Source: Desulfobacteraceae bacterium
GTDB lineage: Bacteria; Desulfobacterota; Desulfobacteria; Desulfobacterales; JAABRJ01
Length of the DNA stretch: 64,000 bases
Direction: 5' to 3'
Assembly (NCBI GenBank): GCA_022340425.1
Contig: JAJDNY010000147.1
Location: 1 to 64,000 of the forward strand
In this document: one piece after another, positions 1 through 64,000 of the stretch
How positions within the stretch are numbered: position 1 is the stretch's first letter
Layout: each line of letters begins with the position of its first letter
Translations under genes and position numbers: made by a program
Notes under the pieces: model-generated
Seen by the model: only the letters and a program-made list of their open reading frames with translations
Told to the model about the DNA's origin: nothing
The model's database searches: none

Positions 1-352
1 GAATGCCGGGCGGCGAACCGCGCCAACACGACCCCCGGTAGCCGGTTAGGAACAATCGGGTTCCGGCTGGTCCGTTAACAGGTCAACTAAAGCTGGTCAC
101 GCTTTTTCGGGCAAAAGGGTTCAAGCCACGCCCCCGTGCGGTGGGCGTTTTTTGGGCGATGCCGATTTCGAGCGCTGAAAAATGGGCACGTTTACTCATC
201 AATAAGTTCGTTGCCTACCTCATTTACTTACCTATTTTGGTCGTATGCGAATGGCATATGAATGTCCGCCTTGGTTCCCATTGTTTCTTTTCCGTTCGAT
301 ATGGATGGAATCAATGACTGAAATAATAATCGGATCTGACTGTAGGTGTTAA
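1..352. other. Left-edge stretch without a recognisable gene
   Basis: I see no convincing coding sequence here. The stretch holds a hairpin followed by a T-run (listed separately) and then an AT-richer run just before the regulator gene at 353. Its base composition is clearly lower in GC than the rest of the window, matching the first ~480 bases of the regulator. The gene that the hairpin would terminate lies off the left end or is too degraded to recognise. Confidence 0.5.
128..153 (+). terminator. Rho-independent terminator candidate
   Basis: ACGCCC (128-133) pairs with GGGCGT (143-148) across a nine-base loop, and the 3' arm runs into six T residues. This is a standard intrinsic terminator layout for a transcript entering from the left edge. 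Confidence 0.55.
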
Positions 353-1378
353 ATGACTTGTCTATGTGAACAAATTGCAGGCAGTGACATCGAACTTTCG
401 CCAACCTGTATAGGCCATCTGTGGATATTCCAAAACCTTGAAGCAGAAGAAGTTGAAGCGCTCAGCCGCCAGGCACTGCGTAAGAAATCGAAAACGGGGC
501 AAACGTTGTTTTCGCAGGGAGATCCGGCCGACGGAATGTTTCTGATTAAAGGCGGGCGCGTAAAGCTTTCCAAAGTGCTCGAAGATGGTACTGAACTGAC
601 ACTGGATATCCGAAAGGCCGGTGATTTTGTCGGTGAAAACATGTTTTCTGAGGAAGCCCATTACCCAGTCAGCGCCTATTGCCTCGAAGATACCTTGACC
701 TGCGGTTTCAGCCGCAGCCAATTTGAACAACTGGTCCTTCAACACCCAAAGGTCGGGTTGCAGATCATCAAAAACCTCAGTGAACGAATCTCATGGTTGA
801 CAAGGCGGGTGGGAAGTCTGGCGGTCACCAAAGCGCGTCAGCGCCCTCTATTCTGTCAAGAAAACAACCCCCGTCGCCGGCCGTTCAACGATCATCTCGG
901 TCTTCACCCGGCACGGCCGGAAGCAGCTGCTGACATCCACGTTGTCGCCCAGGCCGTGGGCCTGGACATGGAAATCAAAATCCCGCAGCAGGGCGTAAAA
1001 ATGCTCGAAGATCGCCGGGCGGGTCTGGAGGAAAATGGTGAACGCGCTGGTGACGCCGTAATGCTGGGCAAAATGGTGGACCAGGAGGTAGAAACAGGCG
1101 GCCGAAAGGTAGTGGGCGTTGGGCTGCTTGTAGAGTTCGGGGTGGAATTTGGAGACGTGAATCCGGTGGGAAAACTGGTTCAGGCAGAGTATCAGGGCGT
1201 ACGAGATCTCCTCGGCGCTTCTGCGGTCGCGGATGAAATATTCGCTGCAAAACCCCTCGGAGCAGCAGGAGATCTCGAAGCGTTGGAGCAGGAGGGGCAC
1301 CTGGTGGGTCATGAAAGCCGATTCCGGCAGGGGGATATCCCCGGTGTTCATGGCAGGGGGCTCCGTTTTGAGGGTTGA
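353..1378 (+). pseudogene. Crp/Fnr family regulator, truncated before the HTH
   Basis: Residues ~25-160 read as a cyclic-nucleotide-binding/FNR effector domain: the beta-roll runs from 'GQTLFSQGDPADGMFLIKGG' to 'AGDFVGENMFSE', followed by the dimerisation helix 'LSERISWLTRRVGSL'. Cys residues before the domain (C3, C5, C19) resemble cluster ligands of FNR-like proteins, but that is tentative. The winged-helix DNA-binding domain should start after ~residue 160. Instead, homology stops near nt 840 and the open frame to 1378 is only the antisense of the minus-strand gene at 848-1351. The DNA to the left of the junction is lower in GC than that to the right. I read this as a regulator cut off by recombination or deletion (an assembly join is possible), and it should not bind DNA as it stands. 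Confidence 0.6.
848..1351 (-). CDS. Hypothetical protein (167 aa)
   Basis: I do not recognise the family. The start at 1351 is chosen because GGAG lies about ten bases upstream; an upstream in-frame start would add a low-quality Pro/Ala-rich tail. The protein is soluble-looking and rich in Phe, His and Cys, including the paired Cys in 'ISCCSEGFCSEYF' and the His-rich 'YLLVHHFAQHYG'. That could mean metal binding, but nothing identifies a function. Its stop codon falls exactly at the point where the convergent Crp/Fnr fragment loses homology, so its own C-terminus could also have been altered by the same event. Confidence 0.5.
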   Translation of the reverse strand: MNTGDIPLPESAFMTHQVPLLLQRFEISCCSEGFCSEYFIRDRRSAEEISYALILCLNQFSHRIHVSKFHPELYKQPNAHYLSAACFYLLVHHFAQHYGVTSAFTIFLQTRPAIFEHFYALLRDFDFHVQAHGLGDNVDVSSCFRPCRVKTEMIVERPATGVVFLTE

Positions 1379-1513
1379 CCCGTCCGCGGGCGTGCCGCGG
1401 GATTCAGATGGCAGCGACCCGCTCTTTTGGGCGAAGCCGAAAAGGATCGCGCGGGGGCATGCGGCTGCTGCCGCTTGCATCTGCGATCGCCGGGGGGCCT
1501 TTTGTGCGTGTGC

Positions 1514-2059
1514 TCAGCGCCGCCGGCCCCCGCTGCCGCGGCCCATGCGGCGGCCGGAGCGCCGGGGCCCCATGCCGGACCGGCGGCAGCCGCCCACCTG
1601 GCGCGGGTCGCCGGGCTGGCGACCGCTGGGGTAATTTGGCCGCAGGTTTTGAAGCGCGTTGCCGATCCCGGAAACCACCCGCTCGCCGATGGCCCGCAAT
1701 TGCGCCATCAGAGACGTGCCGCCGGGGTCGGCGGGCGTTGGCCGGGGGCTTTCGGCGGCGCCAGCGTGTTCCGACGACCGGTCTGGCGACCGTTCGGCCG
1801 TCGCTGCCCGGGGCCGGGGGGCTTCTTCGGGGGCTCGGGCCTGGTAAGTCTGCAGGGCCTCGTAGGCCGCGTTTACCTCCTTGAGGCGTTCTTCGGCCAG
1901 GCGCCGCTGCCCAGGGTCGTCGGTGAAGCGGTCCGGGTGAAAGAACTTGACCTGGGCCTTGTAGGCCTGGTGGACGGCTTCGGGCGAGGCCGGCGCCTGG
2001 ATGCCCAGCACCTCGTAACAACGTTGCAGCTCCATCGCTCTCCTCGGGTGATCGGCCAT
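1514..2059 (-). CDS. DnaJ-domain protein
   Basis: The N-terminal ~70 residues form a J domain ('CYEVLGIQAPASPEAVHQAY', then 'FFHPDRF' carrying the HPD motif that stimulates DnaK ATPase). A long Pro/Arg/Gly-rich low-complexity tail follows, with no Gly/Phe region, zinc fingers or client-binding domain of classical DnaJ. It is therefore a class III J-protein, probably a specialised DnaK co-chaperone. An alternative ATG sits at 2032, right at the J domain. The Arg-rich tail ('MGPRRSGRRMGRG') might contact nucleic acid or membrane; this is inference. Confidence 0.8.
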   Translation of the reverse strand: MADHPRRAMELQRCYEVLGIQAPASPEAVHQAYKAQVKFFHPDRFTDDPGQRRLAEERLKEVNAAYEALQTYQARAPEEAPRPRAATAERSPDRSSEHAGAAESPRPTPADPGGTSLMAQLRAIGERVVSGIGNALQNLRPNYPSGRQPGDPRQVGGCRRSGMGPRRSGRRMGRGSGGRRR

Positions 2060-2182
2060 AAGGGGGCCGTCGGTGAACCCTCCAAAAATTATCCGTAGTA
2101 CATTCACGCCAGGATTACAAGCATTTTCCCATAACCCCAGCCCAGCCCCGTTTTCCCTTCGGCCCAGCCGCCCGTCCGCCGC

Positions 2183-2497
2183 TCAGGCGGCCCGCATCCA
2201 AAGGCAGTCGATGGCATCCAGCGCCATGTGGATCACCAGGCCCAGGCCCACCAGGCGCAGTTTCGGAAACAGGAGCATCAGCAGGTAGGCCCCGATGGCG
2301 GGAACCGTGTGCAGGGGGTGAAAACCGATGCTGCAGCGGTCCGGGGCGTAGATCGGGACGGCGAGGAGATGGTCGAGGTCCACCAGCAGGGTCAGCACCA
2401 TCACCCACCAGGCGCGCCAGCGATGGCGCTGGAAGCCGAAGCGGGCCACGGCCGCCGGCACCAGGAAGTGCAGTGCGATGTGGATGGCGGCCCGCAC
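2183..2497 (-). CDS. DUF6122-type small membrane protein
   Basis: This 104-residue protein has three or four hydrophobic segments and conserved polar motifs inside them: 'LLVDLDHLLAVPIY', 'GFHPLHTVPA' and 'IHMALDAIDC'. The His/Asp pattern matches the DUF6122 family, distantly related to YdjM-like membrane-bound metal-dependent hydrolases, whose substrate is unknown. The frame opens with GTG at 2497 preceded by GAGGTG. It starts 26 bases after the stop of the TPR lipoprotein, so the two are probably co-transcribed. Confidence 0.75.
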   Translation of the reverse strand: MRAAIHIALHFLVPAAVARFGFQRHRWRAWWVMVLTLLVDLDHLLAVPIYAPDRCSIGFHPLHTVPAIGAYLLMLLFPKLRLVGLGLVIHMALDAIDCLWMRAA

Positions 2498-2523
2498 CGC
2501 TCAGCACCTCGCGGCCGGCGGCA

Positions 2524-3234
2524 TCACCGGGCCTCCAGGGCTTCGAGCAGTTGCCGGGCCTGGGGGTTTTCCGGGTCCCGCACCAGGACGGCCTGCAGTT
2601 CGGCACGCGCGCCGTCCGTGTCGCCGCTTTGGATGCAGATCAGCGCCAACTGCAGGCGGGCGTCGATGTGGTCCGGATCCAGAAAAATGGCTTGGCGCAG
2701 GTGGTCCGCGGCCGCCGGGTCGTCGCCGGCCTCCTGAAGTGCCAGGGCGAGCCCGAAGTGGTTGTCCGCCCCGTCGGGGTTGAGGGCCAAGGCCTCTTGG
2801 AAGGCCGCCAGCGCTTGCGGTACCTGGTCGAGTTCCAGGTGGGCCATGCCGGCGTTGAAAAAGAGCCCTTCGTCGTGGGTGTAGCCCAGGCTTCGGGCCC
2901 GCTCGTAGCAGGCGATTTCGCGGGCGTGGTCCCCGGTTTGACCCCGGGCGTAGCCCAGGTGGTACCAGGCGAGGGCGTTGTCGGGCTGGACTTTGAGAAG
3001 CGCCTCGTGCAGCCGGATCCCCTGCTGGAAAGCTTCCCGTTTCAGGGCCGCGTCGGCTTCAGGGTCGCACTGCCAGCGGGGGGCGGCCGGCGGCGGCGCT
3101 TGGGGGGCGGTGCCCGCGCAGCCGCTCAGGCCAATAAAAAGCGCAACTCCCGCCAGAAGCAGGTGCCCTCGGTTTGTGCGGCAAAACCGCCGTACGCCGT
3201 TATCTTTGATGCGAAGCACGATTCCCATTTCCAT
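2524..3234 (-). CDS. TPR-repeat lipoprotein
   Basis: The N-terminus has a charged stretch, a hydrophobic core and the lipobox 'IGLSGC', so the mature protein should be a lipid-anchored periplasmic protein. After a Pro/Ala-rich linker there are about five tetratricopeptide repeats ('NALAWYHLGYARGQTGD', 'EGLFFNAGMAHLELDQ', 'ADNHFGLALALQEAGDD', 'IDARLQLALICIQSGDTD'), which make a scaffold for protein-protein contacts. The start is ambiguous: TTG at 3249 or ATG at 3234 or 3228. I chose 3234. The partner is unknown. Confidence 0.75.
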   Translation of the reverse strand: MEMGIVLRIKDNGVRRFCRTNRGHLLLAGVALFIGLSGCAGTAPQAPPPAAPRWQCDPEADAALKREAFQQGIRLHEALLKVQPDNALAWYHLGYARGQTGDHAREIACYERARSLGYTHDEGLFFNAGMAHLELDQVPQALAAFQEALALNPDGADNHFGLALALQEAGDDPAAADHLRQAIFLDPDHIDARLQLALICIQSGDTDGARAELQAVLVRDPENPQARQLLEALEAR

Positions 3235-3298
3235 CCATGCCTGGGCCAATATTTTTGAGGCGTTCGGCTCAGTGCTCGATTTTTAAAACGATTATCAT

Positions 3299-3325
3299 GA
3301 AAAAGTCGAAACCCAGCGGGTTTTC
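3299..3325 (-). terminator. Weak terminator candidate after the SafE-like gene
   Basis: Read on the minus strand, AAACCC and GGGTTT form a six-base stem with a three-base loop, followed within a few bases by CTTTTTC. It lies between the SafE-like gene and the TPR lipoprotein gene. Confidence 0.35.
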
Positions 3326-3407
3326 CGTTTCTGTATCCTCTTTGCGGTCGTCGAGGTTTGGCCAACTGCTCTGCTCGGCTGCAAAAATTTGACTAAAGTG
3401 TCGCCCT

Positions 3408-4097
3408 TCAGTTCAACCACGCCTGAACGACGTCCGCCCCGAGGCTGGCCGCCATGGCGATCATCACCATCCCCGACAGGATGTCGGAGTGGCGCCGGTA
3501 GCGGCGGGCCAGCCCGGAGGCGCCGGTTCCCAGAAGCAGCAGTCCGGGCAGGGTGCCGAGGCCGAAGGCGAGGGTCATCAGGGCCCCCGGCAGGAGCCCC
3601 CCGGCCGGCAGGGCCCGGGCAAAGGCGGCGAAGGACAGGCCGCAGGGCAGAAACCCCAGCGCCATCCCGAGGACCAGCATGCCGCCCGCGCTGCGGCCGC
3701 CACCGGCCGAGCGCAGGATGCGGCCGAAGCCGGGGATCTTATCGGGTGCGGCCAGAGACATCCAGGGCGGCTCGCGAATGATTTCAAGCCGCGCGAGCCC
3801 GAAGACCAGGAGAAACCCCGCGGCCAGGAGCGAGAAGCCGACCTGCAGGCGGGCGATCCAGGCCAGGGGGTCCAGCCCGCTGCGGCCGGCCAGCTGCGAG
3901 AGGCCAAGTCCCACCGCGCCCATGGCGCCCCCCACGGCAGTGTAGGTCCCGATGCGTCCCAGGTGGTAGAAGAGGTGGGCGCTCATGTGGCCGGTGCGAC
4001 CCGGGAAGGCGAACACCAGCGGGCCGCACATGCCGACGCAGTGGCCGGTCCCGAGGATGCCCAGCAGAAAGAGGGCGTATAGGTCCGCGTGGGGCAT
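3408..4097 (-). CDS. TauE/SafE (UreH/DsbD-like) membrane protein
   Basis: About six transmembrane helices start with 'LYALFLLGILGTGHCVGMCG'. The HC-x3-C motif in the first helix and the mirrored 'GFLPCGLSFAAFARAL' are typical of the UreH/DsbD_2 branch of the TauE/SafE superfamily. Such genes often sit beside cbb3 oxidase assembly genes (ccoI, ccoS), where copper handling is the favoured role. Here the cbb3 locus lies ~12 kb away and the divergent neighbour is an unusual Cys-rich transporter cluster. The start at 4097 is supported by AAAGGA upstream; a longer frame to 4184 lacks a good ribosome-binding site. Copper or thiol transport is inferred, not shown. Confidence 0.8.
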   Translation of the reverse strand: MPHADLYALFLLGILGTGHCVGMCGPLVFAFPGRTGHMSAHLFYHLGRIGTYTAVGGAMGAVGLGLSQLAGRSGLDPLAWIARLQVGFSLLAAGFLLVFGLARLEIIREPPWMSLAAPDKIPGFGRILRSAGGGRSAGGMLVLGMALGFLPCGLSFAAFARALPAGGLLPGALMTLAFGLGTLPGLLLLGTGASGLARRYRRHSDILSGMVMIAMAASLGADVVQAWLN

Positions 4098-4365
4098 GCA
4101 GCCGTTTCCTTTGATCCGGGCGCGGGGTGCGGCCGGCGGTTGGGTGCACGGCGGGCCGGGCGCCTGCCCGTCGAGGGATCCCACGATAGCACTTTCCGGG
4201 ACCCCTTGAAAGGGTGTGCGGGCGGCTGCGCGGGTTGCTATTTGGCGGGTTTTCGCTTAGGAATACCCATGGCCGCGGACCGTACGCGCGGCCGCCTTTT
4301 CGCTGAACCCCCAACCTTTGTTCACGGCCCCGGTGGTGCTTTTAACCGCCGCCCGTCAATCGCCC

Positions 4366-4719
4366 ATGCCCACGGCCCCTTTCCCTTCAGACCGGTTAGA
4401 CCGCGCCCGGCGCCTGCTGTGGCTGGCGTTCCTGTGCTGTCTTGCGCCGCTGGCCCTGATGGCCGTCGACGGGCTGATACGCGCCGGCCACACCACCGCG
4501 CCCCTGGCGGTCTGGGTGCGCCCCCTGGGCGGTCCGGCCCTGGCCCTGGTTCCCGCCGGTCAGCCCCTGCGGCGTTTCGGTCGCGACCCGGGGGCGCTCT
4601 CCGGCGATTTCTCGCCCTGGCTGGGCGGCGTCGACCCGGACCCGGCCCGGCTGACGCTGCAACCCGCCGCCAAAAGCCGCGACCCCCTGAGAGCCCCCGA
4701 TGAAGCCGCTGAACCGTAA
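4366..4719 (+). CDS. Small membrane-anchored protein, first gene of ABC cluster
   Basis: The 117-residue product has a charged N-terminus and one hydrophobic segment ('LLWLAFLCCLAPLALMAVDG'), consistent with a signal anchor, then a Pro/Gly-rich periplasmic domain. I do not recognise the family. Its stop overlaps the start of the permease gene by 20 bases, so translation is likely coupled and the product is probably a periplasmic partner of the transporter. No clear ribosome-binding site marks the ATG; a longer frame begins at 4318. Confidence 0.55.
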   Translation: MPTAPFPSDRLDRARRLLWLAFLCCLAPLALMAVDGLIRAGHTTAPLAVWVRPLGGPALALVPAGQPLRRFGRDPGALSGDFSPWLGGVDPDPARLTLQPAAKSRDPLRAPDEAAEP

Positions 4720-5860
4720 TCCCCTCCTGCTCTGGGCGGCGCGGGAGGTCATCCGGCGCCCCGCGCCGGCCCTGCTGATGGCCGCCGCCCTGGCTCTGCT
4801 GCTGACCGTGGGCGGCACGGTGCTGCTCTTGGGTCAGGGTCTCAGCCAGACGGCCCGCCGCCTGCTGACCCACGGGCCGGATCTCGTGGTGCGCCGCTTA
4901 AACGCCGGCGGGTGGGCGCCGCTGCCGGCCGCCGAGGCCCTGGTGGCAGCCCGCGGGGTGCCCGGTGTGACCCGGGCCCGGGCCCGCGTCTGGGGGGTGG
5001 CGGCCGGCCCGGCCGGGCCGCTGATGGTGGTCGCCTGGGGGTCCGCGATGCTTCCCCCCGGCGGGGACGGCGGGACGCTTGCGGCCCCCCGGTCGGGGGA
5101 GGCCCTGCTGGGCCCGGGGGTCGACCCCGGCCCGGATCCCCGGCGCCTTGCGCTTTCCGCCGCCGCGGCGCTTGAATTCCGGCCGGTTGGGCGCCTGCCG
5201 GCCGAAACCGCCCTCATAGGTCAGGATGTGGTCCTGGTGCATCCCGCCGATGCCCGCCTCTTGCTGGGGTTGGCGCCCGGGGAGGCCGTCGATCTGGCTG
5301 TTGACGTATTTCACGCCGAAGAAGCCGCCGCCCTCCTGCCCGAGCTCGCCGCCGCCTTTTCCTGGCCGGTTCGCATCACCGCCCGCAGCGAAGCCGTTGG
5401 CCTCTATACCGGTGGGCTGGCACGCCGCGGCGGGCTGATGCTGATCGCCGGTATTCCCGCCGTCCTGGCGCTGGTCCTGGTGGTGGCCGGTGCCGTGCGC
5501 GAGGCCGTCGGCCGGCGGCGCGAGGTGGGGCTGCTCAAGGCGCTGGGCTGGACCACCGGCGATGTGGTGCGGCTGCAAGTTTACCGCGCGCTATTGATCG
5601 CCCTGCCGGCCGTTTGCCTCGGCATGCTGGCGGCCTACGCGCTGGTCTTCCCCCCGGGGGTGAGCTGGCCGGGCAGCCTGCTCTTCGGCTGGCGCACGGC
5701 CCCGCCGCGGCTTTTCCTGGACCCCACCGGGGCGCTGCTGACCCTGCTAGAGCTGGGCGCTCTTGTGGTGGGGCCCTACCTGGCGGCGGTGCTCTTGACC
5801 AGCCTGCAGGGGGCGGCCGCCGATCCCCAGGACCTCTTAAAAGGCGAGGGGCTCTTGTGA
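4700..5860 (+). CDS. FtsX/MacB-like ABC transporter permease
   Basis: The topology is that of the FtsX/LolC/MacB permease family: one N-terminal helix ('PALLMAAALALLLTVGGTVL'), a large periplasmic domain (~residues 45-240), then three C-terminal helices with the family signature 'GRRREVGLLKALGWTTGDVV'. Members of this family usually work as mechanotransmitters or pass lipophilic or protein cargo rather than doing classical import. The gene ends in TGATG, giving a one-base overlap with the ATPase gene. The cargo is unknown; the downstream Cys-rich membrane protein is the best clue. Confidence 0.85.
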   Translation: MKPLNRNPLLLWAAREVIRRPAPALLMAAALALLLTVGGTVLLLGQGLSQTARRLLTHGPDLVVRRLNAGGWAPLPAAEALVAARGVPGVTRARARVWGVAAGPAGPLMVVAWGSAMLPPGGDGGTLAAPRSGEALLGPGVDPGPDPRRLALSAAAALEFRPVGRLPAETALIGQDVVLVHPADARLLLGLAPGEAVDLAVDVFHAEEAAALLPELAAAFSWPVRITARSEAVGLYTGGLARRGGLMLIAGIPAVLALVLVVAGAVREAVGRRREVGLLKALGWTTGDVVRLQVYRALLIALPAVCLGMLAAYALVFPPGVSWPGSLLFGWRTAPPRLFLDPTGALLTLLELGALVVGPYLAAVLLTSLQGAAADPQDLLKGEGLL

Positions 5861-6537
5861 TGGAGGGGCTCGCCACCCACCACGTAGATCTGGTTTACGG
5901 CGCCTCCACGGAAAGCCCCCGGACCGTGCTGCGGGATGTCTCGGCGGTTTTCCCCCGCGGCGGCCTTTCCCTTGTCACCGGCGCCACCGGGGCCGGCAAG
6001 AGTTCCCTTTTGCACCTGCTGGCCGGGCTCCTGCGTCCCACCGCAGGGGAGGTGCTGGCCGACGGTGCACCCATCTCGCGCTGGGCGGCGGGCCACCGCG
6101 ACCGCTGGCGGCGGCGGGTGGGGGTCGTCTTTCAGTCCGCCAACCTCTTCAGCGGGCTGAGCGTGCTGGAGAATGTGATCCTGCCGCTGGTGCCCCGCGG
6201 CCGGTGCCTGGCCGCGCTGCGCGCCACGGGCCATGAGGTGCTGGCCGAACTGGGGCTGGCGGATCTCGCCGGTGCCTGGGCCGAGCGGCTCTCTGGCGGG
6301 GAGCGGCAGCGCGTGGCCCTAGCCCGGGCCCTTGTGGGGCGGCCGGATTTCCTGATCGCCGACGAGCCGACCGCCCATCAGGACCCCGAGAACGCCGCCC
6401 GGGTGCTGCAGGCCCTGGCGGCCTGCCGGGAGCGCAACGCCGCGGTGGTGGTGGCCGCCCATGACCCCCGGGTAATCGCCGCCGGGGTGGCCGACCGGCA
6501 CTGGCACCTGGCCGCGGGCCGATTGGCGGCCGAATGA
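5860..6537 (+). CDS. ABC transporter ATP-binding protein (LolD/MacB-like)
   Basis: A complete single nucleotide-binding domain of 225 residues: Walker A 'GATGAGKSS', Q-loop 'VVFQSANLFSG', signature 'LSGGERQRVALARAL', Walker B 'FLIADEPTA' and the switch His in 'VVVAAHDPRV'. Sequence and length fit the LolD/FtsE/MacB class that pairs with FtsX-like permeases, which is the gene just upstream. The Walker B region reads 'ADEPTAHQDPE' where 'GNLD' is usual. The start at 5860 overlaps the permease stop, so a longer upstream in-frame extension is not used. Confidence 0.9.
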   Translation: MEGLATHHVDLVYGASTESPRTVLRDVSAVFPRGGLSLVTGATGAGKSSLLHLLAGLLRPTAGEVLADGAPISRWAAGHRDRWRRRVGVVFQSANLFSGLSVLENVILPLVPRGRCLAALRATGHEVLAELGLADLAGAWAERLSGGERQRVALARALVGRPDFLIADEPTAHQDPENAARVLQALAACRERNAAVVVAAHDPRVIAAGVADRHWHLAAGRLAAE

Positions 6538-7571
6538 TCTGGCACCCGCTGGTGCTGGCAGTGGTCGGGCTCGATCTTTTGGGCCTGTTGGCGCTTCTCT
6601 TCGCCGCCGCGGCCGCCCTGCAGGTGCTGCTGCACTGGGCGCCGGAATCGGCGGCGGCCGGCCAGATCATTCTGGAGCGCCGCGCGGAAACCGGCGCGCT
6701 GGCCGCGGGCTTTGGTTTCTGGGCCCTTCTCGCGGCCAGCCTGCTGCTGGTGATTGGCATCACCAACGTGCTGCCCGAACTGGTTCCCGGGGCCATGTGT
6801 GGCACCGGCGTGCTCCAGGCCACCGCCGGGGCGGGTCCCCGGGCGTTGGGCTTCCGGCTGGGGGCTCTGGTGCTGCTCTGCGGCTGGCGAATGGTGGAGA
6901 CCGTCAACCGCCGCCACCCTTTGCGGCCCTTGACCCTGCCCGCCGCCCGGCTCTTGCTGCTGGCGCTGCCCCTTTGCCTGCTGGCGGCCGGTGCTACCTT
7001 CCAGGCCTTGGCCGGCCTTGACGTGCACCAGCCGGTGGACTGCTGCGCGGTTGTCTATGACCAGTTCCGCCCGCCGGAGCTCGCCGGCCGCGCTGCCGGG
7101 CTGCCGGACCGCCTCTGGGTGGGGCTTTTCGCCCTGGGCGGGGTGGTTTTAGGTGCCTTGTCCCTGAGGCTTGCGCGGGCCCCGGACCCCATCCGGGGAC
7201 CGTGGCCGGGGGCCTTGGCCGGCGTCGCCCTGCTGTGGGCCGGGGCGGCGGCGGTCGCCCTGGTGCGGGTGCTGGCCGCCTACACCTACGAGGTGCTGCA
7301 CCACCACTGCCCCTGGTGCCTATTTTTGCCCGAACACCGCTTTGTGGGGTTTCCCCTGTTCGGTCTGCTGATGCTGACGGTCCTGGAGGGTTGCGGGGTC
7401 TGGACGCTGGCGCTTGTCGTCCGGCGCTGCGGCCTGCCGCTGCCCGGCGCCGCATCCCGGCTGCGGGCCGGCGGGTGGCGCATCCTCTGGGCGGCGGTCC
7501 TTTTCAGCCTGCTGGCGGCCGCGCCGGCCCTTTGGTGGCGATGGCGTTTCGGGGTCTGGATCGGGGGGTAA
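6534..7571 (+). CDS. Cys-rich polytopic membrane protein with CPWC motif
   Basis: 345 residues with about eight transmembrane segments, starting four bases inside the ATPase gene. Conserved-looking Cys/His motifs sit near membrane boundaries: 'GAMCGTGVLQA' (~residue 85), 'VDCCAVVYDQF' (~167) and 'HHHCPWCLFLPEH' (~258). The CPWC resembles a redox-active CxxC or a metal site. The last two motifs could form one site together. I cannot assign a family. Coupling to an ABC exporter-like pair suggests handling of a metal, haem or thiol compound across the inner membrane, but this is inference. Confidence 0.7.
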   Translation: MIWHPLVLAVVGLDLLGLLALLFAAAAALQVLLHWAPESAAAGQIILERRAETGALAAGFGFWALLAASLLLVIGITNVLPELVPGAMCGTGVLQATAGAGPRALGFRLGALVLLCGWRMVETVNRRHPLRPLTLPAARLLLLALPLCLLAAGATFQALAGLDVHQPVDCCAVVYDQFRPPELAGRAAGLPDRLWVGLFALGGVVLGALSLRLARAPDPIRGPWPGALAGVALLWAGAAAVALVRVLAAYTYEVLHHHCPWCLFLPEHRFVGFPLFGLLMLTVLEGCGVWTLALVVRRCGLPLPGAASRLRAGGWRILWAAVLFSLLAAAPALWWRWRFGVWIGG

Positions 7572-7594
7572 CGCAAGCTGTGACGGCAGGTGGT

Positions 7595-8500
7595 TTACTT
7601 CATCAGCAACAGGCTCAGGGCCATGACCACCATTCCGGCAACCAGTCCGAACAGGCTGTCGTGCCCCTTGCCGTAGGCCCTGCTGGTGGGCAGCAGTTCG
7701 TCCAGGCTGATGTAGACCATGATACCCGCCACCCCGCCGAAAAGGACCCCCATGACCTCGGGGGGAATCAAACCATTTTGGGTTCCAACCGTGAAACGCA
7801 ACCCCAAATAGGCCAAAAGAGCGCCCACCGGCTCAGCCAATCCGCTGAGAAATGAATACAGGAAAGCCTTTTGACGGTCTCCGGTGGCGTAAAAAATCGG
7901 AACTGACACACTGATGCCTTCGGGAATGTTGTGCAGGGCGACCGCCACGGCGATGGCAACACCCAGGCTCGGGTCCTGCAACGCGGCCAAAAAGGTGGCC
8001 AGGCCTTCGGGGAAATTGTGAATGCCGATGGCCAGGGCAGTAAACAACCCCATGCGCAGGAGTTTTCGATGCTGCGCTTCGTGATCGTTGTCCCCTATCG
8101 CTGACGCCATTGAAGCCTTGGTGACTGCCGGTGCACACTCCGGCAATGGCGCCGATTCATTGTGCAGGGGCCGGGTCTCTTCTTCCGGATGGATCTCGTG
8201 GGGGTTTTCGGCCGACGGTATCAGGTTGTCGATCACGCCGATCAGCAACATGCCGCCGAAAAATGAAGCCGCATTGATCCAGTGCCCCAAGGTCTCGCCA
8301 TACCGCCCTGTGAGCGCGTCCACACCTTTGAAGAAGATTTCCACGAACGAGACATAGAGCATCACACCGGCCGAAAAACCCGTCACCACCGACAGGAAAC
8401 GATAGTCGGTGCGCTTGGCCGTAAAGGCGATGACGCTGCCGATTCCGGTGGCAAGGCCGGCAAAAACGGTCAGCCCCAGTGCAAACCACACTTCATTCAT
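7595..8500 (-). CDS. zupT: ZIP-family metal transporter ZupT
   Basis: Eight predicted helices with the two ZIP metal-site signatures: '[14 protein letters not shown]' (helix IV) and '[14 protein letters not shown]' (helix V). A long acidic/His loop between helices III and IV ('[18 protein letters not shown]') is typical of ZupT, which takes up zinc and other divalent metals. The length (301 aa) is somewhat above E. coli ZupT because of this loop. GGAG lies upstream of the ATG. GC content and codon use are visibly lower than in the genes on both sides, which hints at separate acquisition. It is convergent with the ABC cluster, 23 bases apart. Confidence 0.92.
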
Positions 8501-8703
8501 GGCTCACGCTCCAACATGGATGCTGCAGCTTATTACCAGATAGATTCCCGTCACCATGGCCAAAAAATTTAAAAATAGCAAATCCTATGTCTGGTGACGC
8601 CGGCGGTTCGAGGTCTGGATTTAGGGGTGACGCAAGATGATGCGGGTGGCCTGCGGGGGCGGGCGTCCGGGAGTTGCGGCGTTCGCCGTAAGGTGCACGG
8701 CGG

Positions 8704-11010
8704 TCAATCCTCTTCTTTGGCAGGGCTGGCGAACTTGCGCGCCAGGTCGTTGTCGATGACGTAGATGCAGACCTCCTTGGCGCCCTGCTGGGTGTAGCCG
8801 TAGGTTTTGCCGAGGTTCTGCATCAGGAAGGTGACGTCTTCGCGGATGCGCTTGTCGTAGGTCTTGAACGCCTCCTGGGCGTAGTCCTTGATGGCGCTGC
8901 GGAAGTTCTCGTTCTCGAGGAACGGGTCGAGCACCTTGTCCTTGAGGTTGTAGACGTAGCGGCTGTGAAGGTCCTGGAAGAGCTGGGTTTCGAGCAGGGG
9001 CTTGCCGGCCATCAGGACCTCCTGGGGCAGGGTGCGGGTGGCGTATTCGCGCTGGGTCTCCTGGCGGAACACCCGGCGCTTCAGCTTGCCGGTGGCGGTT
9101 CCCAGCAGGCGGCCCTCGATGCTCTGAAAGAAATCCTCGCTGATCTCCAGCCGGTCCCCGGTGAACTTGCAGGTTTCGGTGGCGCCGGGCTCGAAGTTGA
9201 TGGCAAAGAGGTAGTTCTGGATGTCGCGCCCGATCTGCTCCTCGTTGTAGTAGTAAAGGCACTCCTTGACCTCCTGCAGGATGGTGTAGTTGTACATCCT
9301 GAGCAGCGAGTCCATGAAACCGGCCGGGATCACCGCGACCAGGTCCTTGCGGATCTGGGTGAAGAACTTGCACAGGTCCGACATGTTGATCAACTTGTCC
9401 TCTCGGGCGAAGGCCGAGTAGAACTCGTTGAAGATCTTGATGGAATCCCGGCCGGATATCCCCCGGTCGCCCTCCTTTTCGGACTCGGCCAGGATCCGCC
9501 GGCGGCGCTGGGCGGTCAGGCGCTTGCGGTCCTCCTCCAGCAGCCAGTTGGGGATGTAGCCGGTGTAGATCTCCATCTTGAGCAGCTGCAGGTTCTCGTC
9601 GCAGTACATGCGGTACTTGCCCGGGTCGCCGATCCACTCCAGCAGGGCCTCGGAGCGGGTGTTGAGGCGGGTGGAGATGATCACCCGGGCGAAGTTGTGC
9701 AGCACCCGCGGCAGGAAGTTGGCGTCGATCTGGCGGCCGAAAATGTTGCGGTAGATCTCCACTTCGGTCTGCAGGCCCATCACGTAGGGGATCCGGATGT
9801 ATTCAATGCGGTCGGAGAAGGACTGGAACTCCTGGATGTTGGCCTTGTCCTCGGGGTTCATCAGCGCCAGGAAGAGCGAGTTGACGTTCTCCTCCACGTC
9901 CTCCACCTTGTGAACGCCCTCGCTGATGATGTTGTGCAGCTCGATCATGCGCGCGGTGTTGTGGCTCTTGATGTCCATCAGGGCGTAGATCCCGTTGTTG
10001 GTCTTGGCGTAGCGCGAGAAGATGTACTTGACCTGGTTGCTGTCCTTGAGGATGCCGTTGATCCGGCTCTGGAGGATGTTGTTGGTGAGCACCTCCTGCT
10101 TGATGGGCTTGTCGCCGGGGGTGAAGACGCTGATGCCCTCGCCCAGGCGCCGGTTGAAGCGGTAGGGGCGCGCGTAGAGCAGCTCGAAGACCCCCTGGGG
10201 GCTCTTGAGGCGGGCCTGCAGGGCCTCATAGAGGGAGCTGCAGATGGTGCAGGGGGTGTCCCGGAAGACCCAGTCGTACTCCTTGTCGTTGAGGAGTTTC
10301 TCCTTGAAGGGGTCGCCCTGCAGCAGGTTTTCGAAGAACACCCGCCTGCAGGCCTTGGGGATCATCAAAATGGGGTTGTCGTGGCTGGGGCAGAGGATTT
10401 CGACGAAGCCCTCCCGCGGCGCCAGCGCCTGGGCGTCCGCCAGGACGTCGGGGTCCCCCTGAAAATCCTGGCTGAGCAGCTTGGCCAGTTTCTCGTAGAG
10501 GGGCATCGCCTCCTGGTCGGGCAGGGCCCCCAGGAACCGCCGGTTGAGGCGCCAGACGGCCTCGTAGCGCTTGCCGTCCTCGGTGTTGGTGTACTCCTCG
10601 AACTTGCGTAGCAGGTTGTTGAGGAAGGTGCTCTTGCCCGATCCCGGCGGCCCCTCGAAGACATAGACCTTGTTCTGCTGGGCGCCCCGTTTGAGGGCCT
10701 CCACCAGGCTGATCAGGCGGTTGGAGAAGAGCCGGTCGGCGAAAAAGGGTTGGTCGGCGCTCTCCACGAACAGGCGTTTGCAGTCGTAGTAGACGTAGTG
10801 GATGGACTCCGGGTCGTTGGGGTACTCGTCGATGCCCTCCCCGACATAGGTCTTGATCATGTCGTGAAAGACCTGGAAAACGTTGCGGATCACCCCTGCG
10901 GGGTGTGCGGTCAGCTCCTGCAGGAAGGCCTGGAAGGAAATGGCGTCGTGCTGGTTGGACTTGCCTATGCTGTGGTTGAGGTATTGCAGTGCGTTTTGGA
11001 TGTTGTCCAT
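8704..11010 (-). CDS. Second PrkA-type serine protein kinase (768 aa)
   Basis: A large AAA-fold protein with Walker A 'GPPGSGKST' at residues 120-128 and a PrkA-like C-terminus ('FKTYDKRIREDVTFLMQNLG', 'YTQQGAKEVCIYVI'). It is clearly different from the first PrkA in this locus: it is longer, carries a Cys pair in 'DTPCTICSSLYEAL', and has its own N-terminal region. PrkA/YeaG proteins are reported to have serine-kinase and/or AAA protease activity in starvation and sporulation responses. It is the fourth gene of the prkA-yeaH-spoVR set; the gap to spoVR is 33 bases, so it is probably in the same operon. The relation of the two kinases is discussed in the findings. Confidence 0.85.
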   Translation of the reverse strand: MDNIQNALQYLNHSIGKSNQHDAISFQAFLQELTAHPAGVIRNVFQVFHDMIKTYVGEGIDEYPNDPESIHYVYYDCKRLFVESADQPFFADRLFSNRLISLVEALKRGAQQNKVYVFEGPPGSGKSTFLNNLLRKFEEYTNTEDGKRYEAVWRLNRRFLGALPDQEAMPLYEKLAKLLSQDFQGDPDVLADAQALAPREGFVEILCPSHDNPILMIPKACRRVFFENLLQGDPFKEKLLNDKEYDWVFRDTPCTICSSLYEALQARLKSPQGVFELLYARPYRFNRRLGEGISVFTPGDKPIKQEVLTNNILQSRINGILKDSNQVKYIFSRYAKTNNGIYALMDIKSHNTARMIELHNIISEGVHKVEDVEENVNSLFLALMNPEDKANIQEFQSFSDRIEYIRIPYVMGLQTEVEIYRNIFGRQIDANFLPRVLHNFARVIISTRLNTRSEALLEWIGDPGKYRMYCDENLQLLKMEIYTGYIPNWLLEEDRKRLTAQRRRRILAESEKEGDRGISGRDSIKIFNEFYSAFAREDKLINMSDLCKFFTQIRKDLVAVIPAGFMDSLLRMYNYTILQEVKECLYYYNEEQIGRDIQNYLFAINFEPGATETCKFTGDRLEISEDFFQSIEGRLLGTATGKLKRRVFRQETQREYATRTLPQEVLMAGKPLLETQLFQDLHSRYVYNLKDKVLDPFLENENFRSAIKDYAQEAFKTYDKRIREDVTFLMQNLGKTYGYTQQGAKEVCIYVIDNDLARKFASPAKEED

Positions 11011-11043
11011 CGGTAAACCTCGAAGGGCCCGCGGGGCGGCGGG

Positions 11044-12753
11044 TCAGGGCGCGGCCGATTGGCCTGCGTTTGGGGCGTCAGCGGCCGCCATCACCTCCCG
11101 GCTGAGCTTGCGGTCTTTCATGGTGTAGCGCACTTTCTGCCATTCGGCCCCGGCTTTGCGGTCCTCATCGCGCTGCATGCCGGGGTAGCCCGACAGAAAC
11201 GGGTGCGCCGGGCTAAGCGGTGCGCTGTCATCTGATTTGGCCACCAGCTCGTAGGTCTCCAGCGCCACCGGCGCCCCCCACAGGTATTCGATGCCCATCA
11301 GGGTGCCGGGGATGAAGTCGCGCACCAGCGGCTTGCCTTCAAAGCGGTGCGCCAAGCGCAGGACGTTGTCCTTTTCCCCGTCGGCCGTCACCGTGATCCG
11401 CGGCGGGTGGTAGATCGCGTCCTCCAGCATCTGGCGGTAGTCTTCGGCCGAGCGGCTCTTAATGTAGTACTCCCAGACGCGGCGCTCCTGGTTGAGGCGT
11501 TTGGCGGCCACAAAGAGCTTGTGCTGGTCGACGAAATCCTGGTCCACGAAGGTGTGGATGAAGGTGAAGTCGCAGAAGTTTTCACGCACCTGGAAAAGGA
11601 AGTCCCGCCCGCTGCCCTGGCCGGTGTCGTAGCCCTGGCGCTTCCGGGCGTCCCGCAGGCGGCGGTAGGCGATGGAGTAGTGCCCCTGGTCGGCCATCCG
11701 CTCGATGGCGTAGAACAGGCGCATGCCCAGGGCGTAGGGGTTGAGCCCCACCCGGGGCATGGCCGTGACCGCCGCGTTGACCCGCGCGAATTCCACCTCG
11801 TGGCCGCGGATGCGCTTGTCCTGGAAAAAAAGGGTTTCGTGCCAGTAGCTCGCCCAGCCCTCGTTCATGACCTTGGTCCGAATCTGGGGCTGAAAGAAGA
11901 GCGAGGTTTTGCGCACTACTTCCATCACGGTTTTCATCCAGCGGTTTTCGGCCCGGTTGAGAAACTCCGAGTGGGTGCTCAGAAACTGGACCAGGTCGCC
12001 GGACTCGGGCCGCCGCTGCTCGCGGTGCTTGCGATAGAGGGTCTCGAATTCGGGGTGCTTGAGGTGGATCTCGGCGAAAAAGGTTTGCTCCCCCAAATCG
12101 CCGTAGCTGCGCATGCAGGCGTTGTAGCGCCCGATCTCCTTGATGTAGTCGGTGACGGCGACCTTCCTGTGGGTCTGGAGGAAGACATCGAAGTAAAAAT
12201 CCAGCGGCGTGGAGGTCTTGCTGGCCTCCGGGCGGTGCAGCCGGGAGAGTTCGGCGTGGAAGCCCACCAGGTTGTCGATGCTGCGCGTGAACTCGATCAC
12301 GTAGTCCACCCAGCGGCCCTTTTCCGACCGCAGCTGGGCGATCAGGCGCTTGTCCGAAAGGGCCTGGCCGGCGAAGTCCAGGTCCCAGGTGTGGCGGAAG
12401 AAGAGGTTGTTCTGGAAGAAGTCGATATGCCCCAGGACGTGGTAGAAGATCATGACGTTCAGCCAGTCGGGGTTGTTGTCGTTGTAGAACGAAATCGCCG
12501 GGCGGGTGTTGATCACGGTCTCGTAGGGGTTGCCGGGGTAAAGCTCGTACTTGCCCTTTTCGCGCAGCACCTCCACGTCGTGGACCCAGTAGTCGTAGAG
12601 GGTCGGGATCATCACCTTGGGGGAGAGCTCCAGCAGGTCGCGGTTGGTGACGATGTACTCCAGGGACTCGTCCTCGAAGCGCAGCCCGGCCTCCCGGGCG
12701 CGCGCCTTGCAGCCCTCCATGATCTTCTTGGTGTGCTGGTCGATCAGTTCCAT
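11044..12753 (-). CDS. spoVR: SpoVR family protein
   Basis: The 569-residue product matches the SpoVR/YcgB family along its length: 'MIPTLYDYWVHDVEVLREKG', 'NVMIFYHVLGHIDFFQNN', 'ETLFFQDKRIRGHEVEFA', 'FAVRENFCDFTF'-like region and a C-terminal domain ending near 'HPFLSGYPG'. In Bacillus SpoVR affects spore cortex formation; in non-sporulating bacteria it is co-conserved with PrkA and YeaH and tied to stationary-phase stress. Its biochemical role is not settled. Conserved His/Asp/Glu residues in 'YHVLGHIDF' suggest a metal site, which is inference. The start at 12753 has AGGA upstream. Confidence 0.92.
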   Translation of the reverse strand: MELIDQHTKKIMEGCKARAREAGLRFEDESLEYIVTNRDLLELSPKVMIPTLYDYWVHDVEVLREKGKYELYPGNPYETVINTRPAISFYNDNNPDWLNVMIFYHVLGHIDFFQNNLFFRHTWDLDFAGQALSDKRLIAQLRSEKGRWVDYVIEFTRSIDNLVGFHAELSRLHRPEASKTSTPLDFYFDVFLQTHRKVAVTDYIKEIGRYNACMRSYGDLGEQTFFAEIHLKHPEFETLYRKHREQRRPESGDLVQFLSTHSEFLNRAENRWMKTVMEVVRKTSLFFQPQIRTKVMNEGWASYWHETLFFQDKRIRGHEVEFARVNAAVTAMPRVGLNPYALGMRLFYAIERMADQGHYSIAYRRLRDARKRQGYDTGQGSGRDFLFQVRENFCDFTFIHTFVDQDFVDQHKLFVAAKRLNQERRVWEYYIKSRSAEDYRQMLEDAIYHPPRITVTADGEKDNVLRLAHRFEGKPLVRDFIPGTLMGIEYLWGAPVALETYELVAKSDDSAPLSPAHPFLSGYPGMQRDEDRKAGAEWQKVRYTMKDRKLSREVMAAADAPNAGQSAAP

Positions 12754-12818
12754 GGGGTTTTCCTCGCCGACTGAAGCCGGCCGGCCCCGTCGGGCCCGCG
12801 CCGTCCGCCGCGGCCGGC

Positions 12819-14204
12819 TCATTCCTCGGCGGTCAGCCGCTTGATGCCCTCGATCAGGCGCGCCTCGTCGGCCTCGGCCTGCATCACGTCCAGCCGCAGG
12901 CGCTTGCGCTGGGTGGTCAGCAGGCCCGAGTCCTTGAGGTATTTTTCCACCTCGGTCTTGCGGCCGGCGGCTGCGCCGTGCTCGGCGATGGTGACCCCCA
13001 CCCGGTTGGCGTAGGCCAGCATCTTCTTCAGCTCCGGCACGGTGGTCTTGCCGTCGGTGTCCCAGTCGTCGCCGTCGGTGCCATGAAAGATGTAGATGTT
13101 GAAGTCGGGGATCAGGTTCTCCTTCTGGACGATCTCGTTCACCAGGCGGTAGGCCGCGGCCACCTGGGTGCCGCCGGCCACCCTGAGGTTGTAGTAGGTG
13201 TAGAAGTCGGGCACCTCGGCGGCCTCGGTGTCGTGCAGCACGAAGCGGGTCTGCACCTGGCGGTCGTACTGGTAGAGCAGCCAGCTGTAGATCAGGACGT
13301 GCTGGGTGACCACCAGCTCGGTGGCGCGCCCGGCCATGGAGCCCGAGTAGTCCCGCAGGAAAAAGATCATCGCCTGGGACTCGTAGTCCTTTTCTTTGGA
13401 GAGCACCCGGAAGACCCGGTCTTTAGGGGGGATCACAAAGCGCGCGGGATCGATGTCGCCCGGGTCGGGCACATTCCCCAGGCTGATATTGGTGCGCAGG
13501 ATCCGGCGCAGGGTCGCCTTCTTGTCCAGGAGCTGGCCGAAGCCGCGGTGCCTGTCGGTCAGCTCGTAGGTGTAGCGCGCCAGGGCGCGTTTTTTGCCTT
13601 TGTCCATGAGGTTGGGCAGCTCGAATTTTTCCGTCAGGATGCGGCCCAGATCGTAGGCGCTGGATTCCAGCTCGTGGGCGCCGCCTTCCCCCTGGCCGGG
13701 ACCCGCGCCCGCGCCGCTGCCCGGCTCGCGCACCGGCTCCTGGCCGATGACCTCGCCCTCCTGACCGTCGCCGCTGCCGCCGGAGGTGTCATCGGCTTCG
13801 GGGGACTGGGGGGCGTTGTCGTGGATCAGCTTCTCCTCGACGGTGGTGGGCACCACCACCACCTTGTCGCGGCCGCCTTTGCCGGGCTTGATCAGCCGGC
13901 CCACGTTGATCCTGCGCGGAAAGCCGTCCTTTTCACGCTGGCGGTCGCGTTCCAGGAGCTCGTCCAGAGAGCCGATGCGGGCGGCGTAGCCCGGCGCCAG
14001 GGCCGTGATCGCCTGCAGGCTTTCCAGGTCGTGGTGTTCATAGAAGCCCCGCACCGGGCAAAGGGGGATCCCGGCTGCGGCGTGCGGCGCCGGCAGGCGG
14101 TGCGGGCGGCGATCGTCGATCTCGGCCAGCAGGCGCCGCTCGGCCTCTGAAAGGGCCTCTTTGGCGCGCAGGGTTTGGCAGTAGGCTTCGAATTCGGGGT
14201 TCAT
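12819..14204 (-). CDS. yeaH: DUF444 family protein YeaH/YhbH
   Basis: 461 residues with the DUF444 layout: a basic N-terminal region with 'RRINVGRLIKPGKGGRDKVV', an acidic/Gly-rich linker ('DDTSGGSGDGQEGEV') and a C-terminal von Willebrand A-like domain. The latter has the metal-site motif 'DYSGSMAGRATELV' and a later 'FHGTDGDDWDTDG'. YeaH is the partner of PrkA/YeaG in E. coli and of PrkA-YhbH-SpoVR in Bacillus. The gene lies between prkA and spoVR as usual. The start at 14204 is chosen over an in-frame start at 14282 that would add a non-conserved tail. Confidence 0.92.
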   Translation of the reverse strand: MNPEFEAYCQTLRAKEALSEAERRLLAEIDDRRPHRLPAPHAAAGIPLCPVRGFYEHHDLESLQAITALAPGYAARIGSLDELLERDRQREKDGFPRRINVGRLIKPGKGGRDKVVVVPTTVEEKLIHDNAPQSPEADDTSGGSGDGQEGEVIGQEPVREPGSGAGAGPGQGEGGAHELESSAYDLGRILTEKFELPNLMDKGKKRALARYTYELTDRHRGFGQLLDKKATLRRILRTNISLGNVPDPGDIDPARFVIPPKDRVFRVLSKEKDYESQAMIFFLRDYSGSMAGRATELVVTQHVLIYSWLLYQYDRQVQTRFVLHDTEAAEVPDFYTYYNLRVAGGTQVAAAYRLVNEIVQKENLIPDFNIYIFHGTDGDDWDTDGKTTVPELKKMLAYANRVGVTIAEHGAAAGRKTEVEKYLKDSGLLTTQRKRLRLDVMQAEADEARLIEGIKRLTAEE

Positions 14205-14319
14205 GGGATCTTCACTCACCTCTGGCGGCGGTCTCTTTGGGCGCTGCCGCCGGTTAAGGGCCCCGGCAAAAAATGATTCCACATCTTGCTTGTCTTTTTG
14301 CCGCGACCCTGACTGCCGC

Positions 14320-16380
14320 TCAGGACTCGTCCTCCTGGGTGCAGAAGTACTCGATGGTTTTCTGGGCGCAGGTGCGGCAGTAGCCCAGCTTGTTGAGCAT
14401 CGTGTCGATCATGCGGTCGTAGAGCTTCTGGTTCTCCTCGTTGGTGCGGTTGGCCAGCGCGCCGATCAGGCTGCCGGCGCCGGCGATGTCCGATTTCAAG
14501 CGCACGTCGGTGACCGCCTTGACCAGCTCCAGGTTGTCCATGAAGTCGTAATTCGGGTCGACGGAGATCTTCTGTCCGTAGATCTTGCGGATCGAGGTGC
14601 GGAAGGAGTCGCGCTGCTCTTCGGTCTTGAGCCCCAGGCGCTCCTCGACGCTGTTGATGTAGCGCTCGTCTACCTTGAGGGCCCGCAGCTCGCCGCTCTG
14701 GGGGTCCTTGTACTTCCACATGCGGTCGACTCCGAGGTTTTCGGCGTCGATGCCGATGATCATGTTGACGTAGTTCATGACGTCCTTGCGGATCGCCAGC
14801 GGCTCATCCATGTAGGCGTTGAACATCTCGGTCATGATCCGTTCGCGGTAGAGGCTCTTGGCGATCTTGAGGTCCTCCAGGAACTTGACCCGGTTGTTGG
14901 CGTCGGTAACATAGTCCAGGATCACGCGCTCCACCGCCCGGAAGATGTCGTAGGCGAACATGCAGCGCCCCTCGTTGGTCTCGGAGCTTTCCACCATGAG
15001 CTGCAGGGCGCGGCCCAGGTTGCGCTGGCCGAGGCCGCCCTGGCCGAAGCGCTTGGTGATGTCCGGCTCCTGGTTGAGAGTGTCGATCACCTCGGCCAGG
15101 GTCTTGATGCTCTTCTCGCCGGCCACCTCGCCTGCGGCAAGCTTCATGGTCTCCACCGGAGTCAACTTTTCCGAGCGCGCCAGACGCGTCAGCACGGCGG
15201 CCACCGAGGCCGCGTAGTTGAGGTTGGGGTCCTGGTGCAGGCTCTCGCGGGTCAGGGTGGTCTTGGCCTCGCTGCCGATGGCGTAGGCGGTCAGCTCGGC
15301 CTGGAGCTTGTAGTTGGTGTTGTGGGCGACGTAGCAGATCCGGCAGCGGTCGACGATGGGGGCCTCCTCCTTTTCGGAGAGGAACTGGTTGAACTCGGAG
15401 TTGTTGCTGGTGGCGATGATCAGGCTGTCGATGGGCCACTTGTAGCCGTCGATCTCGATGGAGCGGTTCTGGATCACCCCCAGGTAGACCTGCACGAGGT
15501 CCTTCTTGTTCTTGTAGATCTCGTCGCTGAAATGGATGCCGCCGCCGGCGACCCGCGCCAGGGCGCCGCGCCGCAGGTCGAAGCGGTAAGGGTTGTTGGT
15601 GTCGGCGATGTGCAGCAGGCGCTGGATCGATTCCTCACCCAGGAGGTCGACGGCCGAGGAGGTGATCTTGTCCTTGGCGGGGTATTTGCCCGTCACCGTG
15701 CCGAGGCTCTCGGTCAGGGGCACCGGCACGATCTCGACAAATTCCAGCATCTTCTCCAGGTCGCCGTCTGTGTGGTTGCGGATGTCGTTCCAGATATAGC
15801 CGCTGCAGGCCCCCAGGGGCCGGTAGTTCTCGTAGAGGGTGTCGATGGCCGCATCGCTGAAGCCGAAGGCGGACCCCAGATGCTCGCGGCTGCGGTCCGG
15901 GTCCTCGAAGAGATTCATCGCCAGTATCATGGGGTCCTCGTAGGTCTGGGACTCGATGGTGCGGATGCGGCCGTAGGTGCCCAGTTGGTCGATTTGGTTG
16001 AAGCGGAAGGTGTACTTGCGGTTGGGGGGCAGGGTCAGAAAGCCCCGGTAGCGCGCGCACAGAAAGTCCACCATGAAGGTCTTGCCGTTTCCCGGCTCGC
16101 CCACCAGCACGAAGGCCATCTCTTTGGAGGAGCCGCCTTCGGCGGCGTCCTTGACGTAGGAGACGAAGCTGTTGAGCTCGTCGTACATGCCGATGATGTG
16201 CTTTTTGCCGGTGCGGAAGATCTCGAAATCGTAGGTGGTTTTGCCGTTGACAACGACCTTGCGGATCTCCTTTTCGAGAACCATGCGGGTGACGGCCTGG
16301 AAGGCGTTTTCGAAGCTGCGCCGGCCTTCCTTGACGGCCGTCACGTGCTCCTGGAGGCGGTTGTTGCTGGGTCCTGTCAT
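14320..16380 (-). CDS. prkA: PrkA (YeaG) serine protein kinase
   Basis: 686 residues from the ATG at 16380, which has an excellent ribosome-binding site (GGGAGGAAAC). The AAA domain has Walker A 'GEPGNGKT' at residues 94-101, and sensor-like 'SLIIATSNNSEFN' follows; the PrkA C-terminal domain ends in 'YCRTCAQKTIEYFC', a Cys pair worth noting. In E. coli and Bacillus, PrkA/YeaG acts in nutrient-stress responses with YeaH and SpoVR, as here. A sigma-70-type promoter lies ~170 bases upstream. An in-frame extension to 16584 lacks coding character. Confidence 0.93.
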   Translation of the reverse strand: MTGPSNNRLQEHVTAVKEGRRSFENAFQAVTRMVLEKEIRKVVVNGKTTYDFEIFRTGKKHIIGMYDELNSFVSYVKDAAEGGSSKEMAFVLVGEPGNGKTFMVDFLCARYRGFLTLPPNRKYTFRFNQIDQLGTYGRIRTIESQTYEDPMILAMNLFEDPDRSREHLGSAFGFSDAAIDTLYENYRPLGACSGYIWNDIRNHTDGDLEKMLEFVEIVPVPLTESLGTVTGKYPAKDKITSSAVDLLGEESIQRLLHIADTNNPYRFDLRRGALARVAGGGIHFSDEIYKNKKDLVQVYLGVIQNRSIEIDGYKWPIDSLIIATSNNSEFNQFLSEKEEAPIVDRCRICYVAHNTNYKLQAELTAYAIGSEAKTTLTRESLHQDPNLNYAASVAAVLTRLARSEKLTPVETMKLAAGEVAGEKSIKTLAEVIDTLNQEPDITKRFGQGGLGQRNLGRALQLMVESSETNEGRCMFAYDIFRAVERVILDYVTDANNRVKFLEDLKIAKSLYRERIMTEMFNAYMDEPLAIRKDVMNYVNMIIGIDAENLGVDRMWKYKDPQSGELRALKVDERYINSVEERLGLKTEEQRDSFRTSIRKIYGQKISVDPNYDFMDNLELVKAVTDVRLKSDIAGAGSLIGALANRTNEENQKLYDRMIDTMLNKLGYCRTCAQKTIEYFCTQEDES

Positions 16381-16555
16381 GTTTCCTCCCATGTTTGGGC
16401 GCGCTGTGGTCTGGCGACCCGCAGCGGCATCGCAATCGGATGGGTCCTGCCGGATGAGGGCCCGGCGGGGCCGGATGGGCAGGGGGGCGTGTTTTTCCCG
16501 TCGAGGCGCGTCGCTTCCGGCGGGGCGGGGCGGAACGATTTGGTGAAACACCCCT

Positions 16556-16584
16556 ACTATAACTACGGGGGCTGCGGGCGTCAA
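16556..16584 (-). promoter_or_regulatory. Sigma-70 promoter of the prkA-yeaH-spoVR-prkA2 locus
   Basis: On the minus strand TTGACG (16584-16579) and TATAGT (16561-16556) are separated by exactly 17 bases. It lies between the end of ccoI and the prkA start and predicts a leader of ~170 bases. A housekeeping-type promoter is notable because the E. coli counterpart is driven by stress sigma factors. Confidence 0.65.
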
Positions 16585-16602
16585 TTTGGCCTGCTGCGGC
16601 CC

Positions 16603-19062
16603 TCAGGCGGTCGGCCGCATCAGCCGCAGGGTGTTGCCGATCACCGTCAGGCTGCTTAGCAGCATGGCGCAGACGGCCACCAGGGGGGTCAGTAGACCCG
16701 ACATGGCCACCGGAATGGCGATTAAATTGTAGATGAAGGCGCAGGCCAAGTTCTGTCGGATCTTGGCACTGACCCGCCGGCCCAGCCCCAGGAAGTCCAT
16801 GATCTGGGCCGGGTCGCCGCGCATCAGGGTGATGTCGGCGGTTTCCCGGCTGAGCTGGCTGCCGGAGTGCACGGCGATCGCCAGCTGGGCCTGGGCCATG
16901 GCCGGGGCGTCGTTAACCCCGTCGCCGACCATGGCGACGCACGCCCCGCGCTCTTGGAGGGCCTTGACGTAATCGGCCTTTTCGTGGGGCCGCAAGCCCC
17001 CGGCGGCGGCCGGGATGTCCAGCCGCCGGGCGACCCGCCGGGTGGTGCCCTCCTCGTCGCCGGAGATCAGGGCCAGGGCGTAGCCCATCTGCTTGAGGGC
17101 CTTCAGGGTGTCCGCGGCGGACGGCCGCAGGGCGTCGCCGAATTCCAAAACCGCCGCCGGCCGGTCGTCCAGGGACAGGTAGACCCGCGATTGGGGGCTG
17201 TCCGCGTCGTCCGCTGGCCCCGGCGCCGGGGGGGGCGTGTCGCTGCCTGCAAACCGTGCGGAGCCGATGCGAACCGGGCGGCCCGCCAGGCGGGCGCTGA
17301 TCCCGTCCGGGGAAGTTTTGCGATCCGTCAACGGCAGGTGCGCGAGGCCGTCGGCCTCGGCCTTGCGCTTTATCGCCGCCGCGATGAAGTGCGACTGGCC
17401 AGCTTCCAGCGAATGAGCCAGCTGCAGGGCATCGGCCGGGTTCATGGCTCCCGCCGGCCGTACCGCCAGCAGCCGCCAGCGGCCGTCGGTGACCGTGCCG
17501 GTCTTGTCGAACACCAGGGTGTCGATCTGTTGCGCCCTTTCGAAGGCCGAGAATTCCCGCACCAGGATGCCGTGCCGGCCCGCCACCGAAATTCCGGCCA
17601 CCCGCGCCAGGGGGATGGCCACGCCCAGGGCGCAGGGGCATGAGATCACCAGCACGGTGACGGCGCGGACCATCGCCGCTTCAACCGTCAGCCCCAACCC
17701 CAGACACGCCAGGCCGGTCAGTAGGGCCAGGAGCACAATGGCGGGCACGAACCACTGCAGCAGACGGTCGGTGCGCCCCTCCAGAGGGGTCCTGGCGTCC
17801 AGGGCCTGTTGCATGATGGCGATCATCTGCCCCAGGGTCGAATCCGGGCCGACCCGCTCCGCCCGCAGGGTCAGGTCCCCCCGGATCACCCGCACCCCGC
17901 TGCGCAGGCGCTCGCCGGGTCTTTTGGCCAGCGGTTGCGGCTCGCCGGTGAGGGAGGATTCGTCGACCTCGGCGCTGCCCGAGAGGATCGTGCCGTCGGC
18001 TGCGACAACCTCGCCGGGCGCCACCTGGAAGCTGTCCCCCGGCTGGAGCATCTCGGCGGCCACGTAGCGCCCCCCGGGCGCAGCAGGCGTCAGCAGGCGC
18101 ACCTTGGCCGGCTGGAGGGCGAAAAAATTGCCCAGCTCCTCCTGGACGGCGTCCTTGGCCCGGCGCTCCAGGGCTTTGCCCAGCAGCACCAGTGTGGTGA
18201 GCATCGCGGCGGTGTCGAAGTACAGGTGGATGCTGCCCAGGAGCAGGTTGTAGGTGCTGAAGCCGAAGGCGGCCAGGGCGCCCACGGCCACCAGGGTTTC
18301 CATGCCGAAATGGCCGGTCCGCGCCGCCGCCAGGGCTTTTTGGTAGATCGGCCCCCCGCCGTAGACCAGCACCGCACTGGCCATGATGAAGATCGGCCAG
18401 GAGATCTTGTGGACCGCTTCGGCCGCAAGGGCGCTGAAAAACCCCGTGTAAAGCGCGAAAGAGAGCATCATGACGTTCATCGTGAGAAAGGCCGAGACCC
18501 CGAAGCGGATGAACTCGCGCCGTCTCTCCCGGGCGGCCCCGGCCTCGTTGGGAAGCGCGGCGCGGTAGCCCAGCTTTTCGACGCTGCGGATGATCTCGGC
18601 CGGCGCGCTGCGCACCGGGTCGAAGCGGCATTGCAGCCGGTCGGTGGCGAAGTTGCATGCGGCCTCTAGGACGCCCCGCTGGCGGCGCAGGCTGTCCTCG
18701 ATGACCCAGGCGCAGGCGGGGCACCACATGCCGCCGATCTGGAGGGAGAGTTGCAGCGTTGCGCCTTCACCGGTGGCGGAGGGTGGGGGCGGGGGTGGGG
18801 GTGGGGTCGCGGACCCCTGCTGGCGCCGGGCGAGGTCCGCCGCGTCGCGCGGGATGACGCCCATCTCCTGGCAGCGGCGGAACAGGTCGGTGTTGCGAAA
18901 CTCGGCCGGGTCGCCCACTTCGGCGGCGGCCAGGAGCATGACGAAAACCTGGCGGCAGCCCATGCAGCAGAAATGGTAGCTGCGCCCCTCCAACTCGTGG
19001 GAAATGGTTCCGAAGCGCAGCGGGAGCCCGCACAGGTCGCAGGCCGCGGTGGTCTCGGGCAT
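16603..19062 (-). CDS. ccoI: Copper-translocating P1B-type ATPase (CcoI/FixI)
   Basis: Domains in order: an N-terminal Cys-rich metal-binding domain ('CDLCGLPLRFG', 'YHFCCMGCRQVF'), a poly-Pro linker, a heavy-metal-associated domain with 'MWCPACAW', eight transmembrane helices with the CPC metal motif 'ISCPCALGVAIP' (~residue 474), and the phosphorylation loop 'DKTGTVTDG' (~518) with 'MVGDGVNDAPA'. The N-terminal Cys domain plus HMA domain is the pattern of CcoI/FixI, which delivers copper for cbb3 oxidase maturation. It is the last gene of the respiratory block that encodes that oxidase. It follows the cytochrome gene by 13 bases. Confidence 0.92.
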   Translation of the reverse strand: MPETTAACDLCGLPLRFGTISHELEGRSYHFCCMGCRQVFVMLLAAAEVGDPAEFRNTDLFRRCQEMGVIPRDAADLARRQQGSATPPPPPPPPSATGEGATLQLSLQIGGMWCPACAWVIEDSLRRQRGVLEAACNFATDRLQCRFDPVRSAPAEIIRSVEKLGYRAALPNEAGAARERRREFIRFGVSAFLTMNVMMLSFALYTGFFSALAAEAVHKISWPIFIMASAVLVYGGGPIYQKALAAARTGHFGMETLVAVGALAAFGFSTYNLLLGSIHLYFDTAAMLTTLVLLGKALERRAKDAVQEELGNFFALQPAKVRLLTPAAPGGRYVAAEMLQPGDSFQVAPGEVVAADGTILSGSAEVDESSLTGEPQPLAKRPGERLRSGVRVIRGDLTLRAERVGPDSTLGQMIAIMQQALDARTPLEGRTDRLLQWFVPAIVLLALLTGLACLGLGLTVEAAMVRAVTVLVISCPCALGVAIPLARVAGISVAGRHGILVREFSAFERAQQIDTLVFDKTGTVTDGRWRLLAVRPAGAMNPADALQLAHSLEAGQSHFIAAAIKRKAEADGLAHLPLTDRKTSPDGISARLAGRPVRIGSARFAGSDTPPPAPGPADDADSPQSRVYLSLDDRPAAVLEFGDALRPSAADTLKALKQMGYALALISGDEEGTTRRVARRLDIPAAAGGLRPHEKADYVKALQERGACVAMVGDGVNDAPAMAQAQLAIAVHSGSQLSRETADITLMRGDPAQIMDFLGLGRRVSAKIRQNLACAFIYNLIAIPVAMSGLLTPLVAVCAMLLSSLTVIGNTLRLMRPTA

Positions 19063-19075
19063 CGCGGTGCGGGGG

Positions 19076-19594
19076 TTAGTTGCGCAGCCCCAGGGACTTG
19101 ACGTAGGCGACGATGCGCCAGCGGTCCTGGGCTTCGATGGTGGTCGCCAGCGGCGGCTGGCGCCCGCCGGGAACCCCGTAGCTGATCTCCTTGAAGATCA
19201 GGCCGGGTTCGGCTTCCTGGACTTTGGGGCTGCGCAGGTCCGTCGGCAGCGGGCTGAAGCTCTGGCCGACGGTGCCGTTGCCGTCGTGCTGGCGGCCGTG
19301 GCACTGGGCGCAGTAGGTGGCGTAAAGGGCTTCACCGGTCTCTATAACGACGGGGTCCTGCGGGCTGAAGGGGTTGAACAGGTCCGAGTCCACGGCGGCG
19401 CGCAAGCGTGCCTCGCCGCCGTCGACCGGCACGCTGCCGGCGGGCATCACCAAAAGCGGCTGCTCGTGGGGTTTGACCGCCGGGGTCTCCCACATCCGGC
19501 CCCACGGGAAATAGTGGTCAAAGAGGTTCAGCCCCTGGACCGCCACGACGGCCAGCACCGCGACGGCTGCGAAAAGAACGGCGACCTTTTTCAT
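19076..19594 (-). CDS. Monohaem cytochrome c (ActE-like)
   Basis: One N-terminal helix (residues ~4-22) anchors or exports the protein; a class I cytochrome c domain follows with the haem motif 'CAQCH' and the C-terminal helix 'DRWRIVAYVKSLG'. The pre-domain segment 'PLLVMPAGSVPVDGG' and the general layout resemble ActE of alternative complex III. The usual distal Met region reads 'YGVPGGRQPPLATT', and there is no Met anywhere after the haem motif, so the iron may be five-coordinate or have another ligand. It abuts the 75-aa gene upstream with no gap. It could serve as ActE or as the cytochrome arm of the oxidase. Confidence 0.8.
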   Translation of the reverse strand: MKKVAVLFAAVAVLAVVAVQGLNLFDHYFPWGRMWETPAVKPHEQPLLVMPAGSVPVDGGEARLRAAVDSDLFNPFSPQDPVVIETGEALYATYCAQCHGRQHDGNGTVGQSFSPLPTDLRSPKVQEAEPGLIFKEISYGVPGGRQPPLATTIEAQDRWRIVAYVKSLGLRN

Positions 19595-19822
19595 CTATTC
19601 CCCCTTCATGCCCCGGATGTGCTGGGGATAGGGGCCCGGCTGGTAGATGGCGTAGGGCGACTCGCCCGGAACGTCCAGCACGGGCCGGTAGTCCCAGCCG
19701 GGCTGGCCCCGGTCGGTCACCACGTAGAACGAGAAGAAGCCCTTGGCCAGAATGAGGAGCACCAGCAGGCCGACCACCGACCACGCGAATAGCGCCGATT
19801 CCTTGTGAGCCGCGTTTTCCAT
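19595..19822 (-). CDS. Small single-helix membrane protein of the oxidase block
   Basis: 75 residues with one hydrophobic helix ('LFAWSVVGLLVLLILAKGFF') and a short C-terminal tail ('QPGPYPQHIRGMKGE') predicted outside the cytoplasm. I do not recognise a named family. It lies between the CcoP-N-like gene and the cytochrome c gene in a strictly co-directional run, so a small structural subunit of the oxidase/ACIII assembly is the natural guess. The cytochrome start follows its stop directly. Confidence 0.6.
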   Translation of the reverse strand: MENAAHKESALFAWSVVGLLVLLILAKGFFSFYVVTDRGQPGWDYRPVLDVPGESPYAIYQPGPYPQHIRGMKGE

Positions 19823-19823
19823 T

Positions 19824-20099
19824 TTATATTTTCACCTCCAGGATACCGGTGAAAAGGATGTAGAAGAAGGCCCAGGCCACCGTTCCGGCGATGATCAGGA
19901 CCATGATCAGCGGAAAGGGCGCGTCGCGGTCCTCGATGCCGTCGGCGAAGCGGTAGGTGATGCGCTCCTTGCGGGCCTCGGCGTCCTTGCCGCTGAAATG
20001 CTGGTAGGCCAGCCCCACCCCGAAGACCACCATGAAGACCAGGGTGGGGAAGAGGTAGAGCATCACGTGCTGGAAATTGAGCAGATGAAAAAATCGCAT
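19824..20099 (-). CDS. CcoP N-terminal-domain-like two-helix protein
   Basis: 91 residues with helices at ~12-32 and ~62-84. The second is preceded by 'RFADGIEDRDAPFP', which closely resembles the 'DGI-x-E-x-x-x-P-x-P' entry of the CcoP N-terminal domain that docks CcoP to CcoN. No haem motif is present, so it looks like the membrane half of a split CcoP, with the cytochrome domains carried by neighbouring proteins. AAGGAG lies upstream of the ATG, and two bases separate it from the next gene. Confidence 0.65.
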   Translation of the reverse strand: MRFFHLLNFQHVMLYLFPTLVFMVVFGVGLAYQHFSGKDAEARKERITYRFADGIEDRDAPFPLIMVLIIAGTVAWAFFYILFTGILEVKI

Positions 20100-20136
20100 G
20101 GGGGCTCCTTGCAGCCGGGGGTGCGGCCCCGGCCCG

Positions 20137-20394
20137 TCAGCCGTTGATGAGCGCGTAGACCAGCATCGCGGCGCTGGCCAGCAGGCCCGCCACCGCGAGA
20201 AGCGCCAGCGCCCAGGTCTCCAGGCGGCCGATGCGGCTGGTTGGGGCCGGGGCCCGGTCGGGTTCGTCCTCCAGGGGCAGAAAGCGCGCCCGTTGCTGCT
20301 CCCGGAACTGGCCGTTGTTGAGGGCCCACAGAAAGACCAGCAGCGAGAGCACGAACCCGATCAGGATATAGCTGGCGAAGTAGGGAAAGTACAT
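20137..20394 (-). CDS. ccoS: CcoS-like oxidase assembly protein with a second helix
   Basis: The first ~45 residues carry a helix followed by 'FLWALNNGQFREQQRARFLP', a clear match to the CcoS signature (FLWAxxxGQFxD...). CcoS is needed for cofactor insertion into cbb3 oxidase and normally ends soon after this motif. Here a second helix ('WALALLAVAGLLASAAMLVY') extends the protein to 85 residues. It lies 11 bases after the ccoO stop, where ccoQ often sits, so a CcoQ-like role is the alternative. The true start is the ATG at 20394; the frame extends upstream but overlaps ccoO. Confidence 0.7.
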   Translation of the reverse strand: MYFPYFASYILIGFVLSLLVFLWALNNGQFREQQRARFLPLEDEPDRAPAPTSRIGRLETWALALLAVAGLLASAAMLVYALING

Positions 20395-20405
20395 GGTGTT
20401 CGTCT

Positions 20406-21338
20406 CTACGGCTCGTAGGCCGCATCGATCCCTCTGGGTTCCGTGTTGGCATCCGACTGGTTGATGAAGTAGACGGCCACGTAATTGCCGACTTCCCAGA
20501 TTTTCTCCGATTCCAGCTCTTTTTTGAAATAGGGCATGGCCGTGCCCGTGATGCCGTTCATGATCTGGTAGTAGAGGATGCCGCCGGAAATCTCGCGGTT
20601 TTTGAGGATCGTGAAATTCAGCGGCGGCGGGTAGAGGTAGGGCTGGGCCGGCCCCATCCCGTCGCCCACCGGGCCGTGGCAGCCCAGGCAGAAATCCTGG
20701 TAGATCTTGTGCCCGCGCGCCAGCCCGGCCTCGGAGGTCGGGTAGGGGTTGGGCAGGTTGCGCCAGCCTTCGGGCACCGTTTCGGCCAGCCACGCCACGT
20801 TGGCCTCGGGGCCGGCCTCATAGGCCCGGATGGCTTCCTGCTTCCAGAAGCGCTGGCGCTCCATGCGGCGGTCGGCCTGTTTTTGCCCCAGCCCCTGGAC
20901 ATAGGCGGTCAGGTCTTCGAGGTTCTGCTGCCCCAGGTAGGCCACGGCCGGCATGATGGACAGCGTCCGGGTGTAGCGCGGGTTGGTGAAATGCGCGAGG
21001 TGCCAGTCGTCGGGGTGCTCGCCGCCCTCCTGGGAGAGGTCCGGTCCGGTGCGGGCCGAGCCCAGCAGGATCGGCTGGTCCATGATGTAGTCGCCGGCCT
21101 GGGCGATGCGCTCCGCCCCCAGGCCCCAGTCGATGGTCCGGATGGACTGGCTGTGGCAGTAGACGCAGCCGTTGGCGATGTAAAGCGCCCGGCCCCGGGC
21201 CTCCACCGCGCTGCGCGGGCGAAAGATCTCCGAGGGGTCCTCGGTCCGGGTAGCCCAGGGCATGTAGACCACCATGAAAACGATGGCTGCCAGAAGCAGC
21301 AGGCTGCCGATCACAACGGCCGTGGGCGTCATCTTCAT
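20406..21338 (-). CDS. ccoO: Dihaem CcoO-type cytochrome c subunit
   Basis: One N-terminal helix, then a CcoO/FixO domain with 'GRALYIANGCVYCHSQSIR' and a distal Met in 'LSIMPAV', then a second class I cytochrome domain with 'DFCLGCHGPVGDGMG' and Met in 'GTAMPYFKKE'. Canonical CcoO has one haem; the second resembles a CcoP haem domain, so this appears to be a CcoO-CcoP fusion that carries electrons to CcoN. The start overlaps the ccoN stop by four bases (ATGA), so the subunits are translationally coupled. Confidence 0.88.
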   Translation of the reverse strand: MKMTPTAVVIGSLLLLAAIVFMVVYMPWATRTEDPSEIFRPRSAVEARGRALYIANGCVYCHSQSIRTIDWGLGAERIAQAGDYIMDQPILLGSARTGPDLSQEGGEHPDDWHLAHFTNPRYTRTLSIMPAVAYLGQQNLEDLTAYVQGLGQKQADRRMERQRFWKQEAIRAYEAGPEANVAWLAETVPEGWRNLPNPYPTSEAGLARGHKIYQDFCLGCHGPVGDGMGPAQPYLYPPPLNFTILKNREISGGILYYQIMNGITGTAMPYFKKELESEKIWEVGNYVAVYFINQSDANTEPRGIDAAYEP

Positions 21339-22705
21339 CGGGCTTCTCCCGGGTTGAAATACAGGGTTCGCAGGATGTTATAAAGCCCCAGGACCGCCGA
21401 GGTGAAAATCATCAGCCCGAGCGACGCGCGGTAAACGTAGTAAACGTGGATCTGCGGGATCACCCGGTAGACGGTTTCGCCGTTGAGCCAGGCGTGCCCC
21501 TGGACCAGGCCGGCGATGGTCAGTACCGAGGTGAAGCCCACCACCCCGATCAGCACCATCCAGTACTGGAAATCGGCCAGGAAGCGGCTGTAGAGGGGTT
21601 TGCCGGCGATCCGCGGCAGGACGTAGTAGAGCCCGCCCAGGGCGATCATGCCGGCGAAGCCCAGCACCCCGACGTGGGCGTGGGCCACCACCCAGTTGTT
21701 GAAATGGGTGACCCGCTGGACCTGCGGCAGGGCCATCATCGAGCCCTGGATGCTGACGAAAAAATAGAGGATCGTGCCGGTGAAGACGAACTTGGCGCCG
21801 ATGTCGGCGTGGATCGCCCCCAGCCGGCCGCGGGCGGTGTACCAGATGTTGATCAGAAAGGCCATCACCGGGATGACCATGGCGACGCTGTCCACGATGG
21901 AGATTACCTTGAGCCAGGTGGGCACCGGCACCTGGAGCAGGTGGTGGGTGCCGATGTGGGTGTAGACCACGATCAGCGACCAGAAGCCCAAAAGCGACAG
22001 GGTGTGGCTGTAGAGCGGGCTCTGGCAAGCCCTTGGGATGACGTAGTAGGCCACCCCGGCGGCCAGCGGGGTCAGCAGCAGGCCGAAGACGTTGTGGCCG
22101 TAAAACCACAGCAAAATGGCGTCGGGAATCCCCACCAGGGCGCCGCTGGTGGGCTGCCAGATGACGTTGCCGAGGCTGAAGGTCGCGCCGGTCAGCACCA
22201 CCGCGGCGCACACGTACCAGACCGACACGTAGAGCACCGGCTCCCGGCGCTGCTTGACGGTCATGATCAGGTTGATGAAAACCAGCACAAAGAGCGCCAC
22301 CACCAGCATGTCCACGGGCCAGATCATCTCGGCGTATTCGCGCCCCTGGCTGTGGCCGGCGGCCAGGCTGACCACCGCCGCCACCAGGGTCAGGTTCCAG
22401 AGCAGCACCGTGGCGAGGCCCAGTTTGTCGCTGTAGATCCGGGTGCGCAGCAGGCGCGGAAAATAGTAAAAAGCCGCCCCCAGCAGACCGGGGGTGACGA
22501 ACCCGAAGAGCACCAGATTGACGTGGATGGGGCGGATCCGGCCAAACATCAGCCAGCCGATGTTTTCCGTCAGGTCCGGCGCAATCAGCTCGGTTGCACC
22601 CAACAGCCCCATGAAGGTGGCGACCACCAGCCACAAGCCCGAGGTGATGCAGAAGCCCTTGGCCGTCAGATACGGCTGGTCAGCGGTGTGGACATCGGTT
22701 GTCAA
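21335..22705 (-). CDS. ccoN: cbb3-type cytochrome c oxidase catalytic subunit
   Basis: About twelve helices with the haem-copper oxidase His ligands: 'GRIRPIHVNLVLFG' (low-spin haem), 'LLWFYGHNVFGLLL' and 'YTHIGTHHLL' (CuB), and 'NNWVVAHAHVG' (both haems). At 456 residues it is the usual size for CcoN. It reduces oxygen to water with high affinity, taking electrons from the c-type subunits. The frame opens with TTG at 22705, preceded by a strong AAAAGGAG. It follows the ACIII gene actA, so the two complexes are co-expressed and may form a supercomplex. Confidence 0.93.
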   Translation of the reverse strand: MTTDVHTADQPYLTAKGFCITSGLWLVVATFMGLLGATELIAPDLTENIGWLMFGRIRPIHVNLVLFGFVTPGLLGAAFYYFPRLLRTRIYSDKLGLATVLLWNLTLVAAVVSLAAGHSQGREYAEMIWPVDMLVVALFVLVFINLIMTVKQRREPVLYVSVWYVCAAVVLTGATFSLGNVIWQPTSGALVGIPDAILLWFYGHNVFGLLLTPLAAGVAYYVIPRACQSPLYSHTLSLLGFWSLIVVYTHIGTHHLLQVPVPTWLKVISIVDSVAMVIPVMAFLINIWYTARGRLGAIHADIGAKFVFTGTILYFFVSIQGSMMALPQVQRVTHFNNWVVAHAHVGVLGFAGMIALGGLYYVLPRIAGKPLYSRFLADFQYWMVLIGVVGFTSVLTIAGLVQGHAWLNGETVYRVIPQIHVYYVYRASLGLMIFTSAVLGLYNILRTLYFNPGEAR

Positions 22706-22791
22706 TACGGCTCTCCTTTTTACACGTCAGCAGCGGCGGCTGCCGGCTGCATGGTCTGCAAACAGCGTTGCGCGGCCCTGGGCCGCGCGGC

Positions 22792-23304
22792 TCAGTTGTG
22801 GCACGCCAGCCAGCAGTCCAGGTTGGCGCCCCGCTCGCGGTGGCAGCCGATGCAAAATCCCATCATGAACCTCTGGCCCTTGAGGCGGTCCATGGTCTCC
22901 ACCGCCCCGTGGCACTCCGCACAGGCCACGGCTTTCTTGATGTGCCGCTGATGGTTGAAAAAGACATGCTCGGGCACGTAGAAGACCTTGCGCCAGGGGG
23001 TCGGGGTGCGGGTGTCGAAATAGGCGTGTTCCTTGAGGATCTGGGGGTGGTTGGCGATGATGTAGTTGTGGCAGTAGAGGCACTTTTCCACCGGCGGAAT
23101 GCCGGGATAGGTGGCGCGCCCCACGTAGGGGTGGCAGAATTCGCACTGGATCGCCTTGACCCCGCTGTGCAGCCGGTGGCTGAAAGGGATCGGCTGCGCC
23201 GGACCGATGTCGGTGGCCGGCGGCGTGTAGAAGAAATAGAGAAAGCCGACGATCAGCAGAACACAAATGGCTGTCCAGGCAATCGAGGTTCGGTTTGAGC
23301 TCAA
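22792..23304 (-). CDS. actA: ActA, pentahaem cytochrome c of alternative complex III
   Basis: An N-terminal helix is followed by five haem-binding sites: CEFCH, CLYCH, CAECH, CIGCH and a C-terminal CWLACH with three residues between the cysteines. Motifs such as 'GIPPVEKCLYCH' and the terminal 'RGANLDCW' match the ActA subunit of alternative complex III, which passes electrons from the iron-sulfur subunit to cytochrome c. The frame starts with TTG at 23304, with GGAG upstream. It lies 16 bases after actF; ActA genes are more often first in ACIII operons. Confidence 0.85.
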   Translation of the reverse strand: MSSNRTSIAWTAICVLLIVGFLYFFYTPPATDIGPAQPIPFSHRLHSGVKAIQCEFCHPYVGRATYPGIPPVEKCLYCHNYIIANHPQILKEHAYFDTRTPTPWRKVFYVPEHVFFNHQRHIKKAVACAECHGAVETMDRLKGQRFMMGFCIGCHRERGANLDCWLACHN

Positions 23305-23320
23305 GGGGCGGCTCCTGGTT

Positions 23321-24529
23321 TCAAGTCGTTTCCGGGGCCTGCGCCATGGCGATTTCAGGAAACAGGTCCATGAAATAGGCCAGTGCCAGGATCATCAGAC
23401 TCATAAACCCCAGGGTGATCAGCGCCTCGCTCAGCCCCACCGGGATGGCCGCGGCGGCGCCATGGGCAAAGGCCGGGCCGATCAGCAGGAGGTGCTCCAG
23501 CCAGATGCCGGCGATGATCAGGGTGCAGAGCGCCATCATGATCACCGGGCGGGTCTTGATCTTCTTGTTGATCAAGAGGACGAAGGGGATGATGAAGGCC
23601 GCGGCGAAGACCGCCCATGCCAGCGGCTGCCAGGGCATGCGCATCACCCGCTCGATGACGTAGCTGCTCTCCTCGGGGATGTTGCCGTACCAGATGACCA
23701 CCAGCTGAACGTAGAAAAAATCGCCCCAGACCAGGCAGAAGGCGAAAAACAGCTTGCCCAGGTCGTGGAACTGGCTGCTGCTCAGCCCCGCGGTCTCGCC
23801 CTGGTTGAGGCGCATCACCGCCGCCAGGATGATCAGCCCGCCCAGGCCGAGGTAGAAGGCCTTGACGAAGGTGTAGGCCCCGAAGAGGGTGGATATCCAG
23901 TGGGGGTCCATGCTCATCACCAGGTCGAAGCCGATCAGCGAAAGCACCACCGCAAAGGCGATGATGTAGAGCAGGCCGAAGACCGTCTTGCGCTGCTGCC
24001 AGCGCTCGGGGGCGTTTTGGAGCGCCGTCTGGCCCCGGGTGAAAAAACCCCGGATGCCGCGGTCCGCATCCCCCGGCACCAGCTTGGGCTTGAGGGCGTG
24101 GTAGAGGTAGCCGAACCCCAGGCCGTAGAGCAGCAATAGGCCGGCGCAGTCGCGCCAGAAGAGAAACGGCACGTTCAGCCAGACCTCCTTGCCGTGGAGG
24201 TCCTCGTGCAGCCACGGGAAGATGTGCTCACTTCCCAGGAAGAGCCCCAGAAAGAGCACGAAGGACAGGGGGAAAAAGGCGGCGAAGGCCTCCGCCAGGC
24301 CCGAGAGCCGGCCGGTCCAGCGGGCCTTAACCAGATGCATGAGGGCCGAGAAGAGCAGCCCCCCCTGGGCGATGGCGGACCACACGAGAAAATTGATCAG
24401 GTAGGCCTGCCAGGCCCGCTGGGGGTGCCCCCCGACCAGTTGAAGGAGAAACGTCAGCAGGGCGACCGCCGTCAGCAGAGCACCGCCGAGGATCAGTGGT
24501 TTGTTTTTGAGCGATAGAACCGGCTTCAT
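23321..24529 (-). CDS. actF: ActF, NrfD-like integral membrane subunit of ACIII
   Basis: 402 residues with about ten helices, homologous to ActC/NrfD proteins but of the ActF type: 'FLVWSAIAQGGLLFSALMHL', 'PHWISTLFGAYTFVKAFYLG' and 'KLFFAFCLVWGDFFYVQLVV'. ActF is one of the two large membrane subunits thought to bind menaquinol and conduct protons. The gene follows actD by 56 bases in the order actB-C-D-F-A. Confidence 0.9.
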   Translation of the reverse strand: MKPVLSLKNKPLILGGALLTAVALLTFLLQLVGGHPQRAWQAYLINFLVWSAIAQGGLLFSALMHLVKARWTGRLSGLAEAFAAFFPLSFVLFLGLFLGSEHIFPWLHEDLHGKEVWLNVPFLFWRDCAGLLLLYGLGFGYLYHALKPKLVPGDADRGIRGFFTRGQTALQNAPERWQQRKTVFGLLYIIAFAVVLSLIGFDLVMSMDPHWISTLFGAYTFVKAFYLGLGGLIILAAVMRLNQGETAGLSSSQFHDLGKLFFAFCLVWGDFFYVQLVVIWYGNIPEESSYVIERVMRMPWQPLAWAVFAAAFIIPFVLLINKKIKTRPVIMMALCTLIIAGIWLEHLLLIGPAFAHGAAAAIPVGLSEALITLGFMSLMILALAYFMDLFPEIAMAQAPETT

Positions 24530-24585
24530 GGCACCTTAAACCCCGTGCGGGTGTGTCGGTTGGCTGCCGGCAGGGGCCCCTGCCT

Positions 24586-25095
24586 TCATGCTTCGAAAAC
24601 CCGAGCTTGGCCGCCTTTGCGGCGGAAATAATCCTCCAGTTCGGCCTGGCCGTCTTCGCTGCAGGCCGCCAGAACACCGAAATGGGAGCCCGAGCAGCGC
24701 GGGTCGTAGTGCTGGAGACCCCCGTAGTCCGGCAGGTCGGTCTGGGTGATCAGGCCGATCACGTTGCCGAAGACGGCGAAGAGGATCGTGAATTCGAAGC
24801 CCACGATAAAAAAGGGGATCAGCGAGACCACCGGTTTGCCCGAGACGATCAGCCCCCAGCGCGTGGCGGTGAAGATCGCCAGCAGAAAACCGGTGAAAAA
24901 GCCGATGATCCCGCCGGCCAGGGTGAACCAGCCGACGGCGCTTTTCTTGACCTTCAGCACCTGGGCCAGCTTGTGGCTGGGGATCGGGCTGTGGACCCGG
25001 GCGAGCTTCCAGGGGGTGTTGGGCAGGTCCGCGGCCACGGCCGCCGCCTGGTCCTCGTCGCTGAAGAGCCCCATGACATAGCGTTCAGCCGGCAT
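24586..25095 (-). CDS. actD: ActD (DUF3341) membrane subunit of ACIII
   Basis: 169 residues with two helices ('LAGGIIGFFTGFLLAIFTAT' and 'IPFFIVGFEFTILFAVFGNV') and the DUF3341 layout; ActD stabilises the ACIII membrane domain. I place the start at 25095 rather than 25110 because AAGGAGGACC lies at the right distance. This start sits inside the end of actC (11-base overlap), so the two are coupled. The C-terminal 'HYDPRCSGSHFGVLAAC' has Cys residues of unknown relevance. Confidence 0.9.
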   Translation of the reverse strand: MPAERYVMGLFSDEDQAAAVAADLPNTPWKLARVHSPIPSHKLAQVLKVKKSAVGWFTLAGGIIGFFTGFLLAIFTATRWGLIVSGKPVVSLIPFFIVGFEFTILFAVFGNVIGLITQTDLPDYGGLQHYDPRCSGSHFGVLAACSEDGQAELEDYFRRKGGQARVFEA

Positions 25096-26401
25096 GCGGT
25101 CCTCCTTCATGGAGGGTTTCCTTGATCTCGGTCATCGAGACCGACGGCAGGTGTTTGACGAACAGCAGGAAGAGAAAGAAGAACAGGCAGAAGCTGCCGA
25201 GCATGATGCCGAACTCGATCGCGGTCGGCGCGTAGAGGCCCCAGGCGTGGGGGATGAAATCGCGCGCGACGCTGGTGATGATGATCACGAAGCGCTCGAA
25301 CCACATGCCGACGTTGACCAGCAGGGAGAGCCCGAACAGCCAGCGGATCGAGGTGCGGATCTTTTTGAAGAAGAACAGCAGGGGGATTATGGTGTTGCAG
25401 ACCACCATGATCCAGAACCCCACCCGGTAGTCGCCCAGCATGCGATAGCGGAAGACCTCAATTTCCACCGTGTTGAAGCTGTACCAGGCGATGAAAAATT
25501 CGGTGGCGTAAGCGAACCCGACGATCATGCCGGTCAGGATGATGGTCTTGGCGACGTTTTCCAGCACATCGACCGTGATGATCTTTTCGTAGTGGAAGAT
25601 ATGCCGCAGCGGGATCATCAGGGTCAGCACCATCGCCAGCCCCGAGTGGATGGCGCCGGCCACGAAATAGGGCGCGAAGATCGTGGTGTGCCAGCCGGGC
25701 ACCACCCCCAGGGCGAAGTCCCAGGAGACCACGCTGTGGACCGAAATCACCAGTGGCGTGGCCAGGGCCGCGAAGAAGAGGTAGCCGCGGGTGTAGTGGC
25801 GCCACTGCTCGTGCTTGCCGGTCCAGCCAAGCGAGATCACCGTGAAAACCTTTTTACGCAGCCCGGTGGCGCGGTCGCGCACGGTGGCCAGGTCGGGTAG
25901 CATGCCGGTGTACCAGAAGAGCGAGCTGACCGTCAGGTAGGTGCTGATGGCCACCACGTCGAACATCAGCGGTGACTGGAAATTGGGCCACAGGGTCCGC
26001 TGGTTGGGGTAGGGCAGCATGTAGTAGACCGCCCAGACCCGCCCCAGGTGGATGAAGGGGAAAAGCCCGGCCGTGCAGACTGCAAACACGGTCATGGTTT
26101 CGGCGGCGCGCGCGATCGGGTTGCGCCAGCCGGCCCGAAAGAGGTGCAGGATCGCCGAGATCAGGGTGCCCGAGTGGGCGATCCCCACCCAGAAGACGAA
26201 GTTGATCAGGTAGGTGCCCCAGGCCACCGGGTTGTTCTGGCCGCCGACCCCGATGCCCACGAAGATCTGGTAGAGCCAGCAGGCAGCCCCCAGGAGAATG
26301 CCCCCGGCCAGCACGGCGACGGCCGCCCAATAGCCCGGCCGGGGCTTCTCCAGGGTTTGCAGGACTGTCTGGTCGATGGTCGCGTAAGTGAGCTCTGACA
26401 T
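25085..26401 (-). CDS. actC: ActC, NrfD-like integral membrane subunit of ACIII
   Basis: 438 residues with ten helices and clear ActC signatures: 'WGTYLINFVFWVGIAHSGTL', 'GLFPFIHLGRVW', 'VVSWDFALGVVPGWHTTIF' and 'AYATEFFIAWYS'. ActC lies next to ActB and is thought to hold the quinol-oxidising site. It begins seven bases after actB ends. Confidence 0.93.
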   Translation of the reverse strand: MSELTYATIDQTVLQTLEKPRPGYWAAVAVLAGGILLGAACWLYQIFVGIGVGGQNNPVAWGTYLINFVFWVGIAHSGTLISAILHLFRAGWRNPIARAAETMTVFAVCTAGLFPFIHLGRVWAVYYMLPYPNQRTLWPNFQSPLMFDVVAISTYLTVSSLFWYTGMLPDLATVRDRATGLRKKVFTVISLGWTGKHEQWRHYTRGYLFFAALATPLVISVHSVVSWDFALGVVPGWHTTIFAPYFVAGAIHSGLAMVLTLMIPLRHIFHYEKIITVDVLENVAKTIILTGMIVGFAYATEFFIAWYSFNTVEIEVFRYRMLGDYRVGFWIMVVCNTIIPLLFFFKKIRTSIRWLFGLSLLVNVGMWFERFVIIITSVARDFIPHAWGLYAPTAIEFGIMLGSFCLFFFLFLLFVKHLPSVSMTEIKETLHEGGPHAG

Positions 26402-26408
26402 GTCTGGC

Positions 26409-29333
26409 CTATATCTCCTGAACCACTTTGCGCAGGTAAATGACCGCCGGTTTGGTGTTCAGATAGCCCATCACCTGGTAGGCGCGGCGGTCCATGATCA
26501 TCCGGCGCACCCGGCTGCCGGGCTCCATCAGGTTGCCGAAGACCAGCGCGCCGGTGGGGCAGGTCTGCAGGCAGGCGGGCTGGATTTCACCGTCGCGGAT
26601 GGCGCGGCCTTCGTTTTTGGCGGTGTTGTGGGCCTCCTTGATGCGTTGGATGCAAAACGAGCACTTTTCCATGACCCCCTTGCTGCGGGCGGTGACGTCC
26701 GGGTTGAGCTGCAGATTCAGCGGCTGGGGCCACTGCCAGGTGAACCAGTTGAAGCGCCGCACCTTGTAGGGGCAGTTCTGGGAGCAGAAGCGGGTGCCGA
26801 TGCAGCGGTTGTAGATCTGGTTGTTGAGCCCCTCCTTGGAGTGGTGCGGGGCGTAGACCGGGCAGACCGCTTCGCAGGGCGCGTTGTCGCAGTGCTGGCA
26901 CATCAACGGCAGGAAGATCACCTTGCGCTCGTCCTCGGGGTCCAGGTAGCGCTCCACCCGCAGCCAGGCCATTTCGCGGCCCTCGACGATGTGCTGGGCG
27001 CCCACCACCCCGATGCTGTTCTCGGCGTAGCAGGCCGCCGCGCAGGCGCCGCAGCCGATGCAGCGGTCCAGGTCGACCACCATCGACCAGCGGTAACCGG
27101 CGTGGTCGTGGGGCGGGTAGGCGTCGCGCTTGGGGTCGTAGCCCTCGGGCAGCGGCAGGGTGAGGGGGAAATCCCACATGGTCAGCCCCGCCTTGGGCGG
27201 GTGCCCGTCGTGGTGCGACGCGCTTTGCAGGGGGGTCGTCAGGGCGATCTTGCGGCCGTGCTGGATCCGGCTGCCGTCGGTGTGGGCCAGCGTCATCCGC
27301 TGGCCGGTGGGGGCGAGCAGCACGTCGCCGGCGACGAATGCAGGCCCGCCGGAGACTGCGTCGGTTTCCGGCGGCAGCAGCCCCAGGGGGTCCACCCCCT
27401 CGCCCTGGGCATAGCGGCCGTAGGCGCTGTGGCCCTGGCCGATGGCCATCGCAAGCACACCGGGTCGGACCGCGACGGTCTCGTAGACCGGGGCCTCGAG
27501 GCTCCCGTGGGCGGAACGCAGCTGAACCACGTCCGCATGGCGGATTCCCTGGGAGGCCAGGGTCTCGGGGTGGGCCAGCAGTGGGGTCTGCCAGGCCACC
27601 TTGGTCAGCGGGTCGGGGATTTCGCAGAGCCAGGGCCGGTTGGCGCCCCGGCCGTCAAAAAACCGGATGGAGGGCGCGGCCACCAGCACCTGGCCGGGCG
27701 GGGGGGCGGGCAGGGCCCCGAAACCGGACGGCAGTTCGGAGGGCAAGGAGATCCCGGCGGGGCCGGCCGGAGGTTCGAAGCTGCCCCCGCGCTGCAGGAA
27801 CGCCACCCACTGGCGCTCCCCGTCGACGAGGCCTTGGGCGGCTAGACGCGTCTTGAGGTAGCCCCGGTAGTCGGGAGCGGGTGGATCGGCCTCGAAGGCC
27901 GCCCGCAGGATGACGTCCCCCAGGCTGGGGGCGGCGGTCAGGCTGCCCATGGCGGGCTGCAGGCCCGAGGTCAGGCCGCGTTTGCCACCGTATTCGTCCC
28001 AGCACTCCAGGGGCATGCCCACCGGCAGGACCAGGTCGGCCAGCAGGCTGGTCTCATCCATGAAATTGGCGGTGCTGACCACGAAGATGTCCGGCTGGGC
28101 GAGGCGTTCGGCGATGCCGGCGCCGGGCAGCGCAAACACCGGGTTGACGTTGTTGAGCAGCAGCAGGCCGGTGTTCTCGGGGGTCAGGTGCTTGAAAAAC
28201 GCCAGCACCGCGGCCCGCGGGGCCGCGGTCTCCACCCGGTGACGGCTTGCGCAGTCGATTCGGGCGAGATCCGGGTCCAGCACGCGGTTGAGGAGGTTGG
28301 CGGCCAGGTTGGCGCCCACGTCGGCCGCGCCGCTGCCGGCGGTGGCGGTGCCCAGGACCAGGGGGGCCTTGGCCGCTAGCAGGCGCGCCGCCAGGCGCTC
28401 CAAGGCCTCGGCGGGAATATCGGCTGTCTGGGCGACTTTTTCGGGACTGTAAGGGGCGCACTCGGCTGCCAGCGTCTGCCGCAGGGGGGCCGGCAGGTGC
28501 TTCCCGCAGCCGTTTTCAAGGGCCTGGCGGATCAGCCCCAAGGCCACGGTGCCTTCGCTGCCGGGGCGGCAGGCCAGCCAGAGGTCCGCGTTGGCGGCGG
28601 TGAGCGACTGGCAGGGGGCGATATGGGCGAAATACCCCTTGCGGCCCGCCTGCAGACCGTGCATGGCCTTGAACTGGCGGGCGTATTCGACCGGCGAGAG
28701 CCAGGTCTCGAGAAAATCGGCCCCCAGCGAGACCAGCAGGTCGGCCTGGTCCAGGCGGTAGGAGACCAGCCCGTCCACCCCGAAGGCCATCCGGTTGGCG
28801 GTTTTGAGGGCCTCGTAGGCGAAGGGTTCGAAGACCAGCGGCGGCGGTGAACCCCAGCGCTCCAGGGACTCGCCCAGAAGCGCGCTCAGACTTTCCCCGA
28901 CCACCTCGGTCACCACATGCACCCCGCCGGTCTCCGCGGCCGCCCGGACCTTTTCCTGCAGCAGCGCCTCGGCCTCGGCCCAGGAGAGCGCCCGCCAAGC
29001 GCCGTTTTCCCTGAGCTGCGGCGTCTTGAGGCGGTCCGGGTGGTAGACCGCCTGCAGCGCGGCCTGCCCGCGCATGCAAAGCGTGCCCTGGTTGATGGGG
29101 TGCAGCGGGTTGCCTTCGACTTTGACCACCCGCCCCTCGCGGCTGCGGGCCAGAAGGCCGCAGCCGGCCGGGCATTCGCGGCAGGTGGAGGCGTACCACA
29201 GCGCTTTGCCGGTGACCGTGTCGTCGGGGGCCTGAACCAGGGCGTAGATGGTTTTTTCGGGCTGGGAGGTGCAGCCGGCGGCAACCGAGACGCTGCCCAC
29301 ACCGGCCATCTTGAGAAAGGTTCGCCGATTCAT
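26409..29333 (-). CDS. actB: ActB, molybdopterin-fold/iron-sulfur fusion subunit of ACIII
   Basis: 974 residues. The N-terminus 'MNRRTFLKMAGVGSVSVAAG' is followed by Cys, a twin-arginine signal ending in a lipobox-like AAGC. Next comes a molybdopterin-oxidoreductase-like domain (~40-720) that keeps 'CRECPAGCG' and 'TLCMRGQ'. The C-terminal ferredoxin domain starts at ~757 ('LDRCIGCGACAAACYAEN') and has further Cys sets ('CQHCDNAPCEAVCP', 'CSQNCPYKVRRFNWF', 'KCSFCIQRIKEA'). This fusion is the hallmark of ActB of alternative complex III. It heads the 12.7-kb block, and its mRNA has a ~240-base leader from the promoter at 29580-29609. Confidence 0.93.
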   Translation of the reverse strand: MNRRTFLKMAGVGSVSVAAGCTSQPEKTIYALVQAPDDTVTGKALWYASTCRECPAGCGLLARSREGRVVKVEGNPLHPINQGTLCMRGQAALQAVYHPDRLKTPQLRENGAWRALSWAEAEALLQEKVRAAAETGGVHVVTEVVGESLSALLGESLERWGSPPPLVFEPFAYEALKTANRMAFGVDGLVSYRLDQADLLVSLGADFLETWLSPVEYARQFKAMHGLQAGRKGYFAHIAPCQSLTAANADLWLACRPGSEGTVALGLIRQALENGCGKHLPAPLRQTLAAECAPYSPEKVAQTADIPAEALERLAARLLAAKAPLVLGTATAGSGAADVGANLAANLLNRVLDPDLARIDCASRHRVETAAPRAAVLAFFKHLTPENTGLLLLNNVNPVFALPGAGIAERLAQPDIFVVSTANFMDETSLLADLVLPVGMPLECWDEYGGKRGLTSGLQPAMGSLTAAPSLGDVILRAAFEADPPAPDYRGYLKTRLAAQGLVDGERQWVAFLQRGGSFEPPAGPAGISLPSELPSGFGALPAPPPGQVLVAAPSIRFFDGRGANRPWLCEIPDPLTKVAWQTPLLAHPETLASQGIRHADVVQLRSAHGSLEAPVYETVAVRPGVLAMAIGQGHSAYGRYAQGEGVDPLGLLPPETDAVSGGPAFVAGDVLLAPTGQRMTLAHTDGSRIQHGRKIALTTPLQSASHHDGHPPKAGLTMWDFPLTLPLPEGYDPKRDAYPPHDHAGYRWSMVVDLDRCIGCGACAAACYAENSIGVVGAQHIVEGREMAWLRVERYLDPEDERKVIFLPLMCQHCDNAPCEAVCPVYAPHHSKEGLNNQIYNRCIGTRFCSQNCPYKVRRFNWFTWQWPQPLNLQLNPDVTARSKGVMEKCSFCIQRIKEAHNTAKNEGRAIRDGEIQPACLQTCPTGALVFGNLMEPGSRVRRMIMDRRAYQVMGYLNTKPAVIYLRKVVQEI

Positions 29334-29579
29334 TGGGGCACGGCCTCCCTCGACAGCAGCTGGAAAAGGTTAGGTGCTGCCCGAACCCCCCGCTGCAAAT
29401 GGTCGTTCGGCGGCTTCGTCGCCTGCGCTTGGGGTGGCAGGCGGTGGGGGACGGGGCTGCCGCGGGCTAACGGCGACCGTTTCGGGGGCCCGGTCGATGA
29501 CGGCAGGCCTGAACCGGTCGTTCACGCGGTTGGCATCAACCCGCAGCGGTGTGAGCGGAAAGGATGAACGGACAGGTTG

Positions 29580-29609
29580 TTTATAGAAAAATTTCGGGCC
29601 GCCTGTCAA
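29580..29609 (-). promoter_or_regulatory. Sigma-70 promoter of the act-cco respiratory block
   Basis: On the minus strand TTGACA (29609-29604) and TATAAA (29585-29580) are separated by 18 bases. It is the only strong promoter I see in the 319-base gene-free stretch 29334-29652; the rest of that stretch is the leader of actB and holds several short inverted repeats but no clear gene. Confidence 0.65.
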
Positions 29610-29652
29610 GCGCCAGTTGCAGCCCAATGCCGGCCGCGGTGCGCCGCCGCCC

Positions 29653-30492
29653 TTAGATTAGTCCGGCTTCCCTGAAGAGCGGCAGCAGGAACTCGCGGCT
29701 TTCGCGGCCCGCCTGCTCCGGCATGTCCACGTAGGGATAGAGCTCCAGGCTGATGTCGTGCGCATAACCCAGGCGTGCCATGGCCTCGAAGAGGGGCCGG
29801 AAGGCGATGGTGCCCTGGCCGGCGATGAGGTGCTGGTGTCGGCGATCCGGGGCGATGTCCTCGATGTGCATGTGCCCCACCCACTGGAAGAGTTCCTCGA
29901 AGGCCGCGCGGGGGTCTTCGCCGGCGCAGAAGAAATGGCCGATGTCGAAGTTGATGCCCACCAGTGGCGAGCGCACATCACGGATGAACTCCCTGAATTC
30001 GGCCGTGTTCTCCAGCATCAAGCCCGGTTCGGGTTCCACCAGGACCCTTACGCCCAGTTCCTCGGCCAGGGGAAGAACCTGCTCTAGCCCTGCATGAAAG
30101 AGCGCCAGGCCCGCCTTACGGGAAAGGTCCCCCAGGGGGCCGCCGGGCGGCACCGAGATGTTGCGGCATCCCAGCGCGGCGGCCATTCTCAGGCTGTCGC
30201 GGGTGTGGCCTATGCGGATCTGGCGGCGTTCGGGCTCGGGCTCGATCCAGGACGGGAGATAGGTGTCGCCCACCGCGAAAAGGGTGAAGCTGTTGATGTT
30301 GGTGACACTGAGACCCCGCCGCCGGAGAATGGCCTGGAGCTCCGCGATCTCCCGGGCGCCGTAATCTGGGGGGTAGAGGTGGGGGCGGTCGCCCATGATT
30401 TCGACGCCGTCGAAGCCGAGGTCGGCGATTTTTTCCAGGGACTCGCTCAGCGGAAATTTGACGAATGCATTGGTGCTGTATCCGAAGATCAT
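29653..30492 (-). CDS. Sugar phosphate isomerase/epimerase-like TIM-barrel protein
   Basis: 279 residues of the xylose-isomerase-like TIM barrel (AP-endonuclease 2 fold) family: 'IADLGFDGVEIMGDRP', 'VRVLVEPEPGLMLEN', 'VGINFDIGHFFCAGEDP' and 'VGHMHIEDIAPDRRHQHLI'. The Glu/Asp/His residues in these strands form the usual divalent-metal site. The gene lies 59 bases downstream of an inositol-phosphate-synthase-like gene, so an inositol or related cyclitol is a plausible substrate. The exact reaction is not determined. Confidence 0.85.
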   Translation of the reverse strand: MIFGYSTNAFVKFPLSESLEKIADLGFDGVEIMGDRPHLYPPDYGAREIAELQAILRRRGLSVTNINSFTLFAVGDTYLPSWIEPEPERRQIRIGHTRDSLRMAAALGCRNISVPPGGPLGDLSRKAGLALFHAGLEQVLPLAEELGVRVLVEPEPGLMLENTAEFREFIRDVRSPLVGINFDIGHFFCAGEDPRAAFEELFQWVGHMHIEDIAPDRRHQHLIAGQGTIAFRPLFEAMARLGYAHDISLELYPYVDMPEQAGRESREFLLPLFREAGLI

Positions 30493-30551
30493 CGGGGTTC
30501 CTTTGGGGGCCGGCCGGCTGCGGCGGCCGCCGGGTGGACGGCCCTCAGGCC

Positions 30552-31709
30552 TTAAGCCGGCTCACACTCCCGGGCCAACCGGTCCAGGGCCAGAAGCTGT
30601 TCCTGGAAGGTGACCGGCGGGTTGGCGCCGACGGCTTTCTTGAAGTAAAACCCCAGCTCGGGAACCGGGCCGCTGCGGCCGGCGGCCTGCAGGGCAACCA
30701 TCCAGCGGGCCAGGTCAAGCGCCATGGGCGCGGCCAGAATCGAGTCGCGGCCCTGGAGGTTGAGCCGTAGGCTCATGGGCAGCCCGAAGAGGCCCTGGAA
30801 GTCGATGACGTCCCAGGCCTCCTTGGCGTCGCCGCGGGGCGGGTAGTAGTCGATGTGGACCTTGTGCGTCGGCACCCCGTAGGCGGCGCCCACCGGGTAC
30901 TCCAGGATTTCGTCCAGCAGCAGGGTCTTGTTGCTGTATTTGCCGGCGGCGCGGCAGGGGTCCATGAGGTTGGCCCCGTCGGCGTTGCCGAGGATGTTGA
31001 GGCTGTACCAGCCGTCCACCCGCAGGCTGCGCGCCTTGAAGGCCGAGGCCAGGACCACCTTGAAATAGGTCTGGCCGGTTTTGCCGTCGCGGCCGCAAAT
31101 GGGTACGCCGCGCTCTCGGGCTTCGCTCACCAACCGGGGGATCTCCAGCTCGTTGGGGGAGAAGTTGACCACCGGCACCCCGGCGCGCACCGCCGCCAGA
31201 CCGTAAACCAGATCCGGGCACCTGGCGGCGGCGCGGGTGATTTCGCGTGGGTCGGGGTCCTGGCAGTCGCCAAGCCCGCTGCTCTCGCAGGCCGGCAGCA
31301 GGTCGACCAGCACCGCTCGGGCGTCCGGGTGTGCCCCCCGGAAGCGCTGAATGTCGGCCACCAGGCGCGCGATCTGCTCTTCGGCGGGGGCTTCGGCCGG
31401 CGGCGGGCTGCACAGCGGCACCTGGTCCAGCTCGGCCCGGAGGGGTTTCCAGGCCTCGGCGGGCAGCACCCCGTGGCGGGCCACCGCGGCGGAAAGCGGC
31501 GCCGCCGTCACGTCCCAGCCGGCGGTGTGGACCGCTTCGGGGTTGAGCAGCCCCCCGAAGCGCCCGGCTGTGGTCAGGCTGTCCAGAACGGCAGCCGGCG
31601 CCTTGCGCAGCGTTTGGGCGGCCACCGCCAGGGTGGAGGCCACGGCCCCCTTCGCGCCGGCGATCAGGAGCAGCAGCGGGGCGCCTGCGGCGGGCGAATT
31701 TGTCGTCAT
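30552..31709 (-). CDS. Myo-inositol-1-phosphate synthase-like protein
   Basis: 385 residues with the family's key stretches: an N-terminal 'LLLLIAGAKGAVASTLAVA' in the place of the NAD-binding loop, 'VNFSPNELEIPRLV', 'GRDGKTGQTYFKVVLASAF', 'WYSLNILGNADGANL' and 'YSNKTLLLDEILEYPVG'. The enzyme family converts glucose-6-phosphate to inositol-1-phosphate with NAD; bacterial and archaeal members feed inositol lipids or compatible solutes. The N-terminal Rossmann loop is unusual (GAKGAVAST). The start at 31709 has AAAGG upstream; TTG at 31733 is an alternative. Confidence 0.82.
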   Translation of the reverse strand: MTTNSPAAGAPLLLLIAGAKGAVASTLAVAAQTLRKAPAAVLDSLTTAGRFGGLLNPEAVHTAGWDVTAAPLSAAVARHGVLPAEAWKPLRAELDQVPLCSPPPAEAPAEEQIARLVADIQRFRGAHPDARAVLVDLLPACESSGLGDCQDPDPREITRAAARCPDLVYGLAAVRAGVPVVNFSPNELEIPRLVSEARERGVPICGRDGKTGQTYFKVVLASAFKARSLRVDGWYSLNILGNADGANLMDPCRAAGKYSNKTLLLDEILEYPVGAAYGVPTHKVHIDYYPPRGDAKEAWDVIDFQGLFGLPMSLRLNLQGRDSILAAPMALDLARWMVALQAAGRSGPVPELGFYFKKAVGANPPVTFQEQLLALDRLARECEPA

Positions 31710-31861
31710 CAGGGTCGGCCTTTCGGAATTCAACGGGGGGTGTTAAATGCGGGCGTTATAGAGAAAAGGAAGAGCGCTGTCAAGCCGCCGGCAGCGGGTT
31801 CAGGGCGGGGCAAAAACACCGGCCGTGGCGCCGGTGAAGGGTCTGGGAAGGCGCGGCGTCC

Positions 31862-31900
31862 GGCCCAACGGGCGGCGGCGCTGCCACCGCCCGTTGGGCC
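31862..31900 (-). terminator. Strong inverted repeat after the Cache gene
   Basis: GGCCCAACGGGCGG (31862-31875) is the exact reverse complement of CCGCCCGTTGGGCC (31887-31900), a 14-base stem with an 11-base loop. It lies just after the stop of the Cache-domain gene and before the inositol-phosphate-synthase-like gene, so it probably separates the two transcripts. There is no T-run. Confidence 0.55.
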
Positions 31901-31920
31901 GAGGGGGTTGGGGCGATCCG

Positions 31921-32403
31921 TCAGTACATCATGCCGCCGACGTAAACGCCGGCGCCCACGAAGAGGTCCTTACCGGGAACCCGGTAGATGTAGGTGAGTT
32001 TTTTCGAGGGCGTATTCTTGCCGGGCTTGGGCCACATGTACTCTACCCAGCCGTGGCCGACCAGGCGCGCGGTGTTGACGAAATGGACAAAGAGCGCCTT
32101 GTCGGTGGGGTCGGTCATCAGCAGCAGGTGTTTCTCTTTGGTCAGTTCCGGCTGAATGGGGTGGGCCAGCATCTTGCCGTTCAGGTCCATCAGGAAGACG
32201 TAGGAGTCCTTCCAGACGAAGGGGCCTTTGGGGTCGCCGATGATCTTGATGGCCTCATCCACCCCCTTGGTGTTGATCAGGGCCGCGGCTTCATGGACCT
32301 TGACGACGACTTCGTCCTTGGTGGCCGATTCCGGTTCGGCCAAGGCGTTGCCGGCGATCAACAGGGACGCTGCGATGGCGCAAAAAATCTTGACTGCCTT
32401 CAT
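31921..32403 (-). CDS. Periplasmic single-Cache domain protein
   Basis: 160 residues. A signal peptide ('IFCAIAASLLIAGNALA') is followed by a Cache-like domain: 'VVKVHEAAALINTKGVDEAI', 'FVWKDSYVFLMDLNGKMLAH', 'HGWVEYMWPKPG' and 'YIYRVPGKDLFVGAGVYV'. Such domains bind small ligands in chemoreceptors and kinases; here the domain stands alone with no membrane or signalling part. AAAGGAGG precedes the ATG. It is downstream of a satP-like transporter gene by 61 bases, so acetate or another carboxylate is a plausible ligand (inference). Confidence 0.85.
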   Translation of the reverse strand: MKAVKIFCAIAASLLIAGNALAEPESATKDEVVVKVHEAAALINTKGVDEAIKIIGDPKGPFVWKDSYVFLMDLNGKMLAHPIQPELTKEKHLLLMTDPTDKALFVHFVNTARLVGHGWVEYMWPKPGKNTPSKKLTYIYRVPGKDLFVGAGVYVGGMMY

Positions 32404-32464
32404 GTCATCCTCCTTTGCTGGACTGCTTTGCGATTCTCTCTGACCGGTCGCCCGCAGGGCGCGT

Positions 32465-33034
32465 CTACTTAATCCACGGCGGGCCGACGGGCAGGATGTT
32501 GCGGCCGAAAATCTGGGCATAAATAACGTGGGCCATCATATACCATGCAGCCGCGGCGCAGAACATCAGCTCGAAGCCGGCGACCCGGGTGAGCTCAGGA
32601 TAGCCGAAGTGGGCCAGATCCAGCAGGATGAATCCGATCAGCAGCAGGGTGAAGGTCACCGCCATGGCGGTGTGAATCCGCATCGCGGCGACCCAGAGGA
32701 TAGCGGTGTACATCGTCCAGACGACCAGAAACCACCCCACGTCGTTGGTGTTGGAGTGGTAGATCTTGAAGTGGTTCAACAGGAAAATGACCCCCAGCGA
32801 CACCCAGAAGGCGCCGTAGGACACGAATGCGCTGTAGCCGAAGTTGTTGCCGCACTTGAACTCCTGAAACCCGGCGATCATTTGGGCCATGCCCCCGAAA
32901 ACCAGCCCCAGCGCGACGATGGGACCCACCCCGCACCACCCCACATTGTGAAACTGCAGAATCATGGTGGTCAGACCGAAGCCCGCCAATCCCACAACTG
33001 CGGGGTTGCCATTTACCGGTTGTGCATCTGCCAT
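32465..33034 (-). CDS. satP: Acetate/succinate transporter SatP (GPR1/FUN34/YaaH)
   Basis: 189 residues with six helices and the family motif near the N-terminus ('GNPAVVGLAGFGLTT'), followed by 'GGMAQMIAGFQEFKCGNNFG' and 'FVSYGAFWVSLGVIF'. This family moves acetate and succinate across the inner membrane with protons. It is the first gene of a two-gene unit with the Cache protein, driven by a promoter at 33223-33251. Confidence 0.92.
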   Translation of the reverse strand: MADAQPVNGNPAVVGLAGFGLTTMILQFHNVGWCGVGPIVALGLVFGGMAQMIAGFQEFKCGNNFGYSAFVSYGAFWVSLGVIFLLNHFKIYHSNTNDVGWFLVVWTMYTAILWVAAMRIHTAMAVTFTLLLIGFILLDLAHFGYPELTRVAGFELMFCAAAAWYMMAHVIYAQIFGRNILPVGPPWIK

Positions 33035-33222
33035 AAGAAGCCTCCTCTGTCGTTGAATGGATCTGAACGGTGCGCTGAGCGCATTCGATATTCTGTTTGC
33101 TGGCGGCGCTCGGGGGCAGACGCCCCCATTGATGTCGGGTTCAGCAGGCGCCTGAATGGACCCGCTGCAATCGGCGAGATGAAGGTTTGGGTTCCGGTTT
33201 CGGAATAATGATTTTGACTTCT

Positions 33223-33251
33223 ATAAAACGATAAAATGCATCAGGAGTCAA
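33223..33251 (-). promoter_or_regulatory. Promoter candidate for satP-Cache
   Basis: On the minus strand TTGACT (33251-33246) and TTTTAT (33228-33223) are 17 bases apart, in an AT-rich patch. The -10 is only a moderate match. Confidence 0.45.
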
Positions 33252-33286
33252 TAAAAAATGGTGCTCGGCCAAAAGGTCGCTTTTGG
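33252..33286 (-). terminator. Terminator candidate for the pdh-lpdA operon
   Basis: On the minus strand CCAAAAG and CTTTTGG form a seven-base stem with a four-base loop (33269-33286); a run of six T follows after about ten bases. It lies downstream of lpdA and upstream of the satP promoter. Confidence 0.4.
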
Positions 33287-33458
33287 GCGCTCGGCCCTTC
33301 AGGTCGAGGCCGGCGGCTGGAGGGCGGTGTGCTGGGAGACAAAGAAGTAAAAATTTAGGGCAGACTGCCGTGAGCGGTATAACCCGATCGCAGTGGCGCG
33401 GGCCGACGGCCTGCCCGGGATTTCGGCTTTCGGCACAGGTTGTGGGCGGACGGGGGTG

Positions 33459-34889
33459 TCACCCCTTGGGTCCGGGGGAGAGGATGTGGGTGGCGCTGCC
33501 CAGTAAGAGCGCGTCGGCTTCCTCGATTGTTTCCGAGAGTGTCGGGTGGGCGTGCACGGTGAGTGCCAGGTCTTGGGCCAGGGCGCCCATTTCAACCGCC
33601 AGGACGCCTTCGGCGATCAGAGCCTCGGCGCTGCGGCCGACCATGCCGACCCCCAGGATGCGCCCGCTTTGGGGGTCGATCAGGATTTTGGTCAGGCCCT
33701 CGGGGGCGTCCATGGTCAACGCTCGGCCGGAGAACTTCCAGGGGAAGCGCGCGATTCGCACCTCTCGGCCCTCCCGCCGGGCGGCCTCCTCGCTCAGACC
33801 GCACCAGGCGATCTGGGGATCGGTGTAGACCACTGCCGGTATGGCGCGCGCGTCGAAGGCTGCCGGCCGGCCGGCGACCACCTCGGCCGCGGTCTTGCCC
33901 TCATGGATGGCCTTGTGGGCCAGCATGGCGCCGCCGACAACGTCGCCGATGGCGAAGATGCGCGGATCGTCGGTGCGCTGCTGGGCGTCGACCACCACGA
34001 AGCCGTGCGCGTCCAGCTTAACGCGGGTGTTCTCCAGACCCAGGCGGCGGCTATTGGGCTGGCGCCCGATGGCCACCAGGACGCGCTCGAAGCGTTCGCG
34101 GCGGCTTTCGCCGACGCTTTCCAAGGTCGCCGTGACCGCCGTCTCGGCTTCCTCGATGGCCGTTACGCGGGTGTTGAAGTGCAGGCCGGCAAAGAGGCCC
34201 GCCAAACGTCGCTGGAGGGGTTCAACCAGATCCGGGTCGGTGCCGGGCAGGAGCCGGTCCCCCAGTTCCACCAGCACCACCCGGCTGCCCAATGAGGCGT
34301 ATACGCTGCCGAGTTCCAGTCCGACGTAGCCGCCGCCAACCACCAGCAGCGAGGACGGCACCTCCGCCAGGCCCAGTGCGCCGGTGGAGGTCATCACGCG
34401 GCCCCCTTTGACCGCTGAGGCCCCCGGCAGCAGGATGGGCCGCGAGCCCGTGGCCAGGATGCAGTGGCCGAACTTGATGCCGCTGACCTCGGCGTCGTGC
34501 AGCCGCACCTGGGTGGAAGAGGCGAATTCCGCGTGGCCCCGGATCACCTGGACCCCGCGCTGGCGGCAGAGGGACACTAGCCCGCCGGCCAGCCGGTCGA
34601 TCACCCGGCTCTTCCAGCTGCGGACGGCCGCCAGGTCGATGGTCGGCTCGCCGAAGGTGATTCCCATGGGGCCCGCGCGGCGGGCGTCGTGGAGCAGTTC
34701 GCTGAGATGCAGCAGGGTCTTGGAGGGGATGCAGCCGCGAAATAGGCAGGCCCCGCCGGGGCGCTCGGCGGTGTCCACCATGGTCACCTCCAGCCCCAGG
34801 TCTGCCGCCCGAAAGGCGGCCGCATAGCCGCCGGGGCCGCTGCCGATCACCAGCAGTTCGGTCTCCTGCACGAATTCTCCCATCACCAT
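33459..34889 (-). CDS. lpdA: Dihydrolipoyl dehydrogenase (E3)
   Basis: 476 residues of the disulfide oxidoreductase family: FAD-binding 'VIGSGPGGYAAAFRAADLG', the redox-active disulfide in 'GGACLFRGCIPSK', the NAD-binding 'VVGGGYVGLELGSVYASLG', 'FAIGDVVGGAMLAHKA' and the C-terminal 'HAHPTLSET' with the catalytic His-Glu pair. It reoxidises the lipoyl group of the E2 protein encoded just upstream. GGGAGG precedes the start. It is the last gene of a pdhA-pdhB-pdhC-lpdA operon. Confidence 0.94.
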   Translation of the reverse strand: MVMGEFVQETELLVIGSGPGGYAAAFRAADLGLEVTMVDTAERPGGACLFRGCIPSKTLLHLSELLHDARRAGPMGITFGEPTIDLAAVRSWKSRVIDRLAGGLVSLCRQRGVQVIRGHAEFASSTQVRLHDAEVSGIKFGHCILATGSRPILLPGASAVKGGRVMTSTGALGLAEVPSSLLVVGGGYVGLELGSVYASLGSRVVLVELGDRLLPGTDPDLVEPLQRRLAGLFAGLHFNTRVTAIEEAETAVTATLESVGESRRERFERVLVAIGRQPNSRRLGLENTRVKLDAHGFVVVDAQQRTDDPRIFAIGDVVGGAMLAHKAIHEGKTAAEVVAGRPAAFDARAIPAVVYTDPQIAWCGLSEEAARREGREVRIARFPWKFSGRALTMDAPEGLTKILIDPQSGRILGVGMVGRSAEALIAEGVLAVEMGALAQDLALTVHAHPTLSETIEEADALLLGSATHILSPGPKG

Positions 34890-34907
34890 GGTCGCCTCCC
34901 TCTCGGG

Positions 34908-36182
34908 TCAGGTCATGGCCAACAGCAGTTCTTCGGGGTCCTGGAGGATTGCTTTGACGGTCTGCATGAACCGGATGGCGTCGGCCCCGTCCAGGACGCG
35001 GTGGTCCACACAGACCACCAGCGGCATCATCAGCCGCGCAACGATCTTGGCCGGGCCGTCGGCGGGCAGAACCACCGGCTGCATGCGGGCTGCGCCCATG
35101 CCCACGATGGCCACCTGGGGGGGGTTGATGATGGCCGAAAAATGCCCGCCCCCCAGCGGGCCCACGTTGGTGATGGTAAAGGTAGCCCCCTCCAGCACCT
35201 CGCGCGTTATCTTGCGCCGCCGGGTGCGATCCACCAGCTCGGCCAGCTCGACGGCCAGCTCCCGCAGGCTCTTGCGGTCCACGTCGCGGACCACCGGCAC
35301 GATCAGGCCGTCGTCGGTGTCCACCGCCACCCCGATGTGAAAATAGTGTTTGCGGATGATCTCGCCGGCCTCGACGTCCAGGCTGGCGTTGAAATCGGGG
35401 TGGCGCTTGAGGGCTGCGGCCGCGGCCTTGAGGGCGAAAACGGTTAATGTCAGCCGGCCCCCCCGGGCCGCGACGGCCTCGCGGTGTTTGCGGCGCAGGG
35501 CCTCCAGCTCGGTCAAATCCACCCAGTCCTGGGTGTGCACGTGGGGAATCTGCGACCAGGCCAGGGCCATCTGGCGAGCGGTGGCCCGTCGGACGGCGCG
35601 CAGCGGCAGGCGTTCGGTGGTGCCCCAGCGGTCGAAGTCCGGCAGGGGCGTGGATTGCGGCGGGCGCAGCGCCGCGGCGGCTTCCAGGGCCGCATCCGGC
35701 TCCGGGGCCTCGCTCTGGGCGGCGGCCGTCCGGACATCCTCGGCAGTCACCAGCCCCTCGGGGCCCGTGGCGGTGACGGCGCTAAGGTCCACCCCCAGCT
35801 CGCGGGCCAGCCGCCGGGTGGCCGGCGAGGCCGGCACCGGCGGCCGTTTGGGCTTCTTGTCGGCCTCCGTGGTTTCCGGGGCCGGCCGGGGCGCCGGCGC
35901 CTCCCTGTCGGCCGCAGCGGGCGCGTCTGAGGCGGCCGTCGCGGTGTCGGTCTCGAAGGTCATCAGAACCTCTCCGACCCTGACCAGGTCGCCGGGCTTG
36001 ACCCGGATTTCGGTCACCGTGCCGTCCACCGGCGAGGGGATCTCGACTGCCGCCTTGTCGGTTTCCACCTCCAGGATCGGGTCCCCCTCCCGGACCGCGT
36101 CGCCCACCGCCACCATCACCGCCAGCACCTCGCCTTCGTGGATCCCTTCGCCCAGATCGGGCAATTTAAACGACCGCCCCAT
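34908..36182 (-). CDS. pdhC: Dihydrolipoamide acyltransferase (E2)
   Basis: 424 residues: a lipoyl domain (~1-78, with the lipoylated Lys in 'VETDKAAVEIPSP'), an Ala/Pro linker, an E3/E1-binding domain ('SPATRRLARELGVDLSAV'), a second linker, and a catalytic domain ending in 'VDHRVLDGADAIRFM', which carries the HxxxDG motif. It is the core of a 2-oxo-acid dehydrogenase complex; pyruvate is the likeliest substrate, but branched-chain or acetoin complexes cannot be excluded by sequence alone. AAAGGAGG precedes the start. Confidence 0.9.
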   Translation of the reverse strand: MGRSFKLPDLGEGIHEGEVLAVMVAVGDAVREGDPILEVETDKAAVEIPSPVDGTVTEIRVKPGDLVRVGEVLMTFETDTATAASDAPAAADREAPAPRPAPETTEADKKPKRPPVPASPATRRLARELGVDLSAVTATGPEGLVTAEDVRTAAAQSEAPEPDAALEAAAALRPPQSTPLPDFDRWGTTERLPLRAVRRATARQMALAWSQIPHVHTQDWVDLTELEALRRKHREAVAARGGRLTLTVFALKAAAAALKRHPDFNASLDVEAGEIIRKHYFHIGVAVDTDDGLIVPVVRDVDRKSLRELAVELAELVDRTRRRKITREVLEGATFTITNVGPLGGGHFSAIINPPQVAIVGMGAARMQPVVLPADGPAKIVARLMMPLVVCVDHRVLDGADAIRFMQTVKAILQDPEELLLAMT

Positions 36183-36262
36183 GGCGTTCTCCTCCTTTCC
36201 GGACTCGGTTTTCCCGGCCCAATCGGGCTGCCATGGCCGCGGGCGCCCGGCGCGCCCCGGAC

Positions 36263-37243
36263 TCAGCTCGCCAGCAGGCCGCGCGCCTGGCGCACGATCC
36301 GCTCGATCCCGGGCAGGTAGCTGTTCTCACGGCTGAAATACGGTATCACCACGTCGAAGCCGGTGACCCGCGCCACCGGCTTCTCGAGGTAGTAGAAGGC
36401 CTTCTCCACCAGGCGCGCCACGATCTCGGCCCCCGGTCCGAAGCTGCGCGGGGCCTCGTGGACCAGCAGGACGTGACCGGTTTTCTTGGCCGAAGCCACG
36501 AAGAGGCTGTCGTCCAGGGGGGAGACGGTCAGCAGGTCGATGACCTCGGCCTCCAGGCCGTCCTCCTCGGCCAGCCGCTCGGACGCCGCCACGGTGGGGC
36601 GCAGCATGGCGCCGTAGGCGATCAGGGTCAGGTCGCGGCCCTCCCGGACGATTTGGGAACGGCCGATGGGCAGGGTTTCCTCCACCTCCGGGACCTCCTC
36701 GCGAAAGGCGCGGTAAAGGGCCTTGGCCTCGTAGAAAATCACGGGGTCCGGGTCGCGAATGGCGCTTGTCAAGAGGGCTCGGGCGTTGCGCGGGCCGGAG
36801 GGGATCACCATTTTGAGCCCCGGCATGTGGGCCCAGAAGGCCTCGCGGCTCTCGGAGTGGTGCTCCAGGGCGCGCACGCCGCCGCCGTAAGGGGTGCGCA
36901 GCACCATGGGCACCGTGAAACGGCCCCGCGAGCGCCAGCGCAGGCGCGCGGCGTGGCTCTCGATCTGGTGAAAATTCTCGTAGCTGAAGCCCGAAAACTG
37001 AATTTCGCAGACCGGCCTGAGGCCGTAGACCGCCATTCCGATGGACATCCCGACGATCCCCGACTCCGCCAGGGGGGTGTCCAGGACGCGGTTTTCGCCG
37101 AAGGTTCCGATCAGGCCGTCGGTCACCCGAAACACCCCGCCGTCGACGCCGACGTCCTCGCCCAGCACGATGACGCCGTCGTCGCGCGTCATTTCCTGGC
37201 GCAGGGCCAGGTTCAAGGCCTCCACCATCGTCATCTTAGCCAT
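36263..37243 (-). CDS. pdhB: 2-oxo-acid dehydrogenase E1 beta subunit
   Basis: 326 residues matching the transketolase-like beta subunit: 'MTMVEALNLALRQEM', 'VIVLGEDVGVDGGVFRVTDG', 'EIQFSGFSYENFHQIES' and 'HEAPRSFGPGAEIVARL'. It pairs with the alpha subunit in thiamine-diphosphate-dependent decarboxylation. Its start overlaps the pdhA stop by eight bases, so production is coupled. Confidence 0.92.
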   Translation of the reverse strand: MAKMTMVEALNLALRQEMTRDDGVIVLGEDVGVDGGVFRVTDGLIGTFGENRVLDTPLAESGIVGMSIGMAVYGLRPVCEIQFSGFSYENFHQIESHAARLRWRSRGRFTVPMVLRTPYGGGVRALEHHSESREAFWAHMPGLKMVIPSGPRNARALLTSAIRDPDPVIFYEAKALYRAFREEVPEVEETLPIGRSQIVREGRDLTLIAYGAMLRPTVAASERLAEEDGLEAEVIDLLTVSPLDDSLFVASAKKTGHVLLVHEAPRSFGPGAEIVARLVEKAFYYLEKPVARVTGFDVVIPYFSRENSYLPGIERIVRQARGLLAS

Positions 37244-38342
37244 GGCTGTCCTCCTTGCGCGCCGCGGCCAGCTCCCGGGCCAGTTCCGCCTGCTGCGCCT
37301 GGAGATCGGGGGTCATTTCCGCATAGACATGGTCGAACATCTCCAGCGGGTCGTCCATCTGGGCCATCTGCTCTTCGGCGCGCGTGACGGCGGCCTGGAT
37401 CTCGGCCTGGATTTCGGCCTCCAGGGCCTCGATCTTTTCCGGGGTCAACACCCCCTTGTCGGTGAGGTAGCGCTGAAAGCGGGCGATGGGGTCCCGTTTT
37501 TTCCAGACCGCCACATCGTCATCGCTGCGGTAGCGCTTGGGGTCGTCGGCGGTGGTGTGAACGCTCAGACGGTAGGTGACGCACTCGATCAGGGTCGGAC
37601 CGTCACCGGCGCGGGCGCGCGCCACCGCTTCGCTGGCCGCGGCGTACACCGCGAGGATATCGTTGCCGTCCACCTGGATGCCCGGCATCCCGTAGGCGAT
37701 GGCCTTCTGGGCGAGGGTCGCGGAGCGGGTCTGGTTCGCCCGGGGAATGGATATGGCCCACTGGTTGTTCTGGCAGACAAAGATCACGGGGGCCTGGAAT
37801 ACCGCGGCCAGGTTCAGACCCTCGTGAAAATCGCCCTCGGAGGTGGCGCCGTCGCCGAAGAAGGTCATGGCCACCTGGTCGCTGCCGCGGTATTTCATGG
37901 CCCAGGCCAGCCCCACGGCGTGCGGGACCTGGGAGCCGACCGGCACGCAGAGCGGCAGGTCGTTGCTCTCCGAGGCGATCTGCCCGCCCTCGTTGAAGCC
38001 GCCGAAGAAGATGATGAAGTTTTCCAGAGGCTTGCCGCGCCAGATCTCGGCCGCGCTTTCGCGAAAGGAGGGCACCATCCAGTCCGAGTCCCGCAGCGCC
38101 GCCACGGCCCCCAGCTGGGCGGCCTCCTGGCCGGCGATGGGGGCGAAAGTGCCGATCCGTCCCTGGCGCTGGAGGCTGAGCATGCGCTCGTCGAAGCGCC
38201 GGCCGAGCAGCATGGCGCGATGGAGCTTGAGCAGGTCGGCGGGTTCGATCAGGGGTTCCAGGTCGCCGTCCAGGGTTCCGTTTTCGTCCAGGATGGAAAG
38301 GTATTCGATGGGGTGGGGCAGGGATATCGGTTTGCGCGGCAT
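37236..38342 (-). CDS. pdhA: 2-oxo-acid dehydrogenase E1 alpha subunit
   Basis: 368 residues with the thiamine-diphosphate motif 'FGDGATSEGDFHEGLNLA' leading to 'VCQNNQWAIS', and the phosphorylation-loop equivalent 'YRLSVHTTADDPKRYR'. N-terminal 'LLGRRFDERMLSLQRQG' is typical of pyruvate dehydrogenase alpha subunits of the Bacillus/Thermus type. AAAGGAGG lies upstream of the ATG. It begins the operon; I see no certain promoter in the 188 bases before it. Strict sulfate reducers normally use pyruvate:ferredoxin oxidoreductase, so this complex is of metabolic interest. Confidence 0.92.
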   Translation of the reverse strand: MPRKPISLPHPIEYLSILDENGTLDGDLEPLIEPADLLKLHRAMLLGRRFDERMLSLQRQGRIGTFAPIAGQEAAQLGAVAALRDSDWMVPSFRESAAEIWRGKPLENFIIFFGGFNEGGQIASESNDLPLCVPVGSQVPHAVGLAWAMKYRGSDQVAMTFFGDGATSEGDFHEGLNLAAVFQAPVIFVCQNNQWAISIPRANQTRSATLAQKAIAYGMPGIQVDGNDILAVYAAASEAVARARAGDGPTLIECVTYRLSVHTTADDPKRYRSDDDVAVWKKRDPIARFQRYLTDKGVLTPEKIEALEAEIQAEIQAAVTRAEEQMAQMDDPLEMFDHVYAEMTPDLQAQQAELARELAAARKEDSHG

Positions 38343-38475
38343 GGCGATTTTCCTCCTTTCCGGTGGGACGAAACTGCGGCAGGGACAGGCTGAATGCCCG
38401 GGAGCCAGGGTTGCAACAGCCTTAAGATGGGGTCTTTTGGAAGGGAGTCAAGCGGGGCAGGAGGAGGCGGCGTGG

Positions 38476-38520
38476 CGGTTGCCCGGTGGGGGCCGTGGGG
38501 GCACCCATTGCGGGCAACCG
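38476..38520. repeat. Ten-base inverted repeat between TPR gene and pdhA
   Basis: CGGTTGCCCG (38476-38485) is the exact reverse complement of CGGGCAACCG (38511-38520), with a 25-base G-rich spacer. It lies 11 bases after the TPR gene stop (minus strand) and could act as a terminator or mRNA-end stabiliser; there is no T-run. Confidence 0.45.
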
Positions 38521-38530
38521 GCGCAGGGCT

Positions 38531-39046
38531 TCAGCGGTCGAAGACGTCGGCTGCGCCCGAGGCTTCCAGGCTGAGCTGGCGGGAGTGCCAGACGTTGTTT
38601 TCGTTGTTGAAACTTTCAAGCTGGACGTGGGTCAGGTGGGTCACCATGCGGATATCCTCGGCCGCCGCCTCCTCCTGGCCCAGGCGCGTGTGAAGGCTTG
38701 CGCGGCTGTAGTAGGCGGCGCCGTACTCCGGGTCGAGCGCCAACGCCCGGTCGAAGTCCTCCAGGGCCTTGGCGTGGTCACCGTCGGCTTCATGCGCCAG
38801 CCCCCGCAGGTGGAAAGCCTTGGCGTATTCGGGGTTCAGTTCGATGACGTGGTTGAAATCCGCCAGGGCCGCGTCCGTCTGGCCGAGTTTGAGGTGGGCT
38901 GCGCCGCGGCTGAGAAAGGCGAGGGTGAATTCGGGGTCGTGACGGGTGGCGTCAGTCAAGGCCGCGATGCTCGCGTCGAGGTTGCCGGCGACAAACTCCG
39001 CCATTCCCTGGTCGAAAGAGGCTCTGCTTTCGTTGTGCTGGGTCAT
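38531..39046 (-). CDS. TPR-repeat protein
   Basis: 171 residues without a signal peptide, so probably cytoplasmic. Four tetratricopeptide repeats follow each other ('RASFDQGMAEFVAGNLDASI', 'TLAFLSRGAAHLKLGQTDAA', 'AKAFHLRGLAHEADGDHAKA', 'GAAYYSRASLHTRLGQEEAA'), ending in an amphipathic tail ('VQLESFNNENNVW'). The TPR stack makes a protein-binding surface; the partner is unknown. GGAGG precedes the ATG at 39046. A good promoter lies ~120 bases upstream. Confidence 0.85.
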   Translation of the reverse strand: MTQHNESRASFDQGMAEFVAGNLDASIAALTDATRHDPEFTLAFLSRGAAHLKLGQTDAALADFNHVIELNPEYAKAFHLRGLAHEADGDHAKALEDFDRALALDPEYGAAYYSRASLHTRLGQEEAAAEDIRMVTHLTHVQLESFNNENNVWHSRQLSLEASGAADVFDR

Positions 39047-39124
39047 GGGTCTACCTCCGAATATCTTCTTCGGGTGCCGAACACCGAGGCGACACCCGGA
39101 TCTGTTTAAATGTTGGTAACACGC

Positions 39125-39157
39125 CTCAGGCGGCCCCGAAGCGGGGGATGCCCTGAG
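39125..39157 (-). other. Structured leader of the TPR gene
   Basis: Within the predicted 5' leader, CTCAGG/CCTGAG form an outer stem and CCCC/GGGG an inner stem with a five-base loop. A cis-acting RNA is possible, but no known riboswitch class fits. Confidence 0.3.
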
Positions 39158-39167
39158 AGGTATCACC

Positions 39168-39196
39168 ATATTAGGTACTGGCGCGGCGGGTGTCAA
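39168..39196 (-). promoter_or_regulatory. Promoter candidate for the TPR gene
   Basis: On the minus strand TTGACA (39196-39191) is 17 bases from TAATAT (39173-39168). It lies in the 330-base gene-free stretch 39047-39376 between the divergent TPR and PilZ genes; the right part of that stretch (39200-39363) shows nothing I can name. Confidence 0.55.
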
Positions 39197-39376
39197 CGCG
39201 GTCTCCGGCGGACGGCCGCCCGGGTTTCCAGAGAGCGGCTTGAACCTGGCCCGGGAAGTCTTATCGTTGATTGCAAACCACCCGCCCGGGCAGCTGAGAG
39301 TCCCCGGGCATTGCCAAACCCCCAATAGAGCCGTGCCCTGTGCCGATCCGGCGCAGCGGCCGCCAAGGAGGTTCCC

Positions 39377-39670
39377 ATGAGCGATTGTCAAGACCGGCGC
39401 GCAAAGCGCCGCAGCCACTTTCGAAATACGATGATTCTCACCGCCAAGGACAACGGATCGACCTTTCCGGTGCGGATGTGCAACGCCAGCGAGGACGGCC
39501 TTTTCTTCGAGGCTGGGAGCCGGTTTGCACCGGGAGCCCAGATCTACGTGATGGCCCCCGGCTCCTGCGATGTGGACCGGGCCAGGGTCGTCTGGTGCCG
39601 TGAAATCCTGGACCCCGAGGCCCCCCGCTACCGGGTGGGGGCGACCTTCCCCAACACCCTGGTGCACTGA
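39377..39670 (+). CDS. PilZ-domain protein
   Basis: 97 residues forming one PilZ-like domain. The N-terminal 'RRAKRRSHFRNTMILTA' has the Arg cluster that binds cyclic di-GMP, and 'VRMCNASEDGLFFEAG' sits where the second motif (D/NxSxxG) is expected; here 'NASEDGLFFE' keeps N, S and G. It probably acts as a small cyclic-di-GMP receptor. CAAGGAGG precedes the start. A diguanylate cyclase gene follows 150 bases downstream on the same strand, which supports a signalling pair. Confidence 0.82.
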   Translation: MSDCQDRRAKRRSHFRNTMILTAKDNGSTFPVRMCNASEDGLFFEAGSRFAPGAQIYVMAPGSCDVDRARVVWCREILDPEAPRYRVGATFPNTLVH

Positions 39671-39824
39671 TCCCCCCCGACGGTTTTTGCGCCGGATCCG
39701 GCCGCCCGGCCGCCCGGCGCAAATCCCTCCCCCGCCCTTGTGAGACGGCCGCAGTGCGGTCAAGAAAGCCCGCCCATCGTCCGAAAAAGACGTATCTTTT
39801 CGCAACCCGAGCCCGGTGACCCGC

Positions 39825-41081
39825 ATGGCCGCCAAAACACCCGCCGCCCGCCCCACCCGACCGACTGTTATTCGCCTGCGGCCCCTGCTGGGTGCTGCGG
39901 CCGCGCCCCTGATCCTGCTGGCCCTGGGCGCCGCCCTGGCCTGGCGCTGGCCCGAGGTGCGCCCGCCGGGTCAAACGGCGGCCGTCTGCAGGGCGCTGGC
40001 GGACCTGCTGCCGTTTCTGCCGTACGCGGTTTTCGGCCTTCTCCTGCTGGCGGGCGGCCGCTGCCACAACGCCGGCCTGATTCTCGGCGCGCCGGTGCTG
40101 TCGCTGGCCTATCTCGGATCTTCGGGGGGCGCGCTGCCCCTTGCGGTCGGGCCTTGGGGGATGTGCCTGGAGGCGCTGCTCCAGACGCTGCTGCCGCTCA
40201 ATCTGGTTTTTCTGGCGCTGCTGACCCGCTCCCGGCTGTTTTCGACCCGCAGCTGGGCGGCAGCCGTGGTGATCCTGCTGCAGACAGCGGGGCTGGCGCT
40301 GGTTTTTGGGCCGTCTTTCCCCGGTCACCAGCTCGCCCGGGCGCTGCTGCAGGACGCGGTCTCGGGGTGGTGCCCCCGCCTGGAAGTTGCCGATTGGCCG
40401 GCCGCCCGGCTCAGTCTGCTTCTTTCTCTGATGTTTCTATGCCAGCGGCTGATGCGGACCACGGACGGGCTGAGCGCCGGTTTCGGCTGCGCCCTGGTGG
40501 CCGCCTGGCTGGGAGTCGGCGCAGGCGGGCCGACGGCCGCGGTCTGGTTCACGGTTGCCGGCCTGATCCTGGGAGCGTCGCTTTTGGACAGCACCTACCG
40601 CCTGGCCTACAACGACGAGCTGACAGGGCTCCCCGGGCGCCGCAGCCTCAACCAAGCTCTGATGGGTCTTGGCCGGCGCTACGCCCTGGCGATGATCGAT
40701 GTGGACCACTTCAAGCGCTTCAACGACCGCTTCGGGCACGACACCGGCGATGACGTGCTGCGGCTGATCGCCGCCCGGCTCGCCCGGATCTCCGGCGGCG
40801 CCCGGGTCTTTCGCTACGGCGGCGAGGAATTTGCCGCCGTGTTTGCGGGCAAAAGCGCCGCCGCAGCCCGCAGCCACCTGGAGGCCTTTCGTCGGGCGCT
40901 GGCGCAAACGGCCTTTCGGGTGCGCCGCCACAAGGGCGCCGCCCGGCCGGTCAGAGTTACGGTGAGCATCGGCGTCAGCGCACCCGACGGCCGCACCCGG
41001 GACCCTGCGGCGGTCCTCAAGGCCGCCGACCAGGCCCTCTACCGGGCCAAACGGGCGGGCCGCAACCGGATTGTCGCCTGA
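39825..41081 (+). CDS. Membrane-bound diguanylate cyclase (GGDEF)
   Basis: 418 residues: an N-terminal membrane domain with about seven helices (~20-240) and no known sensor motif, then a GGDEF domain starting at 'YNDELTGLPGRRSLNQAL', with 'IDVDHFKRFNDRFGHDTGDD' and the active-site loop 'RYGGEEFAAVF' (~residue 332). All catalytic residues are present, so cyclic-di-GMP synthesis is expected. The inhibitory RxxD site five residues before GGEEF is missing, so product inhibition at that site is unlikely. GTG at 39816 is an alternative start. Confidence 0.9.
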   Translation: MAAKTPAARPTRPTVIRLRPLLGAAAAPLILLALGAALAWRWPEVRPPGQTAAVCRALADLLPFLPYAVFGLLLLAGGRCHNAGLILGAPVLSLAYLGSSGGALPLAVGPWGMCLEALLQTLLPLNLVFLALLTRSRLFSTRSWAAAVVILLQTAGLALVFGPSFPGHQLARALLQDAVSGWCPRLEVADWPAARLSLLLSLMFLCQRLMRTTDGLSAGFGCALVAAWLGVGAGGPTAAVWFTVAGLILGASLLDSTYRLAYNDELTGLPGRRSLNQALMGLGRRYALAMIDVDHFKRFNDRFGHDTGDDVLRLIAARLARISGGARVFRYGGEEFAAVFAGKSAAAARSHLEAFRRALAQTAFRVRRHKGAARPVRVTVSIGVSAPDGRTRDPAAVLKAADQALYRAKRAGRNRIVA

Positions 41082-41237
41082 TCCGCGCTCTGCGGTGGCA
41101 GGGGCTGCGCTTTACAAGGCGCCCCAGGGTCTTTACTTTATAGTGCGTTTGTGAACCGGATATCGAGTGGGCCCTGCCGGAGTGCCTGGCGTCCTTACCC
41201 GCGCTGGGTGCGCCGGTCGGCGAAAGGATGGTGCCGG

Positions 41238-41711
41238 ATGATTGACTTCAATGCCGAGGAGATCTTTCGGATGGCCGAGCAGCTTGAACGCAACGGGTCC
41301 GAATTTTACCGCAGCGCCGCCGCGGCCGCGGCCCGGCCCGAAGAAAACGATCTTTTGCTGCGGCTGGCCGCCATGGAGGATGCGCACCAAAAAACCTTCC
41401 AGACCATGCGCTCGGAACTCGGCGATCTGGAGCGCAGCGCCACCGCCTTCGACCCCGACGGCGAGGCGACCCAGTACCTGCGGGCGCTGGCCGACACCCG
41501 CGTTTTCTTCCAAAAGAAGATCGACACCAGCTCGATGAAGGAAATTCTCAAGGCCGCCATCGAGGCCGAGAAGGAATCCATCCTCTTCTACCTGGGGATG
41601 CGCGCGACGCTGCCCACCAGGCTGGGCCAGAGCCGCCTGGACGAGATCATCCAGGAGGAGATGGGCCATATTCGCATGCTCAGCCGGGAACTGGTTCGGC
41701 TAAAGGAGTAG
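41238..41711 (+). CDS. Rubrerythrin-like ferritin-fold protein
   Basis: 157 residues, four-helix bundle with the di-iron ligand pattern: 'EEIFRMAEQLERNGSEFYR', 'AAMEDAHQKTFQTM', 'AAIEAEKESILFYLGM' and 'IIQEEMGHIRML'. The E/ExxH repeats match the ferritin-like domain of rubrerythrin, which reduces peroxide. There is no C-terminal rubredoxin domain, so it would need a separate electron donor. The start at 41238 is set by AAAGGATG and by the domain start. Confidence 0.88.
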   Translation: MIDFNAEEIFRMAEQLERNGSEFYRSAAAAAARPEENDLLLRLAAMEDAHQKTFQTMRSELGDLERSATAFDPDGEATQYLRALADTRVFFQKKIDTSSMKEILKAAIEAEKESILFYLGMRATLPTRLGQSRLDEIIQEEMGHIRMLSRELVRLKE

Positions 41712-41789
41712 GCGGCCGACACCCTTCTAACTTCCTTCCCCTGCCGCGGGCGCGTGCCGTGCGAAGGCTGGCGCTCCACCGGACCACCG

Positions 41790-42488
41790 TCAGCCCTCAA
41801 TCCCCATCAGCTTGCCGGTTCTGGCCAGATCCTCCAGGGCGTCCCGGTTCAGCAACCGGATGGTGCGCCCCGCGACTTCGATCAGGCCCAGGCCGGCCAT
41901 CTTGGCCATCATGCGCGAGAGGGTTTCGGGGATCGTTCCCAGCAGGCTGGCGAGCTGACCCTTGGAAATCGTCAGGGCGACGGTGTCCTCGGCGGCCTGC
42001 TCGGCCGCCAGATAGACCAGGTAGGAGGCCAGGCGGCCCGGCACCTCCTTGAGCGAAAGATTTTCGATCTGGACGGTAAATTGCCGCAGCCGCAGGGACA
42101 GCACCGCCAACATGTTGAGGGCCAGCGAGGGCATGGCGCTGGTCAGGTCGACGAAGGCCTGCTTGGGGAAAAAAAGCAGTCGGCTTTGGGCGATTGCCTC
42201 GGCGCTGGCCGGAAAGGGTTTGCCGGAAAAAACGGGCACCTCCCCAAACGGCTCGCCCGGGCCGAAGATATGCAAAATCTGCTCTTTGCCTTCCGCCGAG
42301 ACCTTGAAAATCTTTATCCGGCCGCTCATGACGACGTAAAAACCGCTTCCCGGCTGGCCTTCGGTGAAAACAATCTCCCCCTTGGCAAAACGGCGCGTGA
42401 CCGCAATGGCGCAAACGGCCTGGAGCTGTTCCTCGGGCAGGCCGCCGAAAAGGGGTGTTCGGGCGATGATGTCCATTATTTTTTCCAT
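41790..42488 (-). CDS. hcpR: Crp/Fnr family regulator, HcpR-like
   Basis: 232 residues with a complete effector domain ('FTEGQPGSGFYVVMSGRIKI', 'FGPGEPFGEVPVFSGKPFPA') and a complete winged helix: 'SKGQLASLLGTIPETLSRMM', where 'PETLSR' is the recognition helix typical of HcpR-type regulators. HcpR controls hcp in sulfate reducers in response to nitrosative stress, and hcp is the divergent neighbour here. A palindrome 23 bases from its start suggests it also controls itself. The regulator name rests mainly on this context and on the helix sequence. Confidence 0.82.
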   Translation of the reverse strand: MEKIMDIIARTPLFGGLPEEQLQAVCAIAVTRRFAKGEIVFTEGQPGSGFYVVMSGRIKIFKVSAEGKEQILHIFGPGEPFGEVPVFSGKPFPASAEAIAQSRLLFFPKQAFVDLTSAMPSLALNMLAVLSLRLRQFTVQIENLSLKEVPGRLASYLVYLAAEQAAEDTVALTISKGQLASLLGTIPETLSRMMAKMAGLGLIEVAGRTIRLLNRDALEDLARTGKLMGIEG

Positions 42489-42510
42489 GGCCTGAAAAAA
42501 AACCTATTTC

Positions 42511-42552
42511 TTGACCTAAGTCAAGGAGTCATCATCCAAGGCGGTCTATAAG
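42511..42552 (+). promoter_or_regulatory. HcpR-type box and promoter of hcp
   Basis: TTGACCTAAGTCAA (42511-42524) is a perfect TTGAC-N4-GTCAA palindrome. TATAAG (42547-42552) fits a -10 element, and there is no good -35 element; instead the box is centred ~41.5 bases before the predicted start of transcription (~42559), the position of a class II Crp/Fnr activator. The same box lies 23 bases from the start of the divergent regulator gene, where it could mediate autorepression. Confidence 0.7.
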
Positions 42553-42632
42553 GAAACCCATCAAGCGCAACAACCGTCAAACGGTCGCCTCTCCAAGGGC
42601 GGCCAAACCCCAACAAAGACAGGAGGCAAGCC

Positions 42633-44261
42633 ATGTTTTGTTTTCAGTGTGAACAGACGGCCAAGGGCGAAGGCTGCACCAAACTCGGGGTCTGCGGCAA
42701 GCAGCCCGACGTGGCGGCCCTTCAGGATCTTCTCGTATACGAAATCAAAGAGCTTTCACGGATTGCGGTGGAAGGCCGCAAGGTGGGGCTGGTGGATGCC
42801 GCGGTGGACCAGTTCACCAGCGAGGCCCTCTTTTCGACCCTCACCAACGTCGACTTCGACCCCGAGCGGTTTGTGGAAATGCTGGCGCGCTGCGTCCAGG
42901 TGCGCGAAGACCTCAAAAAGCGCGTGGCCGCCGCAGGCGGCAAAACCGATTTCGGATCCCCGCGCGTGGTCTATGCGCCCGGCGCCGGCAAGGAAGAACT
43001 GGTGGCCCTGGGCGGGCAGGTGGGCGTCAAGGCCGACCCGGACCTCGACCCGGACCTGCTCTCGTTGCGGGAACTGTTAATCTACGGCCTCAAGGGCGTT
43101 GCCGCCTACGCGGACCATGCCCGGATCCTGGGCCAGGTCGACGACCGGGTGGATGCCTTCATCCACGAGGCCCTGGCGGCCACCCTGGACAAAAGCCTGA
43201 GCGCCGATGACTACGTCGGGCTGGTGATGAAGTGCGGCGAGATCAACCTGCGCACCATGGAGCTGCTGGATGCCGGCAACACCGGCGCCTACGGCCAGCC
43301 GGTCCCCACCCCGGTGCCCCTGGGCCAGAAGCAGGGCAAGGCGATCCTGGTCTCCGGCCACGACCTCAAGGACCTGGAGGAAATCCTCAAGCAGAGCGCC
43401 GGCAAGGGCATCACGGTCTACACCCACGGTGAAATGCTGCCCTGCCACGGCTACCCGGAGCTCAAGAAGTACCCGCACTTCTACGGCCATTACGGCACCG
43501 CCTGGCAGAACCAGGCGCGCGAGTTCGCCGCCTTTCCCGGCGCGATCCTGATGACCACCAACTGCATCCAGAAACCCCAGGACGCCTACAAGGGCAATAT
43601 CTTCACCACCGGGCTGGTGGGCTGGCCCGGGGTGACCCACATCGCCGACAAGGACTTCACCCCGGTGATCGAACGGGCCCTGGCGCTGCCCGGCTTCGCC
43701 GCGGACGTCCCCGGCAAGAGCGTCATGGTCGGCTTCGGCCACAACGCCGTTCTGGGTGTTGCGCCGGCGGTGATCGAGGCGGTCAAGAACAAGCAGATCC
43801 GGCACTTCTTCCTGGTCGGCGGCTGTGACGGCGCAAAACCCGGCCGCAGCTACTACACCGAGTTTGTCGAGAAGGTGCCCGCCGACTGCGTGGTCCTGAC
43901 CCTGGCCTGCGGCAAGTTCCGCTTCTTCGACAAGGACCTGGGCACCATCGGCGGCATTCCCCGCCTGCTGGACATCGGGCAATGCAACGACGCCTACTCG
44001 GCCATCAAGATCGCCTCGGCCCTGGCGGACGCCTTCGGCTGCGGGGTCAACGACCTCCCGCTGTCCATGATCCTCTCCTGGTACGAGCAGAAGGCCTGCG
44101 CCATCCTGCTGACCCTGCTCTACCTGGGGATCAAGGACATCCGGCTGGGGCCCTCGCTGCCGGCCTTCATCTCGCCCAACATCCTCAACGTCCTGGTGGA
44201 GAAGTTCAACATCATGCCCATCACGACGCCGGATCAGGACCTCAAGGCGATCCTCGGATAG
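42633..44261 (+). CDS. hcp: Hybrid cluster protein (Hcp, hydroxylamine/NO reductase)
   Basis: 542 residues. The N-terminal 'MFCFQCEQTAKGEGCTKLGV' holds the four Cys ligands of the cubane cluster (CxxC-x8-C-x5-C). The hybrid cluster ligands appear further on in 'YTHGEMLPCHGYP', 'ILMTTNCIQKP', 'GCDGAKPGRSYYTEF' and 'CGKFRF'. This is the class I Hcp of anaerobes, which reduces nitric oxide (and hydroxylamine in vitro) in the cytoplasm. ACAGGAGG lies before the ATG. Two small genes follow on the same strand. Confidence 0.95.
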   Translation: MFCFQCEQTAKGEGCTKLGVCGKQPDVAALQDLLVYEIKELSRIAVEGRKVGLVDAAVDQFTSEALFSTLTNVDFDPERFVEMLARCVQVREDLKKRVAAAGGKTDFGSPRVVYAPGAGKEELVALGGQVGVKADPDLDPDLLSLRELLIYGLKGVAAYADHARILGQVDDRVDAFIHEALAATLDKSLSADDYVGLVMKCGEINLRTMELLDAGNTGAYGQPVPTPVPLGQKQGKAILVSGHDLKDLEEILKQSAGKGITVYTHGEMLPCHGYPELKKYPHFYGHYGTAWQNQAREFAAFPGAILMTTNCIQKPQDAYKGNIFTTGLVGWPGVTHIADKDFTPVIERALALPGFAADVPGKSVMVGFGHNAVLGVAPAVIEAVKNKQIRHFFLVGGCDGAKPGRSYYTEFVEKVPADCVVLTLACGKFRFFDKDLGTIGGIPRLLDIGQCNDAYSAIKIASALADAFGCGVNDLPLSMILSWYEQKACAILLTLLYLGIKDIRLGPSLPAFISPNILNVLVEKFNIMPITTPDQDLKAILG

Positions 44262-44335
44262 ACCTTTTTCTTATCATTGGCGGGGGCCCGGGACAGCGGG
44301 CTCCCGCCCGAACCCGACAACCGGAGGAACAGGCC

Positions 44336-45055
44336 ATGCGATGCCCGGGACAGGACACCCAGTATTGGAACTCGAAAGCGATCTTCGAGGCCAAATGCCC
44401 CAAGTGCAACCACCCGGTGGAGTTCTTCAAGGACGACACCACGCGCAAGTGCGGGCACTGCGGCCACCGCTTCGTCAATCCGCAGATGGATTTCGGCTGC
44501 GCCGCCTACTGCCCGTTTGCCGAACAGTGCCTGGGGAGTCTGCCGCCGGAGTTGGTGGCCCAGAAGGAAAATCTCTTCAAGGACCGGGTGGCGGTGGAGG
44601 TCAAACGCCATCTGAAAACCGATTTCAAGCGCATCGGGCATGCCTCGCGGCTTGCGCGCTACGTTGAGCGCATCCAGCAGCGCGAAAAGGGCAACCCGGC
44701 CAGCGCCCTGATTGCCGCCTACCTACTGCCCATCGTTGCTCAGGCCGCCGCCGATGGGGGCGCCGAGGCCTGGCGGCGGGCGGCGACCGCCACCGTCGGG
44801 GAATTTCTCTCCAAACTCGGCGCCGGTGAAAACCTGATCACCGCCGTTGCCGAGGTGCTGGCCGCTCTCTCCGGCGCCGATCCCCAGGCGCCGGTGGAGG
44901 TACGAGTGCTGCACGATGCGGAGGCGATTTTGCGCCTGGAAGATCAACAGAAAACCGCGCCCCTGCCGTTGGATGCACTCCAGCAGCAGCTCGACGGGAC
45001 TCTTTTGACCGACGGCGGCCGTCAGGCCGCGGCGGCGGTGCTGCTGAAACCATGA
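44336..45055 (+). CDS. Zinc-ribbon protein with degenerate HD domain
   Basis: 239 residues. N-terminal zinc-ribbon-like motifs ('AKCPKCNHPVEFF', 'RKCGHCGHRF') and a Cys cluster ('CAAYCPFAEQC') are followed by an HD-hydrolase-like region: 'FKRIGHASRLARYVERI' keeps the first His, and 'VLHDAEAILRLEDQ' keeps the last Asp. However, the place expected to read 'AAYLHDIG' reads 'AAYLLPIV', and the later His pair is replaced by 'LAALSGADP'. It should therefore be inactive as a phosphohydrolase and may act as a binding protein. CCGGAGGA precedes the ATG. It is the middle gene of the hcp operon. Confidence 0.75.
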   Translation: MRCPGQDTQYWNSKAIFEAKCPKCNHPVEFFKDDTTRKCGHCGHRFVNPQMDFGCAAYCPFAEQCLGSLPPELVAQKENLFKDRVAVEVKRHLKTDFKRIGHASRLARYVERIQQREKGNPASALIAAYLLPIVAQAAADGGAEAWRRAATATVGEFLSKLGAGENLITAVAEVLAALSGADPQAPVEVRVLHDAEAILRLEDQQKTAPLPLDALQQQLDGTLLTDGGRQAAAAVLLKP

Positions 45056-45066
45056 GAGGATGAGAG

Positions 45067-45801
45067 ATGAAGGTTTACCGCAAGATCATCGAGATCGACG
45101 AGGAACGCTGCGACGGCTGCGGACAGTGCGTCCTGGCCTGCGCCGAGGGTGCCATCCAAATCGTGGACGGAAAGGCCAAGGTGATTTCCGACAACCTCTG
45201 CGACGGTTTGGGGGCCTGTATCGGCGACTGCCCCCAGGGCGCTTTGAAGATCATCGAGCGCGAGGCCGAGGAGTTCGACGAGGAGGCCGTGGCAGCCCGT
45301 CTCGAACAGGAGGCGGATGTCCACACGGGGTGCCCCTCGGCGGGGGTCCAGATTTTGACCGCGCCCGCCCCCTGTGCTGCGGCCAACCAGCCGGCCGGGT
45401 TCGAACCCGCCGCGGGGGGCGACTCCGCCCTGGGCCACTGGCCGGTCCAGATCCACCTGGTGCCGCCCACCGCGCCGTTTTTGAAAGGCGCCGATCTGCT
45501 GGTCATGGCCGACTGTGTGCCGGTGGCCTTTCCCACCGTTCACCGCGATTTCCTGCAGGGCCGGGCGGTGACCCTGGGGTGCCCCAAGTTCGACGACCGC
45601 GACGCCTACATCGAGAAGTTCAGCGCCATTTTCCGGCAGGCCGGGATCAAATCCATCACCACCGTGGTCATGGAGGTCCCCTGCTGCGCGGGGCTGCCCG
45701 ATATCGTCAAAAAGGCCCAGAGCGCGGCGGGCACCCGAATACCCACCGAGACGGTGGTGATCAGCACCCGCGGTGCCATCATCAAGCGGATCAGCGGCTG
45801 A
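45067..45801 (+). CDS. Ferredoxin-like iron-sulfur protein
   Basis: 244 residues. Two [4Fe-4S] motifs: 'CDGCGQCVLACAEGAI' and 'NLCDGLGACIGDCPQGAL', the second with the longer Cys spacing usual in this family. A C-terminal domain has further Cys residues in 'LVMADCVPVAFPTVHRDF', 'TLGCPKFDDRDAYIE' and 'VVMEVPCCAGLPDI', which may hold another cofactor. Close relatives often sit beside hcp, so it probably supplies electrons to Hcp or a linked redox partner. It starts 11 bases after the preceding gene. Confidence 0.85.
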   Translation: MKVYRKIIEIDEERCDGCGQCVLACAEGAIQIVDGKAKVISDNLCDGLGACIGDCPQGALKIIEREAEEFDEEAVAARLEQEADVHTGCPSAGVQILTAPAPCAAANQPAGFEPAAGGDSALGHWPVQIHLVPPTAPFLKGADLLVMADCVPVAFPTVHRDFLQGRAVTLGCPKFDDRDAYIEKFSAIFRQAGIKSITTVVMEVPCCAGLPDIVKKAQSAAGTRIPTETVVISTRGAIIKRISG

Positions 45802-45806
45802 GCGAT

Positions 45807-45835
45807 CCTCGGGCCGAGGCGGGGGTTTCTCTTTG
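45807..45835 (+). terminator. Terminator candidate after the hcp operon
   Basis: CCTCG (45807-45811) pairs with CGAGG (45815-45819) over a three-base loop, followed by a T-rich stretch. It lies just after the ferredoxin gene. Confidence 0.4.
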
Positions 45836-45876
45836 GGTGCCCGGCCCGGGCAGGTCCTCGCCGGGCTGCGGCGGAA

Positions 45877-45905
45877 TTGACATGCTGGGCGGCGCTGGCT
45901 ATAAC
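45877..45905 (+). promoter_or_regulatory. Promoter of the PfkB kinase gene
   Basis: TTGACA (45877-45882) and TATAAC (45900-45905) are separated by 17 bases, about 78 bases before the ATG at 45983. Confidence 0.65.
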
Positions 45906-45982
45906 GCCAGCAAGCCGCCGGCGGATTCGGCGGTCAACCCCGGCCGCCGCCGCATCGGCCGCCTTGCAAGGAGCCGTCCAGC

Positions 45983-46939
45983 ATGCAGATCTTCGTTTCC
46001 GGGTCGCTGGCCTACGACCGCATCATGGATTTCCCCGGGCGCTTTTCCGACCATATCCTTCCCGACAAGATCCACATTCTCAACGTCTGCTTCACGGTCA
46101 ACGGCCTGACCGAAAAATTCGGCGGCACCGCCGGCAACATCGCCTACAACCTCAGTTTGCTGGGGGAAAAGCCCCAGATTCTGGCAGCGGCCGGCAGGGA
46201 TTTCGAGCGCTACGCGCAGTGGCTGACCCATCTGGGTCTGCCCCTGGGCGGGATTCGCGTGATCCCCGAGGAGTATACCGCCGGGGCCTACATCACCACC
46301 GACAAGGCCGACAACCAGATCACCGGATTCAACCCCGGCGCCATGCGTCACCCTTCCCGCTACGCCTTTGACGGCCTGCGCGGTGACGAGGCCATCGCCA
46401 TCATCTCCCCCGGCAACATCGAGGATATGCTGACCTACAGTCGCACCTTCAAGCAGCGGGGGGTGCCCTACATTTTCGACCCCGGCCAGACCATCACGGC
46501 CCTTAGCGGCGCCCAGCTGACGGAGATGATGACCGGCGCGGCGCTGCTGATCTCAAACGACTACGAGCTGGAAATGATCATGCAGCCCACCGGTTTGGAC
46601 CGCAGCGCCATTCTGCGGCGGGCCGGGGGCCTCATCACGACCCTGGGGGAAAAGGGGGCGCTGCTGACGACGGCGGCCGGCGAGACCCGGATTCCGGCCG
46701 TACCGGTGGCGCGGGTGGCCGATCCCACCGGCGCCGGGGACGCCTTCCGGGCCGGTCTGCTCAAGGGGCTGGTGACCGGGAGACCGCTGGCCGCGGCGGC
46801 CCGCATGGGAGCGGCATGCGCCAGCTTCGCGGTGGAATGCCTGGGCACCCAGGAGCACACCTTTACCCTGGGGCGCTTCTGGGAGCGTTTCCAGGCCGGT
46901 TTCGGCGACGGCGGTGATGCCGCGGCGAGCGGCGCCTGA
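45983..46939 (+). CDS. PfkB-family kinase, adenosine kinase-like
   Basis: 318 residues of the ribokinase/PfkB family. The substrate lid region 'KFGGTAGNIAYNLSLLG' and the catalytic signature 'DPTGAGDAFRAGLL' with the base Asp are intact. The 'FGGTAGNIAYNL' version resembles archaeal and bacterial adenosine kinases rather than fructokinases, but nucleoside versus sugar specificity cannot be told from sequence alone. It has its own promoter and faces trxB across 27 bases. Confidence 0.85.
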   Translation: MQIFVSGSLAYDRIMDFPGRFSDHILPDKIHILNVCFTVNGLTEKFGGTAGNIAYNLSLLGEKPQILAAAGRDFERYAQWLTHLGLPLGGIRVIPEEYTAGAYITTDKADNQITGFNPGAMRHPSRYAFDGLRGDEAIAIISPGNIEDMLTYSRTFKQRGVPYIFDPGQTITALSGAQLTEMMTGAALLISNDYELEMIMQPTGLDRSAILRRAGGLITTLGEKGALLTTAAGETRIPAVPVARVADPTGAGDAFRAGLLKGLVTGRPLAAAARMGAACASFAVECLGTQEHTFTLGRFWERFQAGFGDGGDAAASGA

Positions 46940-46955
46940 CAGCGGCCGGCCGCTG
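46940..46955. repeat. Palindrome between convergent pfkB-type and trxB genes
   Basis: CAGCGGCCGGCCGCTG is a perfect 16-base palindrome in the 27-base gap between two convergent genes. A bidirectional terminator role is possible but there is no T-run. Confidence 0.35.
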
Positions 46956-46966
46956 CCGGGCCTTAT

Positions 46967-47941
46967 TCAGCCCAGCAAATCGGCGGGCAGTTCGCAGGTT
47001 TGATCCATGGCCTTGCGGGATTCGACATAGTGTGCGGCCGCCAGGGCGGCGGTGCAGCCGTCGGCGGCTGCCACCACGATCTGGCGGGCGTATTTGGCCC
47101 GCAGATCACCGATCACGTAGATTCCGGGGGTGTTGGTGGCGCATTTGTCGTCGGTCTCGACGTAGCCGTCCATGTTAATCCGGGTGCCCTGGGGCACCAG
47201 GCGGTTGTTGGGGTTGAAGCCGATAAAGATGAAAACCCCGTCGGTGGCCAATTCCCGCTCGGCACCGCTCTGGGTGTCCTTCAGGCCGACGGCGCAAACC
47301 CCTTCCGCATTGGCCCTGATCTCCGTTAGCACCGTGTTCCAGAGGACCTCGATTTTGCACTCCGCCTCGATCCGCTGCTGCAGCAGCATGCCGGCCCGCA
47401 GAGCGTCGCGCCGGTGGGCGATGTAGACCTGCTTGGCCAGCTTGGCCAGGTAGAGGGATTCCTCGGCGGCGCTGTCGCCGCCACCCACCACCACCACCGT
47501 CTTGTTGCGGAAGAAAAAGCCGTCGCAGACCGCGCAGTAGGACACCCCCTTGCCGTAGTAGGTGTCCTCACCGGGGACCCCCAGCTTGCGGGGGCTGCCG
47601 CCGGTGCCGATGATCACCGCATGCGCGCTCAGGCGTCGCCCGTCGGCCAGGGTGACGCTGTGGCGGTCGAGCCCCGGGGTGATGGTGGCCACCTCCTGGG
47701 AGAGGACCTCCAGGCCGTAGGCCTTGGCGTGCTGGAGAAATTTCTGGGCCAGCTCCGCGCCGCTGATATGTTCGAAACCGGGGTAGTTTTCCACCTCGTC
47801 GGACATGACTACCTGGCCGCCGGGCGCGGCGCTTTCGATCAGGACGGTTCTCAGCGCCGCGCGCATGGCGTAAATGCCGGCGGAAAGGCCGCCGGGGCCG
47901 CCCCCGACAATAATCAGGTCATAGAGCTCATTTTCAGGCAT
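46967..47941 (-). CDS. trxB: Thioredoxin reductase
   Basis: 324 residues: FAD-binding 'IIVGGGPGGLSAGIYAMRAA', redox centre 'SYCAVCDGFFF' with the CAVC disulfide, NADPH-binding 'VVVVGGGDSAAEESLYLA' and 'GVFIFIGFNPNN', and the C-terminal FAD motif 'GIYVIGDLRAKYARQIVVAA'. It reduces thioredoxin with NADPH. The start at 47941 has AAGGAG; an in-frame extension to 48034 is not coding-like. Confidence 0.94.
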   Translation of the reverse strand: MPENELYDLIIVGGGPGGLSAGIYAMRAALRTVLIESAAPGGQVVMSDEVENYPGFEHISGAELAQKFLQHAKAYGLEVLSQEVATITPGLDRHSVTLADGRRLSAHAVIIGTGGSPRKLGVPGEDTYYGKGVSYCAVCDGFFFRNKTVVVVGGGDSAAEESLYLAKLAKQVYIAHRRDALRAGMLLQQRIEAECKIEVLWNTVLTEIRANAEGVCAVGLKDTQSGAERELATDGVFIFIGFNPNNRLVPQGTRINMDGYVETDDKCATNTPGIYVIGDLRAKYARQIVVAAADGCTAALAAAHYVESRKAMDQTCELPADLLG

Positions 47942-48116
47942 CTCGGTTCTCCTTGCAGGGGTGTCGCGTGGGTGCTCGCGCCTGCGGCGGGCGCAAGCGC
48001 GGACTGCTTCTCCCATACCGCTTGTGGACAGCATTAATCAAGGCTTTATTGCCGATCTCGGGCAGCCGGTCGCGGCCGGCGGGCGGCTGCGGTCGGCGCC
48101 ATCTTATCTTGCGGCA

Positions 48117-49109
48117 TTATTTTTTTCCGGGGCCCTCAGCCTCCCGGCGGCGCAAGAGGGCCTCGTAGGCGGCGAGTTTTTCCAGGGCCTGGGCTTCGCT
48201 GGCAAGCTCTTTGATGGATTCTCGAAAGGCGCTGCTGTGGGGCAGCCCGCGGCTGAACCACCCCAGGCGGCTGCGCATCATGCGGCAGGCGTGCCGTTCG
48301 CCGAAAAAGCGGACCGATGCGCGCAGGTAGGCGCGCAGCGCGTCGAACCGCAGCGCGAGGTCGACCGGCGGCGGCGGCTGGCCCTCAAGCGCCGCCCGCA
48401 CCTGGCCGAACAGCCAGGGGGCGCCGATGGCCGCGCGGCCGATCATGACTGCATCGCAGGCGGTTTTTTGGCGCATGGCGAGGGCATCCGCGGCGCAGGT
48501 GATGTCGCCGTTGCCGATCACCGGGATGGCCACCGCCGACTTGACGGCGGCGATCACGGGCCAGTCCGCGCAGCCGCGAAAGGCCTGGTCGGCGGTTCGG
48601 GGGTGAACGGCGATGGCATCCACACCGCAATCCTCCGCGATCCTGGCGATCCGCAGGGCCTGGGCGCCGGAGGCCTCCCAACCCGTGCGGATCTTGACCG
48701 TCAGCGGGATGCGGACCGCCTGGCGCACGGCCCCCAGCAGGGCCGTGGCCTTTTGCGGTTCACGCATCAGGGCGACCCCGGCGCCGCTTTTGACGATCTT
48801 TTTGACCGCGCAGCCGAAATTGATGTCCAGTACATCGGCGCCGGCGGCCTCAACCCGCGCCGCCGCTTCGGCCGTGATCCCCGGGTCCGAGCCGAAGAGC
48901 TGCATGGACACCGGCTTTTCGTCCGCGACACTGGCCAGCAGCCGGGCGGTTTTGGCCGACCCGTGGACCAGGCCGTTGGCGCTGACCATCTCGGAGCATA
49001 CCAGGGCGCATCCGGCCGCGCGGGCCAGGAGCCGGAACGGCAGGTTGGTGATGCCCGCCAGCGGGGCGAGAACGGTCGGGTTTTCGAGGGTCAGGGATCC
49101 AATGCGCAT
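48117..49109 (-). CDS. dusB: tRNA-dihydrouridine synthase
   Basis: 330 residues of the Dus family: 'TLENPTVLAPLAGITNLPFR' binds FMN, 'VLDINFGCAVKKIVKSGAGV' carries the catalytic Cys (the family usually has GCP; here GCA), 'AVHPRTADQAF', and 'IGNGDITCAADA'. It reduces uridines in tRNA D-loops. DusB/NifR3 type is most likely but DusA/C cannot be excluded. The ribosome-binding site before 49109 is poor. Confidence 0.88.
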   Translation of the reverse strand: MRIGSLTLENPTVLAPLAGITNLPFRLLARAAGCALVCSEMVSANGLVHGSAKTARLLASVADEKPVSMQLFGSDPGITAEAAARVEAAGADVLDINFGCAVKKIVKSGAGVALMREPQKATALLGAVRQAVRIPLTVKIRTGWEASGAQALRIARIAEDCGVDAIAVHPRTADQAFRGCADWPVIAAVKSAVAIPVIGNGDITCAADALAMRQKTACDAVMIGRAAIGAPWLFGQVRAALEGQPPPPVDLALRFDALRAYLRASVRFFGERHACRMMRSRLGWFSRGLPHSSAFRESIKELASEAQALEKLAAYEALLRRREAEGPGKK

Positions 49110-49176
49110 GGCCGGGTGTCGTTTCTTCGCCGGTCGCTCTCCGGGGCGCCGGCGGGTTTGGCAGGGGGCTGCCGCT

Positions 49177-50112
49177 TTAACACGATTGGCGCTGGCGGGC
49201 AAGCACCTCTTCCACCGCCGCAGGCGCTGGGGCGGCGCTCGGCTGGGCGTAGCAGTAAAGGCAGTTGTGAAAGCAGGGCTGTCGGCGATAGTCGCCGACG
49301 TCCGCCGACAGGCTGCAGCCGCAGCCCTTTTTGACCCGCTGGCCGCCGTCGCGGCGCAGGGAAATCCGCCCGCCGTAAAGACCCATCAGCAGGGCGCCCG
49401 GGATGCAGCTGGCCGGGGCGAGCGGCGCGGCCGGCGGCAACGCGGCCAAGACCTGGACCTCGCAACAGGTTTCAAGCCGGATGCCGTACGGGGTCAGGGC
49501 GTTTGCCAGTTGTTTCAGCAGGGCGGCCTTGCGGGCGATGGGCGGGTCCCAAAAGGCCATCCCCGGCAGGCGCGCCGTGCGCCGCGCGATTTTGGCGTAG
49601 TCGTCACGAAAGCTGGTGATGCAGCGGGTGATCCCCAGGGCGCCGGCGTGCCGGGCGATGCGGTCGAAATCGGCCAGGTTGTCGTGGATCCCCCCGCCGT
49701 TTTGACGGTAAAAACAGATCGGGTCGAAGCGCCAGGCGACGGCTGTCGGCCCGAAGGCCCGCGCCAGGTCGTCCATCTGCGCCAAGCGCTCCGCAAGGGG
49801 CGGCACGCGCGGCTCCAGGAGGCGGTCGGTGGAGTTGAGGGTGAAATTGAAATATAGGTTGTAGCCCAGTTGCCGCAGTTTCTGGCCGTAGCGGCCGGCC
49901 AGAAAGGGGCCGAAGTTTTTGGACCAGAAAACGATCGTGTGAACCTCGCGCCGGCCGGCCGGAACCCGCCGCGGACGCCGGTTGAAGGGGTTTTCAACGC
50001 TGAAAAAGCCCCTGGCGATACCCGCCATGAACCACGGCATGTAAAAGGCGGGGATATCGGTCCGGCGCGAGGCGGAGATGACGGTGGGCGGGCCTTGGGC
50101 GGCGGGGTGCAT
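49177..50112 (-). CDS. DUF1848 domain protein
   Basis: 311 residues. The opening 'VISASRRTDIPAFYMPWFM' and the C-terminal 'CFHNCLYCYA' (a Cx3Cx2C motif) match the DUF1848 family, which looks related to radical-SAM proteins and probably binds an iron-sulfur cluster. A second Cys set precedes it ('KKGCGCSLSADVGDY'). The substrate is unknown. The ATG overlaps the stop of the preceding small gene (ATGA), so the two are probably made together. Confidence 0.85.
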   Translation of the reverse strand: MHPAAQGPPTVISASRRTDIPAFYMPWFMAGIARGFFSVENPFNRRPRRVPAGRREVHTIVFWSKNFGPFLAGRYGQKLRQLGYNLYFNFTLNSTDRLLEPRVPPLAERLAQMDDLARAFGPTAVAWRFDPICFYRQNGGGIHDNLADFDRIARHAGALGITRCITSFRDDYAKIARRTARLPGMAFWDPPIARKAALLKQLANALTPYGIRLETCCEVQVLAALPPAAPLAPASCIPGALLMGLYGGRISLRRDGGQRVKKGCGCSLSADVGDYRRQPCFHNCLYCYAQPSAAPAPAAVEEVLARQRQSC

Positions 50113-50450
50113 CAGGGGTCGGTTTTCTTCTTTGGCGCCAGCCGGATGACCTTGGCGGCCCCCTGGGGCTGCGGGCCGTCGCCGGGGGCGGGCTTTTCCG
50201 CGGGCGGGCGCGCCGGCTGGGGCGCCTCGACCCGCTCCAGGCGCATGCGTTTGCCGTTCATGGTAAATTCCTGCCCGTTGATATAGGCGTCGCGCAGGAT
50301 CCAGGTGACCACCTGCAGCGGGACCTGCAGCATCAGCAGGGTGACATGGTACCAACCGGGCTTGTGGTCGGCCGCGATCTCCTCGATGCGGGCAAAGCCC
50401 AGCGGCTTATCCTCGAAGTGGATCAAAACGATGTCGTTGATACCGGTCAT
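50112..50450 (-). CDS. Small conserved-looking protein coupled to DUF1848
   Basis: 112 residues: a compact N-terminal domain of ~75 residues ('NDIVLIHFEDKPLGFARIEE', 'PGWYHVTLLMLQVPLQVVTW', 'QEFTMNGKRMRLERV') and a Pro/Lys-rich tail. I do not recognise the family. The stop overlaps the start of the DUF1848 gene, so it may be a partner of that protein. The start at 50450 fits the domain start. Confidence 0.6.
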   Translation of the reverse strand: MTGINDIVLIHFEDKPLGFARIEEIAADHKPGWYHVTLLMLQVPLQVVTWILRDAYINGQEFTMNGKRMRLERVEAPQPARPPAEKPAPGDGPQPQGAAKVIRLAPKKKTDP

Positions 50451-50556
50451 GGCGGCAATCCTCGGGCGGTGGCCCCGGCGGTTGATCTTCTTTTCTTTAT
50501 AAGTCCGAGCGGGGGTGGGATCAAGCAAAAACGGCCATCCGGTGTGACCCTCCAAA

Positions 50557-50572
50557 ATGAATTTTGATTCAT
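50557..50572. repeat. Inverted repeat upstream of the DUF1848 unit
   Basis: ATGAAT-TTTG-ATTCAT is a perfect 6-4-6 palindrome ~107 bases before the start at 50450, in the 328-base gap 50451-50778 between divergent units. It could be an operator; its half-site differs from the box at 50717. Confidence 0.35.
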
Positions 50573-50688
50573 AAATCCGGCGTTCCCCTCCGCCCCTCCC
50601 GACGCCCCGCCGCCGCCGCGGGACATGGCCCAAAATCCTTATCATGAAAGAATTACAAAGCCTGAATAGCCGGCTCTGGGTTTTTAGC

Positions 50689-50717
50689 TTGACAGTCGCG
50701 GCCGGGTCTTGATAAAT
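50689..50717 (+). promoter_or_regulatory. Promoter of fadN-fadA
   Basis: TTGACA (50689-50694) is 17 bases from ATAAAT (50712-50717). The operator at 50717-50734 begins at the last base of the -10 element. Confidence 0.6.
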
Positions 50718-50734
50718 GAATGAGGATTCATTCA
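50717..50734 (+). promoter_or_regulatory. FadR-type (TetR family) operator
   Basis: TGAATGA-GGAT-TCATTCA is a perfect 7-4-7 palindrome overlapping the -10/start region of the fadN promoter. From memory, Bacillus FadR, a TetR-family repressor of beta-oxidation genes released by long-chain acyl-CoA, binds TGAATGA-N4-TCATTCA. Repression by a related regulator outside the window is expected. Confidence 0.7.
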
Positions 50735-50778
50735 ATTGCTGATTTGCTGGCGTCCACTTCTCAACTCAGGAGGGAATC

Positions 50779-53187
50779 ATGATCAGGAAGATAAAGAAAG
50801 CCGCGGTTGTCGGGTCCGGCGTCATGGGCGGCGGGATCGCCGCTTTGCTGGCCAGCGCCGGCGTGAAAACCCTGCTGCTGGACATCGTGCCCTTTGACCT
50901 CAAGGATGACGAAAAAAACGACCCCGCGGCCCGCAACCGGATCGTCAAGGCCGGCCTGGACGGCATCCTGCGAGCCCGGCCGGCGCTGCTGATGCAGCCC
51001 CGGGATGCGGAGCTGATCACCATCGGCAACCTCGAGGACGACTTCGACCAATTGGCCGAGTGCGACTGGATCGTCGAGGTGGTGGTGGAGAACCTGAAGA
51101 TCAAACAGGCCCTTCTGAAGCGCATCGACCCGGTTCGCAAACCCGGCGCGATCGTCTCCAGCAACACCTCCGGGATCCCCCTGAAGGCCATGTCGGCAGG
51201 GCTCTCCCAAGGTTTCCGGGAGCACTTCCTGGGGACCCATTTCTTCAACCCGGTGCGTTACATGAAGCTCTTGGAGCTCATCCCCGGAGAGGACACCCTG
51301 CCGGAGATTCTCGACTTCATCGCCGACTTCGGCGAACGCATCCTGGGCAAGGGGATCGTCTGGGCCAAGGACACCCCCAATTTCGTGGGCAACCGCATCG
51401 GGGTCCAGGGGATCGTCAAGGCCATGCAGCTGATGGTGGAAGACGGCCTGACGATCCCGGAAGTCGACGCCCTCTTCGGGCCCGCCATGGGGCGCCCCAA
51501 AACCGCGATGTTCAAAACCACCGATCTGGTGGGGCTGGACACCATGGCCCACGTGGCCAACAACACCTACGCGCTGGTGGTGGACGATGAGCAGCGGGAG
51601 AGCTTCAAAATCCCGGCCTTCATCGACGCCATGATCGAAAAGAAGCTCCTGGGCAAGAAAACCAAGGCCGGCTTCTACAAGACCGACCTGACGCCGGAGT
51701 GGAAGAGGCTGCGCACGGTGATCAACCCCGCCACCCTGGAATACGAGCCCTTCGAGGCGCCCGAGTTTCCCTGCCTGGCGGCGGCCAAGAAGGCCGGCAG
51801 CCTGCCCGAGAAGATCAGGGCCGTGGTTTACGGCGACGACCGCGGCGCCCGCTTCGCCTGGAAAGTCCTGGCCCACGGCCTGGTTTACGCCGCCAACCGG
51901 ATCCCCGAAATTTCGGACACCATTGTTGAAATCGACAACGCCATGAAGTGGGGCTACAATTTCGAGCTGGGGCCCTTCGAGACCTGGGACGCCATCGGGG
52001 TGGCGGAGTCGGTGGGCAAAATGGAGCAGGAGGGCATCCCGGTGCCCGCCAACGTCCGCGCGATGCTGGCGGCGGGCCACACAACCTTCTACAAGTCCCA
52101 AAACGGGCGGACCTTCTTCTACGATTTCGCAAGCGGTGAATACCGGGAGCGTCAACTCAGCCCCAACATCCTGTCCCTCGCGGCCCTCAAGGGGGCCGGC
52201 AAGGTGGTCAAGGCCTGCAAGTCGGCCTCGCTGATCGATCTGGGCGACGGCGTTTTCTGCTGCGAGTACCACACCAAGATGAACGCCATCAACCGCGAGA
52301 TCGTCGCCTTCATGGGGGAGGCCTTCGACTACGTCGACCAAAACGGGGTCGGCCTGGTGATCGGCAACCAGGCCGGTGGGATGCCCGGCGCCTTTTCCGC
52401 CGGCGGCGATCTCCTCTACATGGCCTCCCTGGCCCAGGAGGGCAAGTTCAGCCAGATCGACGAATTCCTGCAGATGGCCCAAAACGGCATCCAGCATGCC
52501 CGCTATGCGCATCTGCCGGTGGTCGCAGCACCCTACGGGCTGACCCTGGGCGGCGGCTGCGAGGTCTGCCTGGGGGCGGCCGACAAGATCGTCGCGCACG
52601 CCGAACTTTACATGGGGCTGGTGGAAATCGGGGTGGGGCTGCTGCCGGCCGGCGGCGGCTGTCTGAACCTGTGGAAGAAATTTTTGCAGGCCCTGCCCGA
52701 GGCCGTCTCCGATTTCGACCTGGGCAAGCTCTTCACGCCGGTGTTCATGTCCATCGCCATGGCCAAGGTCTCCACCTCGGCGGCCGAGGCCCGCGCCAAC
52801 GGCTTTCTCGGCCCCCGCGACCGGATCGTGATGAACCGCGACTACCTGATCGGCGAGGCCAAGAAGGAGGTCCTCAAAATGGTCGCCGACGGCTATGCCC
52901 CGCCGCCCAAACGCAAAATCCGGGTGCTCGGCGAGGCCGCCCAGGGCATGATTCAGGCGGAGCTTTTCAACCTGTTGAGCGCCAAGTTCATCACCGAATA
53001 CGACGCCTTCCTGGCCAAACGGATCGCCTTTGTCCTGAGCGGCGGCGAGGTGCGCGCCAACAGCGAGGTTGAGGAAGAGTTGATTCTCAAGCTGGAACGG
53101 GAGGCCTTTGTGGATTTCTGGCGCGAGGAGAAAACCCAGGCCCGCGTGGCCCACATGCTCAAGACCGGCAAACCCCTGAGAAATTGA
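50779..53187 (+). CDS. fadN: FadN-type 3-hydroxyacyl-CoA dehydrogenase/enoyl-CoA hydratase
   Basis: 802 residues. The N-terminal half is the dehydrogenase: NAD-binding 'VVGSGVMGGGIAALLASAG', 'VSSNTSGIPLKAM' and 'LGTHFFNPVRYMKLLELIPG' with the catalytic His. The hydratase/crotonase domain follows in the C-terminal half (~480-700), with 'FSAGGDLLYMASLAQ' and 'LTLGGGCEVCLGAAD'. This order is that of FadN and the reverse of E. coli FadB. It does two steps of beta-oxidation, and the thiolase gene follows. CAGGAGG precedes the start. Confidence 0.92.
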   Translation: MIRKIKKAAVVGSGVMGGGIAALLASAGVKTLLLDIVPFDLKDDEKNDPAARNRIVKAGLDGILRARPALLMQPRDAELITIGNLEDDFDQLAECDWIVEVVVENLKIKQALLKRIDPVRKPGAIVSSNTSGIPLKAMSAGLSQGFREHFLGTHFFNPVRYMKLLELIPGEDTLPEILDFIADFGERILGKGIVWAKDTPNFVGNRIGVQGIVKAMQLMVEDGLTIPEVDALFGPAMGRPKTAMFKTTDLVGLDTMAHVANNTYALVVDDEQRESFKIPAFIDAMIEKKLLGKKTKAGFYKTDLTPEWKRLRTVINPATLEYEPFEAPEFPCLAAAKKAGSLPEKIRAVVYGDDRGARFAWKVLAHGLVYAANRIPEISDTIVEIDNAMKWGYNFELGPFETWDAIGVAESVGKMEQEGIPVPANVRAMLAAGHTTFYKSQNGRTFFYDFASGEYRERQLSPNILSLAALKGAGKVVKACKSASLIDLGDGVFCCEYHTKMNAINREIVAFMGEAFDYVDQNGVGLVIGNQAGGMPGAFSAGGDLLYMASLAQEGKFSQIDEFLQMAQNGIQHARYAHLPVVAAPYGLTLGGGCEVCLGAADKIVAHAELYMGLVEIGVGLLPAGGGCLNLWKKFLQALPEAVSDFDLGKLFTPVFMSIAMAKVSTSAAEARANGFLGPRDRIVMNRDYLIGEAKKEVLKMVADGYAPPPKRKIRVLGEAAQGMIQAELFNLLSAKFITEYDAFLAKRIAFVLSGGEVRANSEVEEELILKLEREAFVDFWREEKTQARVAHMLKTGKPLRN

Positions 53188-53225
53188 TCCGCAGACACCC
53201 TTTGGGAGTACAGGAGGAAATCATC

Positions 53226-54410
53226 ATGCGCGATGCCTATATCGTTTCATCCGTCAGAACGCCCGGATGCAGGCGGGCCAAGGGGGCCTTCAAGGACACC
53301 CGGCCCGAAGACCTGCTGGCGTTCATTCTGCAAGCGGCTGTGGCCAAGGCCCCCGGGCTGGACCCCAAGGAGGTCGAAGATCTCATGATCGGCTGCTCAT
53401 TCCCCGAAGCCGAGCAGGGGCTCAACATCGGCCGGCTCGCCGGTCAGATCGCCGGTTTTCCCGAGACGGTTTCCGGCGCCACCGTCAACCGCTTCTGCTC
53501 CTCGGGGCTGGAGGCCATCGCCCTGGCGTCGCTGCGGGTGATGGCGGGCTGGTCGGAGGTCACCGTCGGCGGCGGGGTGGAGTCCATGACCTACGTGCCC
53601 ATGGGCGGCAACCTGCCGCGCCCCCACCCCGAACACACCCGCAAGCAGGCCGATCTCTACTGCTCCATGGGCATTACGGCTGAAAACGTGGCCAACCGCT
53701 ACCAGATCAGCCGCCAGGACCAGGACGAATTCGCCTACCATTCCCACATGAAAGCCGCCAAGGCCAAGGCCGGCAAGCTTTTCAGCGAGATCGTGGCGAC
53801 CCCCGCGGCGCGGTTCGTGCCCCAGGCCGACGGCACTTTCAGACGCGAAACCTTTCTCCAGGACTTTGACGATGGCATCCGGGAAACCACCACCGTCGAA
53901 GCCCTGGCCAAGCTCAACCCGGTCTTTGCCGCCGGCGGGTCGGTCACCGCCGGCAACTCCTCCCAGACCACCGACGGGGCCGCGGCGGCCGTCATCATGA
54001 GCCCCCAGAAGGCGGCGGCGCTGGGCCTCAAGCCCATCGCCAAGCTCAAGTACTACACCACCGTCGGCTGCCGGCCCGACGAAATGGGCGTCGGCCCGCG
54101 CTACGCGATTCCCAAGCTGCTTGATATGGCGGGCCTGAATATCGCCGATATCGGGCTCTACGAGATCAACGAGGCTTTCGCCTCCCAGGCGCTTTACTGC
54201 ATCCGGGAACTGGGTCTGGACCGCTACATGGAGCGGGTCAACATCCACGGCGGCGCCATCGCCCTGGGGCACCCCCTGGGATGCACCGGCGCCAAGCTCT
54301 GTGCCACCCTGCTGGCCAACATGCAGCGCCTGGGGGTCCGCTACGGCGTCGAGTCAATGTGCATCGGCGGCGGAATGGGCGCCGCAGCGCTCTTCGAGCT
54401 CTGCGACTGA
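53226..54410 (+). CDS. fadA: Acetyl-CoA acyltransferase (thiolase)
   Basis: 394 residues with all thiolase catalytic residues: the acyl-accepting Cys in 'NRFCSSGLEAIAL' (~90), 'NEAFASQAL', the His in 'GGAIALGHPLGCTGA' (~348) and the second Cys in 'MCIGGGMGAA' (~379). It cleaves 3-ketoacyl-CoA in the last step of beta-oxidation and pairs with FadN upstream (38-base gap). CAGGAGGAAAT lies just before the ATG. Confidence 0.94.
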   Translation: MRDAYIVSSVRTPGCRRAKGAFKDTRPEDLLAFILQAAVAKAPGLDPKEVEDLMIGCSFPEAEQGLNIGRLAGQIAGFPETVSGATVNRFCSSGLEAIALASLRVMAGWSEVTVGGGVESMTYVPMGGNLPRPHPEHTRKQADLYCSMGITAENVANRYQISRQDQDEFAYHSHMKAAKAKAGKLFSEIVATPAARFVPQADGTFRRETFLQDFDDGIRETTTVEALAKLNPVFAAGGSVTAGNSSQTTDGAAAAVIMSPQKAAALGLKPIAKLKYYTTVGCRPDEMGVGPRYAIPKLLDMAGLNIADIGLYEINEAFASQALYCIRELGLDRYMERVNIHGGAIALGHPLGCTGAKLCATLLANMQRLGVRYGVESMCIGGGMGAAALFELCD

Positions 54411-54421
54411 TCGTGGCCGCC

Positions 54422-54441
54422 GGGCCCCGCCGGCGGGGCCC
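54422..54441. repeat. GC-rich 20-base palindrome after fadA
   Basis: GGGCCCCGCC followed directly by its reverse complement GGCGGGGCCC, 11 bases after the fadA stop. Terminator or transcript-end hairpin is plausible although no T-run follows. Confidence 0.45.
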
Positions 54442-54493
54442 CTGGCCGGTGCAAACCGGGCCAGAGGGCCCTGTCGCCGGACTTTCGGCCGTA

Positions 54494-54522
54494 TTGACAT
54501 CCCTCCGCCTTTCCGCCATACT
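54494..54522 (+). promoter_or_regulatory. Promoter candidate upstream of the zinc-ribbon gene
   Basis: TTGACA (54494-54499) is 17 bases from CATACT (54517-54522). The -10 is a four-of-six match. The leader to the GTG at 54760 would be ~230 bases. Confidence 0.4.
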
Positions 54523-54759
54523 CCCCCCCGGATTTTCGCCGGAAATCGGCATCCTTCAAGCGGTGCGTATCTGCCGCTGAATGCAAGTGAGCAAGTGACC
54601 CGGAATCGGTTCGGGCGATCCGCCTCCGCACGGCGGACCGCCCCCCCGGGTGAGCGCGCCAAAGGCGCGTCGTCACGCCCGCCCTCTGCACGACCCCCGG
54701 GGGAGGGCATGGCCAGCGGTGCAATCCAGCGGTGCGGCAATTCCCCAGGAGGTGTGCCA

Positions 54760-54984
54760 GTGAAAAACGGAAAATGCCCCAAATGCGGTTCCAAGGAGGT
54801 ATACTGCGGCGACGATGTGCACCCCAAAAGCGGGCCTTTCGGGAGCAATTCGATCCCCGTCAGCCTGACATCCATCGCGTCCCTGGACAATTATGTCTGC
54901 ACCGAGTGCGGCTACCTGGAGAGCTACATCGCCGACCCCGCAAAGCTGAAGGAAATTTTCGTCAAATGGCGGCGGGTCTCGTGA
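54760..54984 (+). CDS. Small zinc-ribbon protein
   Basis: 74 residues with two Cys pairs, 'GKCPKCGSKEVYCGDD' and 'NYVCTECGYLESYI', which form one zinc ribbon; the C-terminus is a short helix ('PAKLKEIFVKWRRVS'). The start is GTG at 54760, set by AGGAGG eight bases upstream; in-frame starts further upstream lack this. The target is unknown. It lies 90 bases before ubiB. Confidence 0.7.
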   Translation: MKNGKCPKCGSKEVYCGDDVHPKSGPFGSNSIPVSLTSIASLDNYVCTECGYLESYIADPAKLKEIFVKWRRVS

Positions 54985-55074
54985 GTGCAACCGCCGCGTG
55001 AGCGGTAAGCGCCGGGGCTCTGTGAGCGTTGCCGCGGGTGCTGCTCTTCAATCCGATCCAACCAGGACAGGAAG

Positions 55075-56778
55075 ATGGGATTTGCAAGCGGGGTCAACCA
55101 CATGAGAGGCTTCAGACGACTGGGCACCATTGCTCGTGTGCTGGTGAGGCACGGGTTCGGGGTTGTGGCCGACCGCTTGAGCGCCCGCCCCGTGAGCCGC
55201 CGGAAAACTGACGGGCCGACCGCCAGCGGTTCTCCCGCCCCGCGGCGCATCCGCCGGGTGCTGGAGGAGCTGGGGCCCAGCTTCATCAAGCTTGGGCAGC
55301 TGATGAGCACCCGGGCGGACGTTTTTCCCCCGGAGTACATCGACGAGTTCAAGAAACTGCAGGACCAGGTGCCGCCCCTGGCCTTTGCCGAGATCAAAGC
55401 GCTCATCGAAGCCGAACTGGGGCAGCCGCTGGCCGTGCTTTTCGCCGATTTCCCGGCCGAGTCGATTGCGGCCGCCTCGGTGGCCCAGGTGTATGCCGCC
55501 CGTCTTGCGGACGGCACCCCGGTGGCCGTCAAGGTCGTGCGGCCGGGGATCGCCAAGAAAATCCGTGAAGACATCCGGCTGATGTACACCCTGGCCGCCA
55601 GACTGGAAAAAAACTTCGCGCTGGGCCGCGTCCTGGGGGCCGTCAACATCGTGCAGGAGTTCGAACGCACGATTTTCAACGAGCTCGACATGCTCCGCGA
55701 GGCCGGCAATATCGAGAAGTTCGCCGCCAACTTCAAGAGCGTCGAGGATATCTGCGTCCCCGAGATCTACTGGGAGCTGACCACCCCGTCGGTTCTGGTG
55801 ATGTCCTTCGTCGAGGGTGTCAAGGTCGACGAGGTGGCCGCCATCCGTGCGGCCGGCATCGACCCCCGGGAGATCGCCCTGATCGGGCTGCGGTCGCTTT
55901 CGCGCCAGTTGATGGAGTTCGGGTTCTTTCACGCCGACCCCCACCCCGGCAATACCATCGTCATGCCCGACGGGCGGGTGGGCCTGGTGGACTTCGGCAT
56001 CATGGGCTACCTCGACGAGGAGACCATGCACCAGGTGGCCCACGTCTTTCTGGGCTATGCCGAGCGGGACTACGACCTGGTCATGGAGGCGCTGCTGGCT
56101 TCGGGGGTTCTGCCCTCCGAGGGGGTCGACCTGGCGCGTTTTCGGCGGGACCTCAAGGATATCAGCGAGCCCTTCTACGGGCGCTCGCTGCAGACCATTT
56201 CCGTTCGGGACGTCTACGACCAGGTGATGCAGCTGGTGTCCAAATACCAGATCCACCTGCCGCGCAACCTGCTGCTGCTCTTCAAGACCCTGATCCAGAC
56301 CGAGGCCCTGGGAAAAACGCTGAACAGTGACGCCAGCATCCTGACCGTGATGAAGCCTTACGCGCGCCAACTCCTCCAGAAGGGCTACGAGTCCCGTAAA
56401 ATTCTGCGCAACATGGGCCAGGAGCTGCGCAACAGCGGCAACTACCTCAAAACCGCACCCAAGCTGATCCACGACATCCTCAAGCAGACCGCTACGGGCA
56501 AGCAGGTGGTTGCGCTGCGGCACACCGGTTTCAACCAGTTGAATCAAAAATTCGAAAGGAGCGTCAACCGGCTGGTCATCGGCCTGATCGTCTCCGCTTC
56601 GACCATCGCCGCGGCCCTTATTCTCAATTCCGATCAGACGGTGATTCAGTTTCAGGTGCGCCTGCTGGGCTATCAGAGCCTCTCCCTGACCGCTGTTCTG
56701 GGGGTGGTGGGCTACTGCATCGCCACCGTTCTGGGGCTTTGGCTGATTATCTCGATTTTTCGCTCCGGCAAGCTGTGA
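55075..56778 (+). CDS. ubiB: UbiB/ABC1 family atypical kinase
   Basis: 567 residues. The KxGQ motif in 'GPSFIKLGQLMSTRADVFPP', the Ala-rich loop 'AAASVAQVYAARL', the Lys in 'PVAVKVVRPGI', 'FFHADPHPGNTIV' and 'VDFGIMGYL' are all present. The C-terminus has two hydrophobic helices ('LIVSASTIAAALIL', 'VLGVVGYCIATVLGLWLIIS'). UbiB/COQ8 proteins support quinone biosynthesis as ATPases; in a menaquinone organism the partner is not settled. ACAGGAAG precedes the start. Confidence 0.92.
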   Translation: MGFASGVNHMRGFRRLGTIARVLVRHGFGVVADRLSARPVSRRKTDGPTASGSPAPRRIRRVLEELGPSFIKLGQLMSTRADVFPPEYIDEFKKLQDQVPPLAFAEIKALIEAELGQPLAVLFADFPAESIAAASVAQVYAARLADGTPVAVKVVRPGIAKKIREDIRLMYTLAARLEKNFALGRVLGAVNIVQEFERTIFNELDMLREAGNIEKFAANFKSVEDICVPEIYWELTTPSVLVMSFVEGVKVDEVAAIRAAGIDPREIALIGLRSLSRQLMEFGFFHADPHPGNTIVMPDGRVGLVDFGIMGYLDEETMHQVAHVFLGYAERDYDLVMEALLASGVLPSEGVDLARFRRDLKDISEPFYGRSLQTISVRDVYDQVMQLVSKYQIHLPRNLLLLFKTLIQTEALGKTLNSDASILTVMKPYARQLLQKGYESRKILRNMGQELRNSGNYLKTAPKLIHDILKQTATGKQVVALRHTGFNQLNQKFERSVNRLVIGLIVSASTIAAALILNSDQTVIQFQVRLLGYQSLSLTAVLGVVGYCIATVLGLWLIISIFRSGKL

Positions 56779-56813
56779 GCCATCCGCGGCGGCCGAATTT
56801 AGACGGTTCCGCA

Positions 56814-56911
56814 AAAGTCCAATTTCTGCGTTGCGCTGCATCTCGAAGTCGCTGCGGCGTACAGAAGTACGCCTCACGCCGCTGAGATTTGCGCGCCGTA
56901 ACTTGAACTTT
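56814..56911 (+). repeat. MITE-like repeat element, copy 1
   Basis: A 98-base element bounded by AAAGTCCAA and TTGAACTTT (one mismatch to an exact terminal inverted repeat). An inner stem GGCGTAC/GTACGCC encloses a four-base loop. Apart from the loop and one terminal base it is identical to the reverse complement of 61764-61862. Weaker inverted symmetry extends out to about 56805-56921. It lies between ubiB and perM. Confidence 0.85.
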
Positions 56912-57064
56912 TTACGAAACCCTCTGGTTTTTGAGTTTTTACCGGTTCGTCAATTTTATTACCCGCCCCGGCCCCGGTCCACGCCTGCGCCCCGGCGCCG
57001 CCGCCGGCCGGCCGTTTAAACCGCATCCCTTACCTCTCCGTCGGAGGGCCGGAATTTCAACCCG

Positions 57065-58132
57065 ATGCTGCGACTGATCCGTGATTGGCTGAACCGCTAT
57101 TTTTCAGACCCCCAGTCCCTCATCCTGGGGCTGCTGCTGCTGGCGGGGTTTCTGATCGTCATGTTTCTGGGGGAGATGCTGACCCCGGTTTTCGTGGGTC
57201 TGGTGATCGCCTACCTGCTGGACGGCATGGCCATCGCCCTGCAGCGCATCAAAGTGCCGCGGCTGGTGAGTGTGCTGCTGGTTTTTTTGCTTTTTCTGGC
57301 CATTTTGTTCATTCTGGTGGTGGGGCTGCTGCCGCTGCTCTCGCGCCAGATCGGGCAGCTGCTCCAGGAACTGCCCGCGATCGTCGCCAACGGCAGGGAC
57401 CTGCTGATGCGCCTGCCCGAACGCTACCCCGAGTTCATCACCCAAACCCAGATCCGTCAGGTGCTGGACTTCATCGGCGGTGAGCTCTACGTCATGATCC
57501 AGCGCCTGCTGACCCTCTCGGTGGCCTCGGTCCGCGGCCTGATTTCGATCCTGATCTACACCATCATGGTGCCGGTGATGGTCTTTTTCTTTCTCATCGA
57601 CAAGGCCAAGCTGCTCGACTGGGTCAGCCAGTTTCTGCCCGACCACCGGGGGCTGGCCGTGGAGGTCTGGGGGGTGGTGGACCAGCAGATCACCAACTAC
57701 GTGCGCGGCAAGATCTGGGAAATCGTGATCGTCTGGGGGGTGACCTACGCGACGTTTTACTTCATGGGGCTGCGGTTTGCCATGCTGCTGTCGCTTTTTA
57801 CCGGTCTCAGCGTTCTGATCCCCTATATCGGCGCCATCTTCATGACCCTGCCGGTGGCGGTGATCGCCTTTTACCAGTGGGGCTGGGGCGCCGATTTTGC
57901 CTACGCTCTGCTGGCCTACCTCATCATCCAGATCCTGGACGGCAACCTGCTGGTCCCGCTGCTGCTGGCCGGGGTGGTCAACCTGCACCCGGTCGCCGTC
58001 ATCAGCGCGATCCTGGTTTTTGGCGGGTTCTGGGGATTTTGGGGACTTTTTTTCGCCATTCCGCTGGCCACTCTGGTGCATGCCGTGATCAAGGCCTGGT
58101 TTGCCCAGCACCGCAGGGTGCATGCGCAGTAG
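57065..58132 (+). CDS. PerM/AI-2E family permease
   Basis: 355 residues with about eight helices in the PerM/TqsA pattern: an N-terminal pair ('LLAGFLIVMFLGEMLTPVFV'), a central soluble part and a C-terminal bundle with 'FTGLSVLIPYIGAIFMTLPV', 'LAYLIIQILDGNLLVPLL' and 'NLHPVAVISAILVFGGFWGF'. The family includes an AI-2 exporter and sodium/proton antiporters; the substrate cannot be told here. Its last 11 bases overlap the asmA-like start. Confidence 0.88.
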   Translation: MLRLIRDWLNRYFSDPQSLILGLLLLAGFLIVMFLGEMLTPVFVGLVIAYLLDGMAIALQRIKVPRLVSVLLVFLLFLAILFILVVGLLPLLSRQIGQLLQELPAIVANGRDLLMRLPERYPEFITQTQIRQVLDFIGGELYVMIQRLLTLSVASVRGLISILIYTIMVPVMVFFFLIDKAKLLDWVSQFLPDHRGLAVEVWGVVDQQITNYVRGKIWEIVIVWGVTYATFYFMGLRFAMLLSLFTGLSVLIPYIGAIFMTLPVAVIAFYQWGWGADFAYALLAYLIIQILDGNLLVPLLLAGVVNLHPVAVISAILVFGGFWGFWGLFFAIPLATLVHAVIKAWFAQHRRVHAQ

Positions 58133-61100
58133 CCGGGTGAAGCGCTTTGGGCTTGCCCTGGCTGTCGTGGGCGCTGTGTTGCTGGCCCTGGCCCTGTGGC
58201 TGGGCCCGCGCTTGTGGGATCAGCAGTGGATGAAAAGCCGGGTGGCCGCCCAGCTCTCGGCGCGTGTCGGCGGTGAAGTCGCCTTCGACCGGCTGGCGGT
58301 GACCTTTTTGCCGCGCTTGCGCGTCCAGTTTAGCGGCTGCCGGATCTCCGTCCCGGGGGTCGGACGCGGCGACCTGCCCCAGGCGACCTTTTACCCGCGG
58401 CTGGCGCCGCTTTTGATGGGCAAGCTGAAGCCGGCCGCGATCTCCCTCCTGGCCCCGGAGGTCGCCCTGCAGATGCCGGCGGCCATCCCCCGGGGGCAGA
58501 TGTCGGGCGCCGCGCCGCCCTTCGATCTGACCATCGTGGGGGGGCGATTGGAAGTGAGCCGGGGCTCCCAGCGGCTGCTGCAGCTGGCCGATCTTGACTT
58601 GCAGGTGAGCGGCTCCCAGGGCCGCCCCCGTTTCGAATTGCAGTGCCGCTCCAGCCTCTGGCAGCGCCTCGTCGCCGCCGGCCAAACCCCCAGCGGCGAG
58701 AAGGTCCTGCGCGGCCAGGCCGAGGTCACCGGCTTTGCGCCCGCCGCACTGCTGGAGACCTTCGCGCCCGCGACCGCCGCCCACCTGCAGCTCGCCCCGA
58801 TCGATTTGACCGCCGCCTTTACGGCCGCCGCCGGCTCCGGCCTGCAGGCCCGGCTGCAGAGCCCCCGGCTGGGGGCCACCGTAACGGGCACCAGCGGGCA
58901 GTTCGCTCTGGCGGGCGAGAATTTGGCCCTCTCGATTGCCCTGAACGCTGCGGGGTGCGAGATCGAACTCGAACCCCTGCGGGTGACGGCGCCGGCGGCG
59001 GTTCTTTCCGGCCGCCTGGAGCTTGCGCCCCAGGCGCCCCGGCTGGTGCTGGCGCTGAGCGGGCGGGAGGTGGACCTTAGCGCCGTGCGGCAGGCGCTTA
59101 AGGATCTGCTGGGCGATCACCCGGTGGTGCGCCGGGTGCTTGCCATCGTGCGCGGGGGCCGCCTGCCCGAAGCGCAGTGGGACGCCTCGGGGAATACCTG
59201 GCGGGAGCTTTTCGGGTGGGAGAATTTCCGCGCTCGGACCCGGCTTGCCGACGGGCGCGTTTTTGTGCCCAAGCCGGGGCTGGATCTGAACGACGTGGCC
59301 GGTGAGGTGGTAATTGCCCAGGGGCGGCTGACCGGCAGCGGGCTGCAGGCCCAGTTGGGGAACTCCGCGGGGCGCGACGGTGCGCTGCACCTGGGGTTGA
59401 CCGGAGCGGCCGAGGCCCCCTTTGGGCTGGACCTGCAGGTGGCGGCCGATCTTTCCCAGCTGCCGCCGGTCCTTAAGCGCATCGGCGGTCCCCCGGCCTA
59501 CCTGGCCGAGCTGGCCAAGCTCGATGCGGTCAGCGGGCGGGGGCTGGGGCGTCTGAAGCTCGAAAAAAAGTCGACGGGCATGGCGGTCGTCGTGGCGGTG
59601 GAGGAATTCGATCTCGAAGCCGATTACCAGCGGCTGCCGGCCCGGGTGAGCCTGGCCGGGGGCAGCTTTTTCCTGGATTCAAGTGAGATCCGGGTGGCCG
59701 GGCTGGGCGGTCAAATGGGCGGGACGACCTTTAAGGGGCTCTCGGCACGGCTGGGCCGGCGGCCGCCCTACGCCCTGGAGATCACCTCCCTGGCGGCCAG
59801 CGTCGCCCTCTCTGAACTCTTCCCTTGGCTGCTGGGCTTTCCCGCCCTGCAAGAGCCCCTGGCGCGGTTGGCACCGCTCTCCGGGGGAGTCGAACTGGCG
59901 GCCGCAACCCTTTCCGGGCCGCTGTTCGCGCCGGCGCGCTGGCGTTTCCAGGCCACCGGCCACCTGGCGGCGGTTGCGGCCGGGGCGGGGCTGCTGGGGG
60001 CGCCGCTGGGGGTCGCCGCGGCGCGCTTCCAGGCCCAAAACGGCGGGCTGCAGTTTGACGATGCCGCCCTGTCCTGGGAGGACGCCCGGCTGACGGCCGC
60101 CGGCAGCCTGGTGGGGTTTCCCGGGCCTGTTCGGGAGCTCGACCTGACCGTGGGCGGCGTGCTGCAGGCCGTTTCGGCCGCCCGGCTGCTGGAGCGGCTG
60201 GGGACGCCGGCGGGGCTGGGCGTGCGCACCCCGCTGAAGATCGCCGACGGCCAATTGAAGTGGCGCGCCACCGGTGCAGTTGGCTTCAGCGGCAATCTGA
60301 GCGTGGCCGGCGGCCCCGGCGTGGACCTGGAAATCCGCCAGGATGAAGAAAAGCAGCGCTTTCAGCAGGTCAGCATCCGGGATGGGGAGAAGCTGGCCAC
60401 CCTGAGCCTGGATCTTTCCCAGGGGGTTGCTGGGATCGCCTTTGACGGGTACCTGGAGCGGGCCACGCTGGAGAGACTGATCATCAGCGACCAGCTGCCC
60501 AGCGGGTGGCTGCGCGGCTCGTTCAGCGCCCGGATTCCCCTCGCCGCGCCCGTGGAAGCCAGCATCAGCGGCCGCCTGGCGGGCGAGAATATCGTCTTGC
60601 CGGGCCCCTTGACGGGTCCGCTGATCATCCACGCCATTGCCCTGGAAGGCCAAGGCCAGCGGTTGCGGGTCGGCGCCGCGGACCTGGCCTGGAAGGGGCA
60701 GCGGTTTCAGCTCCAGGGAAACCTCAGCCGGCGTGAAGGGCGGCTGGTGGCAGACATGGAGGCCACGGCCGACCGGATCGATGGGGACCAGCTGCTGCCG
60801 CCGGCCGCGAGCAGCCCCCCGGCCGGGGGGGAGGCCAGACCATGGCCGAAGCTGGCGGGGCGGCTGGGGGTCCGGGTGGGGATCCTGACCCTGGGCGGCC
60901 GCACGTGGCGGCCGGTGGGCGCCGAGGTGAGCTTTGACGACCAGCGGATGGAGGTGGCGCTCCAGGACGCGGCCCTTTGCGGGATTCAAACCGGCGGATA
61001 TGTCACCCTGACCCCCCGCGACGTGCGCCTGGATTTGAAGACGGCGGCGCAAGACGGTGCCCTGCGCGAGGCCCTGGATTGCCTTTGGGGCCGCCAGGAT

Positions 61101-61691
61101 CTGATGGACGGCCGCTTCGATTTGCAGGCCAGCATCTTCGGCGCCGGCCCGGCCGTCGATCTGCGCAGGCAATTGCGGGGGCCGCTTCGCCTGCAGGCCC
61201 GCGCCGGAAGAATCTACCGCTTCAACCTGCTCACCAAGATTTTTTCCCTGCTGAACATCACCGAGATCTACCGCGGCGAGCTTCCCGATCTGGTCGGTCA
61301 GGGGTTTGCCTACAGCGCAATCGATCTTGCCGCCCGGTTCGAGGAGGGTCGGCTGGTGATCGAAGAGGCGGTCCTGGATGCCCCCAGCATGAAAATCGTC
61401 TGTGGGGGAAGCGTGGATCTGATCGCCCAGCAGATGGATCTCACCTTTCTGGTGGCGCCGCTAAAGACCGTCGACCGCCTTCTGGGGTGGGTGCCCATGG
61501 TCAGCCATGTTCTGGGGGGGACCCTGGTCTCCTTTCCCGTCCGGGCGACAGGCGACCTGCGCGACCCCACCATCGTGCCGCTTTCCCCTTCGGCGGTGGG
61601 CGCCGGGCTGCTGGGTATTCTCAAAAACATCCTCACGCTGCCGGTAACCCTGATCGATCTCTTGACCCCCGGGGACGAGGTCGAGGAGTGA
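58122..61691 (+). CDS. AsmA-like protein (1189 aa)
   Basis: A very large protein with one N-terminal helix ('FGLALAVVGAVLLALALWLG') and a long periplasmic beta-rich region. The N-terminal 'RVGGEVAFDRLAVTFLPRLR' is the AsmA domain signature, and the end ('FNLLTKIFSLLNITEIYRGE', 'MDLTFLVAPLKTVDRLLGWV') resembles the C-terminal AsmA-like domain. AsmA-like proteins (TamB, YhdP) are bridge-like lipid-transfer proteins between inner and outer membrane. It is translated in overlap with perM, suggesting a joint envelope role. Confidence 0.85.
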   Translation: MRSSRVKRFGLALAVVGAVLLALALWLGPRLWDQQWMKSRVAAQLSARVGGEVAFDRLAVTFLPRLRVQFSGCRISVPGVGRGDLPQATFYPRLAPLLMGKLKPAAISLLAPEVALQMPAAIPRGQMSGAAPPFDLTIVGGRLEVSRGSQRLLQLADLDLQVSGSQGRPRFELQCRSSLWQRLVAAGQTPSGEKVLRGQAEVTGFAPAALLETFAPATAAHLQLAPIDLTAAFTAAAGSGLQARLQSPRLGATVTGTSGQFALAGENLALSIALNAAGCEIELEPLRVTAPAAVLSGRLELAPQAPRLVLALSGREVDLSAVRQALKDLLGDHPVVRRVLAIVRGGRLPEAQWDASGNTWRELFGWENFRARTRLADGRVFVPKPGLDLNDVAGEVVIAQGRLTGSGLQAQLGNSAGRDGALHLGLTGAAEAPFGLDLQVAADLSQLPPVLKRIGGPPAYLAELAKLDAVSGRGLGRLKLEKKSTGMAVVVAVEEFDLEADYQRLPARVSLAGGSFFLDSSEIRVAGLGGQMGGTTFKGLSARLGRRPPYALEITSLAASVALSELFPWLLGFPALQEPLARLAPLSGGVELAAATLSGPLFAPARWRFQATGHLAAVAAGAGLLGAPLGVAAARFQAQNGGLQFDDAALSWEDARLTAAGSLVGFPGPVRELDLTVGGVLQAVSAARLLERLGTPAGLGVRTPLKIADGQLKWRATGAVGFSGNLSVAGGPGVDLEIRQDEEKQRFQQVSIRDGEKLATLSLDLSQGVAGIAFDGYLERATLERLIISDQLPSGWLRGSFSARIPLAAPVEASISGRLAGENIVLPGPLTGPLIIHAIALEGQGQRLRVGAADLAWKGQRFQLQGNLSRREGRLVADMEATADRIDGDQLLPPAASSPPAGGEARPWPKLAGRLGVRVGILTLGGRTWRPVGAEVSFDDQRMEVALQDAALCGIQTGGYVTLTPRDVRLDLKTAAQDGALREALDCLWGRQDLMDGRFDLQASIFGAGPAVDLRRQLRGPLRLQARAGRIYRFNLLTKIFSLLNITEIYRGELPDLVGQGFAYSAIDLAARFEEGRLVIEEAVLDAPSMKIVCGGSVDLIAQQMDLTFLVAPLKTVDRLLGWVPMVSHVLGGTLVSFPVRATGDLRDPTIVPLSPSAVGAGLLGILKNILTLPVTLIDLLTPGDEVEE

Positions 61692-61763
61692 GCCCGGCCC
61701 CAAGCCGGCAGCTTCAGGGCTGAGAAAGCGGTAAAAAGTCCAAAATTTTGGATGGTGGTGTAG

Positions 61764-61862
61764 AAAGTCCAAGTTACGGCGCGCAAATCTCAGCGGCGTG
61801 AGGCGTACTTAACGTACGCCGCAGCGACTTCGAGATGCAGCGCAACGCAGAAATTGGACTTT
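61764..61862 (-). repeat. MITE-like repeat element, copy 2 (opposite orientation)
   Basis: A 99-base element bounded by AAAGTCCAA and TTGGACTTT, an exact nine-base terminal inverted repeat. The inner GGCGTAC/GTACGCC stem is identical to that of copy 1; only the loop (GTTA versus AGA) and one base near an end differ. It fills the gap between the convergent asmA-like and lipoprotein genes. A further perfect palindrome, TCCAAAATTTTGGA, lies 11 bases outside it (61739-61752). Confidence 0.85.
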
Positions 61863-61873
61863 GTACGCCGCCA

Positions 61874-62623
61874 TCAGGGTTGGGCGGCGGCGTCCAGCGG
61901 CAGCGTGATCACCCGCGTGGCGCCGGTTTCCACCTGCACCAGTTCCAGCCAGAGTTTGCGGGCCGAGGGTGCTTCGCCGGGGAAAAAGAGAAACCCGTGG
62001 GCCAGGCTGTTGGGGCCGATCTGTCTGTTTTCAAGGCTTTTTTCGCGGAGGTCCTGGCTGATCCGGCGGCGCGCGTCATCGGAGCTGTAGCCTTTGATGC
62101 CGCCCAGGGTGCCTCCGGCGGCCGCGCCCACGGCGGCACCCTTGCCGGCACTTTCCAGCACGTTCTGACCGGTGACGATGCCCACCGCCGAGCCGATCAG
62201 GGCGCCGGCCGCGGCCCCGAAAAATCCGGCCTTGGCCCCTTCGGAGAAAACCTCCTTGGTCTTGGAGAACCCGCTGACGCGTTCGTAGGCGACCTGGCGC
62301 GCCAACAGCGGCCAGAGGTTGCCTTCGTCGTCCTCGAGGTAACTCTGGGCGGCATTGATTTCCAGCCCCTGGCGGCCCTCGTTGTGGAACACAACCTGGA
62401 CCGGCAGGAGCCCGCTGCCGCGGATATCGAAGCCGAACGCCTCACGGGCTTCCTGGGGGTCGTTGAAGGCTTTGGCGCCCAGCGTGGTCTCCATCACCGT
62501 CACGGCGTTGGGATAGGCCGCGGGCGGCCTGAAGGAAACTGGTTTGGCCTGGTAGGTTCGGCCGCAGGCCGCCAAGGCCATGGCAGCGCCCAGCAGGACC
62601 AGGGTAGACAGAATGCGTTTCAT
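61874..62623 (-). CDS. Glycine-zipper lipoprotein
   Basis: 249 residues. Signal peptide with lipobox ('VLLGAAMALAAC') predicts a lipid-anchored envelope protein. The middle has a Gly/Ala zipper ('GFFGAAAGALIGSAVGIVTG', 'GKGAAVGAAAGGTLGGIKGY') typical of outer-membrane proteins that insert or oligomerise in the bilayer. The family beyond that is not recognised. GAGGAG precedes the ATG at 62623; upstream in-frame starts are not supported. Confidence 0.75.
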   Translation of the reverse strand: MKRILSTLVLLGAAMALAACGRTYQAKPVSFRPPAAYPNAVTVMETTLGAKAFNDPQEAREAFGFDIRGSGLLPVQVVFHNEGRQGLEINAAQSYLEDDEGNLWPLLARQVAYERVSGFSKTKEVFSEGAKAGFFGAAAGALIGSAVGIVTGQNVLESAGKGAAVGAAAGGTLGGIKGYSSDDARRRISQDLREKSLENRQIGPNSLAHGFLFFPGEAPSARKLWLELVQVETGATRVITLPLDAAAQP

Positions 62624-62666
62624 GGGCTGCTCCTCGCGGGGGCGGATGGGCCGCCCCGTTTTCCTG

Positions 62667-63101
62667 CTAAAAAGCTCCCAGCTGGCAGGGTTTGATTTTG
62701 ATTCCCAAGGCTTCACAGGCCCCGCTGACGGCCATTTTGCGGAGGTTGAAGCGCTCGGCCAGCGCCCACGTGGCACGGCAGGGCAGCCGTCCCTTTTCAA
62801 GCGCGGCCTGGATGGCCGCCGCCAGCTCGGGCGTCTCCGGCGGCCGGGGCGTTACGATGCGCTTCTGCGGGCTGTAGCCGAAAAGCCCCAGCTGGCATTT
62901 CACCAGCCGGACCCCCATCAGGTCCAGGGTTTGGCCGACGGCTGCGGGGGCGACCCCCAGGCCCGCGGCGATCTGGAATGCCACGGCGCAGGGCAGCTCG
63001 CCGGTGGGCGCATGCCGCCCAACCGCTTCCTGAATCAGTGGGTCCGGCGCTGCGTTGGGGGGGTGTTTGGGGCCGAATTTGGAAGGGGGCGCGGCTGTCA
63101 T
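62667..63101 (-). CDS. Protein with duplicated LPC...CQLG module
   Basis: 144 residues built from two similar ~39-residue units: 'ELPCAVAFQIAAGLGVAPAA' to 'VKCQLGLF', and 'RLPCRATWALAERFNLRKMA' to 'KPCQLGAF'. Each opens with LPC and ends in CQLGxF; in between they look like a helix-turn-helix ('LGVAPAAVGQTLDLMGVRL'). Four conserved Cys suggest a metal or redox site. No known family was recognised. It is divergent from ispG. Confidence 0.6.
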   Translation of the reverse strand: MTAAPPSKFGPKHPPNAAPDPLIQEAVGRHAPTGELPCAVAFQIAAGLGVAPAAVGQTLDLMGVRLVKCQLGLFGYSPQKRIVTPRPPETPELAAAIQAALEKGRLPCRATWALAERFNLRKMAVSGACEALGIKIKPCQLGAF

Positions 63102-63133
63102 CGGTGGTTTCCTTTCGCTGGGGGGATGGCCGT

Positions 63134-63162
63134 TTTATAGGACAATTTGGGTCCGGGCACAA
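63134..63162 (-). promoter_or_regulatory. Promoter candidate for the LPC...CQLG gene
   Basis: On the minus strand TATAAA (63139-63134) is preceded at 17 bases by TTGTGC (63162-63157). The -35 is weak, which would fit need for an activator. Confidence 0.4.
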
Positions 63163-63186
63163 TTGCAAAGCGTTAGGCGCCTGCCA

Positions 63187-63202
63187 CTTGATCAATCTCA
63201 AG
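63187..63202. promoter_or_regulatory. Crp/Fnr-like palindrome in the ispG divergent gap
   Basis: CTTGA-TCAATC-TCAAG is a 5-6-5 inverted repeat of the general TTGA-N6-TCAA shape also shown by the hcp box. It lies between the divergent small Cys-protein and ispG genes. Confidence 0.35.
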
Positions 63203-63294
63203 GTCTCTGTTAGAAAAAACCAGTCGGGCGCCGTGCCCGATGAACCGTGCCACAGACCGCCGCGGCGGTCGCTGCATGAGGGGCAGCCAAGGCC

Positions 63295-64000
63295 ATGACC
63301 ATTGTTGCAGAACGCCGCCCGACGCGCCAGATCCGGGTCGGTAGCCTCGCCGTCGGCGGCACGGCCCCGGTGGCGGTGCAGTCCATGACCAACACCCGCA
63401 CCCAGGACGTGGCCGCAACCGTCGCCCAGATCCGGCGGCTGGAGGCCGCCGGCTGCGAGATCGTGCGGGTGGCGGTGCCTGATGCTGAGGCGGCCACAGC
63501 CATCCGCGCCATCCGCCGTGCCATCGCGATCCCCTTGATCGCCGATATCCACTTCGATTACCGCCTGGCGCTCGCCGCCCTGGCGGCCGGTGCCGACGGG
63601 CTGCGCATCAACCCCGGCAATATCGGCGGGGGGCGCAAGGTCCGGGCCGTGGTGGCGGCCGCCCGGGACCACGGGGCGCCCATCCGCATCGGGGTCAACG
63701 CCGGGTCGTTGGAAAAGGAGCTGCTGCAGGCCCACGGCGGCCCCACCGCCGAGGCCATGGTGGCCAGCGCCCTGCGTCACATCGCCCTGCTGCGCGCCTG
63801 CGACTTCCACGAGATCAAGGTTTCGCTGAAAGCCTCGGATGTGGCGCGCACCGTTTCGGCCTACCGCCTGCTGGCGCAAGAGACCGACCTGCCGCTGCAC
63901 GTCGGCGTTACCGAGGCCGGCGGGCTTTTCCCGGGGATCGTCAAGTCCGCCATCGGGATCGGAATGCTGCTGGCCGAGGGGATCGGGGATACCCTGCGGG
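63295..64000 (+). CDS. ispG: 4-hydroxy-3-methylbut-2-enyl diphosphate synthase, 5' part
   Basis: The gene runs off the right edge; 235 codons of an expected ~360 are present. The N-terminal TIM barrel is clear: '[20 protein letters not shown]', then '[19 protein letters not shown]', '[18 protein letters not shown]', '[11 protein letters not shown]' and '[11 protein letters not shown]'. The Cys ligands of the [4Fe-4S] cluster lie in the missing C-terminal part. IspG makes HMBPP in the MEP isoprenoid pathway. The ribosome-binding site before 63295 is weak. Confidence 0.94.

Follow-up and report, generated by a model that had tools for sequence, protein, structure and literature searches.

A probable copper-trafficking ABC operon, partnered by NosL, with an apparently unnamed eight-helix Cys/His membrane protein

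The 64,000-nucleotide stretch of Desulfobacteraceae DNA analysed here (the window), contig C147 of a 3.97-Mb genome, carries at 4366-7571 a tight operon of four genes (Table 1), which encode in order a small protein with one transmembrane (TM) helix, an FtsX-type permease, an ATPase and an eight-TM Cys/His protein (8-TM protein), the last being single-copy in the genome. The reading frames of the initial annotation agree with the positions of the open reading frames, the overlaps being 20 bases between the small gene and the permease, 1 base between permease and ATPase and 4 bases (ATGA) between the ATPase and the 345-aa gene. The small gene most likely starts at the ATG at 4366, and position 4098, from which the region was originally counted, is merely the edge of the divergent gene and not the start of the operon. 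That divergent gene had been correctly described by its HC-x3-C motif; it belongs to DsbD_2 and is present with the operon at each of the 12 loci in the window's clade for which upstream DNA is available, including one (L049) that lacks the ABC pair.

Table 1. Positions of the operon, its conserved motifs and neighbouring genes in the window
Feature	Position	Strand	Basis or remarks
DsbD_2 (PF13386) membrane protein, GHCVGMCGP motif	3408..4097	-	divergent from operon; Pfam 124 bits
Small protein, 117 aa	4366..4719	+	one TM helix near N terminus, short periplasmic tail; without Pfam/NCBIfam match
FtsX/LolCE/MacB-type (type VII) ABC permease, 386 aa	4700..5860	+	Pfam FtsX, AlphaFold2, Foldseek
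ABC ATPase (LolD/FtsE-like)	5860..6537	+	Walker A GATGAGKSS, signature LSGGE, Walker B LIADEP, all intact
Eight-TM Cys/His membrane protein, 345 aa, family apparently unnamed	6534..7571	+	profiles, model, alignment
Met88-Cys89 (GAMC motif) of 8-TM protein	6795..6800	+	invariant, 50 homologues
Cys170-Cys171 of 8-TM protein	7041..7046	+	invariant, 50 homologues
HHHCPWC motif (256-262) of 8-TM protein	7299..7319	+	Cys259 invariant, His257 48/50, Cys262 43/50
CcoI/CopA-type copper P-type ATPase	16603..19062	-	TIGR01511 441 bits, cut-off 397
Divergent CcoN-type haem-copper oxidase subunit I	21335..22705	-	TIGR00780 299 bits, below 583 cut-off

Analysis of the two central genes supports their original description as an FtsX-like permease and a LolD-like ATPase, with Pfam matches to FtsX (31.4 bits, cut-off 25.5) and ABC_tran (112 bits), respectively. 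An AlphaFold2 model of the permease (pLDDT 84) retrieved LolE as its best Foldseek match (E = 5e-16), along with MacB, HrtB and FtsX. The pair thus has what defines a type VII ABC system (FtsX/LolCE/MacB): an FtsX-domain permease with four TM helices and a large periplasmic domain, and an ATPase of the LolD/FtsE type. Membership of more narrowly defined families was rejected, as the ATPase scored 143 and 132 bits with the LolD models (cut-offs 308 and 360), and a permease from the distant clade scored 24.5 bits with the LolC/LolE equivalog (cut-off 473). The thiol exporter CydDC has fused TMD and NBD, whereas the permease here is separate and of the FtsX type, and the ATPase reached 139 bits with TIGR02857, for which the cut-off is 435. 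Type VII ABC proteins use ATP for work in the periplasm and not for passage of a substrate through the membrane (PMC5985334). No Cys, His or Met beyond the initiator (M1) is invariant in 20 aligned permeases, and it is therefore unlikely that the permease itself binds copper.

The outer two genes could not be placed in the initial annotation, and neither the small protein nor the 8-TM protein has a Pfam or NCBIfam family above cut-off. We take the small protein to be the counterpart of a distant-clade protein with the pattern LTDLxLxTEARYTRHPS..EHFPSG, to which its profile-profile match is weak (31 columns, probability 63). For the 8-TM protein, a homologue scan of GTDB genomes yielded 14 loci, nearly all in genomes labelled as Desulfobacteraceae or other Deltaproteobacteria, with one (L004) labelled Myxococcales; with the profile built from these loci, 395 genomes sampled from the phylum were screened, of which 56, spread over 28 families, encode the protein, and no copy of the family was present among 72,556 plasmids. 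In two loci (L049 and L078) it occurs without the ABC pair. The Cys/His motifs, whose loss in homologues would have spoken against the initial annotation, are conserved: across 50 aligned homologues Gly86, Met88, Cys89, Cys170, Cys171 and Cys259 are invariant, and His258 is kept in 45, slightly fewer than His257. The eight helices that had been described recur in an AlphaFold2 model (pLDDT 87.7, pTM 0.86), in which three Cys loops, following TM2, TM4 and TM6, lie on one face. The basic residues of the protein are found in the opposite loops, and on this reading of the sequence the Cys loops are placed in the periplasm. Foldseek found no relative of the model in the PDB, a limited library (best E 0.44), and a sequence search of the PDB with the family likewise gave no match. 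The Foldseek blank is meaningful because the same procedure recovers relatives of the permease, and the family, which neither Pfam nor NCBIfam contains and which has no fold match in the PDB, appears to be unnamed.

A pair of cysteines in a CPWC motif invites the idea of a thiol-disulfide relay, in which the 8-TM protein would be a VKOR- or DsbB-like oxidoreductase that keeps the cysteines of NosL or SCO proteins, or copper itself, reduced, working together with DsbD_2 and TlpA. Such a relay would fit the Cys pairs in predicted periplasmic loops, the DsbD_2 neighbour, the TlpA-like genes that make up 3 of 41 upstream proteins, and a weak match to VKOR (PF07884; E 0.014). However, that match reaches 16 bits against a cut-off of 27.5, it is missing from the orthologue L010 and from distant members, and neither VKOR nor DsbB is among the best Foldseek matches in the PDB; with no four-helix-fold match among those listed and the second Cys of the CXXC not conserved, we rejected VKOR membership. 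Position 262 is Asp in 7 of the 50 homologues, which come from several genomes and form a whole subclade in which the remainder of the operon is retained. An obligate CXXC relay is therefore unlikely, and the conservation follows a ligand-type pattern, not that of an obligate pair. Taken together, we regard the thiol relay as decidedly improbable.

The partner missing from the initial annotation, whose set of four genes otherwise stands, is NosL, whose role as a Cu(I) chaperone in the periplasm is established (PMC6530538, PMC7558416). Of the 56 genomes that encode the 8-TM protein, 50 also encode NosL, against 22 of the 339 that do not (Fisher OR 120, p 5e-39, a value that ignores phylogeny; 28 families). 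Among 54 genomes tabulated, 40 have the NosL gene within 6 kb of the 8-TM gene, and its typical place is immediately before the small-protein gene. The resulting order, NosL-small-FtsX-ATPase-8TM, is that of most loci and is also seen in the distant clade. At orthologous loci with upstream DNA, leaving out the window, its near relative L002 and L049, NosL (PF05573) is present in nine of nine. All 36 operon-linked NosL proteins keep C-x2-C-x-M plus a later Met, and operon-linked NosL matches solved NosL. In the window itself no NosL gene adjoins the operon; the orthologue is encoded elsewhere in the genome, where its two parts lie at the ends of contigs C145 and C118 and share an identical overlap of 28 residues, and it scores 218 bits against a profile built from operon NosL proteins, a value that indicates kinship to that group. 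The same genome encodes a two-domain NosL-like protein on contig C81.

The fold of the permease, to which LolCE is closest, could also point to a dedicated LolCDE-like extractor that moves NosL or another lipoprotein. A lipobox-like motif is present, by a simple pattern, in only 1 of the 36 operon-linked NosL proteins, the operon has one permease gene and no LolA or LolB, and the Lol pathway has no role for an 8-TM Cys protein; we consider this reading hardly credible.

Further copper genes surround the module in other genomes. In two of them (loci L069 and L070, genomes G050 and G230) it forms the tail of a complete same-strand nosZ-D-F-L-Y cluster, in the order NosZ (803 bits to TIGR04246 in L069), NosD, NosF, NosL, NosY-like ABC-2 permease, TlpA, NosL and small-FtsX-ATPase-8TM, nosD and nosY being separate genes of that cluster and not part of the module. 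In L073 (G025) two SCO1/SenC genes occupy the usual place of NosL. Within the window's clade, the operon has CcoI/FixH-like genes as direct neighbours in L012 and L014, and alternative complex III (ACIII) and cbb3 genes in L010. The cbb3 and ACIII genes that the initial annotation had placed some 9 kb away in the window are indeed there, as cbb3-like and alternative-complex-III-like genes about 9-22 kb from the operon, and c-type cytochromes are also nearby. The CcoN-type protein is the sole COX1 match in the window's genome, which has no nos_propeller match for nosZ (7 of the 395 genomes have one), and we presume this oxidase to be the client of the module there. Co-occurrence with oxidases, which the initial annotation proposed to test, is seen for COX1: 35 of the 56 genomes that have the 8-TM protein encode it, as do 94 of the 339 others (OR 4.3; by genus 30 of 43 versus 67 of 203, OR 4.7). 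Maturation of cytochrome oxidase, as originally suggested, hence fits the window's clade; as the only client it fails, since 21 of the 56 genomes lack COX1. Only two of these 21 have nosZ.

Oxidase and c-type cytochrome genes near the operon, as well as the resemblance of the permease model to HrtB (E 3e-10), would also suit an HrtBA-like haem exporter or delivery of haem to cytochrome oxidase. HrtB is, however, one among many type VII matches, with LolE and MacB scoring better, and the partners NosL, SCO1, CusA and nosZ are copper and not haem genes, which leaves haem a very unlikely cargo. From the trio of cargoes first put forward (copper, haem or a thiol), copper is favoured by the NosL, nosZ, SCO1, CusA and CcoI context, while the thiol or redox option is weakened by the Cys262 to Asp exchange and the missing VKOR fold.

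The strongest rival to copper supply is copper defence, in which the module would strip or export excess copper of the periplasm or membrane and hand it, via NosL, to pumps of the CusA or MacAB type and not to enzymes. RND genes of the CusA/CzcA type adjoin the module in L062-L065, L076 and L085 (6 of 41 upstream proteins), the pump of L064 scoring 996 bits against E. coli CusA versus 491 against ZneA with the aligned Met residues kept, and L075 has a MacAB-like set next to the module. These neighbours are equally compatible with copper export, and the genomes that carry the 8-TM protein and lack COX1 also speak for defence. Yet in most loci there is no pump nearby, and the nosZ clusters (L069/L070), SCO1 (L073), the cbb3/CcoI linkage (L010/L012/L014) and the association with COX1 suggest supply, so that we judge defence to be unlikely.

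We propose that the operon probably encodes an inner-membrane ABC module that traffics copper in partnership with NosL, in which the cargo, its direction, the client and the mechanism are all inferred. Copper is chosen as the cargo because of NosL in 40 of 54 loci, the two nosZ clusters, SCO1, the CusA pumps and CcoI in orthologues; most likely, the module helps to load copper into respiratory enzymes, for example those reducing oxygen or N2O. The 8-TM protein may hold Cu(I) at a periplasm-facing site formed by Met88/Cys89, Cys170/Cys171, Cys259 and neighbouring His residues, all of them predicted ligands. The ABC pair, a putative homodimeric FtsX-type permease with its ATPase, would not carry copper across the membrane; its use of ATP would instead power a change in conformation by which Cu(I) passes between the 8-TM protein and periplasmic NosL, the one-TM small protein being a possible adaptor. 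We assign these parts because the permease is without conserved Cys or His and the 8-TM protein has them, NosL is a chaperone, and type VII systems perform periplasmic work. NosL could then supply a respiratory cuproenzyme. In the window's organism, where NosL is provided from another locus, the client would most likely be the CuB centre of its cbb3-like oxidase; in other species it would be N2O reductase or other enzymes.

The copper route to CuB of oxidases and to CuZ/CuA of N2O reductase, and the need for an ABC engine, are poorly understood. The module is a small set that lends itself to genetic tests and has invariant putative ligands, and it would explain why NosL is present in many genomes without nosZ (72 versus 7 of the 395 sampled). 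It is possible, if for now a tentative view, that NosL in this phylum is not mainly a factor for N2O reductase and that its usual partner is the module, with 8-TM Cu(I)-binding proteins and a type VII (mechanotransmission) engine loading copper into CuB, CuZ/CuA and other clients. If true, this would place alongside NosDFY another ATP-powered machine for copper insertion, one of general use, whose membrane metalloprotein has a new fold.

The four-gene module is seemingly undescribed so far, as a search of the open-access literature on NosL with FtsX, MacB/LolD or Geobacter/Desulfobacterota gave no description of it, and as a system it appears to be a variant of the NosDFYL kind. Like NosDFYL, which combines an ABC pair with the NosL chaperone and is dedicated to assembly of a periplasmic copper centre, it is an ABC pair with NosL, and it sits behind nosZDFLY in two genomes; unlike it, the module has a permease of the FtsX/MacB type where NosY is of the ABC-2 type, lacks NosD, adds the 8-TM Cys protein and the one-TM protein, and occurs in genomes without nosZ, the window's included. 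With the copper assembly genes of cbb3 oxidases (CcoI, SCO/SenC, PCuAC) it shares, in the window's clade, linkage to cbb3-like genes and CcoI/FixH, and at one locus SCO1 in place of NosL, but it is neither CcoGHIS nor CcoA, being an ABC machine with an unnamed 8-TM protein. The VKOR family resembles the 8-TM protein in the weak match, which covers residues 186-263, and in a CXXC after a TM helix; the score below cut-off, the want of a fold match and the dispensable second Cys set the two apart. Finally, LolCDE, MacB, FtsEX and HrtBA have in common with the module the Pfam FtsX permease family, the fold (Foldseek E down to 5e-16) and the type of ATPase, whereas the module has a single permease gene, goes without LolA, MacA, TolC or EnvC partners, and is accompanied in its operons by copper proteins.

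An assembly break splits one NosL gene of the genome to which the window belongs (G000), such that its pieces occupy the ends of two contigs, C145:15457-15851 (locus L087) and C118:1-295 (L088). These encode the C-terminal and N-terminal parts of the protein and share a 28-amino acid overlap that is identical in both. The ZupT-type ZIP gene that adjoins the operon in the window was not conserved beside it in the other loci seen.

The operon also occurs on a contig labelled Cyanobium (JALOOQ010000209.1; L003), where the 8-TM protein is 82% identical to that of the window; this contig is probably mis-binned. At locus L059, the permease, ATPase and 8-TM genes are present twice in tandem, one copy carrying CPFD and the other CPFC. 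The 8-TM protein is found without the ABC pair in L049 (genome G077), adjoined by DsbD_2, and in L078 (G020), adjoined by an RND-like pump. At L075, the DNA upstream of the NosL module holds a TlpA-like gene together with an ATPase, a permease and an adaptor that form a MacAB-like set.

The CcoN-type subunit, the sole COX1 of G000, retains the GHN and THH histidines and is a divergent C-family oxidase.

Features of the window outside the operon, with model scores
Feature	Position	Orientation	Score
ZupT-type ZIP transporter	7595-8500	convergent to operon	387 bits (cut-off 252)
CcoN-type subunit	21335-22705		TIGR00780, 299 bits (far under cut-off 583)
Alternative-complex-III-like proteins	22792-29333		top scores, under cut-off: Qrc and DsrP models (QrcA, QrcB, QrcC)

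Across the phylum sample of 395 genomes, NosL was present in 72 but nosZ in only 7, and hence the majority of the phylum's NosL proteins are not N2O reductase factors.
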